The notes under the pieces are model-generated. The model did no database searches. It was not told the DNA's origin and saw nothing but the letters and a program-made list of their open reading frames with translations. A program made the position numbers and the translations under genes. From Methanomassiliicoccus sp. (GTDB lineage Archaea; Thermoplasmatota; Thermoplasmata; Methanomassiliicoccales; Methanomassiliicoccaceae): DNA of 64,000 nt. The stretch spans positions 62,001-126,000 of the forward strand of contig JAWQJJ010000006.1 in the NCBI GenBank assembly GCA_033485155.1. The letters are read 5' to 3'. This document shows, one piece after another, positions 1 to 64,000 of this stretch. The first letter of the stretch is position 1. Each line of letters begins with the position of its first letter.

Positions 1-90
1 CAGGATAGCGTTCTTCAGATAGCGCAGGTGCATTAAAGTATCGGCTTCGGCCGACTCTATGACTCCCTGCACCCCATGATTCCGCGTCAC
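1..90 (-). CDS. 5' part of an unidentified gene, cut by the window edge
   Basis: A GTG at 90-88 overlaps the TGA stop of the upstream winged-helix gene and opens a frame of 30 codons that runs off the window at position 1 without a stop. The start-on-stop overlap suggests translational coupling with that regulator. The visible residues, starting MTRNHGVQGV and containing ADTLMHLRYL, look like a helical protein, but I do not recognise a family. Confidence 0.4.
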   Translation of the reverse strand, partial: MTRNHGVQGVIESAEADTLMHLRYLKNAIL

Positions 91-344
91 AATCCATCCT
101 CCCCAATGTACAATTCAGCGTTGATCCTCATGAACCAGCTGTATCTTTCTATGCCCAAAGGGAGGATCTTGTACCGAATTCTGGTCCGTTCTCCCCACTG
201 CTCCTCGTATGATTCAATGTAGCCGGCCTCCTCTAATTTTGCCAGATATTTTTCCGCGGTCGATGCCTTGAGGCCGCATGTCTGAATAAGGTGCGTCTTT
301 ACTATCCCCCCCTCTTCAGGGTTATTCCTAATAATCCGTTCCAA
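87..344 (-). CDS. Small winged helix-turn-helix DNA-binding protein
   Basis: This 85-residue protein fits the short archaeal winged-helix regulators. An HTH (about residues 14-36, motif STAEKYLAKLEEAGYI) is followed by a beta wing, with a Tyr/Trp-rich C-terminal helix. The start is uncertain. TTG at 344 is the only plausible start codon in frame, but the frame stays open upstream to a TGA at 404-402. Those 19 extra codons (KRKSEYRSSNII) look like the N-terminal helix of the family. The gene may therefore have a damaged 5' end, or use a non-standard start. It probably regulates itself or the truncated gene whose GTG overlaps its stop. The target is unknown. Confidence 0.65.
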   Translation of the reverse strand: MERIIRNNPEEGGIVKTHLIQTCGLKASTAEKYLAKLEEAGYIESYEEQWGERTRIRYKILPLGIERYSWFMRINAELYIGEDGL

Positions 345-686
345 TAAGTTCTGGATGATGATGTTGCTAGATCTGTACTCGGACTTACGCTTGATGTATC
401 CTCACCCATCAATCTTTTCAAATGAATAGTAGCTTATTCATTGTTCCAGAACAATGGTAGGCCACATTATACCATCTGATGCTAGGACGTACCGAAGGCT
501 AGTTAATATCGATTAAGCCCTTAAAATCAAGGCCAGTAACGTCATCTCTCTATCATTATCATCGGCCCCCATAGCTGCTGAACTCCTGACATGAATATGG
601 ACCAATGTTCCGGAACGGGTTATATCGCTCGCTGGGAATCGTGCGTTGCGGACCAATATGTCCCTAAACCTGAAGGAGTGCAAGAC

Positions 687-1619
687 ATGGATTATGCAAT
701 AGAGATTGAAGGCTTGACGAAGACATATCAGGATTTCGTCGCCGTCGATTCGTTATCTCTAAAGATCGAGAAGAATCGCTTTGTTGGATTTTTAGGCCCT
801 AACGGGGCCGGAAAGTCAACCACAATCAAGATGCTCACGAACTTAACCAAGGCGACCTCTGGAAAGGCCTACCTCGACGGCATTGATGTAGTAACCGATC
901 CTAAAAAGGCGTTAGCCGAGGTAGGGGCAGTCGTGGAGACCCCAGAGTTCTACCCTTATCTTACACCAGATAAGAGCTTGGAGTACATCGCCAAGCTTAG
1001 AGGGATGAAGAGCGAGGACATTAAAAAACGATCAACCGAGGTCCTTGAACTGGTCAAGATGGAAAAGGAGAGGAGCAAGAAGATCGGGACGTTCTCCAAA
1101 GGAATGAAGCAAAGGGTCGCTCTGGCTCAAGCCTTGATGTTCGACCCTTCGATAATTATACTGGATGAACCGACCTCCGGCCTTGACCCGAGGGGAATGG
1201 TCGAGGTCCGTGAGGTTCTCTTAGACTTGAAGGAGCAGGACCTAACCGTCTTCATGTCCTCTCACCTTCTGAACGAGGTTTACGGTCTATGTGACTCGGT
1301 GGCGATGATGAACCGAGGAAAACTGTTGCTTAATAAGTCGGTGGAGGAGCTGAAAGGAAGCATCGAGGTGAGCAGGATACAAATTGAGACAATTAAGAAG
1401 ATTGATGAGGCACGATTGAAGAAGCTTGCTGAGTTACCTCATGTTATTGGCGTCGAACCTTCTCACAGCAATCAGTTCGTGGTCGAGTTCAAGGGAGACA
1501 TGGAGGATAGGAATGCACTTCTAAGGAACATAGACAGCGATCTTAAGGTAACTGCGTTCTCTGAGGCTGGCAACCCGTTGGAGGAGTTATACATGGGCCT
1601 GATAAAGGAGTCGAGGTGA
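687..1619 (+). CDS. ABC transporter ATP-binding protein (ABC-2/CcmA type)
   Basis: This is the nucleotide-binding subunit of an ABC exporter. Visible motifs are Walker A GPNGAGKST, the signature FSKGMKQRVALA, Walker B IIILDEPTSGLDP and the H-loop SSHLL. The roughly 90-residue C-terminal tail is typical of DrrA/CcmA-like subunits that pair with ABC-2 permeases. I chose the ATG at 687 because GGAGTG lies 7 nt upstream and homologs begin near here. An in-frame ATG at 591 would add 32 unconserved-looking residues. The permease gene follows after 4 nt, so the two form an operon. The substrate cannot be told from sequence. Confidence 0.9.
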   Translation: MDYAIEIEGLTKTYQDFVAVDSLSLKIEKNRFVGFLGPNGAGKSTTIKMLTNLTKATSGKAYLDGIDVVTDPKKALAEVGAVVETPEFYPYLTPDKSLEYIAKLRGMKSEDIKKRSTEVLELVKMEKERSKKIGTFSKGMKQRVALAQALMFDPSIIILDEPTSGLDPRGMVEVREVLLDLKEQDLTVFMSSHLLNEVYGLCDSVAMMNRGKLLLNKSVEELKGSIEVSRIQIETIKKIDEARLKKLAELPHVIGVEPSHSNQFVVEFKGDMEDRNALLRNIDSDLKVTAFSEAGNPLEELYMGLIKESR

Positions 1620-1623
1620 TCCG

Positions 1624-2451
1624 ATGACGTCATGGCAGGACGTCCCATCGGACTTTCAACAGATTGGGGTCACAACTAGATATGAGATGGAGAAGCACTT
1701 CCAGAGCCGGGGTTTCCTTGGTATAATGGGCCTTATCGGCGTTGTGATCACCTTAATGACTGTAATCCGGCCATTGCTAGGCTTGGACTTCTCCAGCGAT
1801 GCTGTATCGTTCGTTAACGACTATACGACCTGGGTGCAAATAATCGTCCTCATTGGTGCTGTGGCCTTTGCAAGCGGCGCTCTATCCTCGGAGTTCGAGA
1901 AGAGGACTGGACTCCTAATGTTCCCTCAGCCGGTGAAGAGGACAACTTTCCTGGTCGGCAAGTACCTCTCCAGCACCATCGTGATGGCCCTAGCTCTCGG
2001 CGTGTACTACCTGGCCGTTAGCATCCTATCGCTGGCGATCGTTGGATCAGTTCCTGAGACCATCGTACTATCCTACGGCTTTGCGGTGCTATACGGCATG
2101 GCCGTTTGCGCTGTAGCTATGCTGTTCAGTTCGATTCTAAAGACCAACACCGCGGCGATCGTGGCTACGGTGCTGACCTTCCTGATGGTTATGACCCTCG
2201 TTACGCAGCTGCTTGCGATGTCGCATATTGATCCATTCTTTATGACGTCGAATGCTGGAGACGTAATATCATACTCCTTGCAGAGCACGTATCCGACGAC
2301 CTACACAACGACGACCCATACTCCCAATGGGGGAAATATAGCATCGACGACCTACATTCCTACCGAAGCTACAGCGGCCTTGGTTCTCCTTGGATATGTG
2401 GTCGTTTCTTTGCTTGTGGCTAACGTATTGTTCAAACGGAGGCAATTCTAG
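1624..2451 (+). CDS. ABC-2 type transporter permease
   Basis: This 275-residue integral membrane protein has about six hydrophobic segments, including LGIMGLIGVVITLMTVI near residue 33 and a final one at AALVLLGYVVVSLLVANVLF. The cytosolic motif SSEFEKRTGLLMFPQPVKRT, between the second and third segments, is the conserved coupling region of ABC-2 permeases. A Thr/Pro-rich loop around residues 222-245 (repeated TTYTTTTH-like runs) should face outward. It starts 4 nt after the ATPase stop and forms the membrane half of that exporter. Substrate unknown. Confidence 0.88.
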   Translation: MTSWQDVPSDFQQIGVTTRYEMEKHFQSRGFLGIMGLIGVVITLMTVIRPLLGLDFSSDAVSFVNDYTTWVQIIVLIGAVAFASGALSSEFEKRTGLLMFPQPVKRTTFLVGKYLSSTIVMALALGVYYLAVSILSLAIVGSVPETIVLSYGFAVLYGMAVCAVAMLFSSILKTNTAAIVATVLTFLMVMTLVTQLLAMSHIDPFFMTSNAGDVISYSLQSTYPTTYTTTTHTPNGGNIASTTYIPTEATAALVLLGYVVVSLLVANVLFKRRQF

Positions 2452-2574
2452 GTAGCCATACATCGATATGCATGGCAATTAAACACTTTCCAATCACTTA
2501 TTTACGATTCAACTATCCGGACACTTAGGCTAACGGATTCCATGCATTTAGAATTTAGGAGACCATATTTAATT

Positions 2575-2636
2575 GCTGGCACAAGGCTAGGGAATCCCTT
2601 AACCATTCTCCCATGGAATGTCCCAATTGTGCCAGC
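2575..2636. repeat. 10-bp inverted repeat with 42-nt spacer
   Basis: GCTGGCACAA at 2575-2584 is the exact reverse complement of TTGTGCCAGC at 2627-2636. The spacer holds a weaker nested dyad (GGGAAT and ATTCTCCC). It lies about 120 nt after the ABC operon and could be a transcript-end hairpin or a regulator site. No T-run follows it. Confidence 0.35.
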
Positions 2637-2896
2637 CACCTTCATTGCTCAAGCAAATGATTTGCCTTTAAGCTGGATTTTATGATGTAGAAGTCAGCGG
2701 CCACAAGTGAGGGGTCCGGTTCTTTAAATACAAAGGGGATCGAAATTTCTTTCGGTTCCTAGCGATCCTCATCTCTTCATTTCCCTTCCTTTTTCCTAAT
2801 CCTCTCCTCCATCCGGAGGCCCAAGGGGCCCTTGGAGAAATCAACATGGATCATTCTGATTCCTCCTTTAGTGAGAACTAAACCGGGAGGTAGATT

Positions 2897-3102
2897 TTGA
2901 TAGCGGAAGAGAGAGAACAAGCAGTTGTCGTTCATGTCCGCTTATCCCAGAATCAAGCCGAGCGCTTGGAAAGATATATCGGATATTGGGGGTGACAAAA
3001 AGCTATGTTGCGGAGATTGCCCTAGAGGAATACTTTTCGAGGACCCAGATATTCAATCAAAAAGCTAAGAGAAAAGGGGCGACAGAGAGTAACATACTAT
3101 AG
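2897..3102 (+). pseudogene. Ribbon-helix-helix (CopG/Arc-like) regulator broken by a -1 frameshift
   Basis: A TTG start at 2897, preceded by GGGAGG, opens 32 codons that include VVVHVRLSQNQAERLERYI, a ribbon-helix-helix beta strand and first helix. The frame stops at TGA 2993. The frame entered at 2992 continues the fold (VTKSYVAEIALEEYF) and ends at TAG 3100. The junction lies in a run of five G. One more G would join both halves into a 68-residue protein reading YWG-VTKSYVAE. Either the gene is decaying or the homopolymer was misread. The rest of the 2452-3418 gap shows no other gene I can support. Confidence 0.6.
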
Positions 3103-3350
3103 GGATTGGTCGTTTGATGGCGCAGGTGAGGGTTGGATAAAGTATCAACACGTGACTAGATGCGGTTGCCTTGATCTGGATAGGAGCGGTAATGGGTAAT
3201 TATGGACGTGGGAGCGATGCACCTCCTTCAGGTCAAGCTTCACCGCACGGCGGCTGTTAAAAACATCGGGCGATCGGAGCTAAGGGTGCAATATGATGGT
3301 CAGCGCTGGACAGGTTTATCACAGTTCAGATACTAGTAATATCAAAAGTA

Positions 3351-3360
3351 ATATTATATA
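3351..3360 (+). promoter_or_regulatory. TATA box of the surface-protein gene
   Basis: ATATTATATA sits 59 nt upstream of the ATG at 3419 in an AT-rich stretch. With the usual archaeal TATA-to-start spacing this predicts a leader of about 33 nt. Confidence 0.55.
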
Positions 3361-3418
3361 GTGACTGAAAAGTTTTCAAATGGCTTCGTGCAAGTCTGAG
3401 CCCAGGATGGGATGATTT

Positions 3419-6181
3419 ATGAAATTAAGAAAATCACTAACCCTGTTGTTGTGCGCCTCGATGATCTTTTCCTGCATAGTGGTTATGACATCGAATGCAC
3501 AGGCTGGAAAGGCCTTGATGTGGGGGGAGCCAAAAGCTCTCCAGGAGGGCACATCATCCCTCACGTCGGTCAATCCTCAATTGGCCATGAACGACCACGG
3601 GGATGCCGCGGCAGTATGGTATCAAGTAGGAGGCTCGTATTACACAGTTTTTGCCAGCACATATAATCATTCCAAGCAAAGCTGGAGTACTGCTGTTATG
3701 CTGTCGCTGGGGACGTCCAACGCGCAAACCCCTGATGTTGCCATCGATGCCGAAGGGAATGCGATAGCGACATGGTATGAAGGCAGCGGGTCCACCCACG
3801 TTTATACAAGCATCTACGACCATTCCACCGATACCTGGGGGGCAGCGGAAATGCTCTCGAATCCTACTTCTAACTCATACAATCCCCAGGTTGCGATGGA
3901 CGATTATGGAAACGCCATAGCAACATGGGTCAATGACAATATTGAGGGTATGCACATCTTTGCTAGTATCTACAATCGCACCACTGATTCGTGGGGCGCC
4001 GAGACACGCTTGTCTGTTCCGTTCACGAGTGTGGCCTGGCCCCAGGTGACCATGAGTCATCTTGGAGATGCAGAGGTGACCTGGTCCCAGTACGATACCT
4101 ATTGGACCGTCTACTCTGTATCTTATCAGCATGCCACCGATACATGGGAAGCGACAACGGCGGTCTCAGACGGGTCGGCCCATGCAGAGAGCCCACATAA
4201 TGCCATGAACGCTGCGGGGGATGCGGTGACGATATGGCGTCAGAAGAGCGGTTCGGACTACTTGGTATATGCCTCAGTGTTCAATCACACGAGAGGTACC
4301 TGGGGAACCCCAAGTCAAATTTCAGGAACGGGATTCTATTGGGGCACCTATGTTGCCATGGATCCGCGTGGTAACGTGGTAGCGGTTTGGTACAACACTG
4401 ATGGCGACAGTCGGGTCCATACCTGTGTTTATAATTACACTGCCGATGCTTGGAGCCCGGCCACGGTATTGCCGGCGGGATCATCCACCTATGGGCAATA
4501 TCCTCAGGTCGCTATGAACTCAAGCGGCGATGCGGTAGTTGTGTGGGGAAACGGTTCGCCCAGTGTCGTGGATGCTGCTACGTACAACCATATCACCGGA
4601 ACCTGGGGTGAAGTTACGACCATCTCATCGGACGACTATGTCTATTATCCTCAAGTGGCCGTGAACGATGGGGGGGCGGTTATGGTCGTCTGGGAGCAAA
4701 GGAACGCAAGCAGCGGGAGCCATGGCATCTACGCCACAATGCACGGCTTCTTTTCAGTCCTGCCTTCGATAGACATAACCTATCCCGGCAACCCTGGTGA
4801 ATGGTCTAATAAAACCTCGATGAACATCACTTGGACGGCTGACGCGATTGGTGGACTCGACTATTGCTGGATAGCTCTGGATGGTGGGTCATGGAACAAT
4901 GTCACCAGAACATATTATGAGTTCTCCGGGCTTAGTGAAGGCCATCATAACGTGACCATCCGGGTTTACGACCCTTCGGGAGACTATAGTGAGGTCAACA
5001 GGACCTTCAATGTCGAGACTTCGAATCCCGAGCTTAGTATATCCTCGCCGGCTCCTGATTCTTCAATCCCAGTACCTTTCGTCGGGGTGGCATGGTCCGC
5101 CTCCTCCGCTTCAGGTATAGATAATTACTGGGTCAAGGTCGATGACGGGTCGTGGACAGACGTCGGCAGCGACACGTTCTATAGCATATCCTCACCCACG
5201 AACGGTGCGCACACCGTTTATGTTAAGGCCGAAGACCATGCTGGCAACTGGAACACGACCTCCGTCAGCTTCACTGTCGGTTCCGCACCGGCAAGCAAAG
5301 GGACGATTAACGGCACGCTCGTTGACGGCAACGGCAATGCCATTGCTGGTGCGACTGTGACGATTTCCAATGGGGGAAGCGCTTCGACCGATTCGAACGG
5401 TTACTTCTCCTTTGCCAACGTCACCTCGGGGTCGTATACGCTGACAGTGACCAAGGACGGTTATGTGACGATCACTCGGACGATAGTAGTCACTGCTGGA
5501 CAAACGACCGCCTTGGGATCGATCAGCGGGGAGAGCAGTTCCTCAGCAGCGGTCATCGCTCATTCCCCATCTGGTGATGATGTACCTCGAGACGCGGTGA
5601 TAAGCGTCGAGTTTTCCGGAGCCATGAACGAGAGTTCGGTAACCGTTAGCATCAACGATATTGCATGCTCGGTGTCCTGGTCCGGTAACGTCATCACTTG
5701 CACCTCGTCCTCGAACCTTGAGTTCGGAAAGGCATATACGGTGACAGTCGCTGGCAAGGACCTCATCGGTAACTCGGTTGAATACTCATGGGCATTCACC
5801 ACCCTCAAGGATGAGGGCATGATTACCGGGAAGCTAACCTGCGCGAACGGAGATCCCATAGTCGGTGCCACGGTCACTCTGAGTAACGGTATGACGACCA
5901 CCACCGATTCGAACGGTTACTTCTCCTTTGCCAACGTCACCTCGGGGTCGTATACGCTGACAGTGACCAAGGATGGGTATGAAAAGATGACCCAGACTGT
6001 TACAGCCTCGGCCGGTCAGACGACCTCTTTGGGATCCTTAAGGGCTGCGGAAACTATAGCATCTGGCTCTGGCGACGCGAGCTTAGTGCCATTGATGGGT
6101 GGGGCTTTGATTATCGTCATTGTGCTCGCAGGTTTCCTCATCCTGGTCTATCGGCGTAACAAGAAGGAGGATGAGAAGTGA
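3419..6181 (+). CDS. Secreted, membrane-anchored beta-propeller / Ig-like surface protein
   Basis: The 920 residues begin with a signal peptide (about 1-29, ending NAQA). Eight repeats of roughly 48 residues follow, at about 45-445, each with a core like PQVAMDDYGNAIATW and an aromatic strand near TWG. This is a probable eight-bladed propeller. Next come two Ig-like units (about 450-620), a carboxypeptidase-regulatory-like domain (about 628-700), a Big_5-type Ig domain (about 705-795), a second regulatory-like domain (about 800-870), and a C-terminal membrane helix (about 888-912) with a basic tail. Many N-x-S/T sites suggest glycosylation. The probable role is adhesion or cell-envelope structure. 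No catalytic motif is seen. The two regulatory-like domains share a 71-bp identical DNA segment. Confidence 0.85.
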   Translation: MKLRKSLTLLLCASMIFSCIVVMTSNAQAGKALMWGEPKALQEGTSSLTSVNPQLAMNDHGDAAAVWYQVGGSYYTVFASTYNHSKQSWSTAVMLSLGTSNAQTPDVAIDAEGNAIATWYEGSGSTHVYTSIYDHSTDTWGAAEMLSNPTSNSYNPQVAMDDYGNAIATWVNDNIEGMHIFASIYNRTTDSWGAETRLSVPFTSVAWPQVTMSHLGDAEVTWSQYDTYWTVYSVSYQHATDTWEATTAVSDGSAHAESPHNAMNAAGDAVTIWRQKSGSDYLVYASVFNHTRGTWGTPSQISGTGFYWGTYVAMDPRGNVVAVWYNTDGDSRVHTCVYNYTADAWSPATVLPAGSSTYGQYPQVAMNSSGDAVVVWGNGSPSVVDAATYNHITGTWGEVTTISSDDYVYYPQVAVNDGGAVMVVWEQRNASSGSHGIYATMHGFFSVLPSIDITYPGNPGEWSNKTSMNITWTADAIGGLDYCWIALDGGSWNNVTRTYYEFSGLSEGHHNVTIRVYDPSGDYSEVNRTFNVETSNPELSISSPAPDSSIPVPFVGVAWSASSASGIDNYWVKVDDGSWTDVGSDTFYSISSPTNGAHTVYVKAEDHAGNWNTTSVSFTVGSAPASKGTINGTLVDGNGNAIAGATVTISNGGSASTDSNGYFSFANVTSGSYTLTVTKDGYVTITRTIVVTAGQTTALGSISGESSSSAAVIAHSPSGDDVPRDAVISVEFSGAMNESSVTVSINDIACSVSWSGNVITCTSSSNLEFGKAYTVTVAGKDLIGNSVEYSWAFTTLKDEGMITGKLTCANGDPIVGATVTLSNGMTTTTDSNGYFSFANVTSGSYTLTVTKDGYEKMTQTVTASAGQTTSLGSLRAAETIASGSGDASLVPLMGGALIIVIVLAGFLILVYRRNKKEDEK
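5387..5973 (+). repeat. 71-bp perfect direct repeat within the surface-protein gene
   Basis: Positions 5387-5457 and 5903-5973 are identical over 71 bp, offset 516 bp (172 codons, in frame). Both encode the end of a carboxypeptidase-regulatory-like domain (SNGYFSFANVTSGSY). The flanks diverge. Silent-site identity points to recent duplication or gene conversion rather than protein-level selection alone. Confidence 0.9.
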
Positions 6182-6187
6182 TCAACG

Positions 6188-6225
6188 AGGCCTCACGGCC
6201 CCTTTTTAAATATTTTATATTTTTA
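6188..6225 (+). terminator. Probable T-rich archaeal terminator after the surface-protein gene
   Basis: Seven bases after the stop, a short GGCC-TCAC-GGCC dyad is followed by T5 at 6203-6207 and further T-rich DNA to 6225. Oligo-T runs are the usual archaeal terminators. The remainder of the gap to 6501 holds only a 30-codon open frame (6327-6419) that I do not recognise. Confidence 0.5.
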
Positions 6226-6501
6226 ACCCAGACGCAAAAAGTTATTATTTTCGATGAACCGCCTAAAGGCTAGATAAGACGGTACTACCTTGCCATTTCT
6301 CTGCATTGCTAGGTGATTGAAGTAGAATGAGGGATGTGGCTTACAGAGGAATCGATACGAACATAGAAGCTGAAGAGCTAATGGACTGGTTTCATGCGGA
6401 CTCGAAGAATTCTTACTAAGCCGATATAAATCGTATTAAAGGGGTTTCGAGATAAGCACTAGCGCAACGCTAGGATACCTCTGAACTATTCCTCTCTGGC
6501 G

Positions 6502-6900
6502 ATGTCCAAACTTAGGAACATCGCCAAGAGAGTACGGGGAAAGCTCAAGGATCTCCGCGCCCGCATCGTGCCAGCCGCCATCCTCATTCTTGTCATGATG
6601 GTTCTGGCTGTTAGCTTTGTGACTGACACGGCATCGGCCGCGACCTCGGACCAGGAGCTAAGAGTGGGTGCTCCGATCATCACCTACATTTTCCTTGCCG
6701 TGGCTGTAGGTTGCCTAATCCTCTGGAAGCTCACCGAGGAAGCGCTGTTGCTGTACGGGCTGTTCGTCTTCGCCGCTCTGGCCCTCGTGACCTATTACTT
6801 CTCTACAAGCCCCGTAATGCATGGAACGGCAAGCATTCCAGGATTACGGTCCTGGCCGCTGTCCTGGGGATTATTGGCGCTTTCCTATGCCTCGCCATAG
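6502..6900 (+). CDS. Small predicted membrane protein with N-terminal signal/anchor
   Basis: This 132-residue protein begins with a basic stretch (RNIAKRVRGKLKDLRAR). A hydrophobic segment with a possible cleavage site at ASAA (about 22-48) follows, then two more membrane helices (about 57-74 and 80-97). The last 30 residues look random and run in the frame opposite to a better coding frame starting near 6821, so the real C-terminus may have been lost or altered. No family recognised. It lies at the start of a short decayed segment with the broken Gly-rich peptide gene and the recombinase remnant. Confidence 0.45.
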   Translation: MSKLRNIAKRVRGKLKDLRARIVPAAILILVMMVLAVSFVTDTASAATSDQELRVGAPIITYIFLAVAVGCLILWKLTEEALLLYGLFVFAALALVTYYFSTSPVMHGTASIPGLRSWPLSWGLLALSYASP

Positions 6901-7061
6901 TGGCGCCCCCTACGATCCAAGCGGCCTCATGGGAGGACGCTGTAATAGCTGGCGCCGTAACCGGCGGTACCATCGGAGCTATCGGAGGTTCAGCTGTTCC
7001 CGGCGTCGGTATGCTTGCGGGAGGGATGATAGGTATTGCTATCTTTCAAAGGAAGAAATAG
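6821..7061 (+). pseudogene. Gly-rich secreted peptide gene, frameshifted after codon 3
   Basis: From 6831 to the stop at 7061 one frame encodes a classical signal sequence (RITVLAAVLGIIGAFLCLA, then an A-A-S cleavage-like site). It continues with about 45 residues rich in GxxxG-like steps (AVTGGTIGAIGGSAVPG) and ends QRKK. There is no start codon in that frame. Removing one base at 6830 would join it to the ATG at 6821 as M-E-R-K-H-S-R, a good signal-peptide n-region. The mature part resembles small pore-forming or bacteriocin-like peptides or holin-like segments by composition only, and I assign no function. Its last codons overlap the recombinase remnant. Confidence 0.4.
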
Positions 7062-7623
7062 CCAGAGCGAGAGAACAGGCAAGGTCGTTAGGTACCTTGA
7101 ATCATCTGTTATTCTCGCTAGGCGTAGACAATGGCTTGCGCTGCATAGATATGCAGAACTCGACCATAACCAACGCTTCCGAACTAACTCGCTATCGCTT
7201 TAGCGAGTAAGAGGAAAAGGAAGGAATGGCGGCAAAATTCGTTATCTAGAACTCTCCCAGATGATTCAGCAGCCGCTTAGGGATTATCTTTGCTATCGTC
7301 TGCAACTAGTTTGGCGATGGGAAAGAGATTGGGACGAGCTGTTCATAGCAGAGCGATCTTATCCGTCTTTACATGCCAGGCCAATCTCTTATGATCTCAT
7401 CAAAGAGGCCATCGGGAAGATATCGAAGGAACTAGGGATTCACTTCCTGCCTCACGATCTCAGGCGCACCTATGGACATCGGTTGCACGACGTAGGTGAT
7501 CCTCTAGAAACAATTGCGAAACTAATGGGCCACGAGAGTTTAACGCAGTCCTTCAGAGCGTATATCGGAATCGATCAGGACGAAATGAGGGCAGTGCAGG
7601 ACCGACTTATTCCCAAGCGCTAA
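7040..7623 (+). pseudogene. Tyrosine recombinase (integrase) remnant, N-truncated and frameshifted
   Basis: The frame from 7040 reads YLSKEEIARAREQARSLG and then LGVDNGLRCID, the first catalytic Arg region of tyrosine recombinases, and stops at 7210. The frame carrying SKRKGRNGGKIRYLELS continues the beta-hairpin from about 7206. It then gives HDLRRTYGHRLH (box II H-x-x-R), GHES and the nucleophile region YIGI, ending at 7623. The N-terminal arm-binding domain is absent, and a single-base shift near 7206 breaks the rest. The remnant starts inside the end of the Gly-rich peptide gene, so this is probably the edge of a decayed integrated element. Confidence 0.75.
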
Positions 7624-7682
7624 AGCCACTCCCTCGATACAATAGAAAATGTTTTCTAAAACGTCGGCTTAACACCGCGCTC

Positions 7683-8135
7683 GTGAAGAGCGCGGCACGC
7701 ACGCAGAACAATCCCAACTTCATCAAGATGTACCACGGGAACCTCGAGATCAACATCCCCCGCCGGTTATTCAAGGATGGCACCGCCGAGATCATCCCGG
7801 CGGAAGAGGAGGCGTTCCGCAAGACCGTGAACTCAAGGTACCCTTGGCTCAGTCAGTTTGCCCTCGACGACGTGGTAAAGGAAGCGAAGGACGCCATGTC
7901 CGACCACATCGAGCGCTCCAAGACCGTGCACCAGAGGGCAAGGGAGCAGCTGGCCCGCGGACGGGTGAAGACAGCCCTTGGCATACTGGAGGAGCATCTC
8001 ATCGACGAGCCGGAGGACGCCGACGCCTGGTATGCGGTCGCGGAGGTGCTCTCCAAGCTTGATCGGAAGGAGGATGCCTTTCGAGCAATGAACCATGCGC
8101 GCGAGCTGTCGAAGACAGTCAAAAAAGCGCCTTGA
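7683..8135 (+). CDS. TPR-containing small protein
   Basis: A GTG start gives a 150-residue soluble protein. The N-terminal 60 residues are unassigned (contains NPNFIKMYHGNLEINIPRR). The C-terminal part is helical and includes a tetratricopeptide-like pair (about 95-145, ALGILEEHLIDEPEDADAWY and then AVAEVLSKLDRKEDAFRAM), implying a protein-binding role. Partner unknown. The 3' end overlaps the convergent downstream gene by 17 bp. Base composition returns here to that of the conserved genome after the accessory stretch. Confidence 0.6.
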   Translation: MKSAARTQNNPNFIKMYHGNLEINIPRRLFKDGTAEIIPAEEEAFRKTVNSRYPWLSQFALDDVVKEAKDAMSDHIERSKTVHQRAREQLARGRVKTALGILEEHLIDEPEDADAWYAVAEVLSKLDRKEDAFRAMNHARELSKTVKKAP

Positions 8136-8955
8136 TGGCATCCGCGACTTCCTGCACCGTCGCGCCCCACGGCACGACAGCGAGATCGCCCTTGATCTGG
8201 TAACCTTCTCTGACCTTGCAGCACTTGACTATCCGTTTCCGGCCATCGCTGGGGGCGAGGGCCTGAGGGCACATCTCGATGCGCGGCACGTCCCGATGGT
8301 ACAGCGAACGGAAGATACGAGCAGAGAGGTCGCACCCTACCAAGGTCACTTCCTCGTCTATGACTGGTACCTGGTCAAGATAGAACATCGATCTATCGGA
8401 CCGTAGCCCCGAGGCCTGGCAGGGGAACAGCACCCCCTTGGTGGCGATCCCCTGGGCAATGGAGTTGAGATCGATTTCGGTGTACTTGGGGACGACGGGC
8501 AGGTCGACCATTCCTGATTCAAGGGCCCTGGAGACGAGCACCGAGAGCTTGGACGGCGATGGGGGGACTACATCAAGGACCTCGAGGTCCATGATCTCCC
8601 CGGGCTGGGTGAAGGAGACATGGTTGAACAGACCCTGGACCACCACTGTCTTGCCAGGGTACTTCATCGAGAGCGCGGCCATCGCCGGTGAGTTGAGCAC
8701 GTCGATCAAAGGATCCTCGATGAACACCGTGCTGTCAGGCAGGGCGATGACCTCATGTCTGGTGATGCATCGGAACAGTTCCTTACCCTCCGCTTTATCG
8801 ATTCGGACAACGGCCAGGTCTTTGCCGTTACGGAGGACGTAGTGGTCGCACCGCGTATACGCTTTCTTGCCGGCGATCTCCCGTGCAATATCCTCCCTCG
8901 TAAGAGGGAACTCAACCTCCTTCACGGCAACGTCTTTACAGTGCCCTGGCAGCAT
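8119..8955 (-). CDS. Conserved hypothetical protein (about 278 residues)
   Basis: This soluble protein of mixed alpha/beta composition has no signal or membrane segment. It has dispersed Cys residues (TRCDHYV, RCITRHE, IEMCPQ and KCCKVR), which may bind metal or be redox active. I recall a family of unknown function in euryarchaea with this shape but cannot name it securely. A GTG at 8967 is possible. I prefer the ATG at 8955 because a TATA element at 8977-8986 lies 22-31 nt upstream, which would give a leaderless transcript. Its 3' end overlaps the convergent TPR gene. Confidence 0.6.
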   Translation of the reverse strand: MLPGHCKDVAVKEVEFPLTREDIAREIAGKKAYTRCDHYVLRNGKDLAVVRIDKAEGKELFRCITRHEVIALPDSTVFIEDPLIDVLNSPAMAALSMKYPGKTVVVQGLFNHVSFTQPGEIMDLEVLDVVPPSPSKLSVLVSRALESGMVDLPVVPKYTEIDLNSIAQGIATKGVLFPCQASGLRSDRSMFYLDQVPVIDEEVTLVGCDLSARIFRSLYHRDVPRIEMCPQALAPSDGRKRIVKCCKVREGYQIKGDLAVVPWGATVQEVADAIKALF

Positions 8956-8976
8956 CGTCGTCAACACTCTGTTCGG

Positions 8977-8986
8977 AATATTTAAG
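8977..8986 (-). promoter_or_regulatory. TATA box for the hypothetical gene ending at 8119
   Basis: On the minus strand this reads CTTAAATATT. It is only 10 nt before the GTG at 8967 but 22-31 nt before the ATG at 8955, which supports the internal start and a leaderless mRNA. Confidence 0.5.
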
Positions 8987-9082
8987 GGTGCTCAGGCAGC
9001 GGGAGCGATGTCCCTCGGAGTAATATATGGAATCAGACATTCAGATGGAATCCTATTTCTCTATCTCCCATTATTTTGATGC

Positions 9083-10951
9083 ATGCCAGGGATGATGACG
9101 GGCCGGGGACTGAAGGAGGCGCTATTAGGATCCTCGGTGTTCCTGGGGCCATCGCTCATTTTGGCGCTCCAGATGAGCGGGAAAGGGTTCACCAACTCCT
9201 TCCAGGTCGGGGGGTCAACCGGTTTGTCCCTCCTGTGGATTGCCATCCTTACGCTGATCTTCAAGTTCTCCATCGTAGATGGGCTAGCTCGGCTTACCCT
9301 AGCCCGCGGCGACAGCATCTTCTCCAGCCTTCCCTCCCTTCCCGGCCCACGGAACTGGGGGGTATGGGCGGTCATCATTGTATACGTCGTCGAGGTCATG
9401 GCATACGCCAGCATTGCGGTTTTGGCCGGTTCGATCCTCGGTGAGCTCATGCCCGGCGATCAACCGGCCCTCGTCATGGCGACCTCGGTCGTCCTGGTCG
9501 CGCTAGTCATGCTACTATGGCGATCCATCGGGTTCCTGGAAAAGGTGGTATATGTGATAGTGGGTGGGGTGGCCCTCCTGATGCTCTACAGTTTCATCGG
9601 GGCGATCGCCACCGGGCCACAGCTCACCCCGATCATCTCTTATTCCGATCCCAGCGTCTCCGAGGGCATAACCCTCCTTCTAGGTAGCGGCTCGGGCCTC
9701 TCATTACTGCTCTACTCTGTCTGGGTCAGCGAGAAGATCAAGAAGGTACCGGCGGGCATGAGCAAGGAGGGCGCCCTCACCGCCCTCAGGACCGGAATGA
9801 TCATGGCATTCGTCATCACCGGGGTGTTGTCGATGGCCATCATGGTTGTGGCGGCTGTGACTGGCGCTACTAGCGTGACCGATCTGATCAATGTAGACAT
9901 CGTGTCCTTGCCCCTCTTCGTTCCCATCTTCATCCTGTCCGTAGGCAGCCTGATGTTCGGCATTGTATTCGTGGGGATGGACGGCCGGGCCAAGGCCATC
10001 GGCCGTATGCTGAGGCAGATGGGCCTGACCAAGATGGAGAAGGGACCGCTCTATCGGATGCTGGTCATAGGTTTTACAGTCATATTATTGTTAACCATTC
10101 TGTGCGGGGAGCCGATTGACCTGCTGCTCTTCATCTCCTCCCTGTCCTCGGTTATGTTCGCATTGGTGGGTTTCTCGCTCATCTATCTTAACACCAAGCT
10201 CAAGCCCCCATACCGTGCTGGGCGGCCATGGATCGTCCTGACCGCCACAGGTAGCTCGGTATTCCTAGCCATCGCTTTGATCGAGGAGCAGACCATGCTG
10301 GAGTTCGGCGTCCCCATGCTGATGCGCCTGGCAGTCGTGGCGCTTGTCCTATACTTGCTAGCCCGTTTCGGCGCCCTTGACCGGATGATGAAGAACATCC
10401 ATGACGTCAAGGGCACTCTGTTCATGATCGCAGTCTTCGGGGCCATCTCCGTCTTCGGTACGATGGGCGGAGTCGATTACGAGGGAGCGGTAATTAACTT
10501 CAGGGACCTCGGCCCCATCATAGCTGGGGTCCTCGGCGGCCCGCTCGTGGGCACGCTCGTGGGAATGATAGGAGGTCTATACCGCTACGAGATGGGGGGC
10601 TGGACCTCGATGGCCTGCTTCGTTGCCACGGTCTCCGCAGGCCTGGTGTCTGGATTGCTTTCCCGCCATTGGAAGGGACGCATCTCCTACCTCAAGATGG
10701 GGTTCCTGGGAATGACCGTGGAGGGAATGCATCTTTTCCTGTACTTTCCGATGCTGACGCTGGACCACCCCTTCAACGAAGTATTCGACGTGCTTAGGCA
10801 CGTCACCGTGCCCATGATCGTGACCAACCTTGTAGGCCTTATGTTATTCACCTACATCCTCGAACGCTGGGGTCCGTGGGGGAAGGAAGATAAGAACGGC
10901 ATCCGGGGTACGACCGAAGGGGCCATTGAGGAGCGAGCGGTCGAAAGTTGA
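9083..10951 (+). CDS. Fusion membrane protein: Nramp-like transporter + LytS-type 5TMR-LYT domain
   Basis: The 622 residues form about 16 membrane helices. Residues about 10-430 resemble Nramp/APC-fold metal transporters (start GPSLILALQMSGKGF; a mid-protein GSGSGLSLLLYSVWVSEK like the Nramp TM6 region). The Nramp DPGN and MPH metal-binding motifs are not present, so the substrate may not be Mn/Fe. Residues about 445-593 match the five-helix membrane sensor domain of LytS-type kinases (AGVLGGPLVGTLVGMIGGLY, then RYEMGGWTSMACFVATVSAG). No kinase or cyclase domain follows. The C-tail is charged. A TATA-like element sits near 9021-9030. A role as a sensing transporter or transport-coupled receptor is inference. 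Confidence 0.65.
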   Translation: MPGMMTGRGLKEALLGSSVFLGPSLILALQMSGKGFTNSFQVGGSTGLSLLWIAILTLIFKFSIVDGLARLTLARGDSIFSSLPSLPGPRNWGVWAVIIVYVVEVMAYASIAVLAGSILGELMPGDQPALVMATSVVLVALVMLLWRSIGFLEKVVYVIVGGVALLMLYSFIGAIATGPQLTPIISYSDPSVSEGITLLLGSGSGLSLLLYSVWVSEKIKKVPAGMSKEGALTALRTGMIMAFVITGVLSMAIMVVAAVTGATSVTDLINVDIVSLPLFVPIFILSVGSLMFGIVFVGMDGRAKAIGRMLRQMGLTKMEKGPLYRMLVIGFTVILLLTILCGEPIDLLLFISSLSSVMFALVGFSLIYLNTKLKPPYRAGRPWIVLTATGSSVFLAIALIEEQTMLEFGVPMLMRLAVVALVLYLLARFGALDRMMKNIHDVKGTLFMIAVFGAISVFGTMGGVDYEGAVINFRDLGPIIAGVLGGPLVGTLVGMIGGLYRYEMGGWTSMACFVATVSAGLVSGLLSRHWKGRISYLKMGFLGMTVEGMHLFLYFPMLTLDHPFNEVFDVLRHVTVPMIVTNLVGLMLFTYILERWGPWGKEDKNGIRGTTEGAIEERAVES

Positions 10952-11085
10952 TATACGATTATCCACACTCGCCCCACTAATTCTTTCTTGCTCGCCCGAC
11001 AGCATGCGAAGATGTCATAAATGGCTGCAAGAAATGGGCATCAAGAGCAACCGAGAGTATCCAGTATCTTTGATCGACGATATTC

Positions 11086-11093
11086 TAATATAT
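11086..11093 (+). promoter_or_regulatory. TATA box of tRNA-Cys
   Basis: TAATATAT ends 23 nt before the tRNA 5' end at 11117, the expected archaeal spacing. Confidence 0.65.
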
Positions 11094-11116
11094 GGGTAGC
11101 TGATTCTACCCCCGAC

Positions 11117-11219
11117 GCCGGGATGACAGAGCGGCCATGTGGCGGACTGCAGCCTACCAAGGCAGCAAGCCATTGGCGGATATCCGTACACCCGAGTTCA
11201 AATCTCGGTCCCGGCCCCA
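11117..11219 (+). tRNA. tRNA-Cys (anticodon GCA) with a 29-nt intron; CCA encoded
   Basis: The acceptor stem GCCGGGA pairs with TCCCGGC (11209-11215). The T arm is CCGAG-TTCAAAT-CTCGG. The anticodon stem GCGGA (11142-11146 region) pairs with TCCGT (11183-11187) around the loop CTGCAG/A, giving anticodon GCA at 11149-11151. An intron at the canonical 37/38 position interrupts the loop. CCA is encoded at 11217-11219. The overall sequence closely follows archaeal tRNA-Cys. The discriminator base (11216) is C, whereas tRNA-Cys almost always has U73. The cysK gene lies just downstream. Confidence 0.85.
11153..11181 (+). other. tRNA-Cys intron (bulge-helix-bulge type)
   Basis: The helix CTGC (11147-11150) pairs with GCGG (11176-11179). 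It is flanked by 3-nt bulges AGC and ATA, cut after the second base of each. This is the standard archaeal splicing-endonuclease motif. The intron itself folds as a hairpin (CAAGGC with GCCATTG). Confidence 0.8.
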
Positions 11220-11846
11220 ATCATTTCTCTCCACTTCTGGACATGCCCTCGTCTCGACGGACAGGGCTCACATTGAGCAACGCGTCACCTCTCGACCGCA
11301 ACGCGCGGTAATGTTTTAACAGACCTCGGACGGATGGCCTCAGACATCTGAGCATCTTCATGTTTCGTGCGCTGGTTGATCGCATCCGATGTCGGTGCGG
11401 AGCATACCGCGGCTATCATAAGCAGGGGCAGCAGGGACGAACATGTAGCATTATTCATTCATAAGTTGGAATCATCGAGGATAATTATGATGCGGAGCGC
11501 ATGGAATTCTAGCGTGATCGGACCTGCATTTCAAGGCGATGCGGGACCTGAAAAAACTTCCACCGGAAAAGCAAGGAGACAAATCCCTGGAACCCACCTG
11601 GAACGGTCCTCGCACGACCCCTTCCCTTCCACTGAAATCTTGAACGATAAATAAAATGCTGGCTCTAAGGAATTATATAAATATCTATTTTGATAACATC
11701 AATGCAGACACAGGGAGAAATTGATGCCCACTCATCTAGTAACGCCGCCCCGATCGGTCACGGTTGATCGCCGGTCTCCGCAGCGTCCGGGTCACTCTCG
11801 TCCCGCTTCATATATATCTGTCCAAGAGAATGCCAGCGCCGGTAAT
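11220..11846. other. Gap between tRNA-Cys and cysK, no supported gene
   Basis: The stretch of about 625 nt has two TATA-like elements (ATTATATAAATATC near 11670-11683, and the cysK box at 11809). One short frame at 11539-11643 (34 codons, containing MRDLKKLPPEKQGDK) has protein-like composition but no usable context. It could be the tail of a lost gene. I see no known riboswitch. Confidence 0.3.
11809..11818 (+). promoter_or_regulatory. TATA box of cysK
   Basis: CATATATATC ends 29 nt before the ATG at 11847. The short predicted leader supports that start over the longer upstream in-frame extension. Confidence 0.6.
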
Positions 11847-12779
11847 ATGGTGCTGTATAACAACATCCTGGAGGCCATCGGGCACACCCCCCTGGTCCGC
11901 CTGAACAGGGTCGTCCCGGAGGGCAGCTCCGAGATATATGCTAAGGTCGAGTCGTTCAATCCCATGCATTCCATCAAGGACCGGGTGGCGCTCTCTATGA
12001 TGGAGGACGCTGAGAGACGAGGGGTTCTAGCTCACGGCATGTACGTAGTAGAGCCGACCTCCGGCAACACCGGTATCGGTCTGGCCATGGTCTGTGCGGC
12101 CAAGGGATACCGCCTGGTCATCACCATGCCGGAGAGCATGTCCGTGGAGCGGAGGAACCTGCTGAAGGCGCTTGGCGCTGAGTTGCTCCTCACCCCGGCC
12201 GCTGAGGGGATGGCGGGAGCGATCAGGAGGGCGGAAGGCATCGTTGCCTCCGACCCGAAAGCGTACATGCCCCAGCAGTTCGAGAATCCCGCTAACCCGC
12301 TCGCCCACTACTCAACCACGGCGCGTGAGATCCTCGCCGACCTTCCCGATCTCAATGCCCTGGTGGCGACGGTCGGTACTGGGGGCACAATAGCCGGGGT
12401 TGGTAAGTTGCTCAAGGAGACAACCCCCGGCATCAAGGTCATCGGAGTGGAGCCCTCCGCCTCCCCCGTGCTCTCCGGGGGAAGTCCGGGGCCGCATGGA
12501 ATACAAGGGATCGGCGCGGGCTTCATACCCCGAGTCTATGATGCCGATCTCGTCGATCGCGTCATGGGGGTTGCCGATATGGATGCCGCGATCTGTTCTA
12601 GGGAGCTGGCCATCAAGGAAGGTATCTTCTGCGGCCTGTCGTCCGGCGCGGCCATGAGCGCCGCGCTTAAGGTAGCCAGGGAACTGGGGCCGGGCAGGAA
12701 GGTCGTGGCGATACTGCCCGACACTGGAGAAAGATACCTGACCACGGAACTGATGCTCAAGGTGGCCGCGATGAAGTAG
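11847..12779 (+). CDS. cysK: Cysteine synthase / O-acetylserine sulfhydrylase
   Basis: This PLP enzyme makes cysteine from O-acetylserine and sulfide. It shows the substrate loop EPTSGNTGIGLA, the PLP Lys in HSIKDRVAL (residue about 40), the phosphate-binding GTGGTIAGVG, and the C-terminal Ser region LPDTGERY. At 310 residues it has normal family length. I start at ATG 11847 because the residues before it, in a frame open from 11721, are unlike the family and the TATA box lies at 11809. With cysE at 20.4 kb it completes the two-step serine-to-cysteine route. A T-run at 12794 ends the transcript. Confidence 0.95.
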   Translation: MVLYNNILEAIGHTPLVRLNRVVPEGSSEIYAKVESFNPMHSIKDRVALSMMEDAERRGVLAHGMYVVEPTSGNTGIGLAMVCAAKGYRLVITMPESMSVERRNLLKALGAELLLTPAAEGMAGAIRRAEGIVASDPKAYMPQQFENPANPLAHYSTTAREILADLPDLNALVATVGTGGTIAGVGKLLKETTPGIKVIGVEPSASPVLSGGSPGPHGIQGIGAGFIPRVYDADLVDRVMGVADMDAAICSRELAIKEGIFCGLSSGAAMSAALKVARELGPGRKVVAILPDTGERYLTTELMLKVAAMK

Positions 12780-12793
12780 CATTCATCGGACCC

Positions 12794-12800
12794 TTTTTTT
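12794..12800 (+). terminator. T7 terminator after cysK
   Basis: A run of seven T begins 15 nt after the cysK stop, just before the convergent small gene ending at 12819. Confidence 0.6.
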
Positions 12801-12818
12801 GTGACCTGATCCGGTCAC

Positions 12819-13058
12819 CTATTGAGTACCGATCTCGATCGGCTCTCCCTCGCCGACGTTATCCTTGATCCACTTGACTATGCCCGGTTCGGTAACCTCA
12901 GCGACGATCATGATCTTGCCGTTTTCCCTGCTGACCTGCCGCACGGAGCCAAGGTGCATGCGGTCGGTCGCCACCGGTACGGCACCTTCCTGGTTGAACT
13001 GTGCGACCATGTCTTGTGCTCCCCGGTCGCTCTGAGGAAGAAGGAATTTGACTATCAT
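12819..13058 (-). CDS. Small hypothetical protein (79 residues)
   Basis: This short acidic-to-neutral soluble protein begins MIVKFLLPQSDRGAQD and contains KIMIVAEVTEPGIVKWI. The strand-helix-strand pattern could fit a small ferredoxin-like or ACT-like fold, but I recognise no family. It is convergent with cysK and divergent from the metallo-beta-lactamase gene. Codon use looks coding in all 79 codons. The ATG at 13058 is the only early start. Confidence 0.5.
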   Translation of the reverse strand: MIVKFLLPQSDRGAQDMVAQFNQEGAVPVATDRMHLGSVRQVSRENGKIMIVAEVTEPGIVKWIKDNVGEGEPIEIGTQ

Positions 13059-13231
13059 TATCTGCCCCGATATCAGTCCCCTTTTTACGTTTTTCTCCCT
13101 GATTCGCGTTATTCGGTAATGTTACTAGGGGGCGATCGGAAGCGACTGAAGATCGGCGATCCGCACGGGCGGACGACCCGTCTGACAATATAGAATGACT
13201 GAGATGGCCTTAACAATCTCCTTCGCTTTTC

Positions 13232-14236
13232 ATGGACTGGCAGAGGGAGAGGATGGGGTCGTCAAGAAGGAACAAGGATAGGAGAATGGTCGCCGCCGTG
13301 ATCATCGTCCTGGTCATCATCGTAGTCATCGCCGTGCTGGTATCTTCATCGAGGATTCCACCCGGAGGCTCCAGCAAGATGGGGAGCACAAGTCACTCGG
13401 GAGATAGCGGAAGCGTACCGTCCGACAACTCAGCATCAGCCTCGCCCTCGGACGCCGGAAGCACGACCAATGCCACGGTCTACTTCATCGACGTCGGCCA
13501 GGGGGATGCCGAACTTATCAAGACAGCGGAGGGCAGGAACGTGCTCATCGATGCTGGTCCGTCCTCCGCCGGCCCCACGCTGGTCGCATTCCTGAGGTCG
13601 CATAACGCCACCATTCTCGACGCATTCGTGCTGACCCATCCCGATGCCGATCACATAGGGGGAGCGAAGGATGTCCTTGACGCATGCACCGTGCTCGCCG
13701 TCTACCAATCTGGATACGCATCTAGCACCAAGACCTTCACCTCGCTCCAGGCTGCGGTGGTCGCCGAGGGCTGCCCTTCTTACGACGATGCTCAGCTGAA
13801 CCCCGGGGATCGCCTGGACCTCAATGCCAGCGTTACCTTCGAGGTGATGTCCATCAACGCCCATGCCGACAGCTCCAACGATGCATCAGTGGTCCTCAAG
13901 ATGACCGATGGGTCGGTCGACATCCTGTTCGAGGGCGATGCCTCCTCTTCGGTCGAGAGCAAGATGGATGTCGATTTCGGGACGACCATGGACGTCGAGG
14001 TGTTGAAGGTGGGGCACCATGGAAGCGCGTCCTCCACCAGCGCCGCGTTCTTGGCGCAGACCACGCCGGCGGTCGCGATAATCGAGGTCGGGACAGGGAA
14101 TACCTACGGTCACCCTACCAATCAGACCCTGGACCGCCTGGGCAAGGCCGGAGCGGAGATCTATCGCACCGACCTCCAGGGAACGATTGCCCTCACCACC
14201 GATGGGGCGACGTGGGCGATTAACTGCGAACGGTGA
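13232..14236 (+). CDS. Membrane-anchored ComEC-like metallo-beta-lactamase-fold hydrolase
   Basis: A signal anchor at about residues 20-37 is followed by a Ser/Gly-rich linker (to about 82), then the soluble domain seen at the C-terminus of ComEC/Rec2. Motifs are YFIDVGQGDAELI, the metal-binding LTHPDADHIGG, FEGDAS, and KVGHHGSASSTS with a later GHPTNQTLDRL. The domain would lie outside the cell. The ComEC competence channel itself is absent. Stand-alone forms are thought to be secreted nucleases or phosphodiesterases, but the substrate here is not shown. ATG 13253 (M8) is an alternative start. Confidence 0.82.
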   Translation: MDWQRERMGSSRRNKDRRMVAAVIIVLVIIVVIAVLVSSSRIPPGGSSKMGSTSHSGDSGSVPSDNSASASPSDAGSTTNATVYFIDVGQGDAELIKTAEGRNVLIDAGPSSAGPTLVAFLRSHNATILDAFVLTHPDADHIGGAKDVLDACTVLAVYQSGYASSTKTFTSLQAAVVAEGCPSYDDAQLNPGDRLDLNASVTFEVMSINAHADSSNDASVVLKMTDGSVDILFEGDASSSVESKMDVDFGTTMDVEVLKVGHHGSASSTSAAFLAQTTPAVAIIEVGTGNTYGHPTNQTLDRLGKAGAEIYRTDLQGTIALTTDGATWAINCER

Positions 14237-14529
14237 AGCGCCAACATAATACGGGGACGAGACCTGGCTATTTGGTTTAGGTCTGATAAAACCTGATACG
14301 AGGTGCAGCTAGACTGGCACCAGGCGACTCGTCCGTCTCGCCCCCCAAGGGCGAGGAATGACCGTATGGATAAATGCGTAGATCATTCACAGTCCGTCGA
14401 TGATCAATGGCCAGAGGTTGACAATAACGGGGGACCTATGAATTATTATAGCCGGGCTTGACATACTTAATGAGGTCAGTGGGGACGGCCAATCATTTTT
14501 CCTGCAATTGACACCAGGTGGCCATCGGC

Positions 14530-16452
14530 ATGAGCTCGGAGATAAGGGGAGACAACGGGACGACCCATGAGCTGACAGATGAAGAGGAGAGGAATGAGAT
14601 CTGCTATCGCTTATTCTTCGAGAACAGCGGTAACGCCCTATTCCTTGCCAAACCAGATGGCCGGGTGCTTGCAGCCAACCCTGCAGCACAAAGTATGTTC
14701 CAAATGAGCGAGGAGGAGATCAAGGCGGTTGGCAGGGATAGCTTGGTGTTAAAGGACAGCAAGCTCGAGAGGGCCATTCGTGAACGGACAGAAAGAGGCA
14801 AGGTCACCGCCGAGCTCACCTGCCGTCGAAAAGATGGTGAGACATTCCCCTGCGAGGCAACATCCACGATGTTCGTCGACGCTGATGGTACATTGAGCAA
14901 CATGGTCTCGATACGGGACATCACCGAGCACAAGCTGGCAGAACAAGCGTTAAAGAATGCCCTAGAGATGGCGCGCAGGAGGACCGAGGAGATCGAGACG
15001 CTTCTGGACGTCGCACCTGTGGGCATCTGGGTAGCACATGATCCGGACGGTAAGGTCATAACCGGCAACCAGGCAGCAAGCGGATTGTATGGGAGACATG
15101 ATGACGATCGAGGTTCGGGCGTAATGCCATCGACTAGTCAAGCTGCGCCTCGAAATTACGATACTGATGGGGTTGAGATCAAGCCAGAAGGCCTCCCAAT
15201 GCAAATAGCGATGTCCATGATCGCCGAGGTCCGCGGTTCAGAGATCACGACTATCCTTCCTAGTGGCAGGAAGATCATCACGATCTGCAATGCCAAGCCG
15301 CTCTTCGATGAATATGGAAATGTCAGAGGGGGCATCACGTCAGTCATAGACATCACTGGCCGCAAGAGGATGGAAGAATCGTTGATGGAGGAGCGCTCCC
15401 GCCTTCAAACGATCCTCGACACTCTGCAGGTCGGTGTATCCGTGGCGGACGCCCACGGAAACATTGTCCTGAGGAACCAGCTGATGTATGAGTATCTTGG
15501 AAGCAATGCTCGTTCGAGTGACTTCTCTGACCTCGCCCTTTTCCGCGTGTACTATCCTGGTTCGAGCATAAGGCTCAATGCAGAGGAGATGCCGGTGTCG
15601 AGGGCCCTTCGCGGGGATGTTATCAATGACGAAGAGCTGGAGATCGTGAGAGCCAATGGGGCACGGGTTATCGTGCTGGCCTCGGCCAGATCCATAAAAA
15701 ATAAGGAAGGCGGCCTCATTGGAGCCTTGGGTGTCTTCACCGACATCACCAGGCTAAAGAAGCTCGGAGAGAATCTGAAACGCTCTAACGACGAGTTACA
15801 ACAGTTCGCTTACATCGCCTCTCATGATCTTCAAGAGCCCCTCAGGATGGTAACCTCTTACCTAGGTCTGTTAAAGAAGAAGTACGGTCACGATCTTCCG
15901 CCGCAGGCCGAGGAATATATGGACATGGCAGTTGATGGCTCACGTAGGATGAAAGGTCTCATCGACGACCTATTGGAGTACTCGCGTGTCGATACGCGAA
16001 CATATGAACTCAGAAATATCGATATGGATGAATTGGCCAGATCAGTAGCGCAGGACTTGCACGTGGCCATCAACGAGAGCGGGGTAGAATTGGCCATCGA
16101 ACAGTTGCCGACCATCAGGGCTGATGAAATACAAATGAAGCAGTTACTGACTAACCTGATCTCGAATGCTATCAAGTTCCACGATGGCAGGCCCCCGAGG
16201 ATCATCGTTTCAGCCATCGCCTACGAGAACGAGTACGTCTTCTCTGTGAAGGACAACGGCATAGGCATCGATCCCAAGTACCAGGACAAGCTGTTCAAGA
16301 TGTTCTCCCGGCTGCACACCAGAGAGGAGTATCCTGGGACGGGCATCGGCCTGGCGATCAGCAAGAAGATCGTCGAACGACACGGCGGCAGAATATGGTT
16401 CGAGAGCGAACCGGGCAAGGGGGCGACGTTCTTCTTCACAATACCGACATAA
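14530..16452 (+). CDS. Soluble multi-PAS sensor histidine kinase
   Basis: Three PAS-type sensor domains (about 20-135, 150-285 and 295-420) precede a HisKA domain with the phospho-acceptor His in FAYIASHDLQEPLRM. The ATPase domain shows NLISNAIKFH (N box), DNGIGID (G1), KLFKMFSRLH (F) and GTGIGLAI (G2). There are no membrane helices, so it senses a cytosolic signal. No response regulator is adjacent. A GTG at 14518 is an alternative start four codons earlier. I prefer ATG 14530, with GGTGG about 10 nt before it. PAS-HisKA proteins of this length are common in euryarchaea. Confidence 0.88.
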   Translation: MSSEIRGDNGTTHELTDEEERNEICYRLFFENSGNALFLAKPDGRVLAANPAAQSMFQMSEEEIKAVGRDSLVLKDSKLERAIRERTERGKVTAELTCRRKDGETFPCEATSTMFVDADGTLSNMVSIRDITEHKLAEQALKNALEMARRRTEEIETLLDVAPVGIWVAHDPDGKVITGNQAASGLYGRHDDDRGSGVMPSTSQAAPRNYDTDGVEIKPEGLPMQIAMSMIAEVRGSEITTILPSGRKIITICNAKPLFDEYGNVRGGITSVIDITGRKRMEESLMEERSRLQTILDTLQVGVSVADAHGNIVLRNQLMYEYLGSNARSSDFSDLALFRVYYPGSSIRLNAEEMPVSRALRGDVINDEELEIVRANGARVIVLASARSIKNKEGGLIGALGVFTDITRLKKLGENLKRSNDELQQFAYIASHDLQEPLRMVTSYLGLLKKKYGHDLPPQAEEYMDMAVDGSRRMKGLIDDLLEYSRVDTRTYELRNIDMDELARSVAQDLHVAINESGVELAIEQLPTIRADEIQMKQLLTNLISNAIKFHDGRPPRIIVSAIAYENEYVFSVKDNGIGIDPKYQDKLFKMFSRLHTREEYPGTGIGLAISKKIVERHGGRIWFESEPGKGATFFFTIPT

Positions 16453-16660
16453 CAGACCGGCTCATCTCCCCGAACACCAACGGATAGCTCTGCCGGACTC
16501 AGGGTTTTGCGCCTCTGCTCGACTAGGGCGCCGGATGATGGGCGCGGGTCCATCAGTCGAACTATGGCCTACTGTCGACTTGAACCGAGCTGCATGTCAA
16601 ATTTAGATATAGGCTATTATATATGAAAAAATATGGTATGGCATCATAGGAGAATTCTGG

Positions 16661-17386
16661 ATGGAAGACGGAGCTGGGCGCAGAAAGAGAGGGGCATGGG
16701 TAAAAGGTAAGCTTTTCATTGTTGTATCGACTACCCTCCTAATCGCAATACTGGCATCGGCCCTTGTCCTCACCTCTGCATCAAGGATGCCAGTCCAGGA
16801 GAATGATGACGATCAGATGGCCTCCGATGACGGGAATGACTCGAAGACGACGGACAGCGAGGATGGGAACGAATTGGTCAGCGGTGTTGCTTCTGACTTC
16901 ATCCTCGATGGGAGAGACATGGGGGCTTCCTGGGACGCATCTGAAGTAAATACCGACATCAGTCAAATAGGCGGATACCCCACCAGCCTGCATATTACGA
17001 GCGCTGCTGGCATTATCTTCTCACAAAATAACTACACTGGCTCCATACATTATAGGATCGAAGTCACTGTGATGGTATTCAGCACGGCAGATGATGCGGC
17101 CGCCTACTACGACAACAGGACAGAAATTCATCCCCAGGACGATTCCAACATTGCGCCAGAATTCCGGCCCTCATACCCTGTTCTGCTTGCCAATGTCAGC
17201 ATAGGTGATAGGGGAGCCGTAATCGATGGACCTCATATCACTTTGGGACATGAAGCAAAAGCGATCTTCACCTTGAACAAGAATGTAGCCTGCACCATCA
17301 TGTACCACGACATGACATCATACGATCCTCTGCCAAACCAGCTTTTGATCGACCTGGCGAACAAGATGAATGCAAAAATCGTGTGA
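16661..17386 (+). CDS. Membrane-anchored extracellular protein of unknown function
   Basis: The 241 residues comprise a basic N-terminus, one membrane helix (about 18-37), an Asp/Ser/Glu-rich linker (about 45-75) and a globular domain (about 80-241). The domain has N-x-S/T sites, a single exposed Cys (NVACTIMYHD) and an alternating strand pattern (HYRIEVTVMVFSTADDAAAYY). It should face outside. No family recognised. A TATA-like TATTATATATG lies about 40 nt upstream. It stands alone between the kinase gene and the HsdR-N-like gene. Confidence 0.6.
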   Translation: MEDGAGRRKRGAWVKGKLFIVVSTTLLIAILASALVLTSASRMPVQENDDDQMASDDGNDSKTTDSEDGNELVSGVASDFILDGRDMGASWDASEVNTDISQIGGYPTSLHITSAAGIIFSQNNYTGSIHYRIEVTVMVFSTADDAAAYYDNRTEIHPQDDSNIAPEFRPSYPVLLANVSIGDRGAVIDGPHITLGHEAKAIFTLNKNVACTIMYHDMTSYDPLPNQLLIDLANKMNAKIV

Positions 17387-17553
17387 TGGCTATGATGCTT
17401 CGAGACTCATCAATGGCCATACCGTGAATTTGAATCCTCTCTCAAGTTACATTTGACCTCCAATCCCGCTCTCCGGCTCCATCTAGGTTTCAGTTAGCGA
17501 TCGGAAAAGGGACACCCCAACATTTATCGGTCATGAGGGAGTAGTTAGGGCGC

Positions 17554-17625
17554 CCACCATGCTGAGGGTCGCGGACTAATCTCATGGTCCGGACAGAGCT
17601 GTAATTGACCCTCAGCGGGTGGACA
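17554..17625. other. Long imperfect stem-loop, possible structured RNA
   Basis: CCACC at 17554-17558 and GCTGAGGGTC at 17561-17570 pair with GACCCTCAGC (17607-17616) and GGTGG (17618-17622). This gives 15 base pairs with one small internal loop. Inside, CGGAC and GTCCG form a second short stem. On the plus strand an ACA follows the stem directly, as in H/ACA guide RNAs, but I see no clear guide pocket or K-turn. It lies in the gene-free 17387-17732 interval. It could also be a terminator for the flanking convergent genes. The rest of the interval shows nothing else. Confidence 0.35.
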
Positions 17626-17732
17626 CTTATTGTCTTCCGTATTTTGCGAAGCTTGTAATCAATTCCTTGAGGCTTCAGGTGGCTTGGTCCCGAACCATGG
17701 AATCAATATGTCATGATCTGGATTAAAATTGT

Positions 17733-18551
17733 TTAGCCACTCGGGGCTGGTGGGTCTGTCGCCTCCTCAGGATCAAGTGCTATCTCAGGCGTGTCAGCGG
17801 GGACTCCCTGCGAGCAGGGTGGAGATCCCAGCGCCGCTGCAGGCTTTTTGATGGCCTTCGGAGTCGACCGTATCTTCACCGGCCCGATGAGCTCACGCGT
17901 CTCTTGAGAGAACATACGCTTGATCGAATCTGCCAGGTCCTCGATATCCATAGATCGCCCTGTCTCCCGCTTCACATTCCTCCGGATGGCGTTGAGCACG
18001 TCCTCGTGGAACAACGCCTTGGAGATCGAAGCTGGACTCAGCGCGACCTGACAGGCCCAAAAGTCATCGAGGCCGCCCTTGCTGAGTGACTTGCGGTGCA
18101 GGACCACCAACGTCGCCTCGCATTTATTGATGTCATCGGTGGACAGATCGAGATGGAACGCCCGCTCGTACTCGATGCCCTCACTGAACGTCAAGTGATA
18201 AAGGTTCCATTCTACTCCATTGGTCAGCAGCACCCAATTATAGTTGTTCCTGGAAGCATAGCTCTGGGCCTGTTCGATCTGCCGGTCGCGGAGTGCCACG
18301 GTCGGCGCCTTGACCTCGATCAACAGCCTTGGCACGCCGTCGATCTTGATCATTAAATCCACATACTTGTCGCGGAGTTGCGCCTCCCTGCTGATCTCCT
18401 TGAACGCATCGTAGCCGAAGACATCCTCGAACATCTTGACCAGTCGCAGGACGGTGTCCGCTTCGTTGATGTTCTGCTCCTTAGCATCCAGCATTATTGC
18501 CTGATATCTCTTCAGCTGTGCTTTGTCAATATAGTCCTTGGTGACACTCAT
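17733..18551 (-). CDS. Stand-alone HsdR N-terminal-like (PD-(D/E)XK) protein
   Basis: The first 170 residues resemble the N-terminal nuclease-like domain of type I restriction R subunits. The core is VFGYDAFKEISRE, then YVDLMIKIDGVPRLLIEVKAP (D...E-x-K) and QAQSYASRNNYNWVLLTNG. The helicase part of HsdR is missing. The C-terminus is a Pro/Ala/Glu-rich tail. No hsdM or hsdS is adjacent. Such short proteins occur alone in many archaea and function is unproven. ATG 18551 is preferred over GTG 18560 on the spacing to GGGG upstream. Confidence 0.75.
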   Translation of the reverse strand: MSVTKDYIDKAQLKRYQAIMLDAKEQNINEADTVLRLVKMFEDVFGYDAFKEISREAQLRDKYVDLMIKIDGVPRLLIEVKAPTVALRDRQIEQAQSYASRNNYNWVLLTNGVEWNLYHLTFSEGIEYERAFHLDLSTDDINKCEATLVVLHRKSLSKGGLDDFWACQVALSPASISKALFHEDVLNAIRRNVKRETGRSMDIEDLADSIKRMFSQETRELIGPVKIRSTPKAIKKPAAALGSPPCSQGVPADTPEIALDPEEATDPPAPSG

Positions 18552-18560
18552 TATCCCCAC

Positions 18561-19104
18561 TCACTGGATGATATTTCTGAGAACGTTTAATGGTTGGCAA
18601 GGACTGCATCGATGCTTCGTTCGATCCACCGCATATTCGAGAACAACATTCTTCATTTCGAGAGATCCGATGGTCTCGGTGTTAAGCGATCATCAAGCAA
18701 ATTTAGCTCGAGACCGGGGTCAAAGGTTTGATGTCCTATCAGCCGCCGGCGATTAGCTTGTAGAAGGCAATGTCATCCTCGACGGGGCGGCTTTCACCGA
18801 GTATGGTCGGAGCGGGCCTGATCGGCATACTTGGATGCGGGCGGCACGGCGCAATTATGTGTGTCGGATGTCTCGAGGAGTATGGCCTGCCCTTTCGCTG
18901 CTCGTCTGGTGCGGCATTATCGCAAACCGGAAGGGCGATGAGGGAATAACTTCGTCGACGGCAAGGAATCGTTAGTAGAATTCTCCGTGGCAATATAACT
19001 TGCATCTCCATTCATATTTACCATGGTTTGATGACCATTTTCAAGATTGTTGGAACCGGATGCTGTCAAATATTGCTTTGATGACAATATATGAGGGACT
19101 GTAG
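18561..19104. other. Gap of about 540 nt without a supported gene
   Basis: No frame here has convincing coding character. A 7-bp dyad GGTCTCG (18672-18678) / CGAGACC (18709-18715) is visible. A TATA-like AAATATTG at 19068-19075 fits the start of the next gene. A frame ending at the TAA near 18948 contains a Gly-rich GILGCGRHGA segment that might be a gene fragment. Confidence 0.3.
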
Positions 19105-19992
19105 ATGGATCAGGACGCTTTGGAAAATATTTTGAAAGCAGGGGCCGTGACGCGGGAGGCACGTCAGCTTGGAGCAGACATGATCGCCGAGGGCGTAAGC
19201 CTCCTCAGTGTTGCAGAGGAGACGGAGGCATACATCCGCAAGAAGGGAGCGAAACCCGCGTTTCCTGTGAATATAAGCATCAATCAGATCGCTGCTCACT
19301 ATACTCCGGCCTCGAATGATACATCTACCTTCCGTCGAGGAGATGTTGTGAAGCTGGATGTAGGGGCGCATGTGAATGGCTACATGGGCGACACCGCAGT
19401 AACGGTCGAGGTAGGCACGAGGAACTGGAGCAGCTTGATCGAAGCACCATCTAAAGCGCTGTCGATGGTGATCGAGATGATCGGCGAAGGAGTACCCATT
19501 AGTGCACTCGGGGGCACGATCGAGAGGGGCATACGAAGCAATGGATTTGTGCCGATACGCAACCTTGCGGGTCATGAGATCAAACAGCACAATCTTCACT
19601 CGGGCCTGTCTATCTCCAATTATGATGATGGTAACACTGCGAAGGTACGCAAAGATATGCTACTGGCAATCGAGCCATTCGCCACCAATGGTGCAGGGGA
19701 GGTCGATAATACCAAACCTGGAAACATTTACATATTTTTAAGGGACCGTGAGATCAAAGACTCTGGTGCAAGCCGCCTCTTCAGCATGATCAAAGATGAA
19801 TTCGGAAGTCTGGCTTTCTGCGAGAGGTGGTGCACGGCCTTCGATCCCAAAGCATCCGCTCACTTGAGGACCCTTGTTAGGCATGGAGCCATCTATGCAT
19901 ATCCGATCCTAACGGAAGTGAAGGGTGGAATGGTCTCCCAGACTGAGCATACCATACTAGTAAACGGCTCCAAGGCACAAGTGACGACTTAG
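19105..19992 (+). CDS. map: Methionine aminopeptidase, type II
   Basis: The enzyme removes the initiator Met from nascent proteins in the cytosol. All five metal ligands of the pita-bread fold are visible: Asp in VKLDVGAHV, Asp in MGDTAVTV, His in AGHEIKQH, Glu in LAIEPFA and Glu in SQTEHT. The helical insertion between the fourth and fifth ligands (about 200-265) is the type II hallmark. Length (295) matches archaeal MetAP2. A TATA-like AAATATTG lies 30-37 nt upstream of the ATG. It is monocistronic. Confidence 0.95.
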   Translation: MDQDALENILKAGAVTREARQLGADMIAEGVSLLSVAEETEAYIRKKGAKPAFPVNISINQIAAHYTPASNDTSTFRRGDVVKLDVGAHVNGYMGDTAVTVEVGTRNWSSLIEAPSKALSMVIEMIGEGVPISALGGTIERGIRSNGFVPIRNLAGHEIKQHNLHSGLSISNYDDGNTAKVRKDMLLAIEPFATNGAGEVDNTKPGNIYIFLRDREIKDSGASRLFSMIKDEFGSLAFCERWCTAFDPKASAHLRTLVRHGAIYAYPILTEVKGGMVSQTEHTILVNGSKAQVTT

Positions 19993-20350
19993 AGCGCGAA
20001 GACAGGGATCCCGTTTGGTGATATTTGTGGTGTTTCCATCGGCTCTCATTCTGAAGGGATCTAGTAACTCGAGGTGGTGACGACCGAATGGTCCATCATA
20101 CAGTCCCCGTCGATCCCAAAAGAAGCTAATGTTGATCATTATGCGATAAACATAGCTGCCGTTCCGGATGCCTTGAGCTGAGTTCTGATCGCTTCCTGGC
20201 GTCCTCGCTATGGTATGTGACGCGAGGGTGGCCGTAGTCTCGATAAAAAGGGGGACGATCAACAAGCGGGAAAGCTGGCCATGTAATCCTTGCCAGTAAA
20301 CTCTGGTACCGAAAGATATATTTCATCTTGGCGATTGACAAGGGTTCAGC
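19993..20350. other. Gap between map and cysE
   Basis: No gene supported on either strand. A TATA element AGATATATTTC at 20315-20325 is placed 26-36 nt before the cysE ATG. Frames in this interval lack coding-like composition. Confidence 0.4.
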
Positions 20351-20992
20351 ATGTCCTGGAAAGATGACGTTAGGACGGTTCTGGAGCGCGACCCGGCGCC
20401 CAAGTCTTTCTCAGAGGCGCTGATGTTCAGCCCCGGTCTTCACGCCATCCTCATTCACCGCGTCTCGCACAAGCTGTACCTGAAGGGCGAGTACAAGCTC
20501 GCCCGTCTCCTTAACTACTGGGGACGGGTGCTCACTGGCGCTGACGTACATCCCGGGGCCACCGTGGGCAAGGGGTTCTTCATCGATCACGCTACGGGAG
20601 TGGTCATCGGCGAGACCTCGATCATCGGTGACAATGTGTCTATATTCCAGGGGGTGACCCTGGGAGGGGTCTCGACCTCCAAGGAGAAGCGGCACCCCAC
20701 TATACAGGATAACGTCATCATAGGCGCTCATGCCACTGTTCTGGGAGATATCACCGTGGGGGAGAACTCCAAGATCGGGGCGGGATCGGTGGTGGTCAAG
20801 GATGTGCCCCCCAACAGTACCGTGGTCGGGATCCCCGGAAAGGTGGTCCGGAAGAACGGCGAGAAGCCCGCGCAGCCCCGGATGGAGAATCTTCCAGACC
20901 CCATGATCACCGTTCTAAATGACATCTGCACCTCCATCGACCGTCTGGAGCGCCGGGTGGAGGAACTGGAAGAAAAGGTCAAGAAGGATTGA
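20351..20992 (+). CDS. cysE: Serine O-acetyltransferase
   Basis: This enzyme acetylates L-serine with acetyl-CoA, the first step of cysteine synthesis. The C-terminal left-handed beta helix is clear: repeats such as [35 protein letters not shown] and [18 protein letters not shown]. The catalytic His lies in FIDHATGVV and a second in KRHPTI. At 213 residues it is the short form. The last 30 residues form a charged coiled coil ([15 protein letters not shown]). It probably supplies O-acetylserine to CysK (11.8 kb). The CysRS gene follows 220 nt downstream. Confidence 0.93.
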
Positions 20993-21063
20993 AACCAACC
21001 TCCTTGGTTAACGGCACATTGTGCTCTTATCCTACATTGGGGCAGAGGGTAACTTGGAGGCTG

Positions 21064-21095
21064 TGCTCCTCATCGCTCTCTCGAGAGCGTGAGCA
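21064..21095 (+). terminator. Stem-loop between cysE and cysS
   Basis: CTCA-T-CGCTCT pairs with AGAGCG-TGAG around a CTCG loop (10 bp, one bulged T). TGCTC just upstream can compete for GAGCA. It may end the cysE transcript. No T-run follows. The alternating pairing could also be regulatory. Confidence 0.35.
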
Positions 21096-21209
21096 TGGAG
21101 GCCTCATGGGAGGGGTCGAGCGAAGGTACTCTCCCTGCCGCGCCCCCCATTCCCCGCTTTCACAGAAGACTCCACACTCGCATAAGTTAAAAAAAGCACC
21201 GAACCATTA

Positions 21210-22631
21210 GTGGGGCGGGATACTTTGGCTCTTAGAATATTCAATACCCTGACCAAGCGCGAGGAGGAGTTCGTACCGATCGATGACCGTAATGTCAAGA
21301 TGTACGTCTGCGGCGTCACCGTGTACGATGACATCCACATGGGGCATGCACGTTCGATCATCGTCTTCGACATGATCGCCCGCTACCTCCGCTCCCGCGG
21401 CTATGAGGTCACCCACCTGACCAACTTTACCGACGTGGATGACAAGATCATCAACCGCGCGGCGGAGATGGGAATGGAGCCGTTGGCGCTCTCGAAGATG
21501 TACATCGAGCGGTACTTCCGGGACGTCGACGCCCTGGGAGTAAGAAGAGCGGACGGGTATCCCAAGGCCTCGGAGAACATTGACCAGATCATCAACATGA
21601 CTCAGAGGATCATCGATCACGGCTTCGCGTACAAGAGCGAGGATGGCAGCGTCTACTTCGCCGTGGACAAGGTCGAAGACTATGGGCGGCTCACGGGGCA
21701 GAAGCTCGAGGACATGCAGGCCGGGGCCCGGGTCGAAGTCAACGAGCTGAAAAGGAACCCCTACGACTTTGCGCTGTGGAAGGCAGCCAAGCCCGGAGAG
21801 ATCGCCTGGGATTCCCCGTGGGGCAAGGGGCGGCCGGGCTGGCACATCGAGTGCTCAGCCATGTGCACCGAGTACCTCGGCGAGACGATTGACATTCACG
21901 GCGGAGGGAATGATCTCATCTTCCCCCATCACGAGAACGAGATCCTACAGTCCGAAGCCGCCAACTGCAAGCCGCTGGCAAGGTACTGGATCCACAACGG
22001 TATGCTCCAGGTACAGGATGCCAAGATGTCCAAATCGCTGAAGAACTTCTTCGCCGTCAAAGACGTTCTGGCCAAGCACACCAAGGAGGAGATCCGCTTC
22101 TATGTGCTGTCCGCCCACTACCGTGGCCCGCAGGTGTACTCGGAGGCGGCCCTGGAGGAGGCTGCGGCGAGCCTGCGCCGGCTGCATAATACCTACCATG
22201 AGCTCAAGGCAGCCGCGGGCAGCGCAAAGGGTAACAACGACGCCACAGACCTCGCCGCACGGTTCCGTCAGCGGTTCGTGGAGGCGATGGACCAGGACTT
22301 CAACACTCGGGCGGCGATGTCTGAGGTGTTCGAGCTGGTCCGAGAGACGAACCGCCTGCTGGGGAGCGGGGAGCTGAGCGCCCAAGGGGCGCACGAGGTG
22401 CTCGGCGCTCTCGAGGAGATGGACAAGGTATTCGCCATCCTGCCGACTGTAGAGGCGGCGACCGAAGACCGTTCCGGCGAGGTCATCGACATCCTCATCG
22501 AGGTGCGCAACGAGCTGCGCAAGCGGAAGCAATACGACCTGGCGGACAGGATACGCGACCGCCTGAAGGAAAAGGGAGTGGAGCTGCAGGACACCGCGGA
22601 GGGTGTGAGGTGGAAGCGGACCGGGAACTGA
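21210..22631 (+). CDS. cysS: Cysteinyl-tRNA synthetase
   Basis: This class I synthetase charges tRNA-Cys. It has the HIGH-type motif HMGHARS, the KMSKS loop KMSKSLKNF, and zinc ligands in YVCGVTVYD and WHIECSAM plus the later HHENE. The length of 473 is typical. Family members begin near the residues [13 protein letters not shown]. The GTG at 21210 adds six residues and a TTG at 21225 is an alternative, with GGGCGGGAT before it. Its 3' end overlaps the radical SAM gene by 22 nt. Direct charging by CysRS means the SepRS/SepCysS route is not needed. Confidence 0.95.
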
Positions 22632-23647
22632 TAGCGCGCAAGAAGGCGATGCTGCTGGCCAGCGGGCCGGTGAGGGTGGCCAATAGCTTCCGGCCGCCCT
22701 TTCCGGTGTCCCGTTCTACGGCCGGGCCGGGGGCTGGATCGACCGCCATCGTCCTGACATTTGCCGGCACCAGGCTGAAGAAGGCGATCACCACCGGAGA
22801 TGCGGAGTACTCCCTAGTAGGTGACGGTCCCCGTTACACGCTGATGCACGGGGAAGAGGTGTTCGTGGAGGAGGTGGAGATCAGGCCCACTGTGGCCCAT
22901 GCTCCCGAGCAGGCGTTCTATAATCTCGACACCGAATGCATCTATCACTGCCGCTTCTGCACCTCCCCCGCCCTGGACCGAAAGATCACCAAAGGCCTCG
23001 ATCCAGATAGGGTCGTGTCGATGATCCTGAGGTCGGCGGAGAGGTCGGACCTGAAGGCGGTGGCGGTCACCTCCGCGGTGATCAAGGACGCTCAGAGCAC
23101 GGTGGACAAGCTGGCGTACGTTATCTCCCATGTGCGAAAGGAACTGCCGGACATACCTATCGGGGTCGAGCCGTATATCGACCGCCTGGAGCAGGTTGAC
23201 CAGCTGAAGGAGGCCGGCGCCGACGAGATCAAACTGAACATCGAAACCTTCGATCGGGAGATCTTCGAGAAGGTATGTGGGGAGCAGGACCTGGACCGCA
23301 TCCTCGGGGCCATCGCCCACGCGGCGGAGGTGTTCGGCCGGGGGAAGGTGACATCCAACATCATCGTGGGGATGGGGGAGTCGGACGAGAACGTCCTCGA
23401 GGGGGTCGAGCTCCTGGCCACGATGGGATGCGTCGCCACGCTTCGTCCCCTGCGGTTAAACGACATCAATCGGGGGCCGATGACCGAGGCGCTGGGAGAG
23501 CTGGAACCGATCACCCCGGAGCGCATGCTTCGTCTCGCCCGCCAGCACCGGGCGGTCCTTGAGCGGCACGGTCTGACCTCATACACCCTGCACACTATGT
23601 GTCACGAGTGCGGATGCTGTGACATCGTGCCCTTCCGAGATATTTAG
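22610..23647 (+). CDS. Radical SAM protein with C-terminal Cys cluster
   Basis: The [4Fe-4S]/SAM motif is C-x3-C-x2-C at residues 110, 114 and 117 (DTECIYHCRFCTSP). A TIM-barrel body follows, with GVEPYIDRLEQ, KLNIETFDREIFEKVCG and NIIVGMGESDENV as in the biotin-synthase/Elp3-like branch. The C-terminus carries CHECGCC (residues 331-337), a second potential cluster site. The first 100 residues form an extra domain. It overlaps cysS by 22 nt, so it is probably co-transcribed. The substrate is unknown. It is not PylB, whose N-terminal and cluster regions differ. Confidence 0.82.
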   Translation: MEADRELIARKKAMLLASGPVRVANSFRPPFPVSRSTAGPGAGSTAIVLTFAGTRLKKAITTGDAEYSLVGDGPRYTLMHGEEVFVEEVEIRPTVAHAPEQAFYNLDTECIYHCRFCTSPALDRKITKGLDPDRVVSMILRSAERSDLKAVAVTSAVIKDAQSTVDKLAYVISHVRKELPDIPIGVEPYIDRLEQVDQLKEAGADEIKLNIETFDREIFEKVCGEQDLDRILGAIAHAAEVFGRGKVTSNIIVGMGESDENVLEGVELLATMGCVATLRPLRLNDINRGPMTEALGELEPITPERMLRLARQHRAVLERHGLTSYTLHTMCHECGCCDIVPFRDI

Positions 23648-23654
23648 GCACCAC

Positions 23655-23703
23655 GTTTAGGTGGGCCACACTTTTTAATATCATATGTTAGTTGCCCCTA
23701 AAC
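23655..23703 (+). promoter_or_regulatory. Candidate DtxR-family operator flanking the dtxR TATA box
   Basis: GTTTAGG at 23655-23661 and its exact reverse complement CCTAAAC at 23697-23703 bracket the TATA box. A further TTTAGG is at 23643-23648, and TTAG-N6-CTAA is at 23688-23701. Archaeal DtxR-type regulators use TTAGG/CCTAA half-sites, so autoregulation by iron is likely. Confidence 0.5.
23672..23681 (+). promoter_or_regulatory. TATA box of the dtxR-feoB operon
   Basis: TTTTTAATAT ends 22 nt before the ATG at 23704, predicting a leaderless or nearly leaderless mRNA. Confidence 0.6.
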
Positions 23704-24366
23704 ATGGTTAGTGAGAACGCCGAGGACTATCTCGCCTGTATTTACGACCTAACGAGAGAGGTAGGATCGGTGAAGACCACGGCCATAGCGGCTAAGCTGG
23801 ATCTCACCCCGGCCAGCGTCACTGAGATGACCCAGAAGCTGGCCGCCGAGGGATACCTCAACTACGAGAAGTACAAAGGCGTCACCCTGACCTCCAAGGG
23901 ACGGAAGGTAGCGGAGCGCATCAAGCGCCGCCATCGGCTGCTGGAGCGCTTCCTGGTGGATATCGTGGGCATGCAGAAGGAACAGAGCCACCAAGAGGCG
24001 ATGAAACTGGAGCACAACGTCTCCGATGGCACCGTCGAGGTCATCAATCAGATCCTAAACTATCCGACCTGCTGCCCGGACGGCGATCCCATCCCTCCGA
24101 GCGATTCGATCATTCTTCATGATCCCGACCTCTCCATGCCCCTAACCGACCTGTCGGACGGGGACCGGGGCAAGATCACCCACCTGGCGAGCGAGGACTC
24201 GGCCAAGATCAAGAGGCTAATTTCCATGGGGTTCGTACCAGGGCGCACGATATCGGTCGAGGAGCGGATCCCTCTGGGGGGGCCGATACTGGTCCAGATG
24301 CAGGAGATGAAGGTCGCCCTGTCCCGTGACTATGCCTCCAAGGTCATGGTTAGGAAGTGCGATTGA
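23704..24366 (+). CDS. DtxR/IdeR-family iron-dependent regulator with FeoA domain
   Basis: An N-terminal winged helix (VKTTAIAAKLDLTPASVTEM) is followed by the DtxR dimerisation/metal domain (QEAMKLEHNVSDGTVEVI, then PTCCPDGDPIPP). A C-terminal FeoA/SH3-like domain (about 150-220) contains KRLISMGFVPGRTISV. Metal binding should drive DNA binding. A TTG four codons upstream is possible, but ATG 23704 fits the promoter. The stop overlaps the feoB start (TGATG), and dyads flank its own TATA box. It therefore most likely controls iron uptake from this operon. Confidence 0.92.
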   Translation: MVSENAEDYLACIYDLTREVGSVKTTAIAAKLDLTPASVTEMTQKLAAEGYLNYEKYKGVTLTSKGRKVAERIKRRHRLLERFLVDIVGMQKEQSHQEAMKLEHNVSDGTVEVINQILNYPTCCPDGDPIPPSDSIILHDPDLSMPLTDLSDGDRGKITHLASEDSAKIKRLISMGFVPGRTISVEERIPLGGPILVQMQEMKVALSRDYASKVMVRKCD

Positions 24367-26282
24367 TGAAGATCGTCCTGGCCGGCAACCTCAACGTCGG
24401 CAAGTCAGCTCTCTTCAGTCGGATCACTGGCATAGGGGTCATCTCGGCCAACTATCCGGGCACCACGGTGCAGTTCGAGTCCGCCTCGGTCACCCACAAG
24501 GGGCAAAGGATCGAGGTGTTCGATCTGCCGGGAACCTATTCCCTCGCAGGTGTCACCGAGGACGAGCGGGTCGCTACCACCCTCCTGGCGGAGAAGGACC
24601 CTGATTACGTTATAGCGGTCCTCGACGCCACCCGGCTGGAGCAAGGCATGGTCCTTGTCCTCCAGCTAATCGAGCTCGGGTACCGGGTCATCATCGCCCT
24701 CAACTTCATGGACCAGGCGCGGAAGCGGATGACCCTGGATGTCAAGGGGTTAGAGAAGATCCTCCAGGTCCCGGTGGTGCCCACGGTGGCCCTCACCGGG
24801 GAGGGGGTCGACCGCCTCATGGACCTTGCCGTTTCGGGCACCGTTCACCGTGCCTATTACGTAACGCGCTACGACAGTCACATCGAGGCGTTCCTAGAGG
24901 AGATGGCCGCAGGGGTGGTGGAGACGGAGTCCGGCTTTCCCATCCGGGGCGCGTCGATCAAGCTCCTGGAGAATAATCCCTACTTCACCAAGCAATTCAG
25001 TCCTAGCATAAAGACGCTGGCTGACGAATACCGCAAGGAGTTCCGCGAGCAGCACTATGAGGATGTCGAGGTTCACATCGCCAGGGACCGCTATGGTGAA
25101 GCTGGGAAGATAGCCTCAGAGGTCATCAGTTGGCTCCCCATGAGGGACCTGACCGTCAAGGATCGCATCTCCGACCTCACCCTGCGCCCGCGCACCGGTA
25201 TCCCCATCCTCATCGGCATACTCGTTGGCATCTTCCTCTCGGTCGTCGTCATCGGCGGCTTCCTGGAAACGCTCATCATCGACGTGTACACCACGATCAC
25301 CGGTAACTTCTTCGATCAGCTTGCCGCGTTCATCGGCGGGACGCTGGGGGCGGCCATCGCTTCGGGCATCAACCTCTCCATCGAGGCCATCCTGGCCATC
25401 GTCATTCCGTATATCTTGGTATTCTACCTCATCCTCGGGCTGCTGGAGGACTCCGGCTATCTCCCCCGGGCAGTGATGCTGCTGGACGGCCTCATGGTCC
25501 GTCTGGGCCTGCACGGTCGGGCCATAATACCTATGGTGGTCGGAACCGGCTGCAACGTCCCCGCCATCCTGGCCACCCGCACGCTGGAGTCCAAGAGGGA
25601 GAGGCTAATCCTGGCGACCATCATCGTCATGGCCGTGCCCTGCTCCGCCCAGACCGTGATCATCATCGGCACAGTAGGTCAGCACTCCGGCATCCTATGG
25701 GCTGCCCTGATCTACCTGGTGCTGCTGAGCCTCGCCCTCATCCTGGGCCGGGTGCTTCACATCCTGCTAAGGGAAGAACCGGCGAGCCTGGTCATCGAGA
25801 TCCCCGAGCTGTCCATGCCCTCAGCCAGGAACGTACTGTCGAAGACCTGGCTGAGGGTGAAGGATTTCTTCATCATCGCCTTCCCGCTGCTCCTCGTCGG
25901 CAGCCTCATATTAGAAGCCCTCATGCGCTACAACGTCCTCAACGCGCTGGTGGACCCCTTGAGCTTCCTGACCGTAGGTCTTCTCGGCCTACCGGCGGTG
26001 ACCATCGTGGCCTTGATCTTCGGAGTACTGAGGAAGGAGATGGCCCTGCAGATCCTCTTTGTCATCTTCTCCCTGAGCGCCGGGGCAGACCTAGGTGCCG
26101 TGCTCACGTCCGAGCAGCTCTTCGTGTTCGCCCTGGTGATGGCGACCTACATGCCATGCATTGGTGTATTCGCCGCGCTCACCAAGGAGTTCGGGGTGAA
26201 GGAAGCGGTCTCCGTGTCCATCGCTTCCATCGTCCTCGCCTTCCTGCTGGGGGGAGCGGCCAACTTCCTTTTCTCGCTCTGA
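24366..26282 (+). CDS. feoB: Ferrous iron transporter B
   Basis: This is a GTP-gated Fe(II) importer. The G domain shows GNLNVGKSAL (G1), a switch region around NYPGTT, DLPGTYSL (G3) and a G4-like NFMDQA in place of the usual NMxD. The helical spacer is followed by about 8 membrane helices carrying the Gate motifs VVGTGCNVPAI and MAVPCSAQ, and a C-terminal ATYMPCIG. Length is 638 residues. It starts at ATG 24366, inside the regulator's stop codon, so the two are translationally coupled. No separate feoA is seen. That domain is fused to the regulator. Confidence 0.96.
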   Translation: MKIVLAGNLNVGKSALFSRITGIGVISANYPGTTVQFESASVTHKGQRIEVFDLPGTYSLAGVTEDERVATTLLAEKDPDYVIAVLDATRLEQGMVLVLQLIELGYRVIIALNFMDQARKRMTLDVKGLEKILQVPVVPTVALTGEGVDRLMDLAVSGTVHRAYYVTRYDSHIEAFLEEMAAGVVETESGFPIRGASIKLLENNPYFTKQFSPSIKTLADEYRKEFREQHYEDVEVHIARDRYGEAGKIASEVISWLPMRDLTVKDRISDLTLRPRTGIPILIGILVGIFLSVVVIGGFLETLIIDVYTTITGNFFDQLAAFIGGTLGAAIASGINLSIEAILAIVIPYILVFYLILGLLEDSGYLPRAVMLLDGLMVRLGLHGRAIIPMVVGTGCNVPAILATRTLESKRERLILATIIVMAVPCSAQTVIIIGTVGQHSGILWAALIYLVLLSLALILGRVLHILLREEPASLVIEIPELSMPSARNVLSKTWLRVKDFFIIAFPLLLVGSLILEALMRYNVLNALVDPLSFLTVGLLGLPAVTIVALIFGVLRKEMALQILFVIFSLSAGADLGAVLTSEQLFVFALVMATYMPCIGVFAALTKEFGVKEAVSVSIASIVLAFLLGGAANFLFSL

Positions 26283-26330
26283 GCGCTCCGCAAGTCACTT
26301 ATACAGTGCGGTTCTCAGAACGTCCGGGAG

Positions 26331-26789
26331 ATGCGGATGAATATAGTGGACCGTTTGAAAGAGGAGCACCGAGTGATACAGAGCATGATGAACGATCTCC
26401 TCCGGGGGCCGATCGAAGATTCCGAGGCCTATTCCAAATCGTACATCGAGCTAATATCCCGGCTGGAAGCGCACGAGCGGGGGGAGGAGAACACCATCTA
26501 TCGGGAGCTGTCGGCGGACCTGACCATCCGCCCTCTCGCCCTGCAAGCCATGGAGGAGCACCGGCTTATCAGGCAGGTGATGAGGGACCTCGCCGACGTG
26601 GAGATAACCGAGGAGGTATGGATCCCCCGGTTGGTCGTGGCCAACAACCTTGTCTCCCTGCACGTCCAGATCGAGGAGGGCAATGTGCTGGAGCTGGTGC
26701 AGCAATCGTTCGACGACGCCCAGAAAGAAGACCTCGACAGGAGGTTCGTCGAGGAGGAAGAGAAGCTGCTGCTCGCCCTCCGCCGGTAG
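26331..26789 (+). CDS. Hemerythrin-like HHE domain protein
   Basis: This is a four-helix di-iron protein of 152 residues. Candidate ligands are His in KEEHRVIQ, His/Glu in LEAHERGEEN, His in MEEHRLIR, and His/Glu in SLHVQIEEGN. It follows feoB after 48 nt with its own TATA-like CTTATACA, so it may be expressed together or separately. A role in O2/NO binding or iron storage is likely but unproven. It is one of three such proteins in the window. Confidence 0.82.
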   Translation: MRMNIVDRLKEEHRVIQSMMNDLLRGPIEDSEAYSKSYIELISRLEAHERGEENTIYRELSADLTIRPLALQAMEEHRLIRQVMRDLADVEITEEVWIPRLVVANNLVSLHVQIEEGNVLELVQQSFDDAQKEDLDRRFVEEEEKLLLALRR

Positions 26790-26831
26790 AACTGGCCAAT
26801 CATTATATCATCGCCGGCTTTCTAGGGCGGC

Positions 26832-27467
26832 GTGGAACTGGAGGTACTGTTCGCAACCGCCTTCGCGCTCGAGATCGTGTTCTGCGCCATCCCCGGTGCG
26901 GTCACCGCGGAGGCCCTGCGCCGAGGGATCACCGGAGGCTATCGTCCGGCCTTGTGGGTGCAGCTGGGCTCCCTAATCGGGGACCTGATATGGGCAGTGA
27001 TCGCTTTGGTCGGCCTGGCAGTGCTCTTCCAGAGCGTCCCGGTACGGCTGGGGCTTGGCCTCATCGGGTGCCTATTCATGCTGTACCTGGCGGTGCAGTC
27101 ACTCATGGGGGCCAGGAGAGGCGGTATGCCCGGGACTACGTCCGAGGGGGACCGAAGCGACTTCATGACCGGAGTGATGCTCTCGACCAGCAACCCCTTC
27201 CAACTGGCATTCTGGCTGGGCATCGGGGCTACTACCATCGCCGCCATCGTCCCCAACCCTGCCGTCGAGCATTATGTAGTGTTCTTAGCGGGCTTCACCA
27301 TCGCCGGGTTCCTATGGTGCCCGTTCTTCGCCTATGTCGTGAGCGTGGGGCGGCGTTTCGTCAACGCCCGCACCTTCCAGGCGATCCAGCTCATCTGCGG
27401 CATCTTCCTCGCCTATGTCGGATTGAACCTGCTGTGGTCTACCCTCGCCTCCACCGGCCTGATCTGA
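26832..27467 (+). CDS. LysE-family amino-acid exporter
   Basis: At 211 residues with six membrane helices it fits LysE/RhtB exporters. The N-terminal helix ends with IPGAVTAEALRRGI, matching the family's PGP...A..G pattern. STSNPFQLAFWLG resembles the conserved NP(K/...) motif of helix 4. It starts at GTG 26832. The neighbours are a hemerythrin and the convergent gltX. The substrate is not predictable. A second member is encoded at 43.3 kb. Confidence 0.82.
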   Translation: MELEVLFATAFALEIVFCAIPGAVTAEALRRGITGGYRPALWVQLGSLIGDLIWAVIALVGLAVLFQSVPVRLGLGLIGCLFMLYLAVQSLMGARRGGMPGTTSEGDRSDFMTGVMLSTSNPFQLAFWLGIGATTIAAIVPNPAVEHYVVFLAGFTIAGFLWCPFFAYVVSVGRRFVNARTFQAIQLICGIFLAYVGLNLLWSTLASTGLI

Positions 27468-27564
27468 ACCTCGTCGCGTCGCCAAGCGATAGAACGGACA
27501 TCGGCCTGCCCGCCGGCCGTTACCATGGGGCCGATACCCCGGATGGTACGACCTTACACGTTCT

Positions 27565-29247
27565 TCACTGTGTAAAGTAGGCTAAGATGTGCGGGGAGAT
27601 CGAATCGATCCGGGCGAAGCCGAACCGCTCGAACTGCACGACCTTATCCGCCTCGTTGGTCGGTAGGCGCTCTGCGACCCCCCTGCGGGCCGAACCATCG
27701 GGCATGAGGACCTCACACTCGGCCCCGTCCGCGGGCACCCAGTGGGATATCTTGACCCCCTCCCTGAGCACATTGTGGTCGTTGCCGGTATACACACCCT
27801 TGCCATCTTCCCACCGCAGGTTGCACAGGTCCTTGAGCCGTACCGTGCCCCTCTCCCGGAAGCCTTCCAGGTCCTCCCGTGTCATCAGCACCGTGATGGG
27901 CGCGGTGAGGACATGGTTCCTGGTCCCCCTCTCGGGATGATCAGGGTGGAGCGGGGAGCGAGACTCCAGGCGGTCCACGCCCACGATCTCCAGCGGCTGC
28001 GGGTCCCACACAAAGAAGTAGCGGTCGGCCGCCGGGTCGATGATCTGCTTGTTGAACGCGTACAGGTTCTCCCAGGAGAATTCGATGTCCACGTCCTTCA
28101 TCCCGACGTCCAACCAGAAGTTGCGTATGGCCTCGGCCTGGATACCCCGCCGAGCCATCGCCCTGACCGTGCCCAGGCGTATGTCGTCCCAACCTGAGTA
28201 CTCCCCGCTCTGGATGCCCTTGTGGATGGTAGAGGTCTTGAGGATCGCTTCCGGAATGTGCACCAGGCCGTAGTGATGGTACCAAGGTCGTTTCCATCCG
28301 AAATAATTGAATATATACTCTTGGCGAAGAGTGTTGTTGAGATGGTCCTTGCCCCGGATGACATGGGTGAGGCCGAGCAGGTGATCGTCCACCGCCACCG
28401 AGAGGTTCATCATCGGGTACACGGTGTACCGGTCCCCGGTCCGAGGATGGGGTACCGAGTCCACTATCCTCAGGCCGACGAAGTCACGGACCGCCGGGTT
28501 GGGATGGTGTAGATCGGTCTTGACCACTAACACCGCCTCCTCCTCGCCGAAGGCGTGGGAGAGCATCTTGTCGAACAGCTCGTTGGCCTCCTCTGGAGTC
28601 TGCGAATGGTGGGGACACGCTGTGCACTGCTCCTTCATCTGTCTCCATGGTTCGGGAGGGCAGGTGCACACGTACGCCTTGCCCATGTCTATGAGCTGTC
28701 GGGCGATGCCGTAGTAGATCTCGAACCGGTCAGATTGGATGACCGTCTCGTCGACGTGTACCCCCAGCCAGGCGAGATCCTCAGGGATCATCTTGTAGGC
28801 TTCGGGATCGATCTTCTCCGGATTGGTGTCCTCCAGCCGGTTGATGTACTTGCCCTTGTATCTCTTCACATACTCGTCGTTCAGCAACGAGACTCGGGTG
28901 TGGCCTATATGCAGCGGCCCCGAGGGTCCGGGAGCCATGCGCATCACGACCTTGCCCTCCACCGCTTCGGGAAGGTCGGGGAGCACGTGCTTGCGCTCGG
29001 TCTTGGTCTTCTTTAATAGATTGGGGTCGATGGTCTCGGCGGCCCTCTGGATGTCCTCGAGCGGCATGGCTTCCACCTCGCGGCAGACCTCCTCGGCCGC
29101 CGCCGCGACCTCCTTGGCCTTGGACCGCAGGTCCGGCCGTTCTGCCAGCACCTTGCCCATGACGGCCTTCGGGTTGGCCCTCCCTCCGAAGAGGGCGGCG
29201 TTCTGCAGCGCGTACTTCCTGATCGCCTCTTTCAGCTCGGCGGACAT
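27565..29247 (-). CDS. gltX: Glutamyl-tRNA synthetase, archaeal type
   Basis: This class I synthetase of the GlxRS archaeal/eukaryal branch has HIGH-type PLHIGHTR at about residue 114. The KMSKS counterpart is LKTSTIHKG, and a C-terminal beta-barrel anticodon domain follows (about 390-560). A Cys/His knot-like CTCPPEPWRQMKEQCTACPHH sits in the catalytic region. Length 560 is normal. Archaeal enzymes are usually non-discriminating and also make Glu-tRNA(Gln) for GatDE, and this is expected here. It is monocistronic, convergent with the LysE gene. Confidence 0.95.
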   Translation of the reverse strand: MSAELKEAIRKYALQNAALFGGRANPKAVMGKVLAERPDLRSKAKEVAAAAEEVCREVEAMPLEDIQRAAETIDPNLLKKTKTERKHVLPDLPEAVEGKVVMRMAPGPSGPLHIGHTRVSLLNDEYVKRYKGKYINRLEDTNPEKIDPEAYKMIPEDLAWLGVHVDETVIQSDRFEIYYGIARQLIDMGKAYVCTCPPEPWRQMKEQCTACPHHSQTPEEANELFDKMLSHAFGEEEAVLVVKTDLHHPNPAVRDFVGLRIVDSVPHPRTGDRYTVYPMMNLSVAVDDHLLGLTHVIRGKDHLNNTLRQEYIFNYFGWKRPWYHHYGLVHIPEAILKTSTIHKGIQSGEYSGWDDIRLGTVRAMARRGIQAEAIRNFWLDVGMKDVDIEFSWENLYAFNKQIIDPAADRYFFVWDPQPLEIVGVDRLESRSPLHPDHPERGTRNHVLTAPITVLMTREDLEGFRERGTVRLKDLCNLRWEDGKGVYTGNDHNVLREGVKISHWVPADGAECEVLMPDGSARRGVAERLPTNEADKVVQFERFGFARIDSISPHILAYFTQ

Positions 29248-29315
29248 CGGGCGTCCATCAGATAACCCTCTCTTCTATCTTTCTACTATGGGTAAGGGCG
29301 GCTCCTTCCGTGCGC

Positions 29316-29993
29316 TCACCGCCCGCCGGGACCGAACCATCGAGTGAGCTGGTCCGAGACCGCGGCAAAGGCGCTCTCCAAGAGGTAAGTGTCGCCATGG
29401 ATGGCCTGCTCTAGCCGAACGGCGTTGCGACCGCGGGCCCGCAGCGCGTCCCCCGCTTCCACGATCTCGGGCACGTCCCTGGATCCGTAGATGATCAAAG
29501 TCCTCTTTCTTTCCACATCCTGGACGGCGGGGAGGCGGCGGAGGAGATCGAAGACCGCGCTTGGATCGTCAGGCTTCACCCGGTAGCTGCGAAGCTTTCG
29601 CAGCAGGTCCTGGGTCCGCGGGCAGTAGCCGGGGTCCAGGGGAGGGGACAGCCCGATGGCGAAGTCCGCACTGCTGATGAGCGCCAGCCGTCCCCCCAGT
29701 GAATGGCCGATGGCCACCACACGGCCCCGGCTCCGGAAGTGGCCGATGGCAGCCTCGACGTCGTCAAGAGCACCGAGGTCAAGGGGAAGGGGATGCTCCC
29801 CGTGGCCCCGTAGGTCGATGGCGCAAGCCGTCAGGCCGCTCTCGGCTACCCGCATGGCGAGGCCCAACTGCTCCTCCTTGCAGCCCCCGTAGCCATGGGC
29901 GATGACCGCCGATCCTACAGGATGGCGAGGTGTGATCACCATGCCCGGCACCTCGATGTCCGGTCCATCGATCCTGATCCGCCCTATTTCCAT
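29316..29993 (-). CDS. Alpha/beta hydrolase
   Basis: This 225-residue single-domain hydrolase has an oxyanion region HGYGGCKEE, the nucleophile elbow AIGHSLGGRLAL, a candidate Asp in IIYGSRDVPE and a candidate His in QAIHGDTYL. There is no signal peptide, so it is cytosolic. It lies 68 nt upstream of gltX on the same strand and may share a transcript. It probably acts as an esterase or dienelactone-hydrolase-like enzyme. Substrate unknown. Confidence 0.82.
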   Translation of the reverse strand: MEIGRIRIDGPDIEVPGMVITPRHPVGSAVIAHGYGGCKEEQLGLAMRVAESGLTACAIDLRGHGEHPLPLDLGALDDVEAAIGHFRSRGRVVAIGHSLGGRLALISSADFAIGLSPPLDPGYCPRTQDLLRKLRSYRVKPDDPSAVFDLLRRLPAVQDVERKRTLIIYGSRDVPEIVEAGDALRARGRNAVRLEQAIHGDTYLLESAFAAVSDQLTRWFGPGGR

Positions 29994-30167
29994 TCAGGTC
30001 CCAGCTCCGGAGGGGGATCGTGCAGGTCGGTAATAATCCAGTATGTCCAGTCCTCAGGAATTGGGCTAGAACAAAGGCGGGGATAGATCTCGCCCGAAGG
30101 GCCACCTCAGATTCCATCCCTAACCGGCCGCGTCCGTCATGCCTGCTGGGAAGCTGGTGCCAATCCA

Positions 30168-30177
30168 TTAATATAAC
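30168..30177 (+). promoter_or_regulatory. TATA box of the UbiD-family gene
   Basis: TTAATATAAC lies 20-29 nt before the ATG at 30198, consistent with a leaderless transcript. Confidence 0.6.
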
Positions 30178-30197
30178 CGCACACACGATTACCGGCC

Positions 30198-31460
30198 ATG
30201 GCCATGCGCAATCTCGTAGAGGGGATGAAGGACGCGATCAAGGTGGACGAGGCGGTCCCGCTCGAGCTGGAGGTCTCCAAGCTCCTGATGAAAGACCAGA
30301 CCCGTCCGGTGGTGTTCTCCGATCTAAACGGGATGCGTGCGGCAGGCAACTTGTGGTCCACCCGGGAGAGGATCGCCGGAGCTATGGGAATTCGCAAGGA
30401 GGAGCTGATACCCAAGATGCTGGAGGCCATGGCCTCGCCCTCCGCGCCGAAGCTGGTGGGCGATGCCCCGTTCATGGACGATGTCCGCACCGAGTTTGAC
30501 CTCACCAAGCTTCCCATTCCCAAGTACTTCCCCGGGGACCAGGGAAGGTACATCACATCCGCGGTGGCGGTGGCCGAGCACGAGGGCAAGCGAAACGTGT
30601 CCTTCCACCGCATGTGCCTGCGGGACGAAAGGTCCTTCGCCATACGATTGGTGCCCAGGCATCTGTACACCATGTGGAAGAGCGCCCAGGCGAAGGGGAA
30701 AGACCTGCCGGTGGCGTTCTCCATGGGACTGTGTCCCCCTGTCCTCCTCGCTGCTGCCATGTCCACCGACTACGCCACCGACGAGATGCACATCGCCTCC
30801 TCCCTGAAGCAGAGGACGCTGGGCTCCCCCCTGGAGGTGGCCAGGCTCAACGGCGGCCTAACGGTGCCGGCCCAGGCGGAGATAGTCTTCGAGGGACGCA
30901 TAACCTCCACCATGGTGGACGAGGGTCCGTTCATGGACATCACCGGCACCTATGACTCGGTTCGTCCGGCCCCGGTGTTCGAGGTCGACCGCCTCTACAT
31001 GCGCAAGGACCCGGTGTTCCATCTCCTCCTGCCCGGCGGCTATGAGCACTACATGATGATGGGTCTTCCGAGAGAGCCGATAATCTACCGCACGGTGAAC
31101 CAAGTCGTACCTCGAGTGCACGGAGTCCGGCTGACCGAAGGAGGCTGCTGCTGGCTGCATGGGGTCGTGTCCATCACCAAGAACAAGGAAGGGGATGGGA
31201 TCAACGCTGCCATGGCCGCGTTCTCCGGCCACCCGTCGATGAAGAAGGTGACCATTGTGGACGAGGATATCGACATATTCGACGACCGCGACGTGGAGTG
31301 GGCTGAGGCCACCCGTTTCCAGGCCTCCCGTTCGCTCATGGTAGCCAACAACGCCGCTGGCTCCTCCCTGGATCCCAGCTCTGAAGGCACGACCTCCAAG
31401 GTTGCGATCGACGCCACCAAGCCGTTCGGGGCCAAGGGTTTCGACCGTGCCAGGCTTTAG
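30198..31460 (+). CDS. UbiD-family decarboxylase, probable anhydromevalonate phosphate decarboxylase
   Basis: The protein belongs to the prenylated-FMN-dependent UbiD family (420 residues). Conserved segments include KYFPGDQGRYITS, SFHRMCLRDERSF, VEVARL-like LEVARLNGG, MDITGTYD and VHGVRLTEGG. In archaea the short UbiD homologs decarboxylate trans-anhydromevalonate 5-phosphate in the archaeal mevalonate pathway. I infer that role here because no aromatic-acid operon surrounds it. No ubiX flavin prenyltransferase or phosphomevalonate dehydratase gene lies in the window. It is monocistronic with its own TATA box. Confidence 0.82.
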   Translation: MAMRNLVEGMKDAIKVDEAVPLELEVSKLLMKDQTRPVVFSDLNGMRAAGNLWSTRERIAGAMGIRKEELIPKMLEAMASPSAPKLVGDAPFMDDVRTEFDLTKLPIPKYFPGDQGRYITSAVAVAEHEGKRNVSFHRMCLRDERSFAIRLVPRHLYTMWKSAQAKGKDLPVAFSMGLCPPVLLAAAMSTDYATDEMHIASSLKQRTLGSPLEVARLNGGLTVPAQAEIVFEGRITSTMVDEGPFMDITGTYDSVRPAPVFEVDRLYMRKDPVFHLLLPGGYEHYMMMGLPREPIIYRTVNQVVPRVHGVRLTEGGCCWLHGVVSITKNKEGDGINAAMAAFSGHPSMKKVTIVDEDIDIFDDRDVEWAEATRFQASRSLMVANNAAGSSLDPSSEGTTSKVAIDATKPFGAKGFDRARL

Positions 31461-31606
31461 TTCTCAGGGCCTTCGCACTGCCCGGGGCCGGGGTTCGGTC
31501 GCTCTATCACGTCCAATTTATTTTTCGACAGGATATTATTATCATTAAGAAAGTATTTTAAAACGCTCCGCTCCATTATTTCTGAGGAACTGGAACGGAG
31601 GCTGAT

Positions 31607-32656
31607 ATGACCACTAACATCGCTATTAACGGCATGGGCCGCATCGGAAGGATAATCGCCAGGCGCTACATCACTGACCCGCCGCCAGGTATCAAGCTGG
31701 TAGCGGCGAACGACCTGTTCTCGCCCGATGACATCGCCTATCTTATGCGGTACGACTCGGTTCACGGGAGGGCACCGTTCGAAGTCGAAAGCACCGCGAA
31801 CTCCCTGCGACTAGACGGCCAGGAGGTCGACATGAGGCACGAGAAGGATCCGTCCGATCTGCCATGGGCGGATCTGGGAGTGGACATCGTGCTTGAGTGC
31901 ACCGGCCTATTCCGGGACCGGGACAAGGCGGCCAAGCACCTGGAGGCCGGGGCATCAAAGGTCATCATAAGCGCCCCCTCCGACACCGCGGACCTCAGCA
32001 TCATCCTGGGCGTCAACCAGGACAAGTACGACCCCCGCGTCCATCACGTGGTGTCCAACACCTCGTGCACGACGAACTCCCTGGCCCCGGTGGCGAAGGT
32101 CCTCAACGATTCCTTCGGCGTCGAGCTCCTCATGGCCACCACCGTGCACGCCTACACCGCCAGCCAAAAGCTGGTGGACGGGCCGGCGAGGAAGAAGAGG
32201 AGAGGGCGGGCCGCCGCCCTGTCTCTTGTTCCAACCACTACGGGAGCCGCCAACGCCACGGCGAGGACGATCCCGGAGCTGGAAGGGAAGATGTTCGCCA
32301 CCGCCATTCGTGCCCCGGTGCCCGACGGAGCGATAACCGACATCTCCGCCCTCCTCAAGCAGGAGGTGACCGAAGACATGGTCAACAACGCACTGAGGGG
32401 CGCGGCGGAAGGTCCGATGAATGGCATCCTCGGGGTGAGCGAGGACGAGCTGGTATCCCAGGATATTATCACCGATCCCCGCTCCTCGATCATCGACGCC
32501 CGGTCCACCAAGGTCGTGGCCGAACGAATGGTCAAGGTGTTGGCCTGGTACGACAACGAGTACGGGTTCTCCTGCCGCATGCTGGACCTCGCCTCATACA
32601 TGGCCCGCCTGGGCGGTATGGATAGGGAGCGTAGGGCCGAGATGGTCAGGGCATGA
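31607..32656 (+). CDS. gap: Glyceraldehyde-3-phosphate dehydrogenase, bacterial (class I) type
   Basis: This NAD(P)-binding enzyme interconverts G3P and 1,3-bisphosphoglycerate. It has NGMGRIGR at the N-terminus, the catalytic Cys in SNTSCTTN, the S-loop/phosphate residues in TVHAYTASQKLVDG, and WYDNEYGFSCRM at the end. These are signatures of the bacterial/eukaryotic GapA class, not of the archaeal class II enzymes. Horizontal acquisition is likely. It is the first gene of gap-pfkB-fba-gpmA, overlapping pfkB by 4 nt (ATGA). Confidence 0.95.
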   Translation: MTTNIAINGMGRIGRIIARRYITDPPPGIKLVAANDLFSPDDIAYLMRYDSVHGRAPFEVESTANSLRLDGQEVDMRHEKDPSDLPWADLGVDIVLECTGLFRDRDKAAKHLEAGASKVIISAPSDTADLSIILGVNQDKYDPRVHHVVSNTSCTTNSLAPVAKVLNDSFGVELLMATTVHAYTASQKLVDGPARKKRRGRAAALSLVPTTTGAANATARTIPELEGKMFATAIRAPVPDGAITDISALLKQEVTEDMVNNALRGAAEGPMNGILGVSEDELVSQDIITDPRSSIIDARSTKVVAERMVKVLAWYDNEYGFSCRMLDLASYMARLGGMDRERRAEMVRA

Positions 32657-33630
32657 ACGACCGCGGAGCGGCGGGGACGCGGGTGTACACCCTGGCCCTG
32701 AACCCGGCCATCGACCGGACCTTCTGGGTCGACCGGATCGACTACGAGGAGTCCAACCGGGTACGCCAGGAGTGCCGCTACCCTGGGGGCAAGGGGATCG
32801 ACGTCTCCCGGGTGCTGACCGGCCTGGGTGTCCCCAACATCGCCCTGGGCTTCTCCGGCGGCTACACCGGGCACGAGCTGGAGCACCGCCTGGCATGCGA
32901 GGGCGTGGCCACCGATCTTATTCCGGTCTCCGGAGAGACGAGGACGAACGTCATCGTCAACGAGTCATCGACCGGCCGGCAGATACTCCTCACCGCCAGC
33001 GGCCCGGAGGTGACCCGTCAGGAGATGGACGCTCTAATCGCCAAAATCCAACGGCTTGACGACGCTTTCATGGTCGCCATCGGCGGCAGCCTGCCGCCGG
33101 GGGCGGGGGCGGACACCTACGGTCGATTGATCACCATGCTGCGAGGGCAGGGCATCATCACATTCCTTGATGCTGACGGGGAGGCCATGAGGCATGGCGT
33201 TGCCGCCGGTCCTGACTATATCAAGCCAAACCGTCACGAGCTCGGGGAAATGGTGGGGAGGGAGCTCGGGAGTACTGAGGAGGTCATCGGAGCGGCTGAG
33301 GAGGTCCAAGCTCAAGGGGTCGGCACTGTCCTCGCTTCCATGGGCGCGGAGGGCATGGTGATGGTCGATGGGGAGCGGGCCTACTGGGCCTCCCCGCCCG
33401 CGGTCGAGGCGGTCAATAATGTGGGGGTCGGGGATTCCGCCGTCGCCGGTTTCATCTACGGCCTAGCTTCCGGAATGGGGGCGGTGGACTGCCTCAGGCA
33501 CGGGACTGCCGCGGGCACGGCAACTGCCCTCAAGCCGGGAACAGCGAGGGCGAGCCGAGCGGACATCCTGGCGATGCTGCCCAGGATAAGGACCAAGGAA
33601 CTGGAGAGGGAGGCATATGTCCGAGCTTGA
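32653..33630 (+). CDS. PfkB-family sugar-phosphate kinase (phosphofructokinase-like)
   Basis: This ribokinase-fold enzyme resembles FruK/LacC/PfkB. It has the N-terminal LALNPAIDRTFWV, GGKGIDVSRVLTGLG, and a C-terminal catalytic loop GVGDSAVAGF, where most members have GAGDS. The catalytic Asp is kept. The operon position, between gap and FBP aldolase, suggests that it phosphorylates fructose 6-phosphate or fructose 1-phosphate to feed the aldolase. Which one cannot be decided from sequence. It overlaps gap by 4 nt and fba by 14 nt. Confidence 0.88.
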   Translation: MNDRGAAGTRVYTLALNPAIDRTFWVDRIDYEESNRVRQECRYPGGKGIDVSRVLTGLGVPNIALGFSGGYTGHELEHRLACEGVATDLIPVSGETRTNVIVNESSTGRQILLTASGPEVTRQEMDALIAKIQRLDDAFMVAIGGSLPPGAGADTYGRLITMLRGQGIITFLDADGEAMRHGVAAGPDYIKPNRHELGEMVGRELGSTEEVIGAAEEVQAQGVGTVLASMGAEGMVMVDGERAYWASPPAVEAVNNVGVGDSAVAGFIYGLASGMGAVDCLRHGTAAGTATALKPGTARASRADILAMLPRIRTKELEREAYVRA

Positions 33631-34534
33631 CAAGCTCGTGCCCTTGGACGTGCCCCGGGCGGAACGCCGGGCGTTCCAGGATAACTACGCTGCCCTCACT
33701 TCAGGGAAGGGGCGGCTGATGCTGTTCGCGGGGGATCAGAAGGTGGAGCACCTAAACACCGATTTCCTGGGTGATGGTATCTCTCCTGACGACGGGGACC
33801 CCGAGCACCTTTTCCGAATCGCCTCCCGAGCCCGGATCGGCGCCTTCGCCACGCAGTTCGGCCTGGTCAGCCGCTATGGCATGAGCTACCCGGACGTGCC
33901 GTATGTCATCAAGCTGAACTCCAAGACCAATCTGGTCAAGATCGATCAGGCCGAGCCGCTCAGCGTCCAGTGGCAGTCGGTCGATGATGTCGTGAAGCTC
34001 AGGGAGGAGAGCGGGCTCAGGATCCTGGGGATCGGGTATACCTTCTACATCGGGAGCGAGCATGAGGCCCATATGCTGCGGGAGGCGGCCCAGATCGTTA
34101 ATCAGGCCCACCGTCATGGACTCCCCGTCATTCTTTGGTCCTACGCGAGAGGTAAGGCTGTTCCCGAGGAGAAGGACGCCCGGATCATCGCCGGGGCGGC
34201 AGGGGTCGCTGCCTGCCTCGGCGCGGACTTTGCCAAGGTCAACTACCCTCAGGGGGCCGACGCCCCCGCCCGGTTGGGGGACGCGGTACGGGCGGCCGGC
34301 CGAACGAAGATCATATGTTCGGGGGGAGGGAGGATAGAGGTCGAGCCCTTCCTGCAGCGCCTACACGCGCAGATAAATGTCTCCGGCACCTCTGGCAGCG
34401 CAACCGGAAGGAACATACACCAGAAATCGCTTGGGGAGGCTGTGCGGTTCGCCAACGCCATCTACGCCATCACCGTCGAGGGCGCCAGCACCGCCGAGGC
34501 GATGAGCATATACTGGGGTGACCTGGAGAAATGA
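33617..34534 (+). CDS. Class I fructose-bisphosphate aldolase, archaeal DhnA type
   Basis: This Schiff-base aldolase of 305 residues has an N-terminal LFAGDQKVEHLN. The probable Schiff-base Lys is in ADFAKVNYP. GYTFYIGSEHE and the phosphate site KIICSGGGRIE with NVSGTSGSATGRNI are also visible. It cleaves FBP to DHAP and G3P. It lies in the catabolic operon, overlapping pfkB and gpmA. A second, unrelated aldolase (the bifunctional FBP aldolase/phosphatase at 48.9 kb) is probably used for gluconeogenesis. Confidence 0.9.
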   Translation: MSELDKLVPLDVPRAERRAFQDNYAALTSGKGRLMLFAGDQKVEHLNTDFLGDGISPDDGDPEHLFRIASRARIGAFATQFGLVSRYGMSYPDVPYVIKLNSKTNLVKIDQAEPLSVQWQSVDDVVKLREESGLRILGIGYTFYIGSEHEAHMLREAAQIVNQAHRHGLPVILWSYARGKAVPEEKDARIIAGAAGVAACLGADFAKVNYPQGADAPARLGDAVRAAGRTKIICSGGGRIEVEPFLQRLHAQINVSGTSGSATGRNIHQKSLGEAVRFANAIYAITVEGASTAEAMSIYWGDLEK

Positions 34535-35265
34535 GCAATCTCGTCCTACTAAGGCACGGTCAGAGCGAGTGGAACAAGCTGGGCAAGTTCACTGGATGGA
34601 TCGACGTGGACCTCTCGCCCGAGGGCTGCAAGGAGGCAAGGAGCGCGGGGGACCGCCTCCGGGAGGCGGGCATGACATTCGACCTGGCTTACACCTCGGT
34701 GCTCAAGCGGGCCATCCGCACGACATGGCTGGCACTGGAGGGCATGGATCTCATGTACCTACCCATCCATCACTCCTGGCGCCTGAACGAGAGGCACTAC
34801 GGGGCCCTGCAGGGCCTCAACAAGGAGGAGATGACCAAGGTGCACGGAAAGGAGGCGGTCCATGCCTGGAGGCGAGGGTATGATGTCCGCCCTCCTCCTC
34901 TCGAACTCTCGGACCCAATGCACCCTCGGTTCGATCCCCGGTACCGGGGTGTTGACCCTGCCCTCCTCCCGTCCTGCGAGTCTCTGAAGGATACCCTGGC
35001 CAGGGTGCTCCCGTACTGGGATCAGGAGATTCTCCCCCAGGTGTTGAAGGGGAAGGAGGTCCTGGTGGCAGCCCATGGCAACAGTCTCCGGGCCCTGGTC
35101 AAGCACCTGGATGGGATATCGGACGATGAGATCGCTGAACTCAACATCCCCACAGGCATCCCTCTGATCTATGAGATGAATGGCAGAAAGGTGCTCGGGC
35201 ACCATTACCTGGCATCCACCGAAGAACTGGACCGGGCGACCCAGAAGGCCGCCGGGGTCCGTTAG
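34531..35265 (+). CDS. gpmA: 2,3-bisphosphoglycerate-dependent phosphoglycerate mutase
   Basis: This is a histidine phosphatase-superfamily mutase. The catalytic His is in VLLRHGQSEWN, the second His in AAHGNSLRALV, and ERHYGALQGLNK is the GpmA-specific segment. An Arg pair in LKRAIRT is also present. The 244-residue length matches bacterial dPGM rather than the archaeal iPGM (ApgM). It shares ATGA with the aldolase. Its TAG stop overlaps the TAA of the convergent pgk. Like gap it is probably of bacterial origin. Confidence 0.92.
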   Translation: MSNLVLLRHGQSEWNKLGKFTGWIDVDLSPEGCKEARSAGDRLREAGMTFDLAYTSVLKRAIRTTWLALEGMDLMYLPIHHSWRLNERHYGALQGLNKEEMTKVHGKEAVHAWRRGYDVRPPPLELSDPMHPRFDPRYRGVDPALLPSCESLKDTLARVLPYWDQEILPQVLKGKEVLVAAHGNSLRALVKHLDGISDDEIAELNIPTGIPLIYEMNGRKVLGHHYLASTEELDRATQKAAGVR

Positions 35266-36467
35266 ACGGTCAGGGTGGAGGGTGCGGCTTTCGATTTATC
35301 CGCGCCCTGTAAAGCCTTCACTGCTGGGAGCTCCCGCCCGCCCATCACTTCGAGGAAGGCCCCTCCCCCCGTGGACACGTAGGAATATTCATTCTGGAGC
35401 CCGAACCGCTCCAGGGCTCGTCCGGTATCCCCGCCCCCGATCAGGGAGAATGCCTTGGTGCCGGCGATGACCTCGGCCACCGCCCGGGTCCCGTGCTTGA
35501 AGATGTCCTCTTCGAACGCCCCCAAGGGGCCGTTCCACACTATGGTCATGGCTGTCCGCAGGACCATGGAGAATTCCTCGATGGTCCGCGGACCGATGTC
35601 CATGACCATCATGTCCGGCCTGACGCCCTCGGCGGCCACGATGTTGATCACCTCTCCATTTCCCTCCCGTATCGCGACCACGTCGAGGGGGAGCACGAAT
35701 TTGCTCGGCCCCGCTCTCTCCATGATCCTCTGGGCCTCCATGATCAGATCCTCACCGAAATCGTGGCGGCCGGCGAATCTGCCCCGGGCCATCAGGAACG
35801 GGAGCGCCATCATGCCTCCGAGCAGGATGCGGTCCGCCCTGATCGAGAGATGCTCTATCACTCCCATCTTGCTCTTCACCTTGGCCCCTCCGACGATAAC
35901 CACCAAGGGTCGCTGGGGATTGTCCAGGGCTCTTCCCAAAGTGTTCATCTCCCTTCGCATCAGGAGGCCTCCACCGGTGACTGCCAGGTGGTCGGTGACC
36001 CCCACATTGGAAGCATGGGAACGGTGGGCATCGGCGAAGGCATCATCGATATAGACATCGGCCAGGGACGCCAGTTCGCTGGAGAAGGTCTGATCGTTGC
36101 TCTCCTCGCCGGGATCGAACCTCAGGTTCTCCAGCAAGATGGCGGTGCCCGGGACCATCTCCTCGACCGCTTCCCTTACCGCATTCCCCCGGACCTGTGG
36201 AACGAACCGGACCGGAGCGCCCAGCAACTGGGATAGACGCTCGCTCACCGGCGCCAATGTATAGCGAGGATCGACTCTCCCCCCCGGCCGGTCCAGGTGG
36301 GAGATGAGGATTACCTTGCTGTCGTTCTCCAGCGCATATCTCACGGTTGGTAGGATCGCTCGGATCCGGGAGTCGTCCGCCACCTCTCCCTTGTCCAGCG
36401 GGACATTCAGGTCCACTCTCAACAGAAGCCTTTTTCCACCTATGTCCAAGTTGTCTATGTACTGCAT
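35262..36467 (-). CDS. pgk: Phosphoglycerate kinase
   Basis: The enzyme transfers phosphate from 1,3-BPG to ADP. The N-terminal substrate motif LLRVDLNVPLDKG, the ISHLDRPGG-like loop, VIVGGAKVKSKMGV, VWNGPLGAFE and the C-terminal SLIGGGDTGRALE (nucleotide loop) are all visible. Length 401. It is encoded opposite the gap operon, ending stop-on-stop with gpmA. A minus-strand TATA (GTTATAATC) lies about 35 nt upstream of its ATG. Confidence 0.96.
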   Translation of the reverse strand: MQYIDNLDIGGKRLLLRVDLNVPLDKGEVADDSRIRAILPTVRYALENDSKVILISHLDRPGGRVDPRYTLAPVSERLSQLLGAPVRFVPQVRGNAVREAVEEMVPGTAILLENLRFDPGEESNDQTFSSELASLADVYIDDAFADAHRSHASNVGVTDHLAVTGGGLLMRREMNTLGRALDNPQRPLVVIVGGAKVKSKMGVIEHLSIRADRILLGGMMALPFLMARGRFAGRHDFGEDLIMEAQRIMERAGPSKFVLPLDVVAIREGNGEVINIVAAEGVRPDMMVMDIGPRTIEEFSMVLRTAMTIVWNGPLGAFEEDIFKHGTRAVAEVIAGTKAFSLIGGGDTGRALERFGLQNEYSYVSTGGGAFLEVMGGRELPAVKALQGADKSKAAPSTLTV

Positions 36468-36551
36468 CGTCCTCGGAACTACGTGGGAACCCGCGAGATT
36501 ATAACGATTGGGGGTCGTTACCCTGGCTCCGTGTCGTCACCGTCAGATAGC

Positions 36552-37031
36552 TCAGGGTTGGAGTAGGCGGTCGGCGAACGCAGAGACCTTCGCCTGCCAA
36601 CCTTCCTCGAGCGGCCCCTTCAGGTCGGTGACGAAGACTATAAGATCTGCCACCTTGACCAGCCCTTTGGACTTCAGCATCTCATCGAGGATGGGCAGTG
36701 TGCGCTGCCACTTCGCCATCTCTTCCTCGGTAGGCATCCGGCCGGTCTTCTTATCCGGCTGGGGCGCGCCGTGGGTGGCGATTAGAGCGTACCTTGTTCC
36801 CGAGGGCAGCTGCACCTTCCCAAGATAACGGCGCACGCTGCCTGGCGGCTTGCCTATCCTGGTCGGTGAGATGAACACGTGCAGGTCCGCCTTTGGCAGA
36901 TCCTGGGCCTTGACCTCGTGGATGTGGTGAACCTCTCCCTGGATCCCTTTCGCCGTCAAGATCCTCTGCAGCTCCTTGGCCACCTGCTCCCCGTTCCCGT
37001 ATTTGGACGCGTGGACTATCTCGATCCTCAT
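36552..37031 (-). CDS. Flavodoxin-like protein
   Basis: The 159 residues have the FMN phosphate-loop-like ASKYGNGEQVAKE at the N-terminus, then ADLHVFISPTRIGKPPG and a later LIATHGAPQPDKK, as in flavodoxin-domain proteins. The usual T-x-T-G-N-T is altered to S-K-Y-G-N-G. FMN binding is likely but not certain. It sits between pgk and purA on the same strand with its own upstream TATA-like sequence. Electron-transfer partner unknown. Confidence 0.72.
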   Translation of the reverse strand: MRIEIVHASKYGNGEQVAKELQRILTAKGIQGEVHHIHEVKAQDLPKADLHVFISPTRIGKPPGSVRRYLGKVQLPSGTRYALIATHGAPQPDKKTGRMPTEEEMAKWQRTLPILDEMLKSKGLVKVADLIVFVTDLKGPLEEGWQAKVSAFADRLLQP

Positions 37032-37125
37032 TTAGGTCCCCGTACGGTATTCGGAGTGCTGGCTAATAAGCGTATGTCGATGTGACCGAAGGGCGCATAG
37101 CTCCGACAGTGGACGGGGGATCAGT

Positions 37126-38433
37126 TCATTCGGACCAGCGTCGCTTGCGCAGATCGATGGTCTCCTCCCGGCCCTTGCCGAAGGAGATAATCTCGATGGG
37201 GACGCCGGCGTTGGTGGTTATGAAATCCAGGTACTTGCGCATGTTCTTCGGCAGAGCGCCGTAGCCTTTGCGAATGATGTCGCCGGACTTGCACGAGGCG
37301 GCAGTCCATCCCTCCAGCTCCTCGTAGATAGGTTTGGCCCGGGAGAGCTTGGCGATGCTTCCTGGGAAGTCCTCCACGATCTGGCCGTCAATCTCGTAGG
37401 CTACGCAGACCTTAAGCGTCGGCAGGTCGCTGAGCACGTCCAGCTTGGTCATCGCCATAGAGGTCATGCCGTTCAAGCGGACTGCATGGCGCACCACGAC
37501 CATGTCCAACCAACCGCAGCGGCGCGGCCGCCCGGTGGTGGTGCCAAATTCCCCGCCGACATTCTGCAGATGCAGCCCTACCGCGTCATGAAGTTCTGTG
37601 ACGAATGGGCCCGCTCCCACCCGGGTGGTGTAGGCCTTGGTGACCCCGATGACGTCCTGCACCGCCGAAGGGGGTACGCCCACCCCGGTGCAGATGCCCG
37701 CCGAGGTGCAGTTGGACGACGTAACGTAAGGATAGGTCCCGTAGTCGATGTCCAGCATGGTTCCCTGGGCGCCCTCGAACATGACCTTTTTACCGTCCCG
37801 TATGGCGTCGTTGACCAATACCGAGGTGTCGGTGATGAACGGACGGAACAGGTTGCCGTACTCCAGTAGGACCCTCAGGAGGGAGGCCTTCTCCTGCTCG
37901 AGCTTGATGCCAAGGGACTGGGCCAGTTTCTCTTTTTGTGGATAGACCATGTCCAGCCGCTCCCACAGGTAGACCTCGTCCAAGAGGTCGCCCATGCGAA
38001 TCCCGGCTCTAGCGATCTTGTCCGCGTAGCACGGGCCGATCCCCCTGCCGGTGGTCCCCACTCCCTTTGCCCCTCGGGCCCTTTCCTCCGCCCCATCCAG
38101 GGCACGGTGGTAGGGCAGTACGACATTGGCCCGGTCCGAGATCCTCAACATCTCCCCGGTACGGCCAGTCTTGCGCAACATCTCCAGCTCGGTCCGAAGC
38201 TCATCACAATCGATGACCAAGCCGTTCCCGATCACTGATAGAATCCCTTCGCGTATGATGCCCGATGGGAGCAGGTGGAGGGCGAAGACCTCATTGCCCA
38301 CCTTGATGGTATGGCCTGCATTCGCTCCCCCCTGGTATCGCACCACGAGGTCCGCATCTTCGGCCAGGTAGTCGGTGATCTTTCCCTTCCCCTCATCGCC
38401 CCATTGCGAACCGATCACAGCTAAGGTAGGCAT
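37126..38433 (-). CDS. purA: Adenylosuccinate synthetase
   Basis: The enzyme condenses IMP and aspartate with GTP in AMP synthesis. IGSQWGDEGKGK (P-loop) begins the protein. QGGANAGHTIKV, GTTGRGIGPCYADK, FEGAQGTMLDIDYGTYP and GRPRRCGWLD are all diagnostic. Length 435 is close to the bacterial/eukaryotic form and longer than the compact archaeal versions of about 340. A TATA (GATTATATG) and a GAGGAGATGG ribosome site precede the ATG. Monocistronic. Confidence 0.96.
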   Translation of the reverse strand: MPTLAVIGSQWGDEGKGKITDYLAEDADLVVRYQGGANAGHTIKVGNEVFALHLLPSGIIREGILSVIGNGLVIDCDELRTELEMLRKTGRTGEMLRISDRANVVLPYHRALDGAEERARGAKGVGTTGRGIGPCYADKIARAGIRMGDLLDEVYLWERLDMVYPQKEKLAQSLGIKLEQEKASLLRVLLEYGNLFRPFITDTSVLVNDAIRDGKKVMFEGAQGTMLDIDYGTYPYVTSSNCTSAGICTGVGVPPSAVQDVIGVTKAYTTRVGAGPFVTELHDAVGLHLQNVGGEFGTTTGRPRRCGWLDMVVVRHAVRLNGMTSMAMTKLDVLSDLPTLKVCVAYEIDGQIVEDFPGSIAKLSRAKPIYEELEGWTAASCKSGDIIRKGYGALPKNMRKYLDFITTNAGVPIEIISFGKGREETIDLRKRRWSE

Positions 38434-38478
38434 CGAAATTCCATCTCCTCATATAATCCAGTTATTTGAATGATTTTG

Positions 38479-39588
38479 TCATTGCTCCTTCACTGAGGCA
38501 TAGATATATAGAACGTCCCTGAGCGGCAGATCGGTTCTGATTCCAGTCGGGGCGAAATGGGTCCTGGAGACCCGGCCGGACGCGCCCAGGGCCTCCAGCA
38601 CCGCATCCAGGCGGCGGGGGGACGTTCTCACGAGGGACGCGAGCTCGTCGTTATCATAGAAGAATGGAACATCCAGTTCCTGTCTCCAGACCTCGAGATA
38701 CTTGGCGCACCTCCTCCTGGTCTGAAGGCTCTCCCTAGCTTCCATTTCCCCCAGGACCTCAGCGTCGTGCAGAGGTCCGAGCCACAGGGGACCGATGGAT
38801 CGTGAAGAGGTCCGTTCCCTGGAGATCGACCTCTCTCCAGTCGATGGATCGTAGTCCACGTACCCCAGCTTCTCGATGGTCCGGTCGGCCTCCCCGCCCC
38901 CATCGACCACCCGGACATAGGTCCGCATGTAATGGTCGGCGTAGAACGACAGCAGGCACTCCAGGCCCTTATCCTCCTTGGCCGCCTCGCGGGCGATGTG
39001 CCCGATGAGGATCCTTAGCCCGCTCTCATGGCCGAACGGGGAGCGCATCGAATGGGCCCCGTATCGGCGCAGGCATTTCCTCGGATAGGTGCCGGCCAGC
39101 GGTGCAGTGTCGGTGGCGGTGATGCCGGCCACACCATGCCTCTTGAGCCCCTGCATCACCGCTGGGACGAAGGGCACCGGGGTCCCGAAGGGGTCCAGAT
39201 CGATGTAGTCGAACACCCGCCTGGCCAGGATGCACCGGAGATCATCATTGGACACTTCCACGTTGTCGCTCCCGGTATGTTCGATGTTGGCACTGATGTA
39301 TTCACAGGCCTCGGCGTCCTTGTCGTTGGCCACGATCTTCATGTCCGGCCGGGCCTCCCGGGCGATGCGCATCGCCCTGGCCCCGGTGCTGGCCATGGCG
39401 TCCAGAGCGGTAAGTGCTCGGGGATAGGCCGCCAGGAGCATGACCGTGACGTCCCTGTTGAATGCCATTTGGTCGTTGAAGAACACCCTGCCGATCCGTT
39501 TGCCCGGTCCCTTTTCGGAGTGGATGGAGGGCACATGGAGTTCGGTGTCCCCTTCCTTTTTCAGCACCGACCCGGGGGGAGCGCTCAC
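38479..39588 (-). CDS. trm1: tRNA (guanine-26 N2)-dimethyltransferase
   Basis: This is an SAM-dependent methylase for G26 of tRNAs. It shows VFFNDQMAFNRDV, SAM motif I ALDAMASTGARAMR, the catalytic DYIDLDPFGTP and ATDTAPLAGTYPRKC, followed by the Trm1-specific C-terminal winged domain with LWLGPLHD. Length 369 is typical. Its ATG overlaps the stop of the upstream NTPase gene, so the two form an operon. A Cys-rich zinc motif is not evident in the C-terminal part. Confidence 0.94.
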   Translation of the reverse strand: MSAPPGSVLKKEGDTELHVPSIHSEKGPGKRIGRVFFNDQMAFNRDVTVMLLAAYPRALTALDAMASTGARAMRIAREARPDMKIVANDKDAEACEYISANIEHTGSDNVEVSNDDLRCILARRVFDYIDLDPFGTPVPFVPAVMQGLKRHGVAGITATDTAPLAGTYPRKCLRRYGAHSMRSPFGHESGLRILIGHIAREAAKEDKGLECLLSFYADHYMRTYVRVVDGGGEADRTIEKLGYVDYDPSTGERSISRERTSSRSIGPLWLGPLHDAEVLGEMEARESLQTRRRCAKYLEVWRQELDVPFFYDNDELASLVRTSPRRLDAVLEALGASGRVSRTHFAPTGIRTDLPLRDVLYIYASVKEQ

Positions 39589-40130
39589 AGAAGTTCGCCC
39601 TTCATGAGCTTCATGATCTTGTAGGGAAGCAGATTGCGGTTTATGGGGGTGACCTCAAGAATACGCACATCGTCCCGCCGTCTAATATCCTGGAGAAGGG
39701 GATTGCGGGATTTCTTATGGAGCGTGAGAAGAAGGGGCTTTTCGATGTCCAATGCGTATTTCACAGTGTCGATGAAGGTCTGGGATTCTACCTCCATGCG
39801 TCCCACCTCATCGATGACGATCACGTCAGCGTCCTCGCAGGCCTTCAACAAAGCCTTGACGCCTACTTCTTCCAATATATTCAGGTCCACCCCGAACTTG
39901 CCGACCATGAACTTGGATTGGATATTGATATGAGCAAAGGTACCCTTTTCCTTACTGGCCCAGTCGACGATGGCGAACCCGGTCCGCTTATTATCCTCGA
40001 CGATGGGTTCGGTCACCATCCCTCCGACCTTGATCCCCTCAGCCTCCAGCATCTCTATGACCTTGAGCAATGCATGAGTCTTGCCCGCGCCTGGCAAACC
40101 GGTTATGCCGATCTTGATAGTGGTGTTCAT
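39585..40130 (-). CDS. THEP1-like P-loop NTPase
   Basis: The roughly 181-residue nucleoside-triphosphatase has Walker A GITGLPGAGKTHALL at the very N-terminus, Walker B DVIVIDEVGRMEV, and the family segment GFAIVDWASKEKGTFAH. I start at ATG 40130 because a GGTGA ribosome site precedes it and the P-loop normally lies within the first 20 residues. A frame open to 40184 adds unlikely residues. It is co-transcribed with trm1. Biological role unknown, as for the family. Confidence 0.88.
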   Translation of the reverse strand: MNTTIKIGITGLPGAGKTHALLKVIEMLEAEGIKVGGMVTEPIVEDNKRTGFAIVDWASKEKGTFAHINIQSKFMVGKFGVDLNILEEVGVKALLKACEDADVIVIDEVGRMEVESQTFIDTVKYALDIEKPLLLTLHKKSRNPLLQDIRRRDDVRILEVTPINRNLLPYKIMKLMKGELL

Positions 40131-40294
40131 TTTGTCACCGAATTTATAACAAGTACTGACCTTAACGCACTGAAACGATGCCACCCCGTATGGATGTCCT
40201 TTCTTAATATGGTTTTCGAACTATCGTTGGCTCTCAACAGATTACAAACGTATTACGTCGACCTTGAACCTCATGGGCGAAAGCAGCGGTCACC

Positions 40295-40690
40295 TCATGG
40301 CCTGGCGCTCTCTTCGATGGAGCTGATGAACATGAGTGGATACCTGATGTCCTCCAGGTACCTCATTTCCCCGACCGTCCGGACGTCCCCGATATGAATG
40401 GTGACCTTGACGTCAAGCATCTCGCCGGTGAGGCTCTGGTAATCGTACTCGTTCTTCTTCATCTTCAGCCGGTCCCGACGGATCCGGACCTCGACCGACT
40501 CGACGAAGGGTTGGACCTTGACCCCCTCCTCGATCGCCCTCTCCAAGCTTTCGGCGTTGGAGGTGCTCACAGGGGTCCCGATGAACTGATGGTAGACCGT
40601 CGCCAGTTTGACTCCGGCCTCGAAGGTCGCTCTCTCCCGATCGGTGCAGCGGAAGTAGCTGGCCGCCCGCTCCTCTCGCGACGCCCTCAT
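40295..40690 (-). CDS. mptD: Archaeal dihydroneopterin aldolase
   Basis: The 131 residues match the archaeal DUF381/MptD family, which cleaves 7,8-dihydroneopterin to 6-hydroxymethyl-dihydropterin in tetrahydromethanopterin and folate synthesis. Family features are ATFEAGVKLATVYHQFIGTP with the conserved Glu and His, VQPFVESVEVRIRRD, and SLTGEMLDVKVTIHIGDV. It is a single gene. Its presence implies methanopterin or a related pterin cofactor in the organism. Confidence 0.88.
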   Translation of the reverse strand: MRASREERAASYFRCTDRERATFEAGVKLATVYHQFIGTPVSTSNAESLERAIEEGVKVQPFVESVEVRIRRDRLKMKKNEYDYQSLTGEMLDVKVTIHIGDVRTVGEMRYLEDIRYPLMFISSIEESARP

Positions 40691-40803
40691 CCTAATCGTC
40701 CTCCATAAAGCATCATACCCTTGCGGCTAATAAACCTGATGAGCCCTTCCATGGCGCGGTCCGTACCATCGAGCAACGGTCACCCAGGCGGTCCAGGGAA
40801 TCA

Positions 40804-40814
40804 ATTATTTATAT
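40804..40814 (+). promoter_or_regulatory. TATA box of nadA
   Basis: ATTATTTATAT-type element, ending 22 nt before the ATG at 40837. A leaderless mRNA is predicted. Confidence 0.55.
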
Positions 40815-40836
40815 CGTTCTCAATATCACGACCCTG

Positions 40837-41742
40837 ATGCGGCCCCAGGACCGAATATTGGAACTGAAGCAAGAACGGAACGCCGTTATCCTAGCGCACA
40901 ACTATCAGCTTCCTGACATCCAGGACATCGCCGATTTCGTAGGAGATTCCCTAGGCCTGGCCATGGCCGCTGCCAAGACCACCGCCGACGTCATCGTGTT
41001 CTGCGGAGTAGACTTCATGGCTGAGAGCGCCAAAGTCCTCAACCCCTCCAAGATCGTCCTGCATCCAGAGCCCAAGGCCAGGTGCCCCATGGCCGCCATG
41101 TGCGATCCCAAGGGAGTGAGGATGCTCAAGAAGGACTTCCCCCGCGCCGAAGTGGTCGCTTACGTCAACACCACCGCGGAGTGCAAGGCCGAGGCGGACA
41201 TATGCTGCACCTCCTCCAATGCCGTGAAGGTGGTCAACAGTCTCGACTCTGACCTTGTCATCTTCATCCCCGACGAGAATCTTGCCTCTTTCGTCCAACG
41301 CTCCACCGAGAAGGATGTGATTCCCTGGCCAGGCTTCTGTCCGACCCATGAGTCCATCACCGTGGAGAAGCTCAAGAAGCTCAAGGAGGAGCATCCCGAA
41401 GCGGTAATTATTGTCCACCCCGAGTGCCGACCCGACGTCATCGACATAGCCGATGCGGCCCGCTCCACCGAGGGGATGATGAAGTTCGTCAAGGAATCGC
41501 CCAAGACTGAGTTCATCATCGGGACGGAACAGGAGATGACCTACCGACTGGCCAAGGAGAACCCCGGCAAGCGGTTCTATGCGGTTCCCGGTGCGGTTTG
41601 CCCGACCATGAAGCTCATCACCTTGGACAATGTCCTCGCGGCCCTAGAGTCGATGACGCCGGAGGTCAACCTGGGCCCTGACCTGATGGAGAAGGCAAGG
41701 AAACCGCTCCAGCGCATGATGGACATCGGGCGCGGCGACTGA
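40837..41742 (+). CDS. nadA: Quinolinate synthase
   Basis: This [4Fe-4S] enzyme condenses iminoaspartate with DHAP to quinolinate for NAD synthesis. Three-fold repeated domains are visible with AHNYQLPDIQDIADFVGDS near the start. The three cluster Cys are likely in VNTTAECKAEAD, WPGFCPTHE and PGAVCPTMK. VHPECRPDV and GTEQEMTYRL are family hallmarks. Length 301 is typical of archaeal/thermophilic forms. nadB/aspartate dehydrogenase and nadC are not in this window. Confidence 0.95.
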   Translation: MRPQDRILELKQERNAVILAHNYQLPDIQDIADFVGDSLGLAMAAAKTTADVIVFCGVDFMAESAKVLNPSKIVLHPEPKARCPMAAMCDPKGVRMLKKDFPRAEVVAYVNTTAECKAEADICCTSSNAVKVVNSLDSDLVIFIPDENLASFVQRSTEKDVIPWPGFCPTHESITVEKLKKLKEEHPEAVIIVHPECRPDVIDIADAARSTEGMMKFVKESPKTEFIIGTEQEMTYRLAKENPGKRFYAVPGAVCPTMKLITLDNVLAALESMTPEVNLGPDLMEKARKPLQRMMDIGRGD

Positions 41743-41883
41743 ATTTCGGCCGAACCGGGCTTAGCGCTAACTCGGGCCGCCGATGCGATAGACACGTCCG
41801 AAGCGTCCCCACTCACCCGTACTGGTGTAACGGCGGCCCTGGACCGGGCTCGTTAAATAATCGTAGGACGAATTTTAACAGGC

Positions 41884-43323
41884 ATGACTATCCTTGTCTC
41901 CATCAATGGCGGTTCGATCGATCGGATCGTCAAGGAGACCTACCGGCAGGATGTCATTCCGGAGATCGATGGCCGCCTGGGGAAGTACGACTCCATGCAC
42001 ATGTGCTTCACTGCCCGGTTGATCTCGCCCCCCGATATCGAGGTGAGGCGCCCCGGCTCGATCTCTGTGCGGGTCCCCATCGAGGGTAAGATGGCCATCC
42101 CGTGGGGGGTCGGGGTCAAGTACCACATGGAGGCGTCGACCGATATAGGAGTCGCGGTGGAGGGGCGGAAGGTGGCCACGGACGTGAGCAGGTTGACCGT
42201 ACAGAACCTCCGGCTGGGAGGCGGTTGCCCCATGCCCAAGGGGACCCTGGAATTGATAGGGTCCTTCGTCCAGAACGTGTTCCTTCGCCTCCTGATGGGG
42301 CCTAGCGGCGGACCACTTGTCGACCTGCCATCGATCCAATTGCCCCTGTCCGAGCTGCTGCCGGACGAACTGACGGTCGATGCGCCACCCATCGAGATCG
42401 AGGTAAAAAGCATCGTCATCGAGCCTCCCGGCATCGTCCTGAACGTCGGGATGAAGGGAGATGAGACGCCCCCGGCACCCCTGCCGGCGCAGGAGGGATG
42501 GGATGTCCTGATGGCGGTCTCCGATGCCACGGCCGAGGTCATGATGGAGAAGGCCATGGCGGCCATCGGTGACATCAAGGGTAACATGTCCTTCGCCATC
42601 CCTGATGCCAGCGAGATGGCCGATGTTCTGGTCGCATCCGCGGAGATGGTGACGACCCTGGGACGGCTGGGGCTGGGGAGGAGAAAACTGAGGAGCGGGA
42701 CATTCATCAGGGTGGAGTACTCGGCCCGCTCCGGACGACCCAAGCTGTGCTTTCAAGAGGGCGGTCGGATTGCCATATGCCAGCTCCCGGCGCACATGAC
42801 GGCCAAAGCGTTCCTGGAAGTCGAGAGGTTCAAGGGTAGCATATGGCAACGCCTGCGGTCGTTCTTCCGCCCTTACGCCGAGGGGCGGGAGGCTCTTTAC
42901 GAGAAGGCGGTGGTGAACTCCTGGGACTTCGACGAGGACTTTGTCATCGAGCGCGCCGAGGTAACCGTGAAGCAGGAGCCAAAGATGCCACCCCAGATGG
43001 ATGTCACCGCCCTGGACCTGACTCTTGAGCTGCCGTGGCCTCTGCCCGAAAAAACCATGGAGCGGGTGGTCGAGGGGCTGGGAAAGGGGATCATCACCTC
43101 CCGTCTGCCCAAAGCTTTCCCCACTGAGATCCCTCTTCCCCCGGAGATGCCCTTCAAGCTTAAGCTGGAGGACATGCAGGTCTCTACATCCGAAGGTCTG
43201 GTCATCATCCGAAGCAACATTGGCCTGATGCCAGAGGGAGATGCCGAACATGTAAAGCAGGTCTTCAGGGAGAGGTTGAAGACGATCAGCCCGATGCTCA
43301 CAAAATCGCCTGGAACGAGCTGA
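41884..43323 (+). CDS. Large conserved-looking protein of unknown function; possible two-domain TULIP/BPI-like fold
   Basis: The 479 residues have no signal peptide or membrane helix. Two halves share a pattern: an amphipathic helix, alternating hydrophobic strands, and a Leu/Pro track (LPSIQLPLSELLPDEL at about 148-162 and PTEIPLPPEMPF near 430). Each track leads into a strand pair ending GIVLNVGM or GLVIIRSNIG. That layout (helix, beta-sheet, PLP-type hinge, terminal strand) recalls TULIP lipid-binding domains such as BPI. This is by eye only and could be wrong. The gene follows nadA by 140 nt and overlaps the convergent LysE gene by 26 bp. Confidence 0.6.
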   Translation: MTILVSINGGSIDRIVKETYRQDVIPEIDGRLGKYDSMHMCFTARLISPPDIEVRRPGSISVRVPIEGKMAIPWGVGVKYHMEASTDIGVAVEGRKVATDVSRLTVQNLRLGGGCPMPKGTLELIGSFVQNVFLRLLMGPSGGPLVDLPSIQLPLSELLPDELTVDAPPIEIEVKSIVIEPPGIVLNVGMKGDETPPAPLPAQEGWDVLMAVSDATAEVMMEKAMAAIGDIKGNMSFAIPDASEMADVLVASAEMVTTLGRLGLGRRKLRSGTFIRVEYSARSGRPKLCFQEGGRIAICQLPAHMTAKAFLEVERFKGSIWQRLRSFFRPYAEGREALYEKAVVNSWDFDEDFVIERAEVTVKQEPKMPPQMDVTALDLTLELPWPLPEKTMERVVEGLGKGIITSRLPKAFPTEIPLPPEMPFKLKLEDMQVSTSEGLVIIRSNIGLMPEGDAEHVKQVFRERLKTISPMLTKSPGTS

Positions 43324-43924
43324 CGACGAAATAGAGAGCGAAGACGATGAGAAAGGTCCCGCAGGCCATGAATAACAGGCGGTATCTTCGGCCGGTGAGG
43401 AACCGTTTGGATCGGTTGACGGATAAGGAAACGAATTCCAGCCACCCGAGGTCGCAGGCCAGATGGACGATGACGAACAGGGGCAGGATGATCAGCCCGT
43501 ATCCGAGGGCAGTACCGATGAGCGAGGCGCCGACGGTGGCCCACCACAACAGGAAGTATGGGTTGACCGCGGTGAGGGCGATCCCGGCGGTGAACGGCCC
43601 GAGCTTGGATCCCTGCACCTGGCCATCCTCTATCCTGGTGCGCATCATGGACACGCCCATGTAGAGAAGGAATGCCCCGCCCACTAGTCCGATTAGGGCG
43701 AAGACCGCAGGATCCTTCAGCACTGTCTCGAAGCCCAGGAAGATCGCCACCACCAGTGGTACTTCGATGATGGCATGTCCGGCGGCGATCTTGGCTCCCG
43801 AGTGACGGTCCTGGTATCCCTTGGCCACCGCGGTGGCGAATACTGGTCCGGGCATCAGCGCACCGGATAGGGAGATGAAGGCCACCAGGCCTAGGAATAA
43901 AAGGGGGTCGCCCAGACCGTCCAT
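43298..43924 (-). CDS. LysE-family translocator (second copy)
   Basis: This 208-residue exporter has six membrane helices. The N-terminal helix carries SLSGALMPGPVFATAVAKGY, the classical LysE PGP motif, and LTAVNPYFLLWWATVG is the helix-4 NP motif. It fits the family better than the copy at 26.8 kb. A minus-strand TATA (GCATAAATATGC, itself nearly palindromic) lies about 25 nt upstream. The 3' end overlaps the TULIP-like gene. Substrate unknown. Confidence 0.88.
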   Translation of the reverse strand: MDGLGDPLLFLGLVAFISLSGALMPGPVFATAVAKGYQDRHSGAKIAAGHAIIEVPLVVAIFLGFETVLKDPAVFALIGLVGGAFLLYMGVSMMRTRIEDGQVQGSKLGPFTAGIALTAVNPYFLLWWATVGASLIGTALGYGLIILPLFVIVHLACDLGWLEFVSLSVNRSKRFLTGRRYRLLFMACGTFLIVFALYFVVSSFQAIL

Positions 43925-44220
43925 GCCTCATCGAAAGGAAGAGGCATATTTATGCGAATTGGTCACCTGAACCGTGCCTTCCTCACGAACCAGGATTCCG
44001 GATTGACCTGCTGTGACTTCCGACGGTCCATCCGAATCTCTGGAGGATCGGAGATCGTCAATATGCTATTGAGGGCAGATCTAGGTAGAGTCCCGAGGCG
44101 ACGCGATGGACCGACCACTCCAGCGCAAACCGGATCGCCATTCATGAGGATGCAGAACGGATCATTTACAGGACGTTGGTCTTGAAGGTCGCTTCAGATC
44201 GTTATACCGACCTATTGGAT

Positions 44221-44466
44221 TCAACCCCTGGTGCAGTCTCGACTGATCATCAGAGTCATTGTACTCCTGACTCCAGGCAAGCCCCTCACCTTGGTCATCA
44301 ACGCCGCTTCCAGGCCCTCCATGGTGGCCGCATCGACAATGGCGACCACGTCATAAACCCCGTAGACGACGTAGGCCTTCTCCACGCCCTCGATAGCACA
44401 GATGCTCTCCACGACCGAAGCTTCCCTTCCGACCTCGCAGTTGATCAGCACCACGGCGCTTGGCAT
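44221..44466 (-). CDS. Stand-alone Lrp/AsnC ligand-binding (RAM) domain protein
   Basis: The 81 residues form one alpha/beta RAM domain: strand AVVLINCEVG, helix EASVVESICAIEGVEKAYVVYG, then YDVVAIVDAATMEGLEAAL and a final strand. There is no DNA-binding HTH. Such solo RAM proteins are effector-binding partners of Lrp-type regulators. An amino acid ligand is likely. It lies isolated on the minus strand between the LysE and glycosyltransferase genes. Confidence 0.85.
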   Translation of the reverse strand: MPSAVVLINCEVGREASVVESICAIEGVEKAYVVYGVYDVVAIVDAATMEGLEAALMTKVRGLPGVRSTMTLMISRDCTRG

Positions 44467-44599
44467 CAGGAGTGGCTTGGTGCAGGAAGTAGTTCAACCT
44501 TCCCGTTATCGAGATATAGGGCCAGGTCGTACCTGTTGCGGGAGGGGCCCGGGTGATGATAAGAGGGTCAGCAGATCCGCCCGGATGTGATGAGACCTT

Positions 44600-45823
44600 C
44601 TAGGCTGATGCGGGCCCCTCTCGCCCTTCGCCGTCCAGGAAGCTCTTTGTGGTGAGGCACAGCCTGGTGATGTCAAGCATTATGATGGTACCGGCGAGGA
44701 CCAGGGCTGTTGCGATGATCCAGGAGTATGAGGGATCGACCCCTAGGCCTCCTGATTGCAGTCCCTGTCCGAACAGCAGGGCCAGGTACATGGGGACGAG
44801 GCGAAGCAGGATTCCACGATCCTTCACCGCCCACACCGCGAAGAATGCGAAGGGAAAGATGTAGTAGCCCAACCGGATCATGGGGTAGATTGAGAGGAAC
44901 AGGACGGTGGTGAGCATGGCCCCCCTCCAGATGTCTAGCTTCCATCGGTACACGAGGTAATAGGATAGCACCAGGGCGCCGATGGTCAGCACCGCTCCCA
45001 CTGTGCCAGGGAGCTGGTATCCGCTCTCGCCGACGAGATTGATGACTGACATTCCCGCGCTGCCCTCGCCGCTTCGGCCCAGCAGATAGTACGACGGGAA
45101 GTTGAGGAACTCGATAGGGCACAGCAGGAGGAAAGGCAGGGCGATGAGCGCCGAGGTGATGACGGCGATGGCCAGGTTCTTTACCACTTCTCGGCGACCT
45201 CTCAGCTCGAGCAGGATGACCGGATATGTGATGATGGGCAGGAACTTGGTCCAGAAACCGAACGCCGTGGCCGCTGCTGACAGCCCCTTCCTCCCATGAA
45301 GGAACAGGAGCAATGGGAGGATGTAGAAGAATGCGACCATGGGCTCGTCCTGGATCCCCCAGGTGGCATCCTGAAGAGCATAAGGACAGATGATCAGGAG
45401 GAGGGCGGCGAGAAGCGCGTAATGATCGTCCCATCGTCGCATCACCAGATACATGGCCAAGCCGGTAAGGATGGGGAATAAGGAGAAATAGAGCTCATAG
45501 GCCCACCATTCCCCTCCGATCATCTGCGGAGGCAGCAATATGTAATTAATAAGGGGTGGCGATTCAATATCCAGGTCCCGGTAGATGATACCTCCGTTCA
45601 GGATGAGGGAGGTCCTCTCCTGATAGATGGGCAGGTCCGGGGTGGGGCCGAAGGACGAGTCGAGCCATTGCCTGATGATCAGCCCGTCGGCGAGAATCAT
45701 CGTACCGTAGCACATCATGCCCACTACCAAGATGACCGCGATCTTCTGAGCACGGGTGGTGGAGCGGAGGAAGGAACGGTCACCCTTCGGTTCTTCTTTA
45801 TCGGCCATCTTCCATCCTCTCAT
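44600..45823 (-). CDS. GT-C-type membrane glycosyltransferase
   Basis: This integral membrane protein of about 407 residues has around ten helices. An early extracytoplasmic loop has acidic motifs (SFGPTPDLPIYQERTSL and YRDLDIESPPLINY) like the catalytic DD/DE of polyprenyl-phosphate-dependent GT87/PMT enzymes, and WGIQDEPMVAFF follows. It probably transfers a sugar to a lipid or protein at the outer face of the membrane, in line with the glycosylatable surface proteins in the window. ATG 45808 (M6), preceded by GAGGATGG, is an alternative start. Confidence 0.72.
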   Translation of the reverse strand: MRGWKMADKEEPKGDRSFLRSTTRAQKIAVILVVGMMCYGTMILADGLIIRQWLDSSFGPTPDLPIYQERTSLILNGGIIYRDLDIESPPLINYILLPPQMIGGEWWAYELYFSLFPILTGLAMYLVMRRWDDHYALLAALLLIICPYALQDATWGIQDEPMVAFFYILPLLLFLHGRKGLSAAATAFGFWTKFLPIITYPVILLELRGRREVVKNLAIAVITSALIALPFLLLCPIEFLNFPSYYLLGRSGEGSAGMSVINLVGESGYQLPGTVGAVLTIGALVLSYYLVYRWKLDIWRGAMLTTVLFLSIYPMIRLGYYIFPFAFFAVWAVKDRGILLRLVPMYLALLFGQGLQSGGLGVDPSYSWIIATALVLAGTIIMLDITRLCLTTKSFLDGEGREGPASA

Positions 45824-45875
45824 GCCCGTCCTACCTGCCCATAGTTCAGCATCGATATTTCACCTTTGTTGAACC

Positions 45876-46556
45876 ATGGGCAGAACTATTATGAGCGGAA
45901 CGCTCATCCCGGGCCAGGATGGGAGATGCACTTTCGGCCTACTAGAGCATCAGGATATATACTGCCTGCGAATGGCCATCATGAATGGGCATGCCCGAAT
46001 CGAGGAAGATGATCTGTTGAGGGCGTTAGAGAACCCGGTGGAGACGCTGTCATTTGTGGTCCTGGGAGAGCCAACCCCGGAAGGGAGCACGAGGGCGTAC
46101 TACATAAAGGCCTTAGACCGAACAGTGACCACGCACCAGAACAAGAAAGGCCTGCAAGCGTGGCGTAACCGGGTCGCCACCGAGGCTCAGCGGGCCCTCG
46201 ACGGCCGGGAGTGGAAATGCGACCCCTGCTCAGCTTACTCTGTCAGCGTGGATTTTGTGCTCTCTCGTCCTCCCTCCGTCCCCGAGCATAGGAGGCTGCA
46301 CCCTACCGTCAAACCGGACATCGATAAGCTCGTCCGGGCGATCAACGATGCCCTGACCGGCATTCTATTCTCTGATGACTGCCAGGTCGTCGCGATGTCC
46401 ATGTCCAAGGACTACTGCGACGAGCGACGGGCAGGGGCGTACGTCACCGTGTGCAGATATCCGAATCAAATCGAGAGGCCGAAGCGCTCCCGCAAGAAGG
46501 CGGAGGTCTCGGTCCCCAAGGCCGAGGAAGAGCCCTGCGAGGACCCTCGAGATTAA
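45876..46556 (+). CDS. RusA-like Holliday-junction resolvase domain protein
   Basis: The C-terminal 150 residues match RusA: an N-terminal strand FVVLGEPTPEGSTRAYY, an aromatic HQNKKGLQAWRNRV helix, and the catalytic-site signature VKPDIDKLVRAINDALTG followed by FSDDCQVVAM. These supply the acidic residues for metal binding. The first 55 residues are an extra domain without matches that I recognise. RusA genes are usually prophage-borne in bacteria, but no phage genes are near. The main archaeal resolvase is Hjc, so this could be an acquired or specialised nuclease. Ends overlap the hemerythrin gene by 4 bp. Confidence 0.85.
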   Translation: MGRTIMSGTLIPGQDGRCTFGLLEHQDIYCLRMAIMNGHARIEEDDLLRALENPVETLSFVVLGEPTPEGSTRAYYIKALDRTVTTHQNKKGLQAWRNRVATEAQRALDGREWKCDPCSAYSVSVDFVLSRPPSVPEHRRLHPTVKPDIDKLVRAINDALTGILFSDDCQVVAMSMSKDYCDERRAGAYVTVCRYPNQIERPKRSRKKAEVSVPKAEEEPCEDPRD

Positions 46557-47005
46557 GCCTTGACCTTCCTTGCCTGCCACAAGCGGAGGTAGGAGCCTAT
46601 GAGTAGAGCTGCAGGGTAGATGATCTCCTCTTCCAGCCTCATGTGGCGATCAAGCTCGCGGGCGATCGTCGCATACTCCTTCCTTGCGGCGTTCTCAGCC
46701 TCTACCGACAGGACCTGCAGTTTCTCACCGATAATCACGTGCTCCTCGAGCATGCGGGACAGATCATCGCTGAAGCGCTGGCTCAGGGCTATTGTCTCCT
46801 CGACCTCCTGGGCCGTTCCCTCACTGGAAAGGGTGAGCATCCCCAGCGGCGGAAGAGCGATCTGTTCCTCCTTCTCCAAATGAGGTCGCAGTACCGCCAG
46901 GACCGCTGTCGCCGCCGGCCCTATTGTGCCCCCTTCTCGCGACGCGCTCTCCATAACTTCAATGATGTGAGCGTGCTCCTCCCTCAATGACCTCGGTATA
47001 ATCAT
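46553..47005 (-). CDS. Hemerythrin-like HHE domain protein (second)
   Basis: This is a 150-residue helical bundle with potential di-iron ligands: His in REEHAHIIEVM, His/Glu in LRPHLEKEEQIALPP, His in LEEHVIIGEK and His/Glu in LDRHMRLEEEIIYPA. It differs from the 26.3-kb copy in spacing and is not a recent duplicate. It is convergent with rusA and upstream of aspS on the same strand. Oxygen or nitric oxide sensing is possible. Confidence 0.82.
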   Translation of the reverse strand: MIIPRSLREEHAHIIEVMESASREGGTIGPAATAVLAVLRPHLEKEEQIALPPLGMLTLSSEGTAQEVEETIALSQRFSDDLSRMLEEHVIIGEKLQVLSVEAENAARKEYATIARELDRHMRLEEEIIYPAALLIGSYLRLWQARKVKA

Positions 47006-47147
47006 ATCCAGGATGCATCTGGAAACCCGAGGGTTAAGACCTTATGGTCCGACCGGCCAGGCGGTCCCGGGGTCGGCGATGGTTCAGGATAGCGGACGGC
47101 CGGGAAAGGCCGTGGCAAGAAAGAGGAAGGTGTTTGTCGGAGTCCCA

Positions 47148-48464
47148 TCAAGGCACCAATCGGATGCGGTCTCTCGGGAAGAGAATGGTCTCCCTGATGT
47201 TGGGCAGGTCGAGCATCTTCTGGACCAATCTCTCGATCCCCAGCCCCCAACCGCCGTGGGGAGGCATCCCGTACTTGAACGCGTCGAGGTAGAAGCCGAA
47301 CGCTCCGGGGTCGAGCCCCTTCTTCTGCATCCTGGCGACCAAGCGATCGTACCGGTGCTCCCTCTGGCCACCGGACGAGATCTCCTGGCCCTTGTAGTCG
47401 AGGTCGAAGGAGTATGAGTAGGGCGTCCCGTCCTTCTCCATGATATAGAACGGCTTGGCCTCCTCCGGGTACTCCACGATCCAATACATATCGTATCCTT
47501 TTTCCTTCATGACCTCTCCGAGGGCTTTCTCACCTTCGGTGCCTAGGTCGTCGCCCAGTTTAATCTGCATTCCGGTGCCCTGCACCATCTCCACAGCGTC
47601 CTTGTACTCGATGACAGGGTAAGGGGCTTTGGGAACGGAGATCTTGGCGTTGAGGACCTCCAGTTGCGGGGCAGCCTTGGAGGCAACCCCCTCGATGACC
47701 GACTGGGTGCACCGCTCGACCACATCCAGCACGTCGGACATGGATTCGATGAACGCTAGTTCGCCGTCGAAGGACACGAACTCGGAGACGTGCCGGACGG
47801 TGTCAGATGGCTCGGCCCGGAAAGCCGGTCCGATCTCGAACACGCGATCCAGACCGGTGGACATGAGCATCTGCTTGTACAGCTGGGGCGACTGCGCCAG
47901 GTAGGCCATCTGCTCGAAGTACTTGAGCTGGAACAGGGTCGCCCCTCCTTCCGCTCCGGAAGCCACGATCTTGGGGGTGAACACCTCTACGAACCCCTCG
48001 TTCACCAGGAACTGGTCGATCAGACTGAGGGCCAGGGACTTGATCTCGAAGACGGCCCGGGCCTCTGGCCTCCGGAGGTCCATGAACCTGTGGTCGAACC
48101 TGGTGTCCGCTTCCACGTTCACCTTGTCAATGACGCCCATGGGAAGAGGGGACGCTGCCGTGCTGAGGACCTCGACCGTCGAGGGTATGATCTCCACGCC
48201 CCCCTTGGCCTGCTCAGCGGCCTTGGCGGTGCCGGTCACCTTGACCACCGACTCCCGGGACAGGGACGTCAATACAGACATCACCTCGGGAGCGATCTTC
48301 TTCTTGGGGGCAGTTATTTGGACGACCCCATGGCGGTCCCGTATGATCAGGAATGAAATGCCGCCCAGGTTCCTTATCTCCTGGGCCCAGCCCTTAACCA
48401 CGACCTCCTTCCCCGAGTCGGCGGGGGAGAGGGTCCTGGAATTACGCAGCGACGCCTCGCTCAT
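47148..48464 (-). CDS. aspS: Aspartyl-tRNA synthetase, archaeal type
   Basis: This class IIb synthetase has an N-terminal OB-fold (VVVKGWAQEIRNLGGISF), motif 2 DRVFEIGPAFRAE and motif 3 WGLGIERLVQKML. I chose ATG 48464 because homologs start here (MSEASLRNSRTL). A minus-strand TATA (TTTTATACTG) lies about 30-40 nt upstream. A longer frame to 48545 would overlap the promoter. It is likely non-discriminating, as in archaea lacking AsnRS, with GatCAB then making Asn-tRNA. I infer this from context only. Divergent from the ferredoxin gene. Confidence 0.95.
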   Translation of the reverse strand: MSEASLRNSRTLSPADSGKEVVVKGWAQEIRNLGGISFLIIRDRHGVVQITAPKKKIAPEVMSVLTSLSRESVVKVTGTAKAAEQAKGGVEIIPSTVEVLSTAASPLPMGVIDKVNVEADTRFDHRFMDLRRPEARAVFEIKSLALSLIDQFLVNEGFVEVFTPKIVASGAEGGATLFQLKYFEQMAYLAQSPQLYKQMLMSTGLDRVFEIGPAFRAEPSDTVRHVSEFVSFDGELAFIESMSDVLDVVERCTQSVIEGVASKAAPQLEVLNAKISVPKAPYPVIEYKDAVEMVQGTGMQIKLGDDLGTEGEKALGEVMKEKGYDMYWIVEYPEEAKPFYIMEKDGTPYSYSFDLDYKGQEISSGGQREHRYDRLVARMQKKGLDPGAFGFYLDAFKYGMPPHGGWGLGIERLVQKMLDLPNIRETILFPRDRIRLVP

Positions 48465-48580
48465 TGGAATACCTGGGCGTGGATAGTCCGCCGCAGTATA
48501 AAAGTGATGCCCGGGCAGGTCGACCTCGGCCACGGCAGATACCAAAGATTAATAAGCGGAATGTTCGAAATACGAAGACC

Positions 48581-48808
48581 ATGGCAGTCAACGTCGAGAT
48601 CGACCAGGAGGGCTGTATCCAATGCGGCCGCTGTTATGGCGATGAGTGTCCCGATGTCTTCAAGGAAGGGGAGGATGGGACCGCCGAGATCGATGAGCAG
48701 TATCGCGACGGCGGCTCGGCATCGGGCAAGGTCCCCGATGAAACGTTCGATTGTGTGAACAAGGCAGCGGAGGCTTGCCCGGTGACGGTAATCACTGTGA
48801 GCAGGTGA
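48581..48808 (+). CDS. 4Fe-4S ferredoxin (monocluster-like)
   Basis: The 75-residue small acidic protein has Cys at CIQCGRCYGDEC near the N-terminus and CPVTV near the C-terminus, as in mono-[4Fe-4S] ferredoxins. The extra residues YGDE between the third and fourth Cys are slightly unusual. ATG 48581 is chosen, since a frame open from 48464 would run through the aspS promoter. The TATA-like GATTAATAAG lies about 25-35 nt upstream. Electron donor/acceptor unknown. The 117 nt to aspS serve as a divergent promoter region. Confidence 0.85.
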   Translation: MAVNVEIDQEGCIQCGRCYGDECPDVFKEGEDGTAEIDEQYRDGGSASGKVPDETFDCVNKAAEACPVTVITVSR

Positions 48809-48874
48809 GACGCCGAACAAAGACCACCTCAAAGGGCGCCGATCAACATTCAGTCGGTTGAACAGCCCTACTAT

Positions 48875-48885
48875 CTATTTATATG
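48875..48885 (+). promoter_or_regulatory. TATA box of the fbp-tpiA operon
   Basis: CTATTTATATG sits 38-48 nt before the ATG at 48923. A GGGGAAAG ribosome site precedes the start. Confidence 0.55.
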
Positions 48886-48922
48886 GAGAGCATTATTTCG
48901 AGGAATACTAAGGGGAAAGTAA

Positions 48923-50065
48923 ATGTCAGACAGGGTTACTGTTTCAGTCATAAAGGCCGACGTAGGCTCGGTCGGCGGTCACGCTAGGCCGCACCCGTTG
49001 ATGATGAAGAAGGCCGGAGAGCGTCTGGCTGACGGTCTCAAGGCCGGAACGATCGACGACTATTATGTTACCCGGGTGGGGGACGACATCAACCTGTTCC
49101 TTACTCACACGCGCGGAGAGAACAACCGGGACGTCCACGGCCTGTGCTGGGAGGCGTTCATGGACGCCACCAAGGAAGCGAAGAGGATGAAGCTCTATGC
49201 TGCTGGCCAAGACCTTCTAACCGACGCCTTCTCCGGCAACGTCCGGGGCGCCGGTCCGGGAGCGGCGGAGATGGAGTTCAAGGAGAGGGGGGCCGAACCC
49301 ATGATATTCTTCATGGCCGACAAGACCGAGCCGTCCGCTTACTCCCTGCCCCTGTGCAGGACCTTCATGGACCCGTTCACCACAACTGGCCTGGTCATCG
49401 ATCCGCGGGCCCACGAGGGCTTCAAGTTCGAGATCGTGGACGTTTGTGATTCCAAGAAGGTAGTGATGTCCACTCCGGACGAGACCTACGATATCCTCAC
49501 CCTGCTCGGCGATACCACCAGGTACGCCATCAAGAAGATATGGTCCAAGAGCCCGGACATCGGCATCGGCGCTGTAGTGTCCACTGAGAAGCTCAACATC
49601 TCCGCCGGCAAGTACGTCGGCAAGGACGATCCGGTGTGCATCTGCCGGGCCCAGAGTGGCCTTCCCGCGGTCGGGGAGGTCCTGCAGCCCTACATGTTCC
49701 CCATGCTCGTCTCCGGATGGATGCGGGGCTCGCACTACGGCGGTTGGTACCCTTGCGCGGTTGCCGACTCCGACCCCGTGTACTTCGACGGCCCGCCCCG
49801 CATCTGTGCGGTCGGTATGCATGTCAGCAACGGCAAGTTCCAGGGTCTTGAGGACCCCGGCTCCGCGCCCGGTCACCATGAGCCTCTGGACTACTTCGCA
49901 GGGAGCTGCTGGGATGAGGCCAGGAGAGGGGCGGTCAAAGCGTCCATCTACATGCGCCGCCACGGGCCGTTCATGCCCGCGGTCCTTGGGCCTGAAGAGA
50001 TGGAGTACACCACCCGTCCGGCAGTCCTCGGCAAGCTGAAGGAACGCATGGAGAAGCTTGAGTGA
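48923..50065 (+). CDS. Bifunctional fructose-1,6-bisphosphate aldolase/phosphatase
   Basis: This is the archaeal type V FBPase, which both condenses triose phosphates and dephosphorylates FBP, making gluconeogenesis unidirectional. Diagnostic segments are VSVIKADVGSVGGHARPHP, GDDINLFLTHTRGENN, GAEPMIFFMADKTEPSAY and the long C-terminal DPVYFDGPPR. Length 380 is standard. The metal-binding acidic clusters and the family Lys/Tyr near the switch loop are present. It is the first gene of an operon with tpiA 1 nt downstream. Confidence 0.96.
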   Translation: MSDRVTVSVIKADVGSVGGHARPHPLMMKKAGERLADGLKAGTIDDYYVTRVGDDINLFLTHTRGENNRDVHGLCWEAFMDATKEAKRMKLYAAGQDLLTDAFSGNVRGAGPGAAEMEFKERGAEPMIFFMADKTEPSAYSLPLCRTFMDPFTTTGLVIDPRAHEGFKFEIVDVCDSKKVVMSTPDETYDILTLLGDTTRYAIKKIWSKSPDIGIGAVVSTEKLNISAGKYVGKDDPVCICRAQSGLPAVGEVLQPYMFPMLVSGWMRGSHYGGWYPCAVADSDPVYFDGPPRICAVGMHVSNGKFQGLEDPGSAPGHHEPLDYFAGSCWDEARRGAVKASIYMRRHGPFMPAVLGPEEMEYTTRPAVLGKLKERMEKLE

Positions 50066-50066
50066 G

Positions 50067-50735
50067 ATGAGAGCGCCCGTCGTCATCATCAACTTCAAGG
50101 CCTACGCCGAGGTCCAAGGAGAAAGGGCGATAGCCCTGGCCGAGGCGTGCCAAGAGGTATCTGATGACACGGGTGTGATCATCGCGGTGTGCCCCCCTAC
50201 CACCGAGCTCTCCTCGGTCTCGCGGGCGGTCACCGTACCGGTCTTCGCCCAACACGTCGACGCCAAGCGCCCGGGCGCCGCGACAGGGTATACCACCCCT
50301 GAGCTGGCCAAGGCGGCTGGGGCGAAAGGTACGCTTTTGAACCACTCCGAACGGCGCATGGTCCTGGCCGACCTCGCTCTCGCCGTACAGCTGAGCAAGG
50401 ACGCCGGATTGACCACCTGCGTGTGCACCGATACTTGCACCACCTCCGCTGCGGCCGCCTCCCTCGATCCGGACATGATTGCCGTGGAACCTCCGGAACT
50501 GATCGGAGGGGACATCTCGGTCACCGATGCCCGGCCCGAGGTGGTCAGCGATGCGGTCAGTGCCGTCCGCCGGATCGATGATGGGATCCAGATCCTCTGC
50601 GGTGCGGGGGTCAAGAACGGCAAGGATGTCAAGAAGGCGGTCGAGCTGGGTGCTTCAGGGGTCCTACTGGCGTCGGGCGTGGTCAAGGCCAAGGAACCCC
50701 GCAAGGTCCTGGCCGACCTGGTCCAGTTCCTCTGA
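50067..50735 (+). CDS. tpiA: Triosephosphate isomerase, archaeal type
   Basis: This 222-residue TIM barrel interconverts DHAP and G3P. It has VVIINFKAY (catalytic Lys), LLNHSERR (catalytic His), VEPPELIGG (catalytic Glu) and the phosphate loop LCGAGVKNGKDV. The short length is the tetrameric archaeal form. I use ATG 50067, 1 nt after the stop of the FBP aldolase/phosphatase. A TTG at 50058 is possible. The pair couples triose interconversion to FBP synthesis. Confidence 0.96.
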   Translation: MRAPVVIINFKAYAEVQGERAIALAEACQEVSDDTGVIIAVCPPTTELSSVSRAVTVPVFAQHVDAKRPGAATGYTTPELAKAAGAKGTLLNHSERRMVLADLALAVQLSKDAGLTTCVCTDTCTTSAAAASLDPDMIAVEPPELIGGDISVTDARPEVVSDAVSAVRRIDDGIQILCGAGVKNGKDVKKAVELGASGVLLASGVVKAKEPRKVLADLVQFL

Positions 50736-50792
50736 TCGTCCTGCCTAACTGTAGCGGTCAACGATATCCTCCGGCAGGCGGTGTACGCTCCG

Positions 50793-52778
50793 ATGAGGGG
50801 CTTGTATATCATGGTCCTGCTGGTGCTTGTTCTCCCTACCGCCCAGCCTGGCCCCTCATCTCCAGGCACGGAGTGGGGTTCCCTCGATCTCCGCGCGGAG
50901 GTCTCGCGGGAATGGGATGTCAGGATCACCGAGCTGTGTCCAGGGCGTCCGCTGGAGTATTGCATCATTACCAACCATGGGCCGTCAGTGCGCCTCCAGG
51001 GGACGGCGCTCGACGACGGTGAGGGCAATGTGACTATCCTCGCCGATCTCACCCTTGAGAGGGGTGCGTCCCTCGCCCTAGTCGCCGATCATGAAGCCTT
51101 CACCCTCCTATGGCCAGATATGGCATACTTGGAAAAGGGAGATGCATCCTTGATGTGGAGTAGCAGATTCGTTCTGGCCGACAGCGGGGACGAGGTCCTG
51201 CTCATATCCCCGGACCACCAAATCGCGGATGCCGTCGCCTACGGGGCATCGGTCTACGGCGGTCCCGGATGGTCGGGGCCAGCGGTCGGCAGTGTTCCCA
51301 AAGGCCATGCTCTTCTGAGGGAGGGCGAGGACTCCAACACATCATCCGACTGGTCGGTCGAGCCCCCCGGAAGGTCCAGTTACGTGTCGGCTGAGTTCCA
51401 GGCAGTGGTGGAGCCCTTCTCGGCCCCCGAGACCGCCGCCGGACGCATCGCCAGAGAGCTGTCCCTGGCCTCGAGAACGGTGAACTGCTCGGTGTACGAG
51501 ATCTCCGATCCTTACGTCGTCGACCAGCTGTGCCGGTGCGCTTCGCGAGGGCTTAAAGTCAATATCCTCATCGAGGGGCAACCAGTGGGCGGCCTGTCCG
51601 ATCGCTCTGTGGACGCCATATTTACTCTCAAGGCCTCGGGGGCGGAAGTCAAGGAGCTGCGCTCGGTCGATTCCTACAAGCGGTACGATTACCTGCACGC
51701 GAAGTACATGGTGGTCGATGCACGCCGAGTCACGGTGATGTCGGAGAATTGGGGTTCCGGCCTCTACGCCAACCGGGGCTGGGGCGTCACCATGGACGGC
51801 GCCGCGGTCGGTGCCTACTTCGAACGAGTGTTCGGGTCCGATTTCAACGGACCCCTGGATGCCATGGTGCCTAAGTCCCAGGGAAAGCTCCTGGACCCCG
51901 TGGAGAGGGCCGGGCTGGCCGAGGAGACCATCAGGTATCGCTGTGGAGTGATGTCCCTACTTTCGCCGGACAATTCCGGGGAAGCGTTGAAGAACCTCAT
52001 CGATCGCGCTTCGGAAAGGGTCCTGGTAGAGCAGCTTTCGGTTGACCCTGAATGGTTGGAAGGCTCCAGCCTCATAACCTCTATTGTCGAGGCCGCCGGA
52101 CGAGGGGTGACTGTCAGGCTGCTCCTCGACTCCTCGTGGGGCGAGGAAGAGAACCAGAGGGTGGCCGATGCGCTCAACGCCATGGCCCGCACTAGGGGCA
52201 TGGACCTCGAAGCCAAGGTAATCTCACCCTACCACGAATTATCGGTGATGCACAACAAGGGGTTGATCATCGACGATCTGGCGGTAATCTCCTCGATCAA
52301 CTGGGGCGACAGCGCCCTTCAGGAGAACCGGGAGGCGGGGGTGGCGGTGCGATCGAAGGAGATCGCTTCGTACTTCGGGACATTGTTCTGGAAGGACTGG
52401 TCAGTGGATCCCGTTCCACCGGTGGCATGCCTGTCCTGGACCCATTTGACGATCACTGCCAGACAGCCCGTGCTGCTCGATGCCAGCAACTGCTCCGATA
52501 ACGCTCCCTCGCTGGCTGTGGAATGGGACGTCGATGGGGACGGCTCGATGGACAGCAATGCCACCTCCTGGGCGGTGAGGTTGCCGGCGGGAGACCATAT
52601 CATAATCCTAACGCTGCGGGACAGAGGCAACAACACCGTGACCGCAACCTGCTGGGTGAGCGTGCTTCCTGATGAGGGAACGGCTCCATCCATGACCGCA
52701 GCCCTCCTAGCCGTGCCCATGATAGTCGTGGCCATGGTAATGGGTTGGAAAAGGATTAATGGGTCGAAGAGACATTGA
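50793..52778 (+). CDS. Secreted, membrane-anchored phospholipase-D-family protein (LTD + two HKD + PKD-like)
   Basis: A signal peptide (LYIMVLLVLVLPTAQP) is followed by a lamin-tail-like beta domain (about 45-140). Two HKD motifs come next (HAKYMVVDARRV near residue 303 and MHNKGLIIDDL near 486). Then come a PKD/Ig-like domain (about 550-630, DVDGDGSMDSN) and a C-terminal membrane helix. The paired HKD domains should form one active site outside the cell. LTD domains often accompany secreted nucleases, so a nuclease or phosphodiesterase is as likely as a lipase. GTG 50781 is an alternative start. It overlaps rimI by 20 nt. Confidence 0.85.
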   Translation: MRGLYIMVLLVLVLPTAQPGPSSPGTEWGSLDLRAEVSREWDVRITELCPGRPLEYCIITNHGPSVRLQGTALDDGEGNVTILADLTLERGASLALVADHEAFTLLWPDMAYLEKGDASLMWSSRFVLADSGDEVLLISPDHQIADAVAYGASVYGGPGWSGPAVGSVPKGHALLREGEDSNTSSDWSVEPPGRSSYVSAEFQAVVEPFSAPETAAGRIARELSLASRTVNCSVYEISDPYVVDQLCRCASRGLKVNILIEGQPVGGLSDRSVDAIFTLKASGAEVKELRSVDSYKRYDYLHAKYMVVDARRVTVMSENWGSGLYANRGWGVTMDGAAVGAYFERVFGSDFNGPLDAMVPKSQGKLLDPVERAGLAEETIRYRCGVMSLLSPDNSGEALKNLIDRASERVLVEQLSVDPEWLEGSSLITSIVEAAGRGVTVRLLLDSSWGEEENQRVADALNAMARTRGMDLEAKVISPYHELSVMHNKGLIIDDLAVISSINWGDSALQENREAGVAVRSKEIASYFGTLFWKDWSVDPVPPVACLSWTHLTITARQPVLLDASNCSDNAPSLAVEWDVDGDGSMDSNATSWAVRLPAGDHIIILTLRDRGNNTVTATCWVSVLPDEGTAPSMTAALLAVPMIVVAMVMGWKRINGSKRH

Positions 52779-53220
52779 TGAGGCGTTGCATCTGAGGGGA
52801 TTCTCGGTCGCGGATCTTCCATCGGTCTATAACTTAGCTTGCTCTACGCTGAGCGAGCGGTACGATCCACATCTGTTCACGGCCATATCCAGTTCCTGGC
52901 CTGAAGGGTTCATCGTGGTCGAGAGCCCGTGGGGCATCAAGGCCTTCCTGCTCGGGGTCATGACCTCTCCCATTCACTCCCGGGTACTCATGCTGGCGGT
53001 AGCCCCCGAGGTACGCCGTAGAGGCATAGGTACCATGCTGATGGAACGGTACCTGGAGGAGAGCCGCCGGAAGGGGGCCAGGGTACTCACTCTGGAGGTC
53101 CGCAAGGGAAACCATGCGGCCATGGAGTTCTATCGTCGGTTCAACTTCGAGCCGGTCGACGTCATCGAAGGTTACTATAATGATGGTGAGGACGCCTACC
53201 AGATGCAGCTGTTCGTCTGA
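52759..53220 (+). CDS. rimI: GNAT-family acetyltransferase, RimI-like
   Basis: This is an N-terminal protein acetyltransferase of the archaeal Ard1/RimI type. The acetyl-CoA loop is RRRGIGTMLMERYLEE, followed by LTLEVRKGNHAAMEFYRRFNF and a C-terminal YYNDGEDAY. These residues are diagnostic of the Naa10/RimI branch. Length 153. It starts within the end of the PLD gene, probably from the same transcript. Symbol by family only. Confidence 0.9.
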   Translation: MGRRDIDEALHLRGFSVADLPSVYNLACSTLSERYDPHLFTAISSSWPEGFIVVESPWGIKAFLLGVMTSPIHSRVLMLAVAPEVRRRGIGTMLMERYLEESRRKGARVLTLEVRKGNHAAMEFYRRFNFEPVDVIEGYYNDGEDAYQMQLFV

Positions 53221-54756
53221 TCACTGGTATGCTTGATCGTCCCGCATATGTTCGTTCCAGAAGTAGTAAGGGGATTTCTCTTTCTGTGCTGATGAGATGT
53301 CGGTGCCCAGCCCCTTCATGTATGTCCCGTAGCGCTCCTTTATCTGCTCCTCGGCCGGGCGGCTCCTCTTCATGGCCACGGCGACGTGACGGGCCTCGAT
53401 GAGGGCATCCCCGTTGGCCACGGCCAGGTCTCCCGAGGATCGGATGAGGCCTCCGAGCTCCCGGAGGCGGAGGGTAAGCGCGTTCTCTTTCCCATCCATG
53501 AGCTTGGCCCTGATCCGTGCTTCCCTGATGATGGCCTCGACAGCTGACCGTGAAGCCGGAGGGATGCGGCCGTCGGTGGCGATTTCCTGGGCCACGAACT
53601 GGGCGATACTGGCGCGGTTGGCATCGGTGTCGGGCATGAAGGTTTCGACCAGCACTTCATAGCCGTCCCCGTTGATCCTCGACCGCAGCGGGGAAAGGAC
53701 CTGCTCCAGATCCTGGATGTTGCACGCGGCGACTAAAATGAAGTTGGCCGGTACCGAGTCCACGCGAACTGACGCACCCGATGACTGAGGGTTCCGACCG
53801 GTGATGGGTGCCCGCTTCTCTTGCATGGCGGTAAGGATGTAGCGCTGCAACTGGCCCAGATGCGAGATCTCGTCCAGGAACAGCACCCCCTCGTGCGCTT
53901 CGTGGATGGAGCCAGGGATCACCCTTTCGTACGGCTGGGTGCCTAGCTGAGTATGCCCGCCGAACGGGTCATGGCGGACGTCCCCAAGGAGCTCGGTCTC
54001 CGAGGCCCCGGTAGCCAGGACGAATGGATTGCGCTCTAGAGGAACGATTACCTTGTGAGGCCGTTGGCGCTCCAGCGCACGTCGCTTCTCCAGCGCGCCC
54101 TGGTCCAGGACCCGGATCTTGTCCCCGGCGCGCTCGAAGACGATCACCTCTTCCTTGTCCCCGCGTTTGCGGGTGGTGGTGACCTTCTCCTTGCCCGCGG
54201 CGGCGAGCCCCGGGGCGGCGCTGGCCATCGATTCCATGAGGTTTCCGAGGATGTCCCCGAATGGATTATTGGCCTGCATCCCGGTGTCGAGCTTGGCCTT
54301 CTCACAATGGGGGCAGGTGCGCTCCGTGGCCGCGGAGTACGCTCCGCAGGATCGGCAGCGGTAGCCCAGGCGCTCGGCCACGCTCACCGGCGCGGACTCG
54401 GGGTCGATAAGCTCACCGACCGCCGATCCTCTCGTTTCCCGCTCCTTCAGCACCTCGTCCTCCCGTTTGACCTCGACCAGCGGCCGCTCGGGGTTCTCGG
54501 GATTGTGCACCGCCCTTATCTCCTCGCGGGGCTTGGGCAGGTGAAGAGCAAGGGCCTGAGCAATCATGGACTTTCCGGTGCCGGGCGGGCCGACCAGCAG
54601 GAGGTTCCTCCTCTGCCGGGCCGCGATCCGCGCCAGCTCCACCGCCTCCTCCTGCCCGATGACTCTGGCCAGGGGATCCTTCGGTATGAGGATGTCGGCG
54701 GTGGTGTCGATGGACCTCAGGTCCATCTCTTTCCGGATGTCCACTTTTTCGCTCAT
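53221..54756 (-). CDS. LonB-like AAA+ ATPase lacking the protease domain, with a zinc-ribbon insert
   Basis: The 511 residues follow archaeal LonB: an N-terminal IPKDPLARVIGQEEAVELAR, Walker A GPPGTGKS (56-63), the LonB signature LLGDVRHDPFGGHTQLGTQ, Walker B VLFLDEIS (291-298), and a sensor/lid helix region to about 480. The Lon Ser-Lys protease domain is missing. Where LonB carries membrane helices, this protein has a four-Cys zinc ribbon (C134, C137, C148, C151) and an MxxN-rich linker. It overlaps dnaG by 4 nt (ATGA). It probably acts as an unfoldase or nucleic-acid-linked ATPase. Confidence 0.85.
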   Translation of the reverse strand: MSEKVDIRKEMDLRSIDTTADILIPKDPLARVIGQEEAVELARIAARQRRNLLLVGPPGTGKSMIAQALALHLPKPREEIRAVHNPENPERPLVEVKREDEVLKERETRGSAVGELIDPESAPVSVAERLGYRCRSCGAYSAATERTCPHCEKAKLDTGMQANNPFGDILGNLMESMASAAPGLAAAGKEKVTTTRKRGDKEEVIVFERAGDKIRVLDQGALEKRRALERQRPHKVIVPLERNPFVLATGASETELLGDVRHDPFGGHTQLGTQPYERVIPGSIHEAHEGVLFLDEISHLGQLQRYILTAMQEKRAPITGRNPQSSGASVRVDSVPANFILVAACNIQDLEQVLSPLRSRINGDGYEVLVETFMPDTDANRASIAQFVAQEIATDGRIPPASRSAVEAIIREARIRAKLMDGKENALTLRLRELGGLIRSSGDLAVANGDALIEARHVAVAMKRSRPAEEQIKERYGTYMKGLGTDISSAQKEKSPYYFWNEHMRDDQAYQ

Positions 54757-56216
54757 TCGTTCAGGTCGTCCCTGGTCCAGACCTCGACCGAGGCCGGCTG
54801 CTTGGTGATGTTACCCATCTTGGTGCCTACGATGGTGACGATCTTGTTGTCGGCCGCGATGTCCAGGATCCTCTGGGTGACGATGCCGTCGAATACCACG
54901 GCGTTCACACCCTTGACGTTGGTCTTGAGGGTGTTGACGAGGTCCCTCACCGGGACCTCCTTGATGATCGCCCCGGACGCGTCCAGGATCTTGGCCTTTG
55001 AGGTTGTCGCCAGCTCATTGATAAGACTCTTGTAGAGCGTCTGGGCTTCGGACAGCTTCTTGCTCGGCTCGGCCTCCACCACTTGCGGCTCCTCGACCGG
55101 GGCTCCGGTCTTCTCCGGCAGCTCGGCCATGGGCTCGATCACCGGCAGCTCCTTGACCGGCTCGCGGGGCTCCCTGGGCTCGCGCTGCTCTCGGGACCGG
55201 CGGTCCCGGGGCTCGCGGTGAGGCCGCTGCTCTGGCGGGCGCTCCTGGGCCTTGGCTTCCTGGACTGGCTCCTCGCGGGGCTCCCTGGACTCACGGAATT
55301 CTCTTTCCCTTGGTTCGCGGGGCTGCTCCCGGGGAGCGCGCTCCTCGCGGGGCTCCATAGCCGCGGCCTTGCCGTTCTCGGAACTCATCCCGTACATTTC
55401 CATGAACTGCTCGCCGGGGATCTTGTTGCGGAGGCATTTCATGATCTGCTTCTGGGTAAGCTCCTCGACTTCCATTCCCCGCGGGGCGCGGGCCACGAAG
55501 TCGACTTCGGCCACCTGGAACAGCTCCCGGAGGATGAGCTCCCCGCCCCGGTCGCCATCCACGAACGCGGTGATGACGCGCTCCTTGCTGAGGTCCATGA
55601 CGGTCTTGGGGACGTTGGTGCCCTCTACTGCTATAGCGTTCTTGATCCCCGACTTGAGGAGATTGAGGACGTCGGAGCGGCCTTCCACGATGATGATGGC
55701 ATCGCTGTCCTGGACGTTGGGTCCGGCGGGCAGGTGCTCCTTACCGTAGGTGATGATCTCCTCGGTCTGCACGCTCTGCCGAACGCTCTCGGTGAGGTCG
55801 ATGCCGGAGGTCTTGGATTGCTTGATAAGTTCGGTCAGCAGCTCCCTGGCCCTCTCGATGATCTTGGACCGCTTGGTTATCCTGACATCCTCTATGCTGA
55901 GGACGGAGATCTTGGCCTTGCACGGGCCTACCCGATCGATGGTTTCCAAGGCGGAGGCCAGAATGACCGTCTCCACCTGGTCCAGGCTCGATGGGATGAG
56001 GACCTCGCCGTCGGACTTGCCCTGCTTCGAGCTGACCTCGACCTCGATGCGTCCGATACGGCCGCTCTTCTGGAGGTCCCTCAGATCAAGCTCGTCGCCC
56101 AGCAGACCTTCGGTCTGGCCGAAGATGGCACCTACCACATCAGGCTTCTCCACGATTCCGTCGGCCTGTAGCCTGGCCTTGATCATGTACTTGGTAGTGC
56201 TAGGATCGATGTTCAT
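54753..56216 (-). CDS. dnaG: Archaeal DnaG primase (TOPRIM)
   Basis: This is the bacterial-type primase of archaea, also linked to the exosome. It starts MNIDPSTTKYMIKARL. The TOPRIM domain shows IIVEGRSDVLNLL (Glu) and AFVDGDRGGELIL (DxD) at about 170-240. A highly charged Arg/Glu/Pro-rich linker (about 300-400, repeats of REPRE) precedes the C-terminal domain. A TATA (ACTATATGAG) and a GAGGTG ribosome site lie upstream. It is co-transcribed with the LonB-like gene, whose ATG overlaps its stop. Confidence 0.95.
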   Translation of the reverse strand: MNIDPSTTKYMIKARLQADGIVEKPDVVGAIFGQTEGLLGDELDLRDLQKSGRIGRIEVEVSSKQGKSDGEVLIPSSLDQVETVILASALETIDRVGPCKAKISVLSIEDVRITKRSKIIERARELLTELIKQSKTSGIDLTESVRQSVQTEEIITYGKEHLPAGPNVQDSDAIIIVEGRSDVLNLLKSGIKNAIAVEGTNVPKTVMDLSKERVITAFVDGDRGGELILRELFQVAEVDFVARAPRGMEVEELTQKQIMKCLRNKIPGEQFMEMYGMSSENGKAAAMEPREERAPREQPREPREREFRESREPREEPVQEAKAQERPPEQRPHREPRDRRSREQREPREPREPVKELPVIEPMAELPEKTGAPVEEPQVVEAEPSKKLSEAQTLYKSLINELATTSKAKILDASGAIIKEVPVRDLVNTLKTNVKGVNAVVFDGIVTQRILDIAADNKIVTIVGTKMGNITKQPASVEVWTRDDLNE

Positions 56217-56511
56217 TATGGTTACACCTCATATAGTCTTGAAAACGACTGTCCTGACGACCAAAACGCACGCTATTCTATCCACTACGTTTACCCGGTC
56301 GTTCGCCCGATCGAAGGCTGGACGAGACTGGGGTTTCAACTATTATGCTCGCTTCAGGGCGAGCTGTGATGATGATAGTGAGCATGAAATCAGTCATGTG
56401 AGGAAGTCGTTTCGCCCCCGATAGGTGCTAAAGGTAATAATAAAGGTTTCTGGCCGGGTACTGTACTTCAGACAGGTTTCGGTTGACCGTCGGTCCACTC
56501 ACTGGCAAAGG

Positions 56512-56712
56512 TCAGCCGCCTGAGGCGACCTTGACTATCCTGAGGGTGTCCCCGTCCTCCAATCTCTCGTCCACGGGAATGGGTACTCCTCCCCGCAATA
56601 TTATATGGGCGTCAGGAAGGAGGCAGAGCCGGTCGAGCACCTCGACGGAAGAGGCATGCTCAGGGACCTCCATCTCTTCCCTGCATCCGCCCTTGGTAAT
56701 GATGACCCTCAT
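56512..56712 (-). CDS. ThiS/MoaD-like ubiquitin-fold protein (SAMP candidate)
   Basis: The 66-residue small protein has the beta-grasp pattern and a C-terminal ASGG diglycine tail. DLGDTLRIVKVASGG-like spacing (EDGDTLRIVKVASGG) fits ThiS/MoaD sulfur carriers and archaeal SAMP modifiers, whose Gly-Gly is activated by an E1-like enzyme. ATG 56712 gives the usual ThiS length. A frame to 56745 adds 11 residues. No E1 or ThiG gene is adjacent. Its role (thiamine/molybdopterin sulfur or protein tagging) is open. Confidence 0.82.
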   Translation of the reverse strand: MRVIITKGGCREEMEVPEHASSVEVLDRLCLLPDAHIILRGGVPIPVDERLEDGDTLRIVKVASGG

Positions 56713-56833
56713 CGGCCCTTGCAGGAAGCTCAGGGTTTTTATCATTTGCCTGTGGATCGCCGACCATCCCTGCGGCGTTCCGGAGGTCGAAACCCCCTGT
56801 ATCCGTTCCGGAGCACCATTTGCCTAGGAAATG

Positions 56834-56840
56834 ACTTATA
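56834..56840 (+). promoter_or_regulatory. TATA box of tRNA-Ser
   Basis: ACTTATA ends 27 nt before the tRNA 5' end at 56868. Confidence 0.5.
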
Positions 56841-56867
56841 GGTGGTGACGATTCTGCCATATCCAAC

Positions 56868-56974
56868 GCCGAGGTAGTCTAGCCCGGTAAGGCGGTGGTC
56901 TCGAAAGACCGAGATCTCCGAGCGAACCACTGGCGGTCTCCGCCACGGGAGTTCAAATCTCTCCCTCGGCGCCA
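56868..56974 (+). tRNA. tRNA-Ser (anticodon CGA) with a 19-nt intron; CCA encoded
   Basis: The acceptor stem is GCCGAGG/CCTCGGC, with G73 and an encoded CCA at 56972-56974. The anticodon stem GTGGT pairs with ACCAC, and the loop CTCGAA/A has CGA at 56902-56904. A long variable arm (TGGCGG-TCT-CCGCCA) is diagnostic of class II serine tRNA. The T arm is GGGAG-TTCAAAT-CTCTC (one G-U pair). The loop is interrupted at 37/38 by an intron. Confidence 0.93.
56906..56924 (+). other. tRNA-Ser intron (bulge-helix-bulge type)
   Basis: CTCG (56900-56903) pairs with CGAG (56919-56922). The 3-nt bulges are AAA and CGA, with cuts after the second base of each. The 19-nt intron is among the shorter archaeal ones. 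Confidence 0.8.
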
Positions 56975-57050
56975 TTCTCTATCAATCTTTATCTGCTTTC
57001 AACGTGCGGTCCCCTTGCCAAGTTCCCGCTCGTCCGGGCGCGTTCGAGGC

Positions 57051-57605
57051 TCATCGTCCCATAAGGGGGTACTTGATGACCCCCTCACCCCAAACCTTGT
57101 CCTGGAGGCGGTTGGCGAAATCCTCCGCTTTTTTCGGGAAATCCTCTCCGAACTCCTCCTTAATGAAGGCCTGCGACTGTTCGAAGATGGCGAGATCATT
57201 ATCCCCCTCGAATGCGGCATCCATCCCTGGGAACACCACCTCCTCCTCTTCTCGGATGTGATGCATCATGTGCGCGGCGAGGTCTGTGATGTTGCGGGCT
57301 AGGGGAGCGGTCTCCCAGGCCTTCACGTTCTCATCGATGGCCAGGGCAAAGGCTCGGGCCTTGCGATGGTCATCGATGAGCTCAGGTATCATTTCCTTGA
57401 TCTGCTCTGGAGAAACGGCTGCGGCCGGGAACACAAACCTCTCCTCCCGACCATGGTGGTATCGGTCCATGAAGTCGAGGAAGAACTGAGCTACCTCAGG
57501 CATGATGTCCCGATGCTGGTCGAAGGTCCCCTCAGCAGCCATGTCGGCGGCGACATCCAGAACCTGGCGCAGGATGCCGTGATCATATGACAGAAGGGTG
57601 ATCAT
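57051..57605 (-). CDS. Hemerythrin-domain protein (third)
   Basis: The roughly 184-residue protein matches cation-binding hemerythrin well. His is in LSYDHGILRQVLD, HHGREERFVFPAAA gives the H-H-x-x-x-E triad, and later ligands are in IDDHRKARAFAL and MHHIREEEEVVFPGMD. A C-terminal helix follows (KEEFGEDFPKKAEDF). ATG 57605 is favoured, as the conserved MITLLSYDHG begins there. It may buffer oxygen or scavenge NO. It is alone on the minus strand next to the tRNA-Ser gene. Confidence 0.9.
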   Translation of the reverse strand: MITLLSYDHGILRQVLDVAADMAAEGTFDQHRDIMPEVAQFFLDFMDRYHHGREERFVFPAAAVSPEQIKEMIPELIDDHRKARAFALAIDENVKAWETAPLARNITDLAAHMMHHIREEEEVVFPGMDAAFEGDNDLAIFEQSQAFIKEEFGEDFPKKAEDFANRLQDKVWGEGVIKYPLMGR

Positions 57606-57703
57606 GATGCGCATACCCGCTCATTGTCACGTGATGCTAATCCTTTTTTCGCCGATGCGTCCGCTGACACAAGCAAATGGCCGGTGAACGCCCCCGGGTC
57701 GAC

Positions 57704-58510
57704 CTAACGACCAGGCAGGGCCTCGGACATGCTTCCAGAACGGAAACCGGTGAGATCCAAGGTAACATAGATGAAGCCCAGCGACCTCAGCCCGGACTCG
57801 ATGACCTCGCGGTCCTCTACCGCTCGAACCAGGAACCGTGCCTCGACCTCGACCCTGGCGATAGTGCCGTGATGCCGGACCCGTACCTGACCATAGCCGA
57901 GGTCGTGTAGGAGCCTTTCCGCTTCGTCCACCTGGATAAGCTTTTCCGTGGTGATCCTTTCGTTGTAAGGTATCCGGGTTGCAAGACAGGGGGATGGCGG
58001 CCGGGAGGCGGTCGGGAGTCCTAACTCCCTGGATGCCCCGCGAATATCCTCCTTATCCATACCCGCCTCGGCTAGCGGGGAACGTACCCCCAGCTCACGC
58101 AGCGCCCTCATGCCGGGGCGGTCACCGTCCTGGTCGCCAGAATGGGTGCCGTCGGCGACCAACTGCAGGTCCATGGCTCTCGCGGCTCGGATAATCTCCT
58201 GAAAGACCAGCTTCTTGCAATGATAGCATCGATCCGGGGGGTTCGCGATGATCTCGGATCGGGAAAGTACGTCCAAGGCGATGACCTTGGCCTCGATCCC
58301 CAGTCCCTTGGCGGTGCGCACGGCCTCCGCCACTTCCCCTTCGGGCATGAGGGAGGAGGAGCACACGATGGCCGATGCCCCACTTTCCAGTTCCTCCTTG
58401 GCGACCTTCAGCAACAGGGTGCTGTCCACTCCTCCGGAATAGGCGATGGCCACCTCGTCCATGCTTTTCACGATGTGGCGCAGTCTCCGCAACCGGTCCG
58501 ACGCTTGCAC
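57704..58510 (-). CDS. larE: ATP-dependent sacrificial sulfur transferase
   Basis: This is an ATP-pyrophosphatase-fold enzyme of nickel-pincer (NPN) cofactor synthesis. It activates and sulfurates the pyridinium-dicarboxylate mononucleotide using its own Cys. It shows AYSGGVDSTLL (PP-loop), DRCYHCKK and the sacrificial-Cys segment SPCLATRIPYNERIT. Length 268 is typical. It is divergent from larB, the first enzyme of the same pathway. LarC, which inserts nickel, is not in the window. Confidence 0.93.
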   Translation of the reverse strand: MQASDRLRRLRHIVKSMDEVAIAYSGGVDSTLLLKVAKEELESGASAIVCSSSLMPEGEVAEAVRTAKGLGIEAKVIALDVLSRSEIIANPPDRCYHCKKLVFQEIIRAARAMDLQLVADGTHSGDQDGDRPGMRALRELGVRSPLAEAGMDKEDIRGASRELGLPTASRPPSPCLATRIPYNERITTEKLIQVDEAERLLHDLGYGQVRVRHHGTIARVEVEARFLVRAVEDREVIESGLRSLGFIYVTLDLTGFRSGSMSEALPGR

Positions 58511-58593
58511 GTGCGGTCATCTACTCTGCCCCGTAAAATCGTTTACCCTGGTCCGGGGAAGCGAACAATATAAGGAGAATCAGCCAATCCGGG

Positions 58594-59367
58594 ATGGACA
58601 TGACCATCCGGGACGTGCTGGAACGCTACAGGAAGGGAGAGCTGGAGAGCGACGAGGCGGAAAGGCTGTTGCGTCTGGACTATGTCCGGAAGATCGGGGA
58701 GCACACTCTGTTCGACCCTCGCCGGTCGGAACGCAAGGACGTCCCCGAGATCATATATGGGGAGGGAAAAAGCCCTGCGGTTGTAGCCGAGATCGTCGGA
58801 CAGGCTCTTCAGGACAAGGATCACCTCATCATCTCCCGGGCCAGCATCGGGCACATGGAGGCCGTATGTGGCAAGCTGGGGGTGGAAATAGTGCGTTACG
58901 AGAAGGCAGCGTCGATGATCATTGTGGACCGCCGCCCCCGGACCGAGTTCAGGGGGCTCATCGGCATCCTGGCCGCGGGAACCTCCGATGTTCGGGTGGC
59001 CGAGGAGGCCAAGGTCGTGGTCGAGGCTATGGGCGTAGGGGTTACCGTCGCCTATGATGTGGGGATCGCCGGCTTCCATCGTTTGCTCGATCCCCTGACG
59101 AAGATGCTCGACCAGGGGGTGGACGCGCTCATTGTGGTCGCTGGGATGGAGGGAGCGCTGGCCTCCGTAGTATCATCTCTTGTCGATGTCCCGGTCATCG
59201 GCGTCCCCACATCGGTTGGATACGGGGCCGGAGGGAATGGTAAGGGAGCGCTGCTAACCATGCTGCAATCCTGCTCTCCGGGGCTGGCAGTGGTCAACAT
59301 TGACAACGGGGTAGGTGCTGGAGCCACCGCCGGGCTTATAAGCTTAAGATGTCGACGCTCTAAATAA
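58594..59367 (+). CDS. larB: Nicotinic acid adenine dinucleotide carboxylase/hydrolase
   Basis: LarB carboxylates the pyridine ring of NaAD with CO2 and hydrolyses it to start NPN cofactor synthesis. The N-terminal LYRKGEL-type helix is followed by a PurE-like domain with GILAAGTSDVRVAEEA, DVGIAGFHRLL and GVPTSVGYGAGGNGKGALLTML. Length 257 is normal. It is divergent from larE across 83 nt, so both can share control. The 3' end is 13 nt before the PolX-like gene. Confidence 0.95.
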   Translation: MDMTIRDVLERYRKGELESDEAERLLRLDYVRKIGEHTLFDPRRSERKDVPEIIYGEGKSPAVVAEIVGQALQDKDHLIISRASIGHMEAVCGKLGVEIVRYEKAASMIIVDRRPRTEFRGLIGILAAGTSDVRVAEEAKVVVEAMGVGVTVAYDVGIAGFHRLLDPLTKMLDQGVDALIVVAGMEGALASVVSSLVDVPVIGVPTSVGYGAGGNGKGALLTMLQSCSPGLAVVNIDNGVGAGATAGLISLRCRRSK

Positions 59368-59380
59368 TGAAAGGACGGAA

Positions 59381-61051
59381 ATGCGGGTGATGATGGGCAG
59401 GGCAGACAACCGGAGGGCGGCCGAGCAGTTCTACGATCTCGCCCTGGCGATGGAGCTCCAGGGTGAAAGATGGAGGGCTAACTCGTACATGAAGGCCGCC
59501 CGCAGCATCGAGGCCCAGACCGAATCCCTTCGCTCCATCAGCGACCGAAGGGGTCTCCGCAGCATCGAGGGGGTGGGAGAGAGCATCGAATCCAAGCTGG
59601 AAGAGTTCCTCGCCACGGGTCGGATCGAGGTCCTGGAGGCGGTCAAGGATCTGCTCCCCGAGGACCTCCCCGTCTTCCGGGACGCCCCGTGGCTGGGCTT
59701 CCGCCGGGTCGCTGACCTCGACCGCTTGCTTGGCGTCCGCACGGTTGATGAGCTTCTCAGGGCTATAAGCGAGGGGCGGCTCGCTGATCTGCCGGACTTC
59801 GATGACGAGGTGCAGCAGCGTACAGCAGAGTGGCTCAACTGGAGGAGAGAGGAGGCGGCAGAGATACCCGCCCCTTTTGCTCTCCGCTCGGCCATCAATA
59901 TATTGGACGAGCTGTTCGCGGGCGGCAATGTCACCGGGATCGAGCTGGCGGGCCCGGCCAGGAGGATGGTGAGCTCGGTGGCTAATGTCACTCTGCTGTT
60001 CTCCTCGCCTGTTCCCGACTTAGTGGTCGCCCAGTTCGGGATCTCTCCTGAGGTGGTCGAGCTGACGATGGTGGAACGGGAGCAAGCCATCGGCAAGACC
60101 CGGTCGGGGGCGGCATGCATGGTCCGCCAGGTGAGGGAAGATCAGTTCGCTTGGGAGCTGTTACAGGCCACAGGGGCGGACGCCCACCTCCGGGAGCTGG
60201 CCGAGGCGGCCAAGGCCGCAGGGACCCGCCTAAGCTCGCCGGCGCTGAAACATGCTGGGTCAGAGGAGGAGATCTACGCTCGCCTGGGCCGTTGCTACGT
60301 CTCGCCGGAGATGAGGGAGGGTCGCGAGGCCCCCGGTGTCCCGCTGACTGCCGATGACCTCGTGGGGGACCTTCACATTCGATGCTCCTCCTTCGGCGGA
60401 CCTCTGAGGGTCAAGGAGATGATGGCTGCCGCGGCCCGGCTCGGGCACCGCCTCGTGTGCTTCTGCGACCGGATAGGGCGGCACATGGACGTCGACGCCT
60501 TCGACCGCCGGAACGCCCTAATCGACGAGATCCAGGGGTATGAGGGCATGGTGATCCTCAAGGGAGCAGAGGTCGACATCACCCCTGACGGGCGCCTGGA
60601 CGCTCCCTCGGACGTCCTCGACGGCCTGGATCTGGTAGTGGCATCGGTGAACACCAGGCTCGCCATGCCTCCTGGGGAGATGGAGGCCCGAGTGCTGAGG
60701 GCAATGGACGACCCCAACATGGATGTACTGGGCCACCCCACCAATCGGGTGATCGGCCTGCGGGAGGGGAACGGCATCGACCTATCCAGAGTGGCAGAGC
60801 GTGCTGCGGAGAGGCGGGTGGCGCTAGAGATGAATGCTTACCCCGACCGCCTGGACCTTTCTGATAATGACGCTTTCAAGGTTTATGAGTCAGGAGCGTT
60901 CTATTCGTTGGGCACCGATGCCGCGTTCCCCGTGGAACTGGACGGCTGGAGGTGGGCGTTGACCATGGCTCGCAAGGCTATGCTGGAACCGGGAAGGGTA
61001 CTAAATTCGTTGTCCCCCCAGCTGCTGAAAGGGCGGGCCTGGAGGAAGTGA
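59381..61051 (+). CDS. PolX-type DNA polymerase beta/PHP protein with degenerate active sites
   Basis: The domain order follows family X polymerases of PolX type: an N-terminal helical/HhH region (GLRSIEGVGESIESKLEEFL, about 58-76), fingers, palm (about 165-255), and C-terminal PHP (about 325-545). The palm motif, normally GSxRRxxxxxxDID, reads GPARRMVSSVANVT, so both catalytic Asp are gone. In PHP the usual H-x-H is HIR (332-334), TDH is CDR (361-364), SVH is SVN (424), and TDAH is TDAA (515). H332, E397, H452 and D513 remain. A catalytically dead, structural or DNA-binding role is likely. Confidence 0.88.
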   Translation: MRVMMGRADNRRAAEQFYDLALAMELQGERWRANSYMKAARSIEAQTESLRSISDRRGLRSIEGVGESIESKLEEFLATGRIEVLEAVKDLLPEDLPVFRDAPWLGFRRVADLDRLLGVRTVDELLRAISEGRLADLPDFDDEVQQRTAEWLNWRREEAAEIPAPFALRSAINILDELFAGGNVTGIELAGPARRMVSSVANVTLLFSSPVPDLVVAQFGISPEVVELTMVEREQAIGKTRSGAACMVRQVREDQFAWELLQATGADAHLRELAEAAKAAGTRLSSPALKHAGSEEEIYARLGRCYVSPEMREGREAPGVPLTADDLVGDLHIRCSSFGGPLRVKEMMAAAARLGHRLVCFCDRIGRHMDVDAFDRRNALIDEIQGYEGMVILKGAEVDITPDGRLDAPSDVLDGLDLVVASVNTRLAMPPGEMEARVLRAMDDPNMDVLGHPTNRVIGLREGNGIDLSRVAERAAERRVALEMNAYPDRLDLSDNDAFKVYESGAFYSLGTDAAFPVELDGWRWALTMARKAMLEPGRVLNSLSPQLLKGRAWRK

Positions 61052-61055
61052 ACCG

Positions 61056-62021
61056 ATGAGCGTGTTGATACGACGGGAGAGGGAGGCCAGGCTCAGGACC
61101 ATGACCACGGGGGACATGGAGGAGGTCCGAGAGGTCGGACAGGTCGCATGGTCGGACCTGGCTATGCATGATATAGGGCGGAGGTTCAAGTACCCCAAGC
61201 GGTCGGAGCGGATCATCGATGCCTATCTGACCAACGATCCCCAGGGCTGTGTGGTGGCCGAGGTCGAGGGCAAGATCGTGGGCTCGGCGTTCTGCCACAC
61301 CTGGGGCAGGGTCGGATGGACCGGCCCTCTGGAGGTCCTTCCTGCCTATCAGGACCATGGGATCGGCAAGATGCTTCTGAAATCCTGCGAGTCTCATCTG
61401 TCGGAGAGAGGGTGCTCGATCATTGGTCTGGAGACCATGTGTCACCTGCCCAAGAACCTCCACTTTTACATGTCATCGGGATATCGTACCGGGCCGGCCA
61501 CCCTGATCATGGAGAAGGTGCTCAGGCAGGAGCACGGTGATACCGCGGGGGTGAAGGAGATCGAGAAGAGCGATCTCGATGGAGGCCTGGAGATAGTGAC
61601 CCGGCTCAGCCAGGCGATCAACCCTCAGCTAGACTATGCCCCTGAGGCTCTGTCCATCGTCAGTAAGGGTCTCGGCAACCTTTACGTGCTGGAAGGGGAC
61701 CAAGGGCCCCTTGGATGCGCCCTCCTGCATACCTATCAGCGGGGGGAGGAAGCTCCCTACTCCTCGGTGAAGGCGGTGCTCGTCGATCCCCGCGCCCCCG
61801 ATCCCCGAATGGTCCTGGACCGACTGATGAACAGGTGTGAGGCAAAATCCCTGGAGGGGGGGAAGACCAAGCTTCTGACTCGTTTCTCACCGATCGACAA
61901 CCGCATGTACGGAGTGATGCTCGCCCGCTCCTATGCCCTCAGGGGGGCGAATCTTCGGATGATCAAGGTCGGGGAATATGACGAGGCCGGATGGTGCAGC
62001 ATCACCTCGTGGGCCGGTTGA
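61056..62021 (+). CDS. Tandem GNAT-family acetyltransferase
   Basis: The 321 residues hold two GNAT domains. The N-terminal one (about 12-165) has EVLPAYQDHGIGKMLLKSCESHL as the acetyl-CoA loop. The C-terminal one (about 175-320) is weaker, with LGCALLHTYQRGEEAPY and no clear Q/R-x-x-G-x-G/A loop, so it may be inactive or structural. It is 4 nt after the PolX-like gene and probably co-transcribed. Substrate unknown. It could be an N-acetyltransferase for small molecules or proteins. Confidence 0.8.
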   Translation: MSVLIRREREARLRTMTTGDMEEVREVGQVAWSDLAMHDIGRRFKYPKRSERIIDAYLTNDPQGCVVAEVEGKIVGSAFCHTWGRVGWTGPLEVLPAYQDHGIGKMLLKSCESHLSERGCSIIGLETMCHLPKNLHFYMSSGYRTGPATLIMEKVLRQEHGDTAGVKEIEKSDLDGGLEIVTRLSQAINPQLDYAPEALSIVSKGLGNLYVLEGDQGPLGCALLHTYQRGEEAPYSSVKAVLVDPRAPDPRMVLDRLMNRCEAKSLEGGKTKLLTRFSPIDNRMYGVMLARSYALRGANLRMIKVGEYDEAGWCSITSWAG

Positions 62022-62219
62022 GCTATTTGCGGCCTCGGTCCCCGCCTTACAATGGGCGAACGGGACCTGGCCCGTATCTCTTCCCTTCAGGGAAATGCCC
62101 ATGGCGCACCGGCGAACCTTTCCACCGCCCTACCCTCGCAACCTACGAATATATCCTTTTGAAGTTCGAATATAAGTGAGGCCCGGAACGGGTCAAGTAA
62201 CAACGAAGAGGTCGAGAGG

Positions 62220-63188
62220 GTGAAGATCGCCATCGCAGGGGCCGGCATGGCCGGAGCTTATCTTAATAGGCTGTTGAACGAAACGGGCCACGACGAGGTC
62301 GTGGTCTATGATGAGGTGAAGAGGACCGGTTGCGGGCAAAGGCCGTGTGCCTGGGGAGTGGCCCCGGCGGACGAATATCGCCGCCTGGTGGGCCGCTTCC
62401 TGGACCCAGAGAAATATATCAACAAGCGGTCGGGAAAGGTCAGCATAGACGGTATCGCCATGGGCGCCGACCTCCTGACGGTGGATAAGCCTGCCCTCAT
62501 CCGAGACATGCTTAACGGCACACCGTTGAGGTATGGTCCGCTGGATCCCGAGGCGTACGATCTGGTGGTCGACGCTACGGGCGTGGAGCGTGCCTACCTC
62601 GGTCCGGTGGAGGACGAGGACCTGGTCGCCGAGCTCTGCCAATACCGGATCGCCTCCGAGGAGGATCTGGGAACATGGTTCAGGACCTCGAGCTCAGGCT
62701 ACGGATGGTGCTTCCCCCTCGGGAAGGGTGAATATCATGTCGGCTATGGAAACCTACCTCCGCACGTCGGCGCGGGGATGGCCACCATCGATGCCACGGT
62801 GGAAGCCTCGACGGTCAAGTGCAAGTGTCTTAGCCGGATCAGGTTGTCCTCGCCTCATCACACTCGACCACTGGTCAAGGACAACATCGTGGGGGTGGGG
62901 GAGAGCATCGGAGCAGTGGGACCGTTGGGCGGAGATGGGAACCTCTATGCCATGCAGTGCGCGGAGATGCTTTTCGATAACCTCGGGGATCTGGAGGGCT
63001 ATCAGAGAGAGGTGCTGCGCCGATATGAATGGATGAGGCGGGAGAGGGCCACGCTACTCAAACTGCTGGACGGCAACCATCCTTCCCTTGGGGACATCAG
63101 GGTGTTCGTCCAACATGCCCGAAGGACCGGATTCTCCATGAGGCCCCTGCAAGCCATCAAGTTCCTGGAGAGGATAGGCGGGGTCTAG
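62220..63188 (+). CDS. FAD-dependent geranylgeranyl-reductase-like oxidoreductase
   Basis: The 322 residues start with the FAD-binding AIAGAGMAGAYLNRLL. GCGQRPCAWG in the substrate region and GVGESIGAVGPLGGDGNLYAM near residue 235 match the geranylgeranyl reductase superfamily. Archaea use such enzymes to saturate membrane lipid chains. This one is shorter than typical DGGGPL reductases (about 390-400). It starts at GTG 62220. The next gene follows directly and is a UbiA-like membrane protein, so a joint lipid or isoprenoid role is plausible. Confidence 0.82.
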   Translation: MKIAIAGAGMAGAYLNRLLNETGHDEVVVYDEVKRTGCGQRPCAWGVAPADEYRRLVGRFLDPEKYINKRSGKVSIDGIAMGADLLTVDKPALIRDMLNGTPLRYGPLDPEAYDLVVDATGVERAYLGPVEDEDLVAELCQYRIASEEDLGTWFRTSSSGYGWCFPLGKGEYHVGYGNLPPHVGAGMATIDATVEASTVKCKCLSRIRLSSPHHTRPLVKDNIVGVGESIGAVGPLGGDGNLYAMQCAEMLFDNLGDLEGYQREVLRRYEWMRRERATLLKLLDGNHPSLGDIRVFVQHARRTGFSMRPLQAIKFLERIGGV

Positions 63189-63896
63189 GTGCCGACCGGT
63201 GCACGGGCCAGGGACCTTCCCTCGGGGCGCTGGGAGCGTCTTGGATGGTACCGATCGTTCGTGCATAACCGTAGTGTGGGCGGCAGCCTGTTCACTCTTG
63301 TACACCTGCCGTTCATGCTGGCCTTCCTCTCCCTGACCATCGTGGGAGCGGCAGCGGAGGGAAAGATGGACAGGACTGTGCTATTCCTTTCCCTGGCTGT
63401 GGTGGCTGTTCTCCTGTATGCGGAGCACATGTTGGACGACACCACAAGGGTCGGCAAGCCATGGGGCACCGTGTTCGGGGATCGCGTCCTGCTCACTATC
63501 GCTGCCTCCCTCTTCGCCGCGTCCCTGTTCATCGCCTTGTACGCCAGCCTGCGCTATGGATCGGCGCTCCCCCTGGTCGGAGTAGGTATAGGCATCGTTC
63601 TCACCATCCTCTACGGGCTCGAAGTGGGAGGATTCCACACCGTCGCTTTCGGAGGGATGGGCATGGGGGCAGTGACGCCCTTATCCTACCTCGCCCAAGC
63701 TCTGAGCTTCGGGAGCGGAGGAAATCTCGTCACAGCGCTTGTTCTGTTCATCTTCGGTTCCTGCTACGGATTTGTTCTCCTCTCGCTGTACGAAAGCACT
63801 AAGGTCGGGGACTGCCATCTCATGTGGCGATTGCTTGCGGTCCATTTTGTGACGATCTACGCCCTGGCCGCTGCGGTGCTGCTCGACCTCACCTGA
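63189..63896 (+). CDS. UbiA-like polytopic membrane protein
   Basis: The 235-residue protein has about seven hydrophobic segments. After the first two helices the loop AEHMLDDTTRVGKPWGT has an Asp/Asp...Lys arrangement recalling the NDxxD/DDxxD loop of UbiA prenyltransferases. A second Asp motif is not clearly present (YESTKVGDCHL in the second half is the nearest). It begins with the GTG directly after the stop of the FAD oxidoreductase gene, so the two are translationally coupled. It may be a divergent prenyltransferase for lipids or quinones. Confidence 0.6.
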   Translation: MPTGARARDLPSGRWERLGWYRSFVHNRSVGGSLFTLVHLPFMLAFLSLTIVGAAAEGKMDRTVLFLSLAVVAVLLYAEHMLDDTTRVGKPWGTVFGDRVLLTIAASLFAASLFIALYASLRYGSALPLVGVGIGIVLTILYGLEVGGFHTVAFGGMGMGAVTPLSYLAQALSFGSGGNLVTALVLFIFGSCYGFVLLSLYESTKVGDCHLMWRLLAVHFVTIYALAAAVLLDLT

Positions 63897-64000
63897 AGTC
63901 GATCATGGTGGCCATCAAGGTCCATGCAGCAAAGTAGATGAGCCTTATGAGCCCAGTAATGGATAACGTCCCGTCTACCGGCGGGACGACCGCTCATGCG
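63897..64000. other. Window end, no gene supported
   Basis: The last 104 nt contain no complete frame with a start. On the minus strand a short frame resembling a membrane-protein tail (LIRLIYFAAW) ends at the TGA near 63893-63895. It lacks an in-frame start before a TGA at about 63994. I cannot call it. Confidence 0.3.

Follow-up and report, generated by a model that had tools for sequence, protein, structure and literature searches.

Canonical PolX enzymes, such as those of Thermus thermophilus (3AU2) and Bacillus subtilis, consist of an 8 kDa domain, helix-hairpin-helix (HhH)/fingers, palm, thumb and PHP domains, in this order. About 27.5% of prokaryotic PolX do not have the full palm triad, 98% of these keep the PHP site, and the noncanonical PolX that have been tested are exonucleases (PMC9226535). 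The PHP site has nine ligands with the consensus HHHEHHEDH (PMC9226535), and the PHP residues are conserved in 95% of PolX1 in a 2026 survey (PMC12926913). The prior view is that PolX keeps its PHP nuclease when the polymerase is lost, and the nuclease is taken as the function protected by selection.

In the window, i.e., the whole stretch of 64,000 nucleotides of Methanomassiliicoccus sp. DNA analysed here, the ORF at 59381..61051 (+ strand) encodes a 556-residue PolX paralogue with an intact frame, here labelled PolXd, which is predicted to be inactivated at both sites. PolXd shares the domain order of the canonical enzymes. However, the palm carboxylates, the Ser of the GS motif and the YF pair are absent, and four or more of the PHP ligands are gone.

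PolXd resembles the noncanonical PolX described for Deinococcus, Bacteroidetes and Methanomicrobia by Prostova et al. 2022 (PMC9226535) in that the triad is lost while the frame is kept, and in that these proteins can coexist with a canonical copy. However, they retain HHHEHHEDH and an active, Mn-dependent 3'-5' exonuclease, while PolXd has lost this set and carries sets of the type [HR]RRENHE[DE]A. Further, 302 variants of the triad are found among noncanonical PolX, while the replacements in PolXd are nearly fixed. As the intact PHP site is missing, PolXd is outside noncanonical PolX as defined, although it is a PolX by descent.

Other derivatives of PolX with partial function are the bacterial PolX-like PHP proteins and PolX2 (PMC12926913), but in these, entire domains are gone and the active site that is left is intact, while in PolXd every domain is present and neither active site is kept. 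In E. coli Pol III the PHP ligands are also lost and the domain is kept structurally (PMC3666897); however, the polymerase site of Pol III is active and that of PolXd is predicted not to be. The inactivated archaeal B-family polymerases and PolB2 (PMC2527604, PMC8764526) belong to a different polymerase family, but they too form a conserved clade, predicted to be inactive, beside active paralogues. A conserved clade that appears dead at both PolX sites is new compared with the palm-only losses, while the survey in PMC9226535 may include rare doubly altered sequences. A literature search joining PolX and Methanomassiliicoccales found no paper.

Fold and active sites of PolXd

Profile searches, the best solved relative and the predicted structure all indicate that the fold and architecture of PolXd are of the PolX type, with the order 8 kDa-HhH, palm, thumb and PHP, and the full-length PolX-PHP architecture claimed in the original prediction is thereby borne out. 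In Pfam, HHH_8 and the pol-beta thumb pass the cut-off while PHP is weak and under it, and the NCBIfam PolX model spans residues 18–547 with a score far under the equivalog cut-off. The best solved relative is Thermus PolX (E 6e-56, residues 10–547). An AlphaFold2 model from four sequences gave a pLDDT of 53, and the model used is the version from six sequences, with a mean pLDDT of 84.6. Its top match in PDB is Thermus PolX (3au2), with a TM score of 0.76 over the whole length, followed by Deinococcus PolX. The homology over the whole length and the presence of all four parts make PolXd a PolX by descent.

The alignment used for the active sites consists of 13 family orthologues, the divergent orthologue from genome G007, 21–22 canonical archaeal PolX and Thermus PolX, whose positions are numbered via the alignment and possibly lie a few residues off the published numbering. 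Here, the three palm carboxylates of PolX correspond to N202, T204 and M247 in PolXd. The GSxRR motif has become GPARR (59951..59965, +), with P192 in 14/14 orthologues and Ser in every canonical row; S192P takes away the Ser that binds the dNTP phosphate, while both Arg of GPxRR remain. The metal-binding strand GDxD has become VANVT (59978..59992, +), i.e., D202N and D204T. Position 202 is Asn in 13/13 orthologues and Ala in G007, position 204 is Thr or Met, and none is acidic. The third palm Asp, present in every canonical row, is replaced by M247 (60119..60121, +) in 14/14 orthologues.

The YF pair of YFTG in the dNTP site is kept in 0/14 orthologues, and PolXd has neither the three palm carboxylates nor the GS Ser with YF-TG that mark a canonical enzyme. 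The catalytic residues are absent from every orthologue and present in 22/22 canonical comparison rows. The change from GSxRR...DID to GPARR...ANVT was noticed in the original prediction, and the alignment confirms it and adds the loss of the third Asp to its list. The palm motifs align locally without gaps, no Asp or His has shifted elsewhere, and the two palm strands of PolXd contain no acidic residues.

The PHP domain (residues 325–556; 60353..61048, +) carries the ligand set H R R E N H E D A in place of H H H E H H E D H, at positions H332, R334, R364, E397, N424, H452, E483, D513 and A515. In the window protein four of nine ligands are replaced, and H332, E397, H452, E483 and D513 are kept. 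H334R lies in motif I (H332-I-R334; 60374..60382, +) and R334 is found in 14/14 orthologues. H364R in motif II (60470..60472, +) is Arg in 13/14, with His in G011. H424N in motif III (60650..60652, +) is Asn in 13/13 readable sequences, and H515A at the last His (60923..60925, +) is Ala, Thr or Ile in 14/14 and never His. These are exactly the four replacements, with the same numbering, that were proposed originally, and other ligands do remain, as was also stated there. Across the orthologues four to six of the nine ligands are lost, and those still present vary: H452 is Asn in two, D513 is Glu in five and H332 is Arg in four. Since these three positions vary, no complete PHP metal site is common to the orthologues.

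Judged by its motifs, PolXd is thus very probably without both classic activities. Inactivity based on motifs is not the same as proof, as PolB2 was once called inactivated from its motifs but turned out to be active as an extender (PMC8764526); yet, in PolXd all three carboxylates are gone.

Distribution, history and selection

Orthologues of PolXd with the corresponding losses are present in 14/15 Methanomassiliicoccaceae genomes, including the one containing the window, at 38–81% identity. The only family genome without PolXd, G001, is 80% complete in 320 contigs, and as larB is absent as well, the assembly probably lacks this locus. Outside the family, no PolXd was found in about 610 genomes (400 class and 293 phylum genomes searched). 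The search scores are separated by a clear gap: G007, the most divergent orthologue and the weakest of the full-length genes in the family, scores 788 bits, and the best outsider 379 bits. Reading frames are uninterrupted in all orthologues, and the G011 gene contains a stretch of N. No orthologue has intact motifs and the corresponding residues are lost in 14 genomes, which rules out an isolated mutation or a sequencing error.

The window genome also encodes a canonical PolX (G000:C1:336311-338002) in which every catalytic residue is present. A clear canonical copy accompanies PolXd in 12 family genomes, and in a 13th, G013, the canonical gene is split over two contigs. In G007, which is 99% complete, only PolXd was found. 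This combination of a dead/active pair in one genome and a genome with the dead copy only makes the role of PolXd directly testable.

In the maximum likelihood tree, the 14 PolXd sequences form one group with 100/100 support, and 1.95 changes per column fall on its stem. Within the group, branches are of similar size to those of the active paralogue and the branching largely matches it. The placement of the stem is unsure, as it joins a long branch away from the canonical PolX of the family; uniting the two, as would be expected if PolXd arose by recent duplication of that gene, is not rejected by the AU test (p=0.087). The pattern is one of rapid change and later constraint.

Pairwise dN/dS is 0.13–0.28 for PolXd and 0.14–0.24 for the active paralogue in the same genome pairs, from Nei-Gojobori counts in which several pairs have a dS near 1. 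PolXd is below the paralogue in two pairs and above it in three, so the constraint is similar, not stronger. Purifying selection is evident, and together with the conserved replacement residues it rules out a pseudogene. Among the replaced catalytic positions, five of eight are invariant in 13 orthologues, compared with 110 of 556 positions (20%) overall (hypergeometric p=0.009).

PolXd is almost certainly functional. A clade that has apparently lost both sites, under constraint about equal to that of its active paralogue, indicates that selection can act on the PolX body for a role independent of both reactions. The G007 locus (L063) is fast-evolving throughout: the PolXd tip is ~7.8 times the mean of the others, and larE, GNAT and larB are at 3.7–5.6 times.

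Retained residues and a possible DNA-binding role

Conservation is uneven along the protein. In the 5'-end-binding 8 kDa domain with the first HhH (residues 8–85; 59402..59635, +), R32, Y36, the G64-V-G66 hairpin and K72 are kept, the last being by position the lyase Lys of pol beta and present in 13/14 orthologues. Invariant columns make up 38% of this domain, compared with 24% for the family's active paralogue. However, in the thumb the numbers are 8% and 47%, i.e., it is relaxed, and in the PHP domain 28% and 36%. The fingers/second HhH region (HhH2; residues 86–160; 59636..59860, +) is partly degraded, with 15 of 25 canonical-conserved positions variable within the clade.

In the PHP domain, R456, R461, N485 and R490 (60746..60850, +) are the motif equivalents of R469, R474, N498 and R503 in Bacillus PolX. 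Bacillus mutants at these four residues bind DNA less well and have a weaker PHP nuclease, but can still fill gaps (PMC6616362). In PolXd, every orthologue has the three Arg and 13/14 have N485; the equivalents of Bacillus F440 and K545 are not kept. By sequence alone, PolXd therefore has both parts expected of a DNA-end binder, the 8 kDa HhH and the basic PHP residues.

We suggest that PolXd is an old PolX paralogue, dating from the Methanomassiliicoccaceae ancestor, that would have lost the polymerase and PHP-nuclease chemistry and then been held by purifying selection for a non-catalytic job. Through the 8 kDa HhH and a basic track along the surface of the PHP domain, it could still bind nicked or gapped DNA from the 5'-phosphate side. 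PolXd might then act as a DNA-end binder or a platform for a repair complex, sitting on repair intermediates or linking them while neither cleaving nor elongating them. We prefer such a role, as the metal ligands appear selectively lost and the DNA path is largely preserved, and we would give non-catalytic binding of nicked or gapped DNA slightly less than an even chance. The retained arginines could instead have a structural role, two further DNA-contacting parts (HhH2 and the thumb) are degraded, and the operon neighbours are cofactor genes and not repair genes.

The original prediction was that the catalytic residues are lost and the protein is retained for a non-catalytic function, for example as a scaffold in repair complexes. 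The first part is well supported: the clade is monophyletic, the frames are uninterrupted, dN/dS shows constraint and an active paralogue is found in the same genome. The scaffolding part is a conjecture, given the cofactor-type operon of larB and GNAT, the absence of Ku and the presence of PolXd without active PolX in G007, although the DNA-binding surfaces do persist. Ku was found in none of the 15 family genomes (the search control was positive in Bacillus subtilis), i.e., they do not have the Ku that accompanies PolX in Ku-LigD NHEJ, and a link of PolXd to NHEJ was dropped.

The lar operon and alternative functions

Directly upstream of PolXd, separated by 13 bp, is larB (58594..59367, +; NCBIfam LarB, E 4e-72), with larE as a divergent neighbour (57704..58510, -; NCBIfam TIGR00268, E 2.8e-89). 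Directly downstream, after 4 bp, is a gene for a 321-residue protein with an N-terminal GNAT domain (61056..62021, +; Pfam PF00583, E 5.8e-16). The order larB-PolXd-GNAT is found in all four family genera where the contig is long enough, with spacing from an overlap of ~10 bp to a gap of ~25 bp; the only exceptions come from contig ends or ORF calling. In order-mates outside the family, 18 of the 18 loci examined have larB followed by the same GNAT gene, without PolX. As the two are adjacent there, PolXd was most simply inserted into an older operon. Co-expression with the operon is likely, but the operon position alone is no proof that PolXd works with LarB.

It can be speculated that PolXd was recruited to the larB/larE cofactor pathway, where a nucleotide-binding or structural fold would work with LarB, the GNAT protein or a nickel-pincer nucleotide intermediate, and not with DNA. 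The position between larB and GNAT in every genus where the locus is assembled favours this, and so does the gene content. A LarA-like protein (Lar_N) is present in 15/15 family genomes, LarB and LarE are also present, and LarC (PF01969) is not detected in 14/15, with only a partial match in G007, which leaves one step of the pathway unaccounted for. However, order-mates keep larB-GNAT without PolXd and mostly without LarC, so PolXd is not required as a LarC substitute; further, the only genome with LarC also keeps PolXd, and the DNA-contact residues are retained. We therefore consider the recruitment unlikely. Its more specific form is less likely again: that a repair-polymerase fold was reused outside DNA chemistry, as the nucleotide-binding or structural part of a LarC-less nickel-pincer route (larE, larB, PolXd and the GNAT gene) in Methanomassiliicoccaceae. 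A LarC-independent route or a diverged LarC would explain the absence of LarC. LarC is also absent from most order-mates of groups f3 and f6, and several f2 genomes have larC adjoining larB.

PolXd could also pair with the canonical PolX of the same cell, in a regulatory or structural role, as proposed for the inactivated archaeal PolB (PMC2527604). The 12 genomes with a clear canonical copy, and G013 as a 13th, are consistent with this, as is the fact that PolXd evolves fastest in the only genome without the partner. However, G007 keeps PolXd after losing the canonical copy, so PolXd is not strictly dependent on active PolX, and the neighbouring genes in G007 are fast too. The two genes are also in unrelated operons, as the canonical copy of the family is found with ribose-1,5-bisphosphate isomerase, a RuBisCO III-like gene and AMP phosphorylase (L035:1501-7012). 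We regard the partnership as quite unlikely. The neighbours at L035:1501-7012 represent the archaeal AMP-degradation route.

A similarly low probability is given to PolXd still being an enzyme, either a 5'-dRP lyase via K72 or through a PHP metal site rebuilt from E397, H452, E483 and D513. K72 is nearly always kept, most members still have four to five PHP ligands, and no other part is as well conserved, compared with the paralogue, as the 8 kDa domain. However, K72 is present in most canonical PolX too, so its retention is not specific, and no metal site is common to all members (H452, D513 and H332 vary). Most of the probability not assigned to DNA binding is divided among the lar pathway, the partnership with active PolX and a remaining lyase or metal chemistry. 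That PolXd is a decaying duplicate without function, as the lost catalytic residues and the long stem branch might suggest, is hardly credible and is refuted by the uninterrupted frames, the purifying selection, the fixed operon position and the conserved replacements.

The reverse state is seen in PolX of Thermoplasmatota class- and phylum-mates from several families (L167, L169, L168 and L172, i.e., G048:C14, G077:C36, G113:C1 and G421:C69), which keep GSxRR, GDxD, the third Asp and Y[FL]TG while the PHP ligands are almost all erased. Another PolX-like protein (L171) has 8 kDa and PHP parts and the palm is absent. Full-length PolX homologues are also encoded on IMG/VR contigs classed as viral (L157 and L106). 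Elsewhere in the window (53221-56216), a DnaG primase gene adjoins the gene of an AAA protein related to LonB, with a top NCBIfam score that is under the LonB cut-off.
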